Shown here one piece after another: positions 1-22,813 of a stretch of DNA of 22,813 nt. Position 1 is the first letter of the stretch, and each line of letters starts with the position of its first letter. This DNA is from a virus. The DNA is taken from the IMG/VR virus record IMGVR_UViG_3300004282_000010, positions 1 through 22,813 of that record. One strand, written 5' to 3'. Under the pieces are notes generated by a model that was not told where the DNA came from, did not search any database, and saw nothing but the letters and a program-made list of their open reading frames with translations. The translations under genes were made by a program, and so were the position numbers.

Positions 1-60
1 CGACTTTTTAATTTTCTGTACGACTTTTTAATTTTCTGTACGACTTTTTAATTTTCTGTA
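1..60. repeat. Three tandem copies of a 20-bp unit
   Basis: Three identical 20-bp units abut at 1-20, 21-40 and 41-60. Each unit begins CGACTTTTTAATTTTC and ends CTGTA, so every junction recreates the motif GTACGACTT. The array begins exactly at the window edge, so more copies may lie to the left. Together with the further GTACGACTT copies to position 297 it looks like an iteron array. Confidence 0.9.
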
Positions 61-297
61 ATATTGATTTCTCTAAGCTCTGTACGACTTGTACAACTTG
101 TACGACTTTTTTTTAAAACTTATATACGAGAGATGAATTATGAGAATTAAATTATTTTTGATATATATACTAGGGTTGAAAAAAACCCGTACAAGTCGTA
201 CAAGTCGTACAGAGCTTAGAGAAGTCAATATTACAGATTGTACGACTTTTGTTTTTTATCGTACAGGATAGAAAAAAGTCGTACAGAAAAGTCGTAC
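18..297. other. Putative replication origin with GTACGACTT iterons
   Basis: The 9-mer GTACGACTT occurs at 18-26, 38-46, 82-90, 100-108 and 240-248, with a one-base variant at 91-99. Its reverse complement occurs at 193-201, 202-210, 276-284 and 289-297. The stretch between the inverted blocks (105-187) is very AT-rich, as in a duplex-unwinding element. The next genes are a small DNA-binding protein and a P4-type replicative helicase. Iterons beside a D5/P4-type helicase gene are typical of phage and plasmid origins; the assignment as an origin is inference from this arrangement. The binding protein could be the helicase itself or the small AbrB-like protein. Confidence 0.6.
58..234. repeat. 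47-bp inverted repeat around an AT-rich centre
   Basis: Positions 58-104 are the reverse complement of 188-234 with two mismatches (at 68/224 and 95/197). The arms carry the core CTCTAAGCTCTGTACGACTT and are separated by 83 bases of AT-rich DNA. A small hairpin, GGGTT-GAAAAA-AACCC, lies at 173-188 at the inner edge of the right arm. The arms could extrude as a cruciform or place iterons symmetrically around an unwinding region. Confidence 0.85.
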
Positions 298-315
298 ATG
301 ATAAAAAATATATAT

Positions 316-327
316 ATGTTGCAACAT
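316..327. promoter_or_regulatory. Perfect 12-bp palindrome ATGTTGCAACAT upstream of the first gene
   Basis: ATGTTGCAACAT is a perfect palindrome set in alternating TATATA sequence, 50 bases before the first start codon. TATAAT at 353-358 could be the -10 element of the promoter for the helicase operon, but no well-spaced -35 is visible. The palindrome is a candidate operator, perhaps for the AbrB-like product of the next gene. This is inference from position only. Confidence 0.35.
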
Positions 328-377
328 TTATATATTTGTGATAGTATATAAATATAATAAATTGTGAGGTGATTAAC

Positions 378-557
378 TTGAAAATAAATAAAAAAATTAG
401 AAAAACTGGAGGAAGTTATAGTGTAGTATTACCAACTTCTATAATAAAATTATTTGGAATAAATGAACAAATAGAAATGGAAATAGATGTAGAAACACAA
501 AGTATAGTTATTAGGAAAAAACTAGATGAGGAGGTTAACGATGAACAAGATAACTGA
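378..557 (+). CDS. AbrB/MazE-like small DNA-binding protein
   Basis: The 59-residue product begins with a basic stretch and contains KTGGSYSVVLPTSIIKLFGI, followed by an acidic strand and IVIRKKL. This is the pattern of the swapped-hairpin AbrB/MazE/SpoVT fold (R-x-G-S...V-x-LP...LGI). Such proteins dimerise and bind DNA as transition-state regulators or antitoxin-like repressors. I prefer the TTG start at 378, because the in-frame GTG at 369 lies inside the ribosome binding site GAGGTGAT. The gene sits between the iterons and the helicase gene, whose start it overlaps by 17 bases, so the two are translationally linked. It may bind the iterons or the palindrome at 316-327. No toxin gene is adjacent, so an antitoxin role is not supported. 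Confidence 0.7.
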   Translation: MKINKKIRKTGGSYSVVLPTSIIKLFGINEQIEMEIDVETQSIVIRKKLDEEVNDEQDN

Positions 558-2061
558 TATAGATGAAAAAAGAAAAAAAACAAAAGAAGAAGTTGAATTG
601 GAAAAAATTAAAAAATATTTTGAAGAAAATCAAACAGATCTTTTGAAAGCATATTATTCACTTAAACAGCAAGAAAATTCATCTTATTATGATTACTCAG
701 AAAAAGGGAAAATAACATCTTTTTTAGTGAAAAAGTTTATACCACAATATCTGGGAGATAAAAAGTTTATAAGTTTTACTGATGAACTATATCAATATGA
801 CAATGGAGTATATAGAAAGGCTATTAATCATATGAAAGAAATTCAGGAAATGTTAAGTATAAGCGACCCCCAAATAGTAAGAAACGTTAAAAATGCGTCT
901 ATAGCATTAAAAACCAAATTAGAGGTTGATATAAGTAAAATCAACGAAAATAATGACTTTATTAATTTTAAAAATGGAATTTATGATGTAAAGAAAGATG
1001 TTTTGATAGAACATAACCCAGATATTTATTCAACAATACAAGTAAAAGGAAATTTTAGTAAGTATGATAATGACAAGTTTGATCAAAGCATGTTCAAAAA
1101 ATACATGGATACATCTTTTGAGGATTATGATTATAATACTATACAAGAAATATTTGGATATTGTTTGACTGGATATGTGCAAGCACAGAAAATGTTTTTC
1201 TTCCTTGGAGAAGGTAGAAATGGAAAAGGTGTTTTGCTTAGACTGATAGATAGTTTATATACAGAAGAATTTAAATCATCAGTTAGATTAGAACAAATGT
1301 TTAATGATGATAGACTTGCTCAATTGTTTGGGAAATATATAAATATAGCAGGAGATATATCTGCAAAATATATTGAAGATGATTCTCTCATAAAATCTAT
1401 TGTAGGAGAGGATCCTATAACAGGAAGTAAAAAATTCAAAGATACTTTTAGATTTATAAACAAAGCAAAGTTTATTTTTTCAGGACAAAAAATGCCAGGT
1501 ACCGCTGGCAAAGAATTCGCATTTATTGAGCGACTTATAATAATAAAGTGCAATAAAGTTATTCCAGTTGAAAAAAGAATAACAGGTTTATCTGAAATTC
1601 TAATAAATAAAGAATTTGATGTTATAATTTCATGGGCAATAGAGGGACTTAAGCGACTTTTGAAAAATGATTTTAAATTCACAATTTCAGAAGCTGGAAA
1701 AAATAATATAAAAGAATATGACTACGAAAATAATAGTCTGAAGCAATTTATTGAGACTTACTGTAATTTAGATACATCAGATAAAAGTTTTATCCCAAAA
1801 TCTGAATTTACAAAAGTGTATGAGCAATTTTGTAAAATAGAAGGCTTGAAACCACTAATGGCAAAGACAAGAATTAAAACAATGGAAGAATTTAAGATAA
1901 CTGAAAAACACACTGTTTTGTTTAACGGAAGATATTGGGTTAAAATTGCGTGGAATAAGTTAGTCGAAGAAATTTTTAAGGAACTTGCTATAAAAAATGA
2001 TGGAACGATTGATAATGAATATATAAAGAATGAAAGAAACGCACTAGAACATGGATTATGA
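541..2061 (+). CDS. P4/D5-family replicative helicase (SF3), phage/plasmid primase family
   Basis: This 506-residue protein has the D5_N-like segment (FINFKNGIYDV, about residues 140-150) followed by an SF3 helicase core. The core has Walker A GEGRNGKG at 223-230, Walker B YINIAGDIS at about 266-274, and the SF3 motif C KFIFSGQKMP at 310-319. The family unwinds DNA as a hexamer at phage and plasmid origins. No archaeo-eukaryotic primase domain is visible before D5_N: the first 130 residues are charged and helical, so the protein looks like a stand-alone helicase. The ATG at 541 is chosen over the in-frame ATG at 526 because GAGGAGG lies just before 541 and overlaps the upstream ATG. Its position right after the iteron block supports a role in origin opening. 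Confidence 0.88.
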   Translation: MNKITDIDEKRKKTKEEVELEKIKKYFEENQTDLLKAYYSLKQQENSSYYDYSEKGKITSFLVKKFIPQYLGDKKFISFTDELYQYDNGVYRKAINHMKEIQEMLSISDPQIVRNVKNASIALKTKLEVDISKINENNDFINFKNGIYDVKKDVLIEHNPDIYSTIQVKGNFSKYDNDKFDQSMFKKYMDTSFEDYDYNTIQEIFGYCLTGYVQAQKMFFFLGEGRNGKGVLLRLIDSLYTEEFKSSVRLEQMFNDDRLAQLFGKYINIAGDISAKYIEDDSLIKSIVGEDPITGSKKFKDTFRFINKAKFIFSGQKMPGTAGKEFAFIERLIIIKCNKVIPVEKRITGLSEILINKEFDVIISWAIEGLKRLLKNDFKFTISEAGKNNIKEYDYENNSLKQFIETYCNLDTSDKSFIPKSEFTKVYEQFCKIEGLKPLMAKTRIKTMEEFKITEKHTVLFNGRYWVKIAWNKLVEEIFKELAIKNDGTIDNEYIKNERNALEHGL

Positions 2062-2111
2062 TTTATTAAGTACCAATTAATAAATCGTATTAGGGAAATT
2101 ATATAATAAAT

Positions 2112-2146
2112 ACAAACATATTGCAATAGTTTTGTAATATGTTTGT
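2112..2146 (+). other. 15-bp hairpin after the helicase gene
   Basis: ACAAACATATTGCAA at 2112-2126 pairs with TTGTAATATGTTTGT at 2132-2146 around a five-base loop, with only one G-U pair in the stem. No U tract follows on the + strand, so it is not a standard intrinsic terminator for the helicase gene. It may be a processing or stability hairpin, or an operator. It lies about 30 bases before the next gene. Confidence 0.6.
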
Positions 2147-2177
2147 AATAAAAAGTGAAAAGGAGATAATTTAAATT

Positions 2178-2357
2178 ATGAATTATGAAAATGAATTAAA
2201 GTGGATGATTGCAAGATGCAATAGTTATAAGGATTTTGTTGAAGAATTATATACTGAATCTAATGATATTTATACAAGGAGCCAGTGTTGGGAAATGGTG
2301 AAAATGGCTTTGACTGAGCAAATGAATGAGAGAAGAATTGGAGGGAATGAAGAATGA
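2178..2357 (+). CDS. Small hypothetical protein, 59 residues
   Basis: The reading frame starts at ATG 2178 and encodes a mostly helical acidic protein beginning MNYENELKWMIARCNSY. A Shine-Dalgarno sequence AAAAGGAGAT lies upstream, about 12 bases from the start, which is rather long. The gene ends in GAATGA and overlaps the next start by four bases, supporting translational coupling. I recognise no family. The residue pattern (amphipathic helices, Trp-Cys near the middle) suggests a small helical bundle. The coding case rests on the coupling and the ribosome binding site. Confidence 0.55.
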   Translation: MNYENELKWMIARCNSYKDFVEELYTESNDIYTRSQCWEMVKMALTEQMNERRIGGNEE

Positions 2358-2521
2358 AATTTATAGAAATACCAATTATTTCAATAATTGTTAGCAATAT
2401 TGGATATATATTGTGGACAAAAAGAATTAGTTTTATATTTTTTGTTGGGAGTATGGCAGGATCCTTTATTTTATTGGTGGGGAAAATCATTTATGACGAG
2501 TTAGAGAGGATGAGACTATGA
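2354..2521 (+). CDS. Small membrane protein, 55 residues
   Basis: The product has a hydrophobic N-terminal segment (about residues 4-20), a short basic loop WTKR, a second hydrophobic segment (about 25-45) and a charged tail IYDELERM. It is therefore a likely two-pass inner-membrane protein. It overlaps the upstream stop and the downstream start by four bases each. The last 26 bases of its tail region (2489-2514) recur at 3161-3186, where the same frame reads IYDELERMS and then a stop. The present 3' end may therefore have been rebuilt when the following gene was inserted. Function unknown. Confidence 0.55.
   Translation: MKFIEIPIISIIVSNIGYILWTKRISFIFFVGSMAGSFILLVGKIIYDELERMRL
2489..2514 (+). 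repeat. 26-bp direct repeat, left copy (flanks the DUF5662-like gene)
   Basis: The 26 bases here, with core ACGAGTTAGAGAGGATGAG, recur identically at 3161-3186. The similarity extends imperfectly a few bases further upstream (GAAAAT). The copy covers the 3' end of the small membrane protein gene and the GAGAGG ribosome binding site of the next gene. Confidence 0.92.
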
Positions 2522-3153
2522 ATAAAACAAAGTTTTACGAAGAAGAAACTAGCAAGCATATAGAACAAGTTTCAAATTATTTGTTATATGTTTCAAAAAA
2601 ACTAGAATCAAAAGGGGTTAATCATGATAAAAGTAAATTTAGCGAAGAGGAAAGAGAGGCTTTTATAAAATATACTCCATTATTAAAAAATACAACTTAT
2701 GGATCAGCTCAGTATAAAAAATATTTACAAGAAATGAAACCTGCCTTAGATCATCATTACACAAACAATAGACATCACCCAGAGCACTTTAAAAATGGAA
2801 TTAATGATATGAATTTAATTGATATAGTTGAAATGTTTTTTGACTGGATGGCAGCAACAAAAAGACATGCTAATGGAGATATTTATAAAAGCATTGAAGA
2901 AAATAAAAAACGTTTTGGATATGACAATTTACTTGCTAATATTTTTACAAATACAGCAAAGGAGATGGAGTGGTATAGCTTAATCGAGGAACAATTTAAT
3001 AATGATGATAGTAAAGATGTTCGAATTATTGTTTATGATTGGTGGATAGGTATTTGTGTAGAAACTGATGCCTATAAAGCTAAGTTTGCAGAAAAAGATA
3101 TCATGGCTGCAAAGGATATTATTTTAAGCTTAGTAAGTTTAGGATTGGGATAG
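2518..3153 (+). CDS. DUF5662-like protein with His/Asp motifs
   Basis: The 211-residue protein has NHDKSKF (35-41), DHH (78-80), HHPEH (86-90) and IDIVEMFFDWMAA (101-113). This order of conserved His/Asp motifs matches my memory of the DUF5662 family, common in Firmicute phages and genomes. The spaced H-D, DHH and HxxEH pairs resemble the metal-binding set of HD-domain hydrolases, so a phosphohydrolase activity is possible but unproven. It starts at ATG 2518 after GAGAGGATGAG and overlaps the previous stop by four bases. The gene is bracketed by the 26-bp direct repeats at 2489 and 3161, which suggests it is a cargo gene gained by duplication or recombination. The family call is from motif recall, not a search. 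Confidence 0.7.
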   Translation: MNKTKFYEEETSKHIEQVSNYLLYVSKKLESKGVNHDKSKFSEEEREAFIKYTPLLKNTTYGSAQYKKYLQEMKPALDHHYTNNRHHPEHFKNGINDMNLIDIVEMFFDWMAATKRHANGDIYKSIEENKKRFGYDNLLANIFTNTAKEMEWYSLIEEQFNNDDSKDVRIIVYDWWIGICVETDAYKAKFAEKDIMAAKDIILSLVSLGLG

Positions 3154-3160
3154 AAAATTT

Positions 3161-3186
3161 ATTTATGACGAGTTAGAGAGGATGAG
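3161..3186 (+). repeat. 26-bp direct repeat, right copy
   Basis: This copy is identical to 2489-2514 and lies eight bases after the stop of the DUF5662-like gene. Read in the frame of the small membrane protein it gives IYDELERMS followed by TAA. That is a plausible original end for that protein, so this copy may be the displaced ancestral 3' end. Confidence 0.92.
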
Positions 3187-3205
3187 TTAAATAATTAAAG
3201 GTAAT

Positions 3206-3412
3206 ATGGTAACAGAATGTCCACGTTGCAAAGATGAAATAGTGTTTTACGAATTTGATACTGGTAGTTTTGAGTATAAATGTGAAATGTGTAATCAGAT
3301 TCTTAGAATAAATATAGAACTTTCTTACAGAATAAATGCGGAAAAGATTATAAGTATTCCTATTTTTATTTCACCTAGTAGAATGGAAAAAAATAATTCT
3401 AAAATAGATTAG
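3206..3412 (+). CDS. Small zinc-ribbon protein
   Basis: The 68-residue product has two CxxC knuckles, CPRC at 5-8 and CEMC at 26-29, separated by short beta-like segments. This is a classic one-zinc ribbon. The C-terminal half has no recognisable motif. AAAGG precedes ATG 3206 at short spacing. It is the last gene before a strong terminator at 3425-3481. Zinc ribbons of this size in phages may bind DNA, RNA or protein; nothing here narrows the role. Confidence 0.65.
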   Translation: MVTECPRCKDEIVFYEFDTGSFEYKCEMCNQILRINIELSYRINAEKIISIPIFISPSRMEKNNSKID

Positions 3413-3424
3413 CGTAGTTTTATA

Positions 3425-3481
3425 AACGCAATTTGAAGTTGTTTCTATTGATTAAGGAAATAACTTTAAGTTGCGTTTTTT
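3425..3481 (+). terminator. Strong intrinsic terminator with a 22-bp stem
   Basis: Positions 3425-3446 pair along their full length with 3456-3477, using some G-U pairs, around a nine-base loop. A run of six T follows at 3476-3481. It ends the first operon. The stem base AACGCAA/TTGCGTT is the strongest part. The loop side contains the motif TGATTAAGG (3449-3457), seen again at 9600 and 14089. Confidence 0.88.
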
Positions 3482-3491
3482 ATATGGATAG

Positions 3492-3545
3492 TTGACTAAA
3501 TATTATAACTATATTATAATAAAATTAACGTTTAGAGAACGTTAA
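3492..3545 (+). promoter_or_regulatory. Sigma70-like promoter with overlapping operator-like palindrome
   Basis: TTGACT (3492-3497) and TATAAT (3515-3520) are separated by exactly 17 bases, close to consensus for a vegetative promoter. Six bases after the -10 lies AACGTTTAGAGAACGTTAA (3527-3545), within a perfect inverted repeat of seven-base half-sites (3525-3531 and 3539-3545). A dyad at the start point is typical of a repressor site. A related sequence follows the second promoter at 4761-4779. The promoter would drive the genes at 3560-4614. Confidence 0.8.
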
Positions 3546-3559
3546 GAAAGGACAACGAT

Positions 3560-3835
3560 ATGCAAATAATTGTAAAGTATGACCAAATTATAAAAGTAGT
3601 TGATGAAATAAATTTTGTTAATTGTGATACTGGAATAATTGTCTTTGTATCAAAATCCGAAGAAAAAACTAAGTTGTGTTTACTTTTATGTTTTAGCAAT
3701 ATAGGAGATATAAGTAATATAGTAAGTGCATATATAAATAATAATAAGGTTATTGACTTCGATAGAATAATTATTGATAAGTATAGGGGACTAAAAGAAG
3801 AAGAAGACTATAAAAAAAGATGTGATAGGGGGTAA
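3560..3835 (+). CDS. Hypothetical protein, 91 residues
   Basis: First gene behind the 3492 promoter, with AAAGGA before ATG 3560. The product alternates hydrophobic beta-like segments (IIVKYDQIIKVVDEI, GIIVFVS, KLCLLLCF) with a charged C-terminal helix rich in Lys, Glu and Asp. No catalytic motif or membrane topology is evident. It ends six bases before the more likely start of the next gene (ATG 3837). I do not recognise a family. Confidence 0.65.
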   Translation: MQIIVKYDQIIKVVDEINFVNCDTGIIVFVSKSEEKTKLCLLLCFSNIGDISNIVSAYINNNKVIDFDRIIIDKYRGLKEEEDYKKRCDRG

Positions 3836-3836
3836 T

Positions 3837-4028
3837 ATGAAAACAAATAAAAATAATAATATAAATATTGAAGATATTGACTTTTTAGAAGAAGTTAAAA
3901 ATTGTATGTTTTGCCAACATAGTAAAGATGTTGGCAATGAAAAGTTTTTTTGTGAAAAAGTAAAGTTTACAGCATCTGAAAAACAAAGATATAATTTTTC
4001 AGAAAAATGCAGTCACTATGAATTTTAG
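3837..4028 (+). CDS. Small Cys/His protein, CxxC...C...CxH type (copy A)
   Basis: The 63-residue product has Cys at 23, 26, 39 and 58 and His at 60, ending CSHYEF. That gives a likely single zinc site. The gene at 4800 encodes a second protein with the same plan, so the two look like diverged paralogues. The start is ATG 3837, which follows GATAGGGGGTA. An in-frame GTG at 3822 lies inside the previous gene and lacks a good site. Its downstream neighbour is a DEDDh exonuclease. Function unknown; a small metal-binding phage protein is all that can be said. Confidence 0.65.
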   Translation: MKTNKNNNINIEDIDFLEEVKNCMFCQHSKDVGNEKFFCEKVKFTASEKQRYNFSEKCSHYEF

Positions 4029-4050
4029 AAAATATAAGGGAGAGAAAACA

Positions 4051-4614
4051 ATGAAGAAAATATTTTTTGACACTGAATTTACTGGGTTAACACAAAATAC
4101 AAGTCTGATTAGTATTGGGCTAGTTGCTGATACTGGAGAAAAAATATATATAGAGAATTTAGATTGGGATAAAAGCAAGTCGAATGATTGGATAAATACT
4201 AATGTAATTAAAAATACTTTTTGGTTAGATGAGGATAGTGATAAAATCCAACCCAAATTTACTATAAGTTATAATTTGGTGTCTATGGCACTTAGATCGT
4301 ATGAAATCAAAGAAGAATTAATTGAGTGGTTTGATAAGTTTGGAGATGAAAGCATTGAAATTTGGTCTGATTGCCTAGCATATGACTGGGTACTATTTTG
4401 TAATATTTTTGGTGGAGCATTTAATATTCCTAGTAATATTTATTATATCCCTTTCGACTTGTGTACGCTTATGAAAATAAAAGGCATAGATCCTGATATA
4501 AACAGGGAAAAATTTGCTGATTGTAATGATGAATTAGTTGAAAGCAAGCACAACTCGCTACATGATGCAGAAATAATTAAAAAGTGTTATGAAAAAATAA
4601 CAATAGCTTACTAA
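4051..4614 (+). CDS. DEDDh 3'-5' exonuclease (Rv2179c-like)
   Basis: The 187-residue protein begins MKKIFFDTEFTGL, with the ExoI pair D7/E9. It has a YD (D112) in the ExoII position and HNSLHDA near the end, giving H167-x4-D172 for ExoIII of the DEDDh class. All four acidic residues and the His are present, so it should be an active two-metal-ion exonuclease. The compact length and N-terminal catalytic start resemble the Rv2179c-like exoribonuclease group; DNA as substrate is equally possible in a phage. The start is ATG 4051 after AAGGGAGAG rather than the in-frame ATG at 4018, which overlaps the previous gene. It is followed by a terminator at 4648. Confidence 0.82.
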   Translation: MKKIFFDTEFTGLTQNTSLISIGLVADTGEKIYIENLDWDKSKSNDWINTNVIKNTFWLDEDSDKIQPKFTISYNLVSMALRSYEIKEELIEWFDKFGDESIEIWSDCLAYDWVLFCNIFGGAFNIPSNIYYIPFDLCTLMKIKGIDPDINREKFADCNDELVESKHNSLHDAEIIKKCYEKITIAY

Positions 4615-4647
4615 ATTAAATATTATTTATAGTTTTGTAAATTTTAG

Positions 4648-4673
4648 AATAGGCTAATAGCCTATTTTTTTTT
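4648..4673 (+). terminator. Intrinsic terminator after the exonuclease gene
   Basis: AATAGGC (4648-4654) and GCCTATT (4660-4666) form a seven-bp stem with loop TAATA, followed by an uninterrupted T run to 4673. It separates the 3560-4614 operon from the one starting at 4800. Confidence 0.85.
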
Positions 4674-4693
4674 GTAATAAAACTGTAATCAAG

Positions 4694-4779
4694 TTACGCT
4701 TGCTAGACGTAAAAAACTATTGACTAGTTACATATAAAAGTGTATTATAATAATATAAATAACGTTTTACGAGCGATAA
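4694..4779 (+). promoter_or_regulatory. Second promoter with two operator-like dyads
   Basis: TTGACT at 4720-4725 is followed by TATTAT at 4743-4748 (17-base spacing) or TATAAT at 4746-4751 (20 bases). Upstream of the -35, TTACGCTTGCTAGACGTAA (4694-4712) has inverted TTACG/CGTAA ends. Downstream, AACGTTTTACGAGCGATAA (4761-4779) matches the dyad of the 3492 promoter at 14 of 19 positions. Shared -35 and shared downstream element suggest one regulator controls both operons. It would drive the genes from 4800 onward. Confidence 0.65.
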
Positions 4780-4799
4780 AAAAATAAGGAGTTGTAGCA

Positions 4800-5000
4800 A
4801 TGGGTAACATTAAATGTAGCAATTGCCTGTATAGGGCATATGATATTCAGAGTGGCGAAAGTTATTGTTGTAAGGCAATGTTTGAAAATGTAAACATAAG
4901 AGAAGAAATTAAAGCTATGAACTGTCAACACTTTAAAATGTCTTTTTTAGAAGTTGAAGAATTTACACAAAAAATAGTAGAAGAACAGTTACCATTTTGA
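4800..5000 (+). CDS. Small Cys/His protein, CxxC...CC...CxH type (copy B)
   Basis: The 66-residue product has Cys at 6, 9, 23, 24 and 42 and His at 44, in the order CSNC...YCC...NCQHF. The spacing parallels the 63-residue protein at 3837 (CMFC...FFC...KCSHY), so they are probably paralogues binding one zinc each. AAGGAG precedes ATG 4800 at good spacing. It is the first gene after the 4720 promoter and lies directly before the ERF-type gene. The C-terminal tail is acidic (EVEEFTQKIVEEQLPF). No known function. Confidence 0.68.
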   Translation: MGNIKCSNCLYRAYDIQSGESYCCKAMFENVNIREEIKAMNCQHFKMSFLEVEEFTQKIVEEQLPF

Positions 5001-5022
5001 TGGTAACCTTGGGGGAAAAGAA

Positions 5023-5763
5023 ATGGTAACTATATTTAGAAAAATTGCAAAAATAAAATTGTTTGTAAGCAAGAAAAATAAAAATGAATTTGCTAATTTT
5101 AACTTTAGGAATTTGGATGACATACTTCTAGTTCTTAAGCCAGAACTAGAAAAAAATAACTTATACATGTATTTTACCGAGGTAGAATATGATATTGATA
5201 AGTTATTTATGAAAATTAATATTTTAGACTTGGATCAAGACACTAATAATTTGCTATCAATCCAAGGTCAAATAAAAATAGATTGGGGTAAATCAAAAAT
5301 GGACGATTCACAAAGGGTTTTGTCAGCAAAAACATTTTTGAAAAAATCCTTAATCGAAGATATATTTTGTCTATCCTCTGATGATCCAGATGGGCATGAT
5401 AACACATCAAATTCAAGTCAGAATAATACTAGAGAAACAAAACAAAGGGCAGTTAAAAAAGAAGTAAATGCTACAAATGAATCGGGTACTAATAACATAA
5501 ATAATGATGTTAAGGAGAAAACAACAGAACCCGAAATGAGAAGTTTTATCACAAAGGCACTGCTAACAATGAGTGAAGGAAGTATTGATGATGCAAAGGT
5601 GAAGTTAAAAAAATACACATCTTTTACAGGATCCAATGGCAATGAAGTGCCTGGAATTGATGATACAAAATTGCTAAATGGGAAACGGCTACAAGTAACT
5701 TATGGAAAAGTGAAAACAGAATTTAACAAATATAAGGAAGATCAAATTGGTTTACCAGTTTAA
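5023..5763 (+). CDS. erf: ERF-family single-strand annealing protein
   Basis: This 246-residue protein shows the ERF pattern. An N-terminal helix is followed by NEFANFNFRNLDDILLVLKP (residues 21-40), corresponding to the family's K-x-F-x-Y-R-DDIL-x-LKP segment. Next come beta strands, then AKTFLKKSLIEDIFCLSSDDPDG (about 102-124), matching the conserved SYxxRYxLxxLFxIxxDDPD end. ERF proteins anneal complementary single strands during phage recombination and concatemer formation. A low-complexity Asn/Ser/Thr/Lys linker (about 125-165) leads to a C-terminal helical region that probably contacts host or phage single-strand-binding partners. The canonical Tyr/Arg residues of the second motif are replaced by Phe/Lys, so it is a divergent member. 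GGGGGAAAAG precedes the ATG. The nucleases at 4051 and 7472 are plausible partners. Confidence 0.78.
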   Translation: MVTIFRKIAKIKLFVSKKNKNEFANFNFRNLDDILLVLKPELEKNNLYMYFTEVEYDIDKLFMKINILDLDQDTNNLLSIQGQIKIDWGKSKMDDSQRVLSAKTFLKKSLIEDIFCLSSDDPDGHDNTSNSSQNNTRETKQRAVKKEVNATNESGTNNINNDVKEKTTEPEMRSFITKALLTMSEGSIDDAKVKLKKYTSFTGSNGNEVPGIDDTKLLNGKRLQVTYGKVKTEFNKYKEDQIGLPV

Positions 5764-5772
5764 ATAAAAATA

Positions 5773-5812
5773 TGGTTGGTGGTTATCCATAAACCACCGT
5801 AAAGGAGAAAAA
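5773..5812 (+). promoter_or_regulatory. Duplicated hairpin leader, copy 1
   Basis: GGTGGTT (5778-5784) pairs with AACCACC (5792-5798) around a short loop, immediately before the AAAGGAG ribosome binding site. The whole block from TGGTTGG to the start codon recurs almost base for base at 6184-6223. The hairpin could set ribosome access or protect the mRNA 5' side. Confidence 0.85.
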
Positions 5813-6178
5813 ATGACTAATCGAATAGTAACTATCGTAAATCTTACACCACACAATATTAATTTGATCAAAGACAATGGCGAAGTTGAAGTTTTTGCTG
5901 CATCTGGGAAAGTTGCTAGATGTGAAGAAGAAACAAAGCACGTTATAAATTACAATGGAATTTCTGTCTTTGAAAAGAAATTTGGAAATGTCAGCATTGA
6001 AAACATTGACAAAACAATCGAAGAAATGCCACTTGAGTATCATGGTAGCAATGTTATATACATTGTGTCGAATCTTGTTATGTCAGCACTTTCATCAAGG
6101 AGTGATTTGATAGCACCTAATGACATAATTAGAAACGATAAGGGACAAATAGTTGGATGTAAATCATTCTCTATGTAA
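5813..6178 (+). CDS. Hypothetical phage protein of the NLTPHxIN type
   Basis: The 121-residue product begins with short beta strands containing NLTPHNINL (10-18). It then has SGKVARC, VFEKKFGNV and VIYIVSNLVMSALSSRSDLIAPND, and ends GQIVGCKSF. I recognise this order (NLTPHxI, SGxVAR, IYIVSxxVxxA, DxxxP, GxIxG) from many uncharacterised phage and actinobacterial proteins, but no function is known to me. It is soluble and beta-rich, with no signal peptide. The ATG follows AAAGGAG and the hairpin leader. It sits between the ERF gene and a small helical protein with the same leader. Confidence 0.72.
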   Translation: MTNRIVTIVNLTPHNINLIKDNGEVEVFAASGKVARCEEETKHVINYNGISVFEKKFGNVSIENIDKTIEEMPLEYHGSNVIYIVSNLVMSALSSRSDLIAPNDIIRNDKGQIVGCKSFSM

Positions 6179-6183
6179 ATAAA

Positions 6184-6223
6184 TGGTTGGTGGTTATCCA
6201 TAAAACCACCGTAAAGGAGAAAA
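6184..6223 (+). promoter_or_regulatory. Duplicated hairpin leader, copy 2
   Basis: This repeats 5773-5812 with one extra A in the loop side and one fewer A before the start codon. GGTGGTT pairs with AACCACC ahead of AAAGGAG. The two genes that follow the copies are unrelated, so only the leader was duplicated. Confidence 0.85.
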
Positions 6224-6517
6224 ATGAACACAAATTTGAAAGCAGTTGTAACACAGGAACTAAAAAGAATTTGGGATGAAATTATATTAGAAATTTTTGG
6301 CGATAAAATAACAGAATATAAAAAAGTAAGATTTGACTTGATCAGAGACTTAATAATAATGGACACTGTCGGTAATGATGTTAATGATAAGGAAAGGAGG
6401 TTTATAGTTGATAATATTGCAATATACAAAAGTCTTTTTATAGCAACACTAAAAGAAGACGATTTAGAACAGCTCAAATTAGTTTTAGAAATTGCCAAAT
6501 TGTCAAACGAAATATAA
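6224..6517 (+). CDS. Hypothetical helical protein, 97 residues
   Basis: The product is rich in Leu, Ile, Lys, Asp and Glu and is predicted by eye to be nearly all helical (LKRIWDEIILEIFGD, FDLIRDLIIMDTV, LEQLKLVLEIAKL). There are no cysteines and no hydrophobic segment long enough for a membrane pass. It uses the second copy of the hairpin leader. I recognise no family. Confidence 0.65.
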   Translation: MNTNLKAVVTQELKRIWDEIILEIFGDKITEYKKVRFDLIRDLIIMDTVGNDVNDKERRFIVDNIAIYKSLFIATLKEDDLEQLKLVLEIAKLSNEI

Positions 6518-6548
6518 AAAAAATAAAAATTAAAAGGAGTAGTTATTT

Positions 6549-6965
6549 ATGGAAGAAATAATATATATGATAAAAAATGGATATAGATTTAGTATTGTAG
6601 ATGAAAACATTAAGATAAAATATTTAGCTAACTGCCTTAAAGACGATAGTATAAAAAACGCATGGAATAGCATTAAATCTAACAAAAAGAATGCTATAGA
6701 ATTTATTACTAATCATATAAAACAGGTTGAATTTGACCTAAAAACAAACTGCATTGATGATATTAACATGATGGTTTCTAGTGACAAAAACTACATTGAA
6801 ACAATTGCCATAGATATAAATAAGTTATCAAAAATTGTAAGTATAATTATTTTGGTTTCTATTGACTTAGAAGTTAGGATTGATAAAGAATCCAACTTTT
6901 GGAATAATCCATTCATGAGTGAGGCAGTGTTGAAAATTAAAGAAAAGTTAAAAATATCTTGTTGA
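6549..6965 (+). CDS. Hypothetical protein, 138 residues
   Basis: The ATG follows AAAAGGAG at a nine-base distance. The product is mixed, with a charged N-terminal half (KNGYRFSIVDENIKIKYLAN) and a more hydrophobic stretch (LSKIVSIIILVSIDLEV, about residues 95-110) that looks like a buried strand or helix rather than a membrane span. No catalytic motif is evident. It lies ten bases before the HTH gene at 6975, so they are probably co-expressed. Confidence 0.65.
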   Translation: MEEIIYMIKNGYRFSIVDENIKIKYLANCLKDDSIKNAWNSIKSNKKNAIEFITNHIKQVEFDLKTNCIDDINMMVSSDKNYIETIAIDINKLSKIVSIIILVSIDLEVRIDKESNFWNNPFMSEAVLKIKEKLKISC

Positions 6966-6974
6966 GGTGATAGT

Positions 6975-7376
6975 ATGAAAAAATTAAATGATGAAACAAA
7001 AGATTTAATTTTTGAATTACTGCAAAAACAATATCCAAAAAAAGATATTGCAATTATTTGTAAGATATCTCATGAAACAGTTAGGAAGTATTCGCTAGGT
7101 AGGCTTCCAACTAGGAAACCAAAAAAACTTATAACCATAAATGAAAAATATGATGCTGCTATAAAGAATCAAGAAGAAATAGAAAAACTTTTTGAAACTC
7201 TTAATGTAGGAATATATGTAAAAATATATTCGTCTCAATATAGGTTTGATAAAAAATTTGGCGTAATTATATGTGGATTAATTGCCCAAAAAGATAATAA
7301 TAAGATTGTAGTAGATAGAAAAATGTTTACTAAAAACGATTTTATATGTAAAAATGCAAAACTATTAACTAATTAA
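6975..7376 (+). CDS. Helix-turn-helix protein
   Basis: The first 45 residues form a likely helix-turn-helix of the resolvase/HTH_7-like sort: TKDLIFELLQKQYPKKDIAIICKISHETVRKYSLGR, with KKDIAIICK and SHETVRKYS as the two key helices. After a basic linker the remaining 85 residues are beta-rich (VGIYVKIYSSQYRFDKKFGVIICGLI). The N-terminal part should bind DNA, while the C-terminal part is unrecognised. GAGGTGATAGT gives a canonical start. It could regulate the downstream ERCC4 operon or act as a late activator; no further evidence decides. Confidence 0.68.
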   Translation: MKKLNDETKDLIFELLQKQYPKKDIAIICKISHETVRKYSLGRLPTRKPKKLITINEKYDAAIKNQEEIEKLFETLNVGIYVKIYSSQYRFDKKFGVIICGLIAQKDNNKIVVDRKMFTKNDFICKNAKLLTN

Positions 7377-7385
7377 AATAACAAC

Positions 7386-7456
7386 TTACATTAGCCTAGA
7401 TACTACAAATAATTGCCAAATTATAAAAGTCGAAACTAAAAACTAGGCTAATGTAA
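7386..7456 (+). promoter_or_regulatory. 14-bp perfect inverted repeat ahead of the ERCC4 nuclease gene
   Basis: TTACATTAGCCTAG (7386-7399) is exactly complementary to CTAGGCTAATGTAA (7443-7456). The 43-base AT-rich spacer has no strong inner stem. The right arm runs into the AAAGGAG ribosome binding site of the next gene. There is no U tract, so this is not a plain terminator. It could be a leader structure controlling translation of the nuclease, or an operator pair. Confidence 0.75.
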
Positions 7457-7471
7457 AAGGAGTAATAATAT

Positions 7472-8002
7472 ATGTATACAAAAAAACAAATTGAAAAAAT
7501 AGTAGCTAATATGGAAATAATAGTTGACTCTAGGGAAAAGAAAAATAGTCACATTACAAAAGTATTTGATGAATGCAATATAAAGCATTTTACAAAAGGA
7601 CTGAAATTTGGAGATTATTCTTTTTGTATAAGAGATATGCCGGAGATAAACCAAGAAGAATTTTCCTTTGAAAATAGGATTGTTGTTGAGCGGAAAAATA
7701 GTTTAGATGAACTTGCTAACAATATAACTACAAATAGAAAAAATAGAGAAAGATTTGAAAAAGAACTACAAAAAGCGAAGGATCAAAACTGTAAACTATT
7801 TTTATTAATAGAAAATTATAGTTATGAGGATATACTAAGGCATAACTATAGAAGTAAAATGTTACCTAAATCATATATAGCTACGTTGCTAACTTATGTT
7901 TCTAGGTACAACATAAATATAATATTCATGAATCAAGTATGCAGTGCAAACTATATATATAATTTGTTTAAAAGGCACTTAGTAGAAAGTATTGAGGAAT
8001 AA
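7472..8002 (+). CDS. ERCC4-domain (XPF/MUS81-type) nuclease
   Basis: The 176-residue protein is essentially one ERCC4 domain. It has VDSRE (18-22), GDYSF (47-51), VVERKNSLDEL (71-81) and NRERFEKEL (91-99). The GD...ERK...D catalytic set of the family is complete (D48, E73, R74, K75, D79), so it should cut branched or flapped DNA using a metal ion. Phages use such proteins for resolving or trimming recombination and replication intermediates. No tandem HhH domain follows, as in archaeal/eukaryotic XPF, but this short form is common in phages. The start at ATG 7472 follows AAAGGAG; an internal ATG at 7511 also fits the domain. It sits downstream of the ERF gene in the same direction. Confidence 0.85.
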   Translation: MYTKKQIEKIVANMEIIVDSREKKNSHITKVFDECNIKHFTKGLKFGDYSFCIRDMPEINQEEFSFENRIVVERKNSLDELANNITTNRKNRERFEKELQKAKDQNCKLFLLIENYSYEDILRHNYRSKMLPKSYIATLLTYVSRYNINIIFMNQVCSANYIYNLFKRHLVESIEE

Positions 8003-8006
8003 TGAC

Positions 8007-8162
8007 ATGGGGAATTTAGAGAGAATAATAAATATAATAGAGAGAAAGCAAAACGAAATATTAAACAACAATGGAGATATAGAAAAAATTTATAAATTGA
8101 ATAAAATAAAAGCTAAAATAGTAATTAAATTGGGGGAAAAAGAGAATGAAGATAAAGAATAA
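8007..8162 (+). CDS. Small helical protein, weak Spo0E-like resemblance
   Basis: The 51-residue frame runs from ATG 8007 and overlaps the next gene by 17 bases. The product, starting MGNLERIINIIERKQNEIL with NNNGDIEKIYKLN after it, has the two-helix, Asn/Gly-loop plan of Spo0E-like aspartyl phosphatases (helix, -x-G-, helix). The family's Ser-x-x-x-Asp signature in helix two is not visible (the region reads KLNKIKAK), so phosphatase activity is doubtful. GAGG lies upstream at about nine bases. If related to Spo0E, it would touch sporulation control in the host; that is speculative. Confidence 0.5.
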   Translation: MGNLERIINIIERKQNEILNNNGDIEKIYKLNKIKAKIVIKLGEKENEDKE

Positions 8163-8373
8163 TTTACAAAAATATAGACTATTCTTAAACTATACGCAGT
8201 ATGAACTAAGCAAAATGACAAAAATACCTATATCATCTTTGCGTAACATAGAGAAACATGGACACTATCCTAAATATCAAAAAAGAGTTGCATTATGTTC
8301 TATTTTTGGGATAAGTCAGGATCAGCTATTTTATGTCGAGACTGAAGAAAGTGAGAATATAGAAAATGAATAA
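8146..8373 (+). CDS. Xre/Cro-like HTH regulator
   Basis: The 75-residue product is a single HTH_3 domain: LQKYRLFLNYTQYELSKMTKIPISSLRNIEKHGHYPKYQKRVALCSIFGISQDQLF. It has the usual Q-x-ELSK...S-LRNIEKG-like turn and the closing helix before a short acidic tail. Such proteins bind operator dyads as dimers. GGGGGAAAAAGAG precedes ATG 8146. It ends by overlapping the MazG-like gene by eight bases. It is one candidate for the shared dyads near 3535 and 4770. No divergent partner gene is present, so it is not a typical CI/Cro pair. Confidence 0.8.
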   Translation: MKIKNNLQKYRLFLNYTQYELSKMTKIPISSLRNIEKHGHYPKYQKRVALCSIFGISQDQLFYVETEESENIENE

Positions 8374-8683
8374 TGAAACAATAGATATATATAATGAGTT
8401 ACATTTTCCAATATTAAAACTTGAAACTAACATATTGGAGCAACTTAAAAAAATAAATGAGGAATTAACAGAGTTGTTTCTTGCATATAACAATAATGAT
8501 TGTACTATTGAATTTTTTAGTGAGTGTTTAGATGTTATTCAAGCAGCATTAGGACTTTTGAGAATGATTAATAAGCAAAAAAATAGTTTATTAATTACCG
8601 CATTTATTGATCATACTAAAAAGTTATATGAAAGAGATTGGGAGTTTGATGGATCATTTATATTAAAAATACAGGAGGAATAA
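8366..8683 (+). CDS. MazG-like NTP pyrophosphohydrolase
   Basis: The 105-residue protein contains the EExxE...ExxD metal-binding signature of all-alpha NTP pyrophosphatases: EELTE at 32-36 and ECLD at 53-56, within helices. MazG-like enzymes hydrolyse (d)NTPs to monophosphates. Phage versions may clean the nucleotide pool or lower (p)ppGpp-linked stress, as established for the family in general. Length fits a single-domain MazG-like protein. It overlaps the Xre gene start-to-stop and is followed three bases later by the YiiX-like gene. Confidence 0.68.
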   Translation: MNNETIDIYNELHFPILKLETNILEQLKKINEELTELFLAYNNNDCTIEFFSECLDVIQAALGLLRMINKQKNSLLITAFIDHTKKLYERDWEFDGSFILKIQEE

Positions 8684-8686
8684 AGG

Positions 8687-9175
8687 ATGAAAGGCGATAT
8701 TATTATTTATAGACCGACTGGTATTATAGGAAAATTAATACAGTTTATTTCCAAGGATGAATTTATTCACGTTGCTATGTTTATTTCAAATGACAAAATA
8801 ATAGAAGCAACATGGAGAGGAATAGAGATTAGCAAGTTTAAGCTAGATAAGGGAATAGAAATTTATTCTTATACTATGGATGAATATAAACGAGAATTGC
8901 TGATACAAACAGCAATAAGTAAGAAAAATAAAAAATATGATTATCCATTGTTGTTCACAATAATGGGCGAAAAATGGTTTAAATTGAGGGCATATGATAG
9001 CAAGGAAGCTTTTATTTGCTCAGAATTTATAAGGGACGTATACAATGAAATTGGAATAGAGATACACGAAAAAAACAATCCAACACCACAAGAATTAAGG
9101 GATAATTTGTTTAAACTTGCAAAAGATATAACCAGTGATGTATCAATTTTTAGTTATTCGAAGGTGATCGTATGA
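8687..9175 (+). CDS. YiiX/DUF830-like permuted papain-fold hydrolase
   Basis: The 162-residue product begins MKGDIIIYRPTGIIGKLIQF and continues with FIHVAMFI (His28), IIEATWRG (Glu40) and AFICSEFIRDVY (Cys111). It then has NPTPQEL, the usual last signature. The His-before-Cys order is that of the circularly permuted NlpC/P60 group (YiiX, YebB, lecithin retinol acyltransferase-like). Members are cysteine hydrolases or acyltransferases acting on peptides or lipids. No signal peptide is present, so a direct cell-wall role would need help to exit the cell. The His-Glu-Cys set looks intact. GGAGGAATAAAGG precedes the start. Confidence 0.75.
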   Translation: MKGDIIIYRPTGIIGKLIQFISKDEFIHVAMFISNDKIIEATWRGIEISKFKLDKGIEIYSYTMDEYKRELLIQTAISKKNKKYDYPLLFTIMGEKWFKLRAYDSKEAFICSEFIRDVYNEIGIEIHEKNNPTPQELRDNLFKLAKDITSDVSIFSYSKVIV

Positions 9176-9477
9176 GAACGCATGAAGAATGTTATATACA
9201 AAAATATGAAGTTATAAATATTGATGGATACTCTTTAGATATTAGAATCGACTTTTTTGACTTGAACAGGTTTATGCATTTTTATGGAATAATAACAATA
9301 GATAGAGATCGAAAAGACTTTATTTTTGAAACATTTAGTTTTCTACAATATAAAGATATTGATTTGAAAATAGGGATAGACTGGATGACAAATGTAATCG
9401 AGTCTATCGAAATAAATAAAGAAAAGTTCGTAGATTTTGTTTTTGTAGGAAATATATTGACAGTAAATGCTATATAA
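9172..9477 (+). CDS. Hypothetical protein, 101 residues
   Basis: It starts at ATG 9172 after AAGGTGATCGT and overlaps the previous stop by four bases (ATGA). The product is beta-rich and aromatic (YSLDIRIDFFDLNRFMHFYGIITIDRDRKDFIFETFSFL), with no Cys-rich or membrane motif. It probably functions with the YiiX-like protein because of the translational coupling. No family recognised. Confidence 0.65.
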   Translation: MRTHEECYIQKYEVINIDGYSLDIRIDFFDLNRFMHFYGIITIDRDRKDFIFETFSFLQYKDIDLKIGIDWMTNVIESIEINKEKFVDFVFVGNILTVNAI

Positions 9478-9488
9478 GGAGGATTACA

Positions 9489-9545
9489 ATGTTTATTGGT
9501 ATTGGGTTTCTTGTTATTGGTATAATAGTTTTAGTATTGTGTTAG
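9489..9545 (+). CDS. Tiny hydrophobic peptide, 18 residues
   Basis: ATAAGGAGG ends six bases before ATG 9489, a near-perfect ribosome binding site. The frame encodes MFIGIGFLVIGIIVLVLC and stops. All residues are hydrophobic or small, which is enough for one membrane span. It is the last frame before the hairpin at 9554. Tiny membrane peptides of this kind exist in phages (for example as membrane-protein modulators), but a role here is not known. The strong site argues that it is translated. Confidence 0.5.
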   Translation: MFIGIGFLVIGIIVLVLC

Positions 9546-9553
9546 AAATAATT

Positions 9554-9586
9554 AATAAGCTATCTTAATGGGTAGCTTATTTGATT
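9554..9586 (+). terminator. Probable terminator between the early block and the packaging genes
   Basis: AATAAGCTATC (9554-9564) pairs with GGTAGCTTATT (9571-9581) over 11 bp, including one G-U, around the loop TTAATG. The following TGATT is only mildly T-rich, so efficiency may be partial. Confidence 0.6.
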
Positions 9587-9599
9587 ATCTGCATTTATC

Positions 9600-9608
9600 T
9601 GATTAAGG
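9600..9608 (+). repeat. Intergenic motif TGATTAAGG (one of three)
   Basis: TGATTAAGG followed by an A-rich run occurs here, at 3449-3457 and at 14089-14097. All three are in non-coding gaps ahead of a gene block: the 3560 operon, the terminase genes and the scaffold/capsid genes. At 3443 and 14082 the match extends upstream (TTCTATT). It may be part of a shared regulatory element. This copy is within the 9587-9674 gap, which otherwise shows no clear promoter. Confidence 0.5.
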
Positions 9609-9674
9609 TAAAAAAAATAATGTCTTTATGTCAAGAAAATGTTAGAGTAAAATAAATTATAGAGGTGATTTTAT

Positions 9675-10235
9675 ATGGCAAGAGATAGAACTAACTGGAG
9701 TGAAATTAAACATGAGTATATAACCTCGCTTAAATCTATGGCAACATTGGCAAAGGAGTTCAATGTTAATATAAAAAACTTGGGAACTATCGCAAAAAAA
9801 GAAGAATGGGTCATGCTAAGAAAAGAGTATAAAAAAAATCTGGAAGAAAAAACTCTGGAAAAAGTTGTTGAAAAGTTATCCGAAGAAAGGGCAGAAGTTA
9901 CTATAGATTTCTTATCAATGCTATCGACCTTGACAAACAAGGCTAATACTGCATTATCTGAATTAAATGTAGATATAAATGCATTTGGAAGAGAGTTCAA
10001 ATCAAACTCTATAATTACTAGAAAATTGAAAGAAATCGCAATTGTAATAGAAAAAGCTCAAAAATGCTATAGGATAGAACAGGGATTAATGAGTAAATAT
10101 GAAGAGGAAAATATTAATATACAAAAAGCAAAAATGGGAATGATTGAAGAAAGCAATCAGGACGATGGTTTTATTGATGCATTAAAAGCAGAGGTAAAAA
10201 ACGTATGGAGTGGTGAAGATGAGGAGAATATTTAA
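9675..10235 (+). CDS. terS: Terminase small subunit
   Basis: The 186-residue protein opens with MARDRTNWSEIKHEYITSLK and a helix-turn-helix-like segment, SMATLAKEFNVNIKNLGTIAKKEEWVMLRKEY, typical of phage small terminases that recognise packaging sites. A coiled central region (about 55-85) would support oligomerisation, and an acidic C-terminal tail would contact the large subunit. It overlaps the large terminase gene by 17 bases. GAGGTGATTTTAT gives a canonical start. Confidence 0.85.
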   Translation: MARDRTNWSEIKHEYITSLKSMATLAKEFNVNIKNLGTIAKKEEWVMLRKEYKKNLEEKTLEKVVEKLSEERAEVTIDFLSMLSTLTNKANTALSELNVDINAFGREFKSNSIITRKLKEIAIVIEKAQKCYRIEQGLMSKYEEENINIQKAKMGMIEESNQDDGFIDALKAEVKNVWSGEDEENI

Positions 10236-11490
10236 AGCTAGTTCTATTTTTAAATTTAAACCATTTTCACTTAAGCAGAAAAAAGTTTTATCTTGGTGGA
10301 TGCAAGGATCCGGGGTTAGTCATCTGCAAGGAATAATTTGCGATGGTGCGATTAGATCAGGAAAAACTATTGCTATGGGAATATCTTTTTTTATGTGGGC
10401 GATGTGTTGTTTTAATGGTCAGAACTTTGCTATTTGTGGTAAAACAATTGGAAGTTTTCGGAGAAATGTTTGGTTTTGGCTTAAGTTGGCTCTAAGATCT
10501 AGAGGGTATAAAACAGATGAAATTAGAAACGAAAATTTAATCATTGTAACATATAAGGAAGTAATTAACTATTTCTATATTTTTGGCGGTAAGGATGAAA
10601 GAAGCCAAGATCTTATCCAAGGAATAACGTTGGCAGGGTTATTGTGTGATGAAGTAGCATTAATGCCAGAGTCTTTTGTAACTCAAGCAACTGGAAGATG
10701 TAGTGTAGAAGGTTCTAAATTTTGGTTTAATTGCAATCCAGAATCGCCATTTCACTTTTTTAAGTTGGAATGGATAGATAAGTGCATTGAAAAAGAATTA
10801 TTACATCTACATTTCAATATGGATGACAATTTAAGCCTATCTGAGGAAATAAAAATTAGATACAGAAAAATGTATGCAGGATTATTCTATAAGCGGTTTA
10901 TATTAGGCTTGTGGATACTTGCAGAGGGCATAATTTACGACATGTTTAACGAGTCACACATCGTAAAAACAGAGGAAAGAAGTTACAACGAATATTATGC
11001 ATCTTGTGATTATGGAACTTATAATGCGTGTGCATTTGGCTTGTATGGCAAGTTAAACAATATTTGGTATAAAATAAGAGAATACTACTATGATGGAAGA
11101 ACGACAGGAAGACAAAAAACAGACACAGAATATTGTAATGACTTAATAGATTTTGTTGGAAATATAAGTGTTAGAGGTATTATCGTGGATCCATCTGCTG
11201 CTAGTTTTATAGCAGAGATAAAAAGTAGAAATAGGTTTACAGTTTTAAAAGCAAAAAACGATGTTTTGGAAGGGATTAGAAATTATTCTAATGCTCTAAT
11301 GGAAAATAAAATTTTGTTTAATGATTGCAATATTAACTCTTTTAGGGAATTTTCTGCATATATTTGGGATGAAAATGCTGCTAAAAGGGGAGAAGATAAA
11401 CCAGTCAAGACTAATGACCACACTAAGGACGAGGAAAGATATTTTATTAACACGATATTACATAAAAGAGTTATTAATTTAATGAAATAA
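10219..11490 (+). CDS. terL: Terminase large subunit (PBSX/Terminase_3 type)
   Basis: The 423-residue motor-nuclease has Walker A GAIRSGKT (43-50), Walker B LLCDE (141-145) and the coupling segment FNCNP (170-174). Its RNase H-like nuclease has acidic residues in SCDYGTY (D264), IIVDPS (D324) and HTKDEERYF (D404). The protein drives DNA into the prohead and cuts concatemers. Motif order and length fit the PBSX/SPP1-type Terminase_3 group. The start is ATG 10219; the upstream in-frame GTGs at 10210 and 10213 lie in the ribosome binding region GGAGTGGTGAAG. The portal gene begins 32 bases after its stop. Confidence 0.92.
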   Translation: MRRIFKASSIFKFKPFSLKQKKVLSWWMQGSGVSHLQGIICDGAIRSGKTIAMGISFFMWAMCCFNGQNFAICGKTIGSFRRNVWFWLKLALRSRGYKTDEIRNENLIIVTYKEVINYFYIFGGKDERSQDLIQGITLAGLLCDEVALMPESFVTQATGRCSVEGSKFWFNCNPESPFHFFKLEWIDKCIEKELLHLHFNMDDNLSLSEEIKIRYRKMYAGLFYKRFILGLWILAEGIIYDMFNESHIVKTEERSYNEYYASCDYGTYNACAFGLYGKLNNIWYKIREYYYDGRTTGRQKTDTEYCNDLIDFVGNISVRGIIVDPSAASFIAEIKSRNRFTVLKAKNDVLEGIRNYSNALMENKILFNDCNINSFREFSAYIWDENAAKRGEDKPVKTNDHTKDEERYFINTILHKRVINLMK

Positions 11491-11522
11491 CCTTAATCAA
11501 AAAGGCAAGAAAGAGGTAATAT

Positions 11523-13022
11523 ATGTATATTTATGACATTGATATTGTGAAACAGTTATTACATGCAAATAAGGCATTAACAGATAGTGAAGTTTTAAAA
11601 AATATTATTACAACCGATGTTACTAGCATTTTTAAAAATAATATGGCACTTGGAAAAGAATATTACAAGAGTAAAAATACTGCTATTAATACTAGAAATT
11701 TTACATATTTTAGTAATGGGAAAAGTATAGTTGATGAATGGAGAAGTAACAATAAAATTGCCCATGGCTTTTTGAAAGTATTGATTGATCAGAAAGTTAA
11801 TTACTCATTTTCCAAGAAGATAACTATAAATAATGCTGAAAATATAACGAAAGTTGTTGATGTAAATACATTCATCCGAAAAGTTGTAAAGGAAGCATCT
11901 AAAAAGGCGGTTGGATGGGTTCATCCATACATCAATAAAGATGGAAAATTTGAAATTAAAAGAATTGTTAGTGAAGAAATTATTCCTATTTTTGACTCTG
12001 AATTTGAAGATGAATTAGTCCAAATAATTAGATACTACACAATATATGTTGTTGAGGGAAAAGATAAAAAAACTAGATACAAAGTTGAAATTTGGGATAG
12101 TGAAAAAGTTAGCTATTATGTAGAGGATAGTGCCGGAAATTTTTTATTTGACAATACAATTACAATTAATCCAGCTCAACATTGGAATACAATTACTTAT
12201 GTGTTAGGAAATCCAACGAATACTGAAGGACATAGTTGGGGGAAAGTACCATTTATACCACTATGGAATAATGAAGAAAGGGAAACTGACTTAAGTATAA
12301 TAAAAGATTTAATTGATTCTTATGACAAGGTTATGAGTGATTTTTGCAACAACTTGGATGACCTGCAGGATGCAATAATAAAGCTTATAAACTATGGTGG
12401 CATGAGCGACAAGCTTGACGAGTTTTTGGAATATTTAAAAAAATATAAAGTATTACCACTGGATGATAATGGAAATGCTGAGTATATGACAACTGAGATC
12501 CCAACTGAGGCTAGAAAAGTAGTTACTGCAATGCTTAGAGATAGTATATATGAGTTTGGACAAGGTGTAGACATACAAAAAGTTGGTGATGGTAATATCA
12601 CTAATGTAGTTATTAGAAATAGATATGCAGGATTAGACCTTAAGGCAAATGATCTTGAGGCAGAAGTAGAAGAATTTTTAAAGCAGGTTTTTTGGTTTGC
12701 TAATGAGTATTTGAAAATTACAAATCAACAAACAGACAATATAAGTTATATTGAGATTATCTTCAATAGGAGCTTGATTATAAATAACGCCGAAACTGTA
12801 GATATGGCACAAAAAAGTAAAGGCATGATTAGTAATAGGACTATAATATCTAATCATCCTTGGGTAAACGATGTTGATAGCGAACTTGAAAACATGGAAC
12901 AGGATCGAAAAGATGATATTGAGAGTTATGGAATAGGTGGAATTTTCGATAAGGGAAATATTAGCAAAGAAGAGAATAATAAAGACGATAAAGAAAATGA
13001 TGATATGAATATTGAGGAATAA
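11523..13022 (+). CDS. Portal protein (SPP1 gp6-like)
   Basis: The 499-residue product follows the SPP1 gp6 portal plan. It has an N-terminal alpha/beta wing (YFSNGKSIVDEWRSNNKIAHGFLKVLIDQKVNYSFSK), a central region with W-HP-YIN and PFIPLWNN, and a long helical stem/crown. YDKVMSDFCNNLDDLQDAI and FGQGVDIQKVGDGNITNVVIRNRYAGLDLKA are characteristic. Portals form the dodecameric DNA channel at one capsid vertex. The C-terminus is acidic and low-complexity. AGAAAGAGGTAATAT precedes the start, and the next gene begins three bases after the stop. Confidence 0.9.
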   Translation: MYIYDIDIVKQLLHANKALTDSEVLKNIITTDVTSIFKNNMALGKEYYKSKNTAINTRNFTYFSNGKSIVDEWRSNNKIAHGFLKVLIDQKVNYSFSKKITINNAENITKVVDVNTFIRKVVKEASKKAVGWVHPYINKDGKFEIKRIVSEEIIPIFDSEFEDELVQIIRYYTIYVVEGKDKKTRYKVEIWDSEKVSYYVEDSAGNFLFDNTITINPAQHWNTITYVLGNPTNTEGHSWGKVPFIPLWNNEERETDLSIIKDLIDSYDKVMSDFCNNLDDLQDAIIKLINYGGMSDKLDEFLEYLKKYKVLPLDDNGNAEYMTTEIPTEARKVVTAMLRDSIYEFGQGVDIQKVGDGNITNVVIRNRYAGLDLKANDLEAEVEEFLKQVFWFANEYLKITNQQTDNISYIEIIFNRSLIINNAETVDMAQKSKGMISNRTIISNHPWVNDVDSELENMEQDRKDDIESYGIGGIFDKGNISKEENNKDDKENDDMNIEE

Positions 13023-13025
13023 TAT

Positions 13026-13916
13026 ATGGATAATATGGAAGAAAACACAAGAAAAATAATTATCAATCAATATAAAATAACTCTTAGAAATATTAACAAA
13101 ATGATAGAAAGTTATTATAAAAAATATTCAAATGATGGAATATTAAGTTTTGATGACATGGCAAATACAAGTAATTTAGTCGCATTGCAAAAAAAAATAA
13201 TAAAAATATTGTATAAAAACTATAATTTTGAATATTCGGAAATAGTTAAATTATTAAAAGAAACATATTCAACTAATTATTATAAAACTGCTTTTTTTAT
13301 TGAAAAAACTTCTAACTTAAGTGCTAGTTATTCAATATTGCCAACTAACCAAATAATAGCATCAATAGAAGATACTGGAACTAATTTGGGATTAAAAGAA
13401 CTAAATGAAAAACAAAGAGATCATACAATAAAAAAAGTAAAGGAAGTAATAACGGATGGAATTGTTAATGGAAATAGTATAAAAGAAATGACAAAAAACT
13501 TAACTAATAGATTAGACATATCTTCCAGAGTAGCAGAAATGACAACAAGAACAGAAAATAACAGGGTTAGAAATAAGGGCACCAATGATTCTTATGTAAA
13601 AGCAGAGGTAAAAGGCATAGTTTTTAAAAAAATGTGGGTGTCAACATTAGACTCTAGAACTAGACATTCCCACCAAGATTTAGATGGAAAATTTGCAGAC
13701 GATAATGGATATTTTCATTACAAAGGATATAAAACTCTATACCCCGGTGGTTTTGGTCGTGCTGAATTAGACATAAACTGTCGGTGTACAACTATAGCGA
13801 AATTTGATAATGTTGGAACAGAAAAAAGAAAAGAAAACATCAAAACAGATGGAGAAAAGAAAATTATTTCATATAAAAATTATAATGATTGGTATTCAAA
13901 AAATATACAAAAATAA
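13026..13916 (+). CDS. MuF-like minor head protein (SPP1 gp7-like)
   Basis: The C-terminal half has the MuF/gp7 signature: WVSTLDSRTRHSHQDLDG (His214 region), YPGGFGRAELDINCRCTT (Cys252, Cys254) and the preceding TTRTENNRVRN. The first 130 residues are helical and would interact with the portal. In SPP1 the protein is a few copies per virion and affects DNA ejection. Length (296) is normal and no toxin domain is fused. GAGG lies upstream of ATG 13026; ATG 13035 is an alternative. A terminator follows at 13923. Confidence 0.88.
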   Translation: MDNMEENTRKIIINQYKITLRNINKMIESYYKKYSNDGILSFDDMANTSNLVALQKKIIKILYKNYNFEYSEIVKLLKETYSTNYYKTAFFIEKTSNLSASYSILPTNQIIASIEDTGTNLGLKELNEKQRDHTIKKVKEVITDGIVNGNSIKEMTKNLTNRLDISSRVAEMTTRTENNRVRNKGTNDSYVKAEVKGIVFKKMWVSTLDSRTRHSHQDLDGKFADDNGYFHYKGYKTLYPGGFGRAELDINCRCTTIAKFDNVGTEKRKENIKTDGEKKIISYKNYNDWYSKNIQK

Positions 13917-13922
13917 TCATTA

Positions 13923-13958
13923 AAAGCCTAGATACAAAAAACATATCTAGGCTTTCTT
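13923..13958 (+). terminator. Intrinsic terminator after the packaging/portal block
   Basis: AAAGCCTAGATA (13923-13934) pairs perfectly with TATCTAGGCTTT (13944-13955) over 12 bp with a nine-base loop, followed by CTT. It closes the terminase-portal-MuF operon. Confidence 0.82.
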
Positions 13959-14258
13959 ACAAATAAAATCAGGAGAAATTTCAAAACAACACACAAACAA
14001 AATCTAGTTTTAACACAATAAAATATTATCACATGCAATATAAAAATAAAATAATAGTTTTATCAGAAAATATAAAATCTATTCTATTTGATTAAGGAAA
14101 ATAAACAAAAAAATACAAATTATTTTCGGAGATATTCTTTTTTATTTAAAGTTGTGGTAAATTATAATTAAGTAAATAAATAGCAGTTTTAAACCTGTTA
14201 AAAATTAACCTTGGTGGTGGGTTACACTAAAAAAACTAAAAAGGGAGAAATAGTATAA
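13959..14258 (+). promoter_or_regulatory. 300-base non-coding gap before the capsid operon
   Basis: No reading frame with a credible start is seen. The gap is very AT-rich and contains the motif TGATTAAGG (14089-14097, with TTCTATT upstream). It also has TATAAT at 14163-14168 without a good -35, the dyad GTTAAAAATTAAC (14197-14209), and GGTGGTGGGTTA near the ribosome binding site, which recalls the 5773/6184 leaders. A late promoter for the scaffold and capsid genes is expected here. The poor -35 would fit control by a phage activator; that is inference. Confidence 0.5.
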
Positions 14259-14870
14259 ATGGACATTAAAGAAGTATTAGGCGAAGAACTTTATCAACAG
14301 GTTGTGGCTAAAATTGGGGATAAAAAAATTATTATAAACGATGGAAGCTATATACCAATTGGAAAGTTTAACGAAATAAACGAATCAAACAAACTGTTTA
14401 AATCGCAACTTGAACAGTTACAAAACGAAACAAAGCAGATAGAAAGTTTAGTTAGTTCAAACAAAGATTTATCTTCTAAATACCAGTTACTACAAGAAGA
14501 AAGCAAAAAACAACTTGAAAATAAGGATAGAGAATTTAAAAATATTTTGAAGACAAGTAAAATAAAAGATATCCTTAATCAAGAAAAGGCTGTTTATCCC
14601 GAACTTTTAATGACTAACATAAATTTAGATAACATTAATATTGAGGGTGAAAACCTTATAGGATTTAATGTTAATGATATCAAAACTAAGTTCCCAGACA
14701 TGTTTAGCGTCCAAAAAATAGAAGGCCAACAAGCTAACAAGTCAGGATTTAGCCCAGAATCAAAGTCTAAAAAAGATTTGTTAATCGTTAAATATGAGGA
14801 AGCAGAAAAAAATAAAGACATCAAAACTATGCTTGCAATAGACAAGCAAATAAAACAACTTAAAGAATAA
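14259..14870 (+). CDS. Capsid scaffold protein (Phage_GP20-like)
   Basis: The 203-residue product begins MDIKEVLGEELYQQVVAKIG, followed by KKIIINDGSYIPIGKFNEIN, the recognisable N-terminus of Firmicute phage scaffolds (GP20 group). A long coiled coil follows (about residues 35-100, NKLFKSQLEQLQNETKQIES and on) and then a basic C-terminal tail (DIKTMLAIDKQIKQLKE), which in such proteins binds the capsid subunit. It sits directly before the major capsid gene. AAAAAGGGAGAAATAG precedes the start. Confidence 0.85.
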   Translation: MDIKEVLGEELYQQVVAKIGDKKIIINDGSYIPIGKFNEINESNKLFKSQLEQLQNETKQIESLVSSNKDLSSKYQLLQEESKKQLENKDREFKNILKTSKIKDILNQEKAVYPELLMTNINLDNINIEGENLIGFNVNDIKTKFPDMFSVQKIEGQQANKSGFSPESKSKKDLLIVKYEEAEKNKDIKTMLAIDKQIKQLKE

Positions 14871-14890
14871 AGAATAGGAAGTGTTAACGT

Positions 14891-15811
14891 ATGGCATATA
14901 CAGATAGAGAAGATCTAAATTATCTAGGACAGTTATTTTTAATTGGTCAAAATCAAACCCCATTTCTAAACATGATAGGTGGCGTGAATGGTGCCAAGAC
15001 TTGCAAAAGTTTTGCATTTCCAGTCGCTCAGCCTTATTCATTGACTAGTGCTAGTCAACCAGCCATTACGGAGGCTGCAAGTGTTAGTGGTCAAACTCCC
15101 GGAACTTATACAAGGGGTCAAGATTATAACACAGTACAAATTTTTCAAAGGGCATATAGTGTGTCTTATGCGAAACAGTCTGCATATGGTGAAATATCTG
15201 GATTATCTATACTTGGTGATCAAGTTGTTATGGACGAAATGGACTTCCAGAGGCAAGCAGCATTAAAACAAATTTCTATTGACATGGAATTTTCATTTTT
15301 GCAAGGAACATATCAACTAGGTAGTAATGCAACAACAGCAGCAAAAACAAGAGGATTAAAAAATGCAATTGCAACAAGTACGGTAGCCGGATCAAGTGCG
15401 TTATTAACTAAAGCAATGATAAATGAAGTATTGAGAGAAATGGCAACAAATGGAGCTATTTTTGAAAACATGGTTATACTTGCTAATGCATATCAAAAAC
15501 AAGTTTTAACAGATATCTATGGTTATGCTCCTGCTGATAGAAGTGTTGGTGGCGTGAATGTTAAACAAATAGAAACCGATTTCGCAATGTTTGGTATTGT
15601 TTATGCTCCACAAATGCCAACAGACGAAATTTATTTTACAGACATATCCGTTTGTGCTCCTATGGTTCTACCAGTTGGAAATCAATTAATTTTGGATGAA
15701 GAAAAGGCATATGTTGGAGCATCTAAAGGCGGTCAAATTTATTGTCAAGCTGGAATAGATTATGGTCCAGAAGAATACCACGGATCGATAACAGGTTTGA
15801 AAAATACGTAA
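14891..15811 (+). CDS. Major capsid protein (SU10/DUF5309-like HK97 fold)
   Basis: The 306-residue protein matches the SU10-type capsid pattern. It has an N-terminal YLGQLFLIGQNQTPFLNMIGG, PGTYTRGQDYNTVQIFQRAYSVSYAKQSAYG as the E-loop/P-domain start, a long helix (DFQRQAALKQISIDMEFSFL), RGLKNAI, and the C-terminal LPVGNQLILDEEKAYV and YGPEEYHGSITGL. Position between scaffold and head-tail genes agrees. No protease gene lies nearby and no cleavable N-terminal delta domain is obvious, consistent with a scaffold supplied separately. It is richer in Ala, Thr and Gly than its neighbours, as expected for a highly expressed structural protein. Start ATG follows AGGAAGTGTTAACGT. Confidence 0.87.
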   Translation: MAYTDREDLNYLGQLFLIGQNQTPFLNMIGGVNGAKTCKSFAFPVAQPYSLTSASQPAITEAASVSGQTPGTYTRGQDYNTVQIFQRAYSVSYAKQSAYGEISGLSILGDQVVMDEMDFQRQAALKQISIDMEFSFLQGTYQLGSNATTAAKTRGLKNAIATSTVAGSSALLTKAMINEVLREMATNGAIFENMVILANAYQKQVLTDIYGYAPADRSVGGVNVKQIETDFAMFGIVYAPQMPTDEIYFTDISVCAPMVLPVGNQLILDEEKAYVGASKGGQIYCQAGIDYGPEEYHGSITGLKNT

Positions 15812-15828
15812 TTTGAGGTAAAAATTTT

Positions 15829-16245
15829 ATGATAAATATGATGGGAATACAGCCAGAATTAAGGCGTTTTTTGGAGACTATGAGCAAGGCATTGGCTGGA
15901 GATTTAGTCTTTAAATGCACTCCTGCAACTGTAACTAGTGCTGTGATTACTGGAGCATGGACAAGAACAGTAGTTATTACATTAGAGACAGCAAGCGGAC
16001 AGGTTCACGAATGGTTCGACAAGGCTATTACGACAGGTGTTAGCATAGCAGATACTAGCAGTTTAGGAACTGCAACAATAGCAAGTACTACTCTAACATT
16101 TGTCAATGGAAAAGCAACTGTAGTTATTACCGGATCGGCTCATGCATGGGCAGATACAGAAACAGATACCCTTACAGTAGCACAGGCAACAATTTTGGGT
16201 TATACAGTAGCCTCTAAAACAAGTGTAGAAACATTTGCAGCATAA
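15829..16245 (+). CDS. Probable capsid decoration protein, Ig-like beta domain
   Basis: The 138-residue product has a short helical N-terminus (IQPELRRFLETMSKALAG) and then strand after strand rich in Val, Thr and Ser (TVTSAVITGAWTRTVVITLET, ATIASTTLTFVNGKATVVIT, DTLTVAQATILGYTVASKTS). This looks like one Ig-like or similar beta-sandwich. Right after the major capsid gene, such proteins usually decorate or staple the capsid surface. GAGGTAAAAATTTT precedes the ATG. A hairpin at 16246 follows immediately. The role is inferred from fold type and position. Confidence 0.62.
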   Translation: MINMMGIQPELRRFLETMSKALAGDLVFKCTPATVTSAVITGAWTRTVVITLETASGQVHEWFDKAITTGVSIADTSSLGTATIASTTLTFVNGKATVVITGSAHAWADTETDTLTVAQATILGYTVASKTSVETFAA

Positions 16246-16270
16246 AAATAGGCACAATACGTGCCTATTT
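16246..16270 (+). terminator. Partial terminator or attenuator after the decoration gene
   Basis: AAATAGGCAC (16246-16255) and GTGCCTATTT (16261-16270) form a perfect ten-bp stem with a five-base loop AATAC. Only three T end the stem and GCAAATTG follows, so readthrough is likely. It would lower expression of the downstream genes relative to capsid and decoration proteins. Confidence 0.6.
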
Positions 16271-16289
16271 GCAAATTGAAAGGAGATTT

Positions 16290-16505
16290 ATGAATAAAAT
16301 TTTTTATGGAAATGGTCAAGAAATAGTTTGGAATCCTAATAAAAACTGTAGATTATGCAAATTTACAGATGGGAAATTTGAAACTAATGACGATGAAGTT
16401 ATACAAACTCTTGAGTTATTAGGATATGAAAAATTTGAAACTGACATTATAAAAGAGCAAGAAATAAAAACAAGTGAGATTAAGAATAAAAAAAAGATTA
16501 GGTGA
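16290..16505 (+). CDS. Small hypothetical protein, 71 residues
   Basis: The product begins MNKIFYGNGQEIVWNPNKNC and continues CRLCKFTDGKFETNDDEVIQTLELLGYEKF, with a Lys/Glu-rich tail. The plan (short strands, LCKFxxGxFETxDxExxxxLxxLGY) is familiar to me from small proteins in phage head modules, but no role is established. The ATG at 16290 follows AAAGGAGATTT; the upstream in-frame TTG lies in the terminator stem and is rejected. It has one CxxC pair (CRLC). Confidence 0.6.
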   Translation: MNKIFYGNGQEIVWNPNKNCRLCKFTDGKFETNDDEVIQTLELLGYEKFETDIIKEQEIKTSEIKNKKKIR

Positions 16506-16522
16506 AAAGATCAGGTGATTAG

Positions 16523-17695
16523 ATGTCTTTCAACGATTATATCGGCGTTCCACATAAGATAAAAGAGTTATTAGACTTACTTGAAGAGCTTAAGACTTTT
16601 GATTATATTAATTTTGATCAGAATCCAATTAATTCAGATACTACTAAAATTGGAAATACTTATTTTGATGTAGATAATGGTACATTATCAGTCAAATTAA
16701 GTACAGATGTAACAATGCAAATAGGTCAAGAGACGCATGTAAGAGCTGTTAATAAAACAGATTCTACGATACTAAATGGAAAAGTTGTTTATATCTCCGG
16801 AGCAACTGGAAATCGACCTAAAATAGAACTAGTTGAATCAACAAACCTAGCAATTGATTGTGTTTTAGGGCTTGCAACTGAAAACATTGCAAAAAATGAG
16901 TATGGTTATGTTTGCATATTTGGAATTGTAAGAGGACTTAACACGCAAGGAATAGCAGAAGGAACACGTTTATATGCTTCTACTAGTGGTAATTGGTCAA
17001 TAGCACAACCTATTAATGGGTATCGTAGGTTTTGGATTGGTACCGTTATAAAAGAGCATGTTAGCGATGGTTGGATATTGGTTAATATAAGGGAAATTCC
17101 ATATATGTTTGGAGATATTACTAATGGAAATTACGCAATGTTTGAGACGGACGGAACATTAAAACTTGTTGGAACATCTACTGTTTTTGATGATTTACCC
17201 CCGAAAATGATAGCGACAAGCAGGATACCGGCTGTAAATAATCCAACATTAACAACTTTTTTGGGAAATATACAACAATATACTTTTTCAGTTAATGACT
17301 ATGTTGCAAATAACTTTGAAATTCTTCATAAATATAAAGAAGGTTCAACCTTAGAAATGCATTTACATTGGGCAAGTAATGGAGCTGAGTTAGTAGATAA
17401 ATATTTTAAGGTTGAAATTGAATATACTATAGCAAATGCAATGAGTCAATTTCCTGCTACTGCTACATTAACAAGTGAAATAACTATACTAGCAAATACA
17501 TTAAATAGATCTCATTATGTTAGTCCAATTGGAACTATTTCAATTGCTGAATTAAAAATTGGAAGTGTTATATTGTTTAATATAAAAAGAATAACTAGTG
17601 TTGGAACAGCACCAACTAGCAATCCTTTTTTTCTTCAAGTTGGGTGCCACATAGAAATAGATACAATTGGAAGTAGAACAATGTATTTGAAATAA
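16523..17695 (+). CDS. Beta-rich virion surface protein (probable capsid fibre/decoration)
   Basis: The 390-residue protein has an N-terminal helix (IKELLDLLEELKTFDYINF), then TYFDVDNGTLSVKL and a repeated-strand domain (about 65-200) carrying MQIGQETHVRAVNKTDSTILNGKVVYISGATG. That unit is found in many phage structural proteins near head genes. The last 160 residues look like a separate beta-sandwich (LHKYKEGSTLEMHLHWASNG, YFKVEIEYTI, THEN Ser/Thr strands). No enzymatic motif is seen. Location between the capsid and the head-tail connector genes, not near the tail tip, suggests a protein displayed on the head. The coding strand is unusually balanced in Thr, Ala and Gly for this genome. Confidence 0.6.
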   Translation: MSFNDYIGVPHKIKELLDLLEELKTFDYINFDQNPINSDTTKIGNTYFDVDNGTLSVKLSTDVTMQIGQETHVRAVNKTDSTILNGKVVYISGATGNRPKIELVESTNLAIDCVLGLATENIAKNEYGYVCIFGIVRGLNTQGIAEGTRLYASTSGNWSIAQPINGYRRFWIGTVIKEHVSDGWILVNIREIPYMFGDITNGNYAMFETDGTLKLVGTSTVFDDLPPKMIATSRIPAVNNPTLTTFLGNIQQYTFSVNDYVANNFEILHKYKEGSTLEMHLHWASNGAELVDKYFKVEIEYTIANAMSQFPATATLTSEITILANTLNRSHYVSPIGTISIAELKIGSVILFNIKRITSVGTAPTSNPFFLQVGCHIEIDTIGSRTMYLK

Positions 17696-17719
17696 TCAAA
17701 AAAATGAGGTGACAATAAC

Positions 17720-18265
17720 ATGTCAATACCAAGAATAACGGAAATATTAGAAAAAATTGTAAACTTAACAACAGGAAATGTAAATGTTGATATTATAGAT
17801 AAAAAAATAAAAAGTAGTGCAACAAATACTAGACCAGCCAACACTACTGCTTATACTGCAAATGATGTTGTTGGAGCGGATCCGGGTGCGAACTTAACTT
17901 TTGCGAGTGTTGGAGTAGCAGGGCAAGGAATAATTTTATTAAAAGCATCTTTAAGAATAGATGTCGCTGCGATACCTAGTGGTATGTTAGGTTTTAGGTT
18001 GCATCTGTTTAATGCAGCACCTACGGCAATAACGGATAATTTAGCTTTTAATGTTATTGCTGCGGATAGATCTAAATATTTAGGATATATAGAATTTCCA
18101 ACTCCTGTAGATTTAGGAGATACATTATATACACAAATAGAAAATCTTACATTTACAACAACGTTGGTTACTACTAGTTTATATGGAGTGCTTGAAACTC
18201 TTGGAGCATTTACGCCAAGTTCTGCTACTGTAAAAGAAATTACTATAAGTGGAGTTGATGCATAA
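17720..18265 (+). CDS. Beta-rich structural protein of the head cassette
   Basis: The 181-residue product has a short helical anchor (MSIPRITEILEKIVNLTTGN), a linker, then RPANTTAYTANDVVGADPG and strands through GIILLKASLRIDVAAIPSGM, GFRLHLFNAAPT, SKYLGYIEFPTPVDLGDTLY. I recognise this TTAYTANDVVG...RLHLFxxxP...YLGYI pattern from uncharacterised structural proteins in several phages. It is probably a beta-sandwich exposed on the virion. GAGGTGACAATAAC precedes the start; the stop overlaps the next start by one base, linking it to the PKD/DUF285 protein. Confidence 0.6.
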   Translation: MSIPRITEILEKIVNLTTGNVNVDIIDKKIKSSATNTRPANTTAYTANDVVGADPGANLTFASVGVAGQGIILLKASLRIDVAAIPSGMLGFRLHLFNAAPTAITDNLAFNVIAADRSKYLGYIEFPTPVDLGDTLYTQIENLTFTTTLVTTSLYGVLETLGAFTPSSATVKEITISGVDA

Positions 18266-19254
18266 TGCGAAGTTATTTGTTTAATAAACCAAAAACATTA
18301 CCACACGAATCTATTTGGAAAACTGACAATGCAGGAACTAGTAACAACAATCAAATAACATTGCCATTAACATCTACTGGAACTTATAATATGGTTGTAG
18401 ATTGGGGAGATGGTAGCAAGTCGAATATTACAGTTTATAACTCTCCATTAATTACACATACTTATCCAGCAATAGGAACATATACAATTAAAATATATGG
18501 AGTATGTAATGGATTTAGATTTAACAATGGTGGCGATAAACTCAAAATATTAGAAGTTAAAAGATGGGGTAAGGATTTTAGGCTTGGAAATGATGTGTCA
18601 TATTTTTATGGATGCTCGAATTTAGTGTTAAATAATGTAGAAGATACCTTAAATTTAAGTGGAACAGTAAGGCTTACTAATTGTTTTCGAAATTGTACAA
18701 GTATTACAACTATAAGAAATATAAATAGATGGGATTTAACTGCTGTAACAACCTTAACTACAATGTTTTATGGTGCTTCCAGCTTTAATGATAATATTGG
18801 AAACTGGAATATTCCAAATGTTACGTCTGTAAACGCTATGTTTCAAGGGGCAACAAACTTTAACCAGCCTATAGGATCATGGAATATGGGAAATGTGACG
18901 GATATGTCATACATGCTCTTTCAGACAACAAACTTTAATCAATCTATTGGATCATGGAATATAGAAAAAGTTGCAACGATGGACTACGCTTTGTATGAAC
19001 TAACTTCATTTAATCAAAATATAAGTAACTGGAATCCAATAGCATTAACAACTGCGGTTATGGTTCTATATGGTAGTGTATCGTGGTCTACTACAAATTA
19101 TGATGCGTTACTTATAAGTTGGGCGGGTAAAACAGTAAAAAATAGTGTTGCATTCAGATGCAGCTCTAAATATTCGGCTGGTGCCGCTGCAACCGCTAGA
19201 GGAGTTTTGACAGGTACTTATTTGTGGACTATAACAGATTTAGGACAGGTGTAA
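18265..19254 (+). CDS. PKD plus DUF285 (BspA-like) repeat protein
   Basis: The 329-residue protein begins with a PKD-like domain: MVVDWGDGS (about 43-51), THTYPAIGTYTIKIYG (64-79). It continues with at least four roughly 24-residue DUF285 repeats (about 110-270) of the type F-x-x-x-I-G-x-W-N-x-x-NVT-x-M-x-x-MF, such as NDNIGNWNIPNVTSVNAMFQ and NQPIGSWNMGNVTDMSYMLF. It ends with a short domain closing WTITDLG. PKD and DUF285/BspA-like repeats are typical of cell-surface adhesins. Here no signal peptide or sortase motif is present, so it should be a virion component. It may bind host or mucosal surfaces from the head, an inference from domain type and from its place between capsid and connector genes. 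Confidence 0.72.
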   Translation: MRSYLFNKPKTLPHESIWKTDNAGTSNNNQITLPLTSTGTYNMVVDWGDGSKSNITVYNSPLITHTYPAIGTYTIKIYGVCNGFRFNNGGDKLKILEVKRWGKDFRLGNDVSYFYGCSNLVLNNVEDTLNLSGTVRLTNCFRNCTSITTIRNINRWDLTAVTTLTTMFYGASSFNDNIGNWNIPNVTSVNAMFQGATNFNQPIGSWNMGNVTDMSYMLFQTTNFNQSIGSWNIEKVATMDYALYELTSFNQNISNWNPIALTTAVMVLYGSVSWSTTNYDALLISWAGKTVKNSVAFRCSSKYSAGAAATARGVLTGTYLWTITDLGQV

Positions 19255-19267
19255 GGAGGGAATTTGA

Positions 19268-19822
19268 ATGATAATTTCTGTAGCTGACATAAAAACATTA
19301 TTAAAAATATCTGATAATTCTCTAGATAGCATATTAAATTTAGAAGTGCCTATGGTTCAAGAAAGTATTTTGAATTTTTTAAGAAATAAGTTTAAAACAG
19401 TTTTATATTTAAGTAGTAAAACATTAAGTTTTAGTAGTCATTCAATTACTTCTAGTTCAGACAATTTTATAACATCTGGACTAATTAATGGTAACTATTG
19501 CATAGAAGGAAGTAATTTTAATGATTCATTTGTAACTGTTACAAATGTTGCTGCTAGTACATTAACAGTAACCGAAACATTAATAACAGAGTCAAATGAC
19601 AACAATATATCTTTATCATTTGTAAAGTTTCCTCTTGATTTAGGCTTTATTTTAAGCCAAATGGTATCATTTAACCTTAATCAAAAATATGGGGTTAAAT
19701 CTGAGTCGTTTTCTAGATATTCAGTTTCATATGGAGCTGATGATGGGAAATATATTGCTGGATATCCAAATTCATTAGTTAGTGGACTTCTAAAATATAG
19801 GATGGTGTATAATGATTACTGA
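19268..19822 (+). CDS. Head-tail connector protein (gp6/SPP1 gp15-like)
   Basis: The product (184 residues) has the connector plan: IISVADIKTLLKISDNSLDSILNLEVPMVQESILNFL as the N-terminal helices and FILSQMVSFNLNQKYGVKSESFSRYSVSYG as the later helix and loop. A beta-rich insertion (about 50-115, SHSITSSSDNFITSGLINGN, SFVTVTNVAASTLTVTETL) separates the two halves, making it longer than minimal members near 100 residues. Such proteins form the ring below the portal. AAGGAGGG and a following AATTTGA precede the ATG. Confidence 0.78.
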   Translation: MIISVADIKTLLKISDNSLDSILNLEVPMVQESILNFLRNKFKTVLYLSSKTLSFSSHSITSSSDNFITSGLINGNYCIEGSNFNDSFVTVTNVAASTLTVTETLITESNDNNISLSFVKFPLDLGFILSQMVSFNLNQKYGVKSESFSRYSVSYGADDGKYIAGYPNSLVSGLLKYRMVYNDY

Positions 19823-20129
19823 TTATTTTACACAGAGCATTGTTATTCAAAAAGTAACTAACACTGATAATGGGATTGGTGGATATTCTGAGGCATGGAG
19901 TACTCATATTACTATTAATGGCTACATAGACCTAATGAGTGGGAATGAACAATATAAAGCTAATAAACTCAACATAACTGCAACACATATTTTAATCTGT
20001 GATAAAGGCAAAGATATTGTTGTAAATAATAGGGTGAGTTATAATGGAATATATAGAATTAAGTATGTTGACACAGTGTTTAACCATCATATGGAAATAT
20101 ATTTAGAGTATGTTGGTATTGATCAATGA
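19812..20129 (+). CDS. Head closure protein (SPP1 gp16-like)
   Basis: The 105-residue beta-rich product has the head-tail joining pattern: FTQSIVIQKVTNTDNGIGGYSEAWSTHITINGYIDLMSGNEQYKANK, then THILICDKG and NNRVSYNGIYRIKYVD. The GGYSEAW, GNExY and RIKYVD features are typical of this family. It plugs the connector channel after packaging. It overlaps the connector gene by 11 bases, supporting coupled synthesis. Confidence 0.82.
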   Translation: MITDYFTQSIVIQKVTNTDNGIGGYSEAWSTHITINGYIDLMSGNEQYKANKLNITATHILICDKGKDIVVNNRVSYNGIYRIKYVDTVFNHHMEIYLEYVGIDQ

Positions 20130-20139
20130 GGTAAGTAGA

Positions 20140-20454
20140 ATGAAATATAAATCTTATGAGGATGAAGTAATAAAAAAGATAAAACAAGCTCAAGAAAAAT
20201 GCTTGGAGGCAATTGGATTATTTGTTGAAGGTGAAACTAAGCTAAGATGTCCTGTAGACACCGGAAATCTTAGAAATAGTTATACTCATCAAGTAAATTC
20301 GAGTGAAAGTGTTATTGTTGGAACAAATACAAAATATGCTCCATATGTAGAATTTGGAACATCTAGACAGCGTGAACAGCCTCATTTAGCTCCTGCATTT
20401 TTGGAAAATAAAAATAACATTAAAAAAATAATTGAACTAAATTATAAAATATAG
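20140..20454 (+). CDS. Tail completion/adaptor protein (HK97 gp10-like)
   Basis: The 104-residue product has PVDTGNLRNS (38-47), YAPYVEFGT (66-74) and HLAPAF (82-87), the HK97 gp10 signature in order. An N-terminal helix precedes these. The start is ATG 20140 after GAGGTAAGTAGA; the longer frame to 20110 overlaps the previous gene and lacks a site. It links head closure and tail terminator proteins in siphoviruses. Confidence 0.87.
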   Translation: MKYKSYEDEVIKKIKQAQEKCLEAIGLFVEGETKLRCPVDTGNLRNSYTHQVNSSESVIVGTNTKYAPYVEFGTSRQREQPHLAPAFLENKNNIKKIIELNYKI

Positions 20455-20469
20455 AAAGTTGGTGAATTG

Positions 20470-20844
20470 ATGCCATTTATAAATTTAAAGCAAGTTATTT
20501 ATAATAGAATAAAAACATTAACAAATAGTATTTATGAATATAGGGCATTATCAACAGCAACTTTTCCTTATATAGTTTATAATGTTTTATCAGATTCGAA
20601 ACGTAATGATAGTAATGGTTTAAGCGAAATATTAGAAATAGATATCTGGGATAATAAATTGGATAGTATACGTTTAGAAAACTTAGTTGATAGTATAGAA
20701 AATTTATTTAATAATTACTTTTATTCTGATGCAAATTTAAGCATAAAATTTGATAAAGGTACTAGGTTATCTATTCCAGACGAGGACGAAAATATAATAA
20801 GACGAAAATTAAGGTATATAGTTATAACATATTTTGCATACTAG
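20470..20844 (+). CDS. Tail terminator protein (SPP1 gp17/DUF3168-like)
   Basis: The 124-residue product starts MPFINLKQVIYNRIKTL, then has FPYIVYNVLSD, EILEIDIWDN, a helix (LENLVDSIENLFNNYF) and IRRKLRYIVITYF. The order (helix, P-x-I-x-Y, strand with a W, helix, strand) fits tail terminators that cap the tail tube. ATG 20470 is preferred over the TTG three bases before, since GGTGAATT lies just ahead. It follows the gp10-like gene and precedes the major tail protein, as expected. Confidence 0.75.
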   Translation: MPFINLKQVIYNRIKTLTNSIYEYRALSTATFPYIVYNVLSDSKRNDSNGLSEILEIDIWDNKLDSIRLENLVDSIENLFNNYFYSDANLSIKFDKGTRLSIPDEDENIIRRKLRYIVITYFAY

Positions 20845-20858
20845 AAAGGATGATATAA

Positions 20859-21737
20859 ATGGGCGTAGAAGCATATTTGCCAGCTGCAACACCAAGGAAT
20901 TTATTACTGGGTGCTGGTGCTGTTTATTTTAATTATGGAGAACTTACAGAAGCTTTAATTGGTGCTACTAGGGGAGGTTCAACTTTTACAGTAGAAAGAG
21001 ATATAAGGCAGATTGAACAAGACGGAACATTTGGACCAGTAAAAGGTCTTAGAAGGAAAACGAGGGTTGTTCCAATTCTAAAGGTAAATGCAATGGAGCT
21101 ATCCATAACCACATTACCTAAGTATTATGGAGGAATGACGGTTGACCAAACAAATGTTAATTATGATAAAGTAACTGAAGATATTGAACTTGTAGACGCA
21201 GATTATTTGACCAATATTACCTTTATTGGAGAGACTCAGGATGGACAAAATGTAATTATCATTGTAAAAAATGCTTTGGGTGATGGAGCTTTAGAATTAG
21301 CAATAGAAGACAAAAACGAAGCAGTGCCAGAGGTACAATTTACAGGTCATTACTTAGATAGTGCGTTAAGAACGGTTCCGTATGAAATAAGGTTCCCTAA
21401 AGATAATGTTAGTGATACAACAGCGCCTACGGTAACGTGTGTACCTGATGATGCTGCTACTGGAATATTAGTTGGTGCAAATGTTGTTATGACATTTAGC
21501 GAAGCAATTGCAAGTGGTGCTATAAATACAGATAACTTTACATTAATGAAGGCAAGTGATGGGGCAATTATAGCGGGTGCATTAACTTATAATTCGTCTC
21601 AAACAATAGTCACATTTAATCCAACATCCGACTTATCGGGTGCTACTGCTTATATAATGACTATAGGTACAGGAGTAACAGACGTAAAAGGCAATAAATT
21701 AGCAGCTACAAACGTATTTAATTTTACAACGGCGTAA
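20859..21737 (+). CDS. Major tail tube protein with C-terminal Big_5 domain
   Basis: The first 180 residues match phage tail tube proteins: PRNLLLGAGAVYFNYGEL, STFTVERDIRQIEQDGTFGPVKGLRRKTR, then strands. From about residue 187 a linker DTTAPTVTCVPDDAATG leads to an Ig-like Big_5 domain (VMTFSEAI, NFTLMKASDG, YNSSQTIVTFNPTSDLSGAT, VTDVKGNKLA). Such C-terminal Ig domains decorate the tail surface and may aid weak contact with the host wall or carbohydrates. AAAGGATGATATAA precedes the start. A terminator-like hairpin at 21749 follows, consistent with high expression of this gene relative to downstream ones. Confidence 0.85.
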   Translation: MGVEAYLPAATPRNLLLGAGAVYFNYGELTEALIGATRGGSTFTVERDIRQIEQDGTFGPVKGLRRKTRVVPILKVNAMELSITTLPKYYGGMTVDQTNVNYDKVTEDIELVDADYLTNITFIGETQDGQNVIIIVKNALGDGALELAIEDKNEAVPEVQFTGHYLDSALRTVPYEIRFPKDNVSDTTAPTVTCVPDDAATGILVGANVVMTFSEAIASGAINTDNFTLMKASDGAIIAGALTYNSSQTIVTFNPTSDLSGATAYIMTIGTGVTDVKGNKLAATNVFNFTTA

Positions 21738-21748
21738 AGCTACTTACC

Positions 21749-21773
21749 AAGGGGGCAATAATGCCCCTTTTTT
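21749..21773 (+). terminator. Terminator or attenuator after the major tail protein
   Basis: AAGGGGGCA (21749-21757) pairs with TGCCCCTTT (21762-21770) with one G-U, followed by T residues to 21773. It is the most GC-rich hairpin of the window. The tail chaperone genes follow only 30 bases later, so it likely works as a partial stop. Confidence 0.8.
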
Positions 21774-21803
21774 ATTAAATTAATTGAATGGAGATAAGAA
21801 AAA

Positions 21804-22130
21804 ATGAGAAATATAATTACTGATGATATGTTTTTAATAAGTGAAATAATTGATAAAATGGAAATTGAATTGCCAAAAATAAAATACACAAAAGACATGA
21901 CTAGAATTGAGATAGATCAAGCAAAATATCAAGCAAGTGTAGATATGCTTATGTTGTTTTTTAAGAAAATTTACAAAGCAAAAAAAGAAGTATATTGTTT
22001 TATAGCTGCTATACTTGAAAAATCAGAAAACGAAGTTAAAAAGATGCCTTTATCAGATCTGCGGAATGTTTTATCTGAAATACTCAAAAATGAAGAAGTG
22101 TTAAGTTTTTTCAAGTCAGGCAGCAAATAA
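21804..22130 (+). CDS. Tail assembly chaperone G
   Basis: The 108-residue product is helical and charged (MRNIITDDMFLISEIIDKME; YKAKKEVYCFIAAILEKSEN). It lies between the major tail and tape measure genes, where tailed phages encode the G/GT chaperones that bind the tape measure during tail assembly. The frame ends at TAA 22128-22130, 16 bases after the heptamer TTTTTTC at 22106-22112, where a share of ribosomes should slip to give the longer GT protein. GGAGATAAGAAAA precedes the start. Sequence similarity alone is weak; position plus the frameshift signal makes the call. Confidence 0.85.
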   Translation: MRNIITDDMFLISEIIDKMEIELPKIKYTKDMTRIEIDQAKYQASVDMLMLFFKKIYKAKKEVYCFIAAILEKSENEVKKMPLSDLRNVLSEILKNEEVLSFFKSGSK

Positions 22131-22158
22131 AATATATAGATATTTATTGTTTGCTGTC
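22106..22158 (+). promoter_or_regulatory. Programmed -1 ribosomal frameshift signal
   Basis: T TTT TTC (22106-22112) is a classical X XXY YYZ slippery heptamer in the G frame. After a six-base spacer, 22119-22127 pairs with 22150-22158 to form a nine-bp stem (one G-U). Its loop can extend the helix by pairing TAAAATAT with ATATTTA across one bulge. The -1 frame is open from the slip site to 22450. Everything needed for G/GT synthesis is present. Confidence 0.88.
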
Positions 22159-22450
22159 AAAATACAACATGAACCATTTAGGAAAAATGCCTTTAAGATT
22201 TGGTATAGCTATGATATATAAGGCAATAGAAGAAAATAGGGAAGCTGAGAAATGGCAACTATATGTTGCAAGATTTCAGCACATGGACAAAAATAACTAT
22301 ATTTCCTTTGAAAAAATGTTTAAAAAAGAAAATAAATCGAAAAAGATCGAGAATAAAAGCAATGTTAGTAAAGAAACTACAATTAGTGACATTATGATTA
22401 AGGTAAATAAAATTAAAGAGGTAGATAATAGGCGTTTAGTCTGTGAATAA
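22112..22450 (+). CDS. T extension of tail assembly chaperone GT (frameshift product)
   Basis: This is the second frame of the GT chaperone, read after slipping at 22112. The full GT product would be about 215 residues: 103 from the G frame and 112 from here. The junction reads LSFFQVRQQIKYIDIY. The T part contains LLSKYNMNHLGKMPLRFGIAMIYKAIE, which resembles the T domain of other phages, then WQLYVARFQHM and a Lys-rich, disordered-looking tail. No ribosome binding site precedes any start in this frame, so independent translation is unlikely. T domains bind the tape measure protein, and the tape measure gene begins 13 bases after the stop. Confidence 0.82.
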   Translation, partial: QVRQQIKYIDIYCLLSKYNMNHLGKMPLRFGIAMIYKAIEENREAEKWQLYVARFQHMDKNNYISFEKMFKKENKSKKIENKSNVSKETTISDIMIKVNKIKEVDNRRLVCE

Positions 22451-22463
22451 TAGAGGTGTAAGC

Positions 22464-22813
22464 ATGAATTTATTTGAACTTTTCGGAGAGATAACAATAA
22501 ATTCTAAGGAAGCGATTGGAGACATAGAAAAAGTTGAAAAAAGCGCTGAGGGTGCTGGTGGAACATTTGAAGGACTAGTCGGACAAATAGGTGGTGTTGC
22601 AACTGGTTTAACTGCTGCGGGTGTTGCTGCCATTGCTGCCTTTGGAATTGCATCTGTAAAAAGTGCTATGGATTTTAGCGGAGCAATGAGTGATTTGCAG
22701 TTAAAGACAGGTGCATCCAATGAAGAAATGGAACAGTTTTCTTCTATATCCAAAGAAATATATAACCAAGGATTAGGTGAAAGCATAGAGGACGTAAACA
22801 ATGCATTAGTAAC
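22464..22813 (+). CDS. Tape measure protein, N-terminal part (runs off the window)
   Basis: The frame begins at ATG 22464 after GAGGTGTAAGC and is open to the window end (116 residues seen). It begins MNLFELFGEITINSKEAIGD, followed by a Gly/Ala-rich hydrophobic helix (VGQIGGVATGLTAAGVAAIAAFGIASVKSAM) and then DFSGAMSDLQLKTGASNEEMEQF. The AM-D-F...M...TGAS-EE pattern is the PhageMin_Tail-type start of tape measure proteins. These set tail length and are ejected with DNA. Its place after G/GT is diagnostic. The full length is unknown, so tail length cannot be estimated. Confidence 0.9.
   Translation, partial: MNLFELFGEITINSKEAIGDIEKVEKSAEGAGGTFEGLVGQIGGVATGLTAAGVAAIAAFGIASVKSAMDFSGAMSDLQLKTGASNEEMEQFSSISKEIYNQGLGESIEDVNNALV

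Follow-up and report, generated by a model that had tools for sequence, protein, structure and literature searches.

The window analysed here is a complete virus record of 22.8 kb, a low-GC contig of the siphovirus type. From position 14891 onwards, the gene for an SU10-type capsid protein is followed by genes for proteins of 138, 71, 390, 181 and 329 aa, the last of them a PKD-DUF285 protein, and then by the gene for a gp6-like connector (Table 1). All five open reading frames that the earlier note had placed between capsid and connector, at 15829-19254, are present as described there. Beyond the connector lie genes for a head completion protein, an HK97-gp10-like protein, a tail-terminator-like protein and a tail tube protein that bears an Ig domain. 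A comparison of tail-tip genes is outside reach, because the contig stops within the tape-measure gene.

Table 1. Features of the capsid-connector interval and its two borders, with positions in the window.
Feature	Position	Strand	Evidence
Major capsid protein, SU10 type	14891..15811	+	PF17236 5.5e-58; phrog_1328 8e-45
138-aa Ig-like decoration protein with tag A	15829..16245	+	AlphaFold, tag profile, relatives
Perfect 10-bp hairpin	16246..16270	+	sequence
Small protein, 71 aa (ATG start) or 78 aa (TTG start)	16290 or 16269..16505	+	BLAST relatives
390-aa putative display protein, probable tag A	16523..17695	+	identity with L008; PF09956 weak
181-aa protein with tag B	17720..18265	+	tag B profile
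329-aa PKD-DUF285 repeat protein	18265..19254	+	PF03382 6e-74
Head-tail connector, gp6-like; bounds the slot on the right	19268..19822	+	PF05135 2.1e-5; phrog_1236 1.6e-19

The hairpin, AAATAGGCAC-AATAC-GTGCCTATTT, is located directly 3' of the gene for the 138-aa protein. Hairpins 3' of the first gene after the capsid gene were also found in the relatives L006, L013, L015, L018 and L027, and none was found at the matching place in L008 and L128. The hairpin of the window may act as an attenuator, by which the downstream genes would be expressed at a lower level than the capsid and 138-aa genes. The 71-aa protein is conserved, with BLAST matches in many SU10-type relatives, both with and without the cassette; one match, at 42% identity, is to a cassette-free Domibacillus prophage.

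The capsid protein served as the anchor of the comparison, with 80 viral relatives at 49-68% identity; a search with it in genomes gave only three distant matches. Among the 80 viral relatives the genes between capsid and connector differ widely, and the interval is, as judged from the comparison with about 80 relatives, a hypervariable display slot. A comparable cassette is absent from Bernal13, B22, BigBern1 and Dulem 32, which have related capsid proteins, and from the Domibacillus prophage. The nearest relatives, L008 and L128, share 62-66% identity with the window in the capsid and 138-aa proteins. Where the window has the DUF285 gene, they encode a 318-341-aa protein with 23-residue repeats, whose gene also begins within the 3' end of the gene for the 181-aa homologue. 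Homology between the DUF285 repeats and the 23-residue repeats was rejected, and the latter protein was treated as an unrelated replacement, because profile comparison gave a probability of 0.6%. The exchange between phages proposed in the earlier note is thus borne out by presence and absence in relatives: the nearest ones retain the slot, and its contents are swapped, with the DUF285 gene substituted in both. The same cannot be said of its argument that the Thr, Ala and Ser content of the cassette differs from that of neighbouring proteins. These residues make up 22-41% of the four beta-rich cassette proteins versus 12-19% of terminase, portal, scaffold and MuF, and to that extent the argument holds; it fails against the capsid protein (25%), the major tail protein (26%) and the connector (26%), and the 71-residue protein contains 8%. 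Composition was rejected as proof of exchange, because capsid, tail tube and connector proteins are equally rich in these residues.

The 138-aa protein was described earlier as Ig-like, in agreement with its AlphaFold model (pLDDT 87.7), in which a single helix at residues 9-22 is followed by an all-beta body. The model shows the features of an Ig-like decoration protein, a beta-sandwich and a separate helical part, and its structural matches are Ig/Fn3-type PDB domains of low significance (E 0.002 or worse, TM about 0.5). The protein is 64-66% identical in L128 and L008, and a search of phage records gave no match. At the start of the helix lies a short motif, here called tag A (consensus xGxxPxLRxxL / xRNPxLRxFx), which is found at the N-terminus of the first gene after the capsid gene in most relatives, whatever the body behind it. 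The tag reads GIQPELRRFL in the 138-aa protein (residues 6-16), where the profile matches with an E value of 0.005, or 0.0009 after iteration. The profile was built on 19 seed N-termini and searched over 7,560 ORFs. It gave 25 further distinct matches at E<=1, all 25 of them encoded directly behind a capsid gene, a position at which just 176 of the 7,560 ORFs start. After one iteration 51 of 55 matches lay downstream of a capsid gene at a distance of no more than 2.5 kb, and 57 of 75 loci contained one tagged gene or more, with several other loci tagged by eye; the sequences are related, and the matches are hence not independent events. Some relatives, such as L038, L039, L050 and L052, have two tag A genes. 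The bodies behind the tag are unrelated and include Ig-like domains, GHDHDG fibre stems and poly-Thr/Ser tails. The 138-aa protein belongs to this family, which is defined by an N-terminal tag, a place behind an SU10-type capsid gene and unrelated bodies; its place and its tag would put it on the virion, at the capsomers.

The 390-aa protein consists of a probable tag A (residues 1-22), a cement-like beta domain (24-200) and a variable tip (206-390). It is 78% identical to the L008 protein over residues 1-205 and 28% identical over residues 206-390. This divergent tip and the replacement of the DUF285 gene are as expected from an exchange of exposed parts. The N-terminus reads YIGVPHKIKELL in the window, YIGVAPKIKELL in the L008 counterpart and YVGIEPKLKEIF in the L128 counterpart, where it stands on a different body of 205 aa. 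When a profile was made of these three N-termini, post-capsid tag A genes accounted for 4 of the first 5 non-self matches; under the tag A matrix alone the protein ranks 302 of 7,550 (top 4%). The 390-aa protein probably bears tag A. Its match to Phage_cement_2 (PF09956; E 0.0025, 18.6 bits) is below the curated cut-off of 24, and a relative of the domain in zth2-2 scores 18.1 bits with the same family. This relative is encoded between portal-like and capsid-like genes, as read from the sequences of the neighbouring genes in an unannotated record, and in Acinetobacter phage phiAC-1 another immediately follows the capsid gene; in other phages the middle domain is part of proteins whose annotation is tail or tail fibre. 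Pattern scans of viral contigs confirmed no relatives of either the N-terminal half or the tip, and are weak evidence of absence, because the scan with the N-terminal half also missed the known relative L008. Phage records likewise gave no relative of the tip, and a sequence search against solved structures gave no match for the protein. The weak cement match and the good conservation of the 138-aa protein would both suit the view that the beta-rich proteins are mainly a cement that stabilizes the capsid and has no adhesive role. This is considered quite unlikely: fast divergence is limited to the 390-aa tip, and the cassette is not generally needed for stability, because Bernal13, B22, BigBern1 and the Domibacillus prophage, cultured relatives of the same capsid family, do without it.

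The 181-aa protein starts with MSIPRITEILE, which agrees with a second N-terminal motif, tag B (MSxPRxTEILE). A profile detected tag B starts in 19 of 75 loci, in genes of 104-423 aa located downstream of the capsid gene and up to the connector. Such genes occur once or more per locus, in variable order before the connector. The match of the 181-aa protein to proteins of L134-L138 is limited to the first 25 residues, and its beta-rich body (residues 33-181) recurs behind different N-termini in phages of Rhizobium and Synechococcus, where neighbouring genes encode pectin-lyase-fold and fibre proteins, some of them annotated as tail fibre. Since tag and body each occur apart, the protein is regarded as a tag with a portable body.

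The 329-aa protein clearly belongs to the DUF285 family, as the earlier note had recognized, and its match to PF03382 is far beyond chance (E 6e-74, 245.9 bits versus a cut-off of 25, in three stretches). The repeats have a period of 25 residues, extend from about residue 137 to residue 262 and are followed by a C-terminal cap. The PKD domain claimed with them scores below the Pfam cut-off (E 0.013-0.019), but the diagnostic motif WGDG...HTYPxxGTYTI is present and is conserved in relatives. The AlphaFold model (pLDDT 59) is too low in confidence for a meaningful fold search, and solved structures gave no match by sequence search. The start codon shares bases with the stop codon of the 181-aa gene (TAATG). 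Such an overlap points to coupled translation, and the two proteins may be partners. Neither tag A (rank 2385 of 7,550) nor tag B was detected in the protein.

DUF285 relatives are encoded by 104 of 50,697 phage records, and their occurrence in phages is not in itself unusual. In L086 a PKD-DUF285 domain pair is fused to a tail terminator (phrog_176 3.8e-8), in L089 it is encoded behind the tape-measure gene, and further such proteins occur in large phages; the domain is therefore a portable exposed module. The fusion in L086 gives a natural precedent for the display of DUF285 proteins on virions, and particles of the Aureococcus virus, a giant algal virus, contain DUF285 proteins (PMC7507832). 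DUF285 proteins are also known from bacterial surfaces, and together with the missing docking tag this might speak for a moron with a non-structural product that works inside the host cell or at its surface. Such a role is held to be very unlikely. The sequence has no hydrophobic N-terminus fit for a signal peptide or anchor, which disfavours a cell-surface moron in particular; the start codon lies within the stop of a gene of the late structural run, and relatives have a different repeat protein at this overlap.

The earlier note had argued from gene order for display on the capsid. The cassette as a whole is likely to be displayed on the head or neck, given that tag A follows the capsid gene. 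Display on the capsid itself does not extend with the same strength to the 329-aa protein, which is untagged and whose PKD-DUF285 counterparts elsewhere lie at the neck or tail; gene order in the window suggests a head location for it. One alternative places only the 138-aa and 390-aa proteins on the capsid and assigns the 181-aa and DUF285 proteins to a fibre of the neck or collar, where head and tail join. The genes for the latter two proteins directly adjoin those for the connector, tag B differs from tag A, and the tail terminator to which DUF285 is joined in L086 is a protein of the neck end. Gene order alone does not fix the position, however, and tag B genes are single or several and vary in order before the connector. 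The neck fibre is regarded as possible but rather unlikely.

The explanation that we favour, with fair rather than high confidence, is that the interval is a modular cassette for display on the virion surface, with docking by tags, exchanged bodies and tips, and a role in host attachment. Direct support comes from gene content, the association of the tags, the turnover of the slot and the divergence of the tip. By its N-terminal helical tag A the 138-aa protein would dock on the assembled SU10-type capsid, as would probably the 390-aa protein, and their beta-rich bodies would point outward. The 181-aa protein would dock by tag B at another site on the head or neck, and the 329-aa protein would be exposed alongside it as an adhesin-like solenoid. 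Bodies and tips would be traded among phages, and tags and slot borders retained. The beta-rich ends, including the DUF285 solenoid, could then make many weak contacts with the surface or matrix of the host before the tail engages, and the most likely use is a reversible attachment of low specificity to glycans of the host surface or matrix. Binding to animal mucus, as in the bacteriophage adherence to mucus (BAM) model, has a precedent in Ig-like capsid proteins such as Hoc (PMC13370021, PMC7602432); an equally good one is the binding of capsule or S-layer with head contact (RcGTA, PMC10218006; HFTV1, PMC9973310). The evidence points neither way, mucus binding was set aside as the default reading, and the chance that the cassette serves it is considered slim; a ligand on the bacterial host or in its matrix is the more cautious assumption.

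A wider reading is put forward tentatively, as one that falls just short of an even chance: in this large siphovirus-type group with SU10-type capsids, tag A (head) and tag B (head or neck) would form a plug-in display system, loaded here with a DUF285 adhesin and in many relatives with bare poly-Thr/Ser brushes. If so, any protein that acquires a tag would become displayed. The decoration of capsids by Ig-like proteins has been described before; the reuse of one short tag on bodies of the Ig-like, fibre-stem, poly-Thr/Ser and other kinds would explain how head-borne binders are swapped quickly. Tag A is a candidate docking peptide for SU10-type capsids, and the tag offers a route to display proteins that are invisible to domain searches.

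Several known systems resemble parts of the cassette. The 329-aa protein is by sequence a DUF285 / BspA-like / PARCEL protein (PF03382, TIGR02167; PMC2996958), but unlike typical members it is encoded in a phage head module and has an N-terminus that is not hydrophobic. Head fibres thought to help attachment are known from phages of Gram-positive bacteria, SPP1 gp12 and phi29 gp8.5 (PMC7602432); according to their description in review, these are collagen-like or coiled-coil and lack a swap cassette. RcGTA and HFTV1 are precedents for binding by the head or for a first contact made by it (PMC10218006, PMC9973310). The head fibre of RcGTA is beta-rich, is anchored by about ten N-terminal residues and binds the host capsule (PMC10218006, PMC7296036). 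By this description the cassette proteins would be similar in being N-terminally anchored, head-borne and beta-rich, whereas RcGTA employs a separate spike base protein. T4 Hoc combines a constant capsid-binding part with variable Ig-like domains in an exposed adhesive or sensing fibre (PMC10385173); there the binding part is C-terminal and the Ig domains vary, whereas the cassette has its tag at the N-terminus and joins it to unrelated folds. In T5 pb10 a helical N-terminal domain binds the capsid and is followed by an exposed Ig-like domain (PMC5292684). The 138-aa protein is modelled with the same helix-then-Ig-like layout, and no sequence relation to pb10 was found in the phage record search. 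Unlike in T5, the putative docking element here is a tag of 10-20 residues that is reused on many bodies.

The major tail tube protein ends in a C-terminal Big_5 domain, which points to Ig-type display on the tail as well. The inverted repeat behind the gene for the 138-aa Ig-like decoration protein is without a T run at 16246-16270. A candidate C92/NlpC-like peptidase gene is located upstream of the terminase genes, and its product is possibly a peptidase of this type.

Features in the window, in a locus of another phage (L086) and in a locus of a relative (L136)
Feature	Position	Evidence
Putative C92/NlpC-like peptidase gene	8687-9175	PF05708 5e-6, PF00877 1e-5
Perfect 10-bp inverted repeat, 5-base loop	16246-16270	immediately 3' of 138-aa gene
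Major tail tube protein, C-terminal bacterial Ig-like domain	20859-21737	Big_5, 5e-20
Tail-terminator-like protein fused to DUF285 repeats	L086:1838-3211	phrog_176, 3.8e-8
Concanavalin A-like lectin domains in cassette	L136:7727-9572	Laminin_G_3, 1.5e-15 in 225-aa protein

Across 92 capsid loci, Thr/Ser-rich tails (for example TTTTTTTTTTTSTTTTTT) were counted in 48 small post-capsid genes (45-190 aa), usually preceded by tag A, the proposed capsid-docking motif. The gene so equipped is the first 3' of the capsid gene in L022, L025, L026, L028-L031, L034 and others. The tails may form an O-glycosylated brush or a length-variable repeat. In L136, the lectin domains occupy the cassette region corresponding to the DUF285 protein of the window, and the L086 protein is, by its predicted domains, a natural virion fusion of DUF285.
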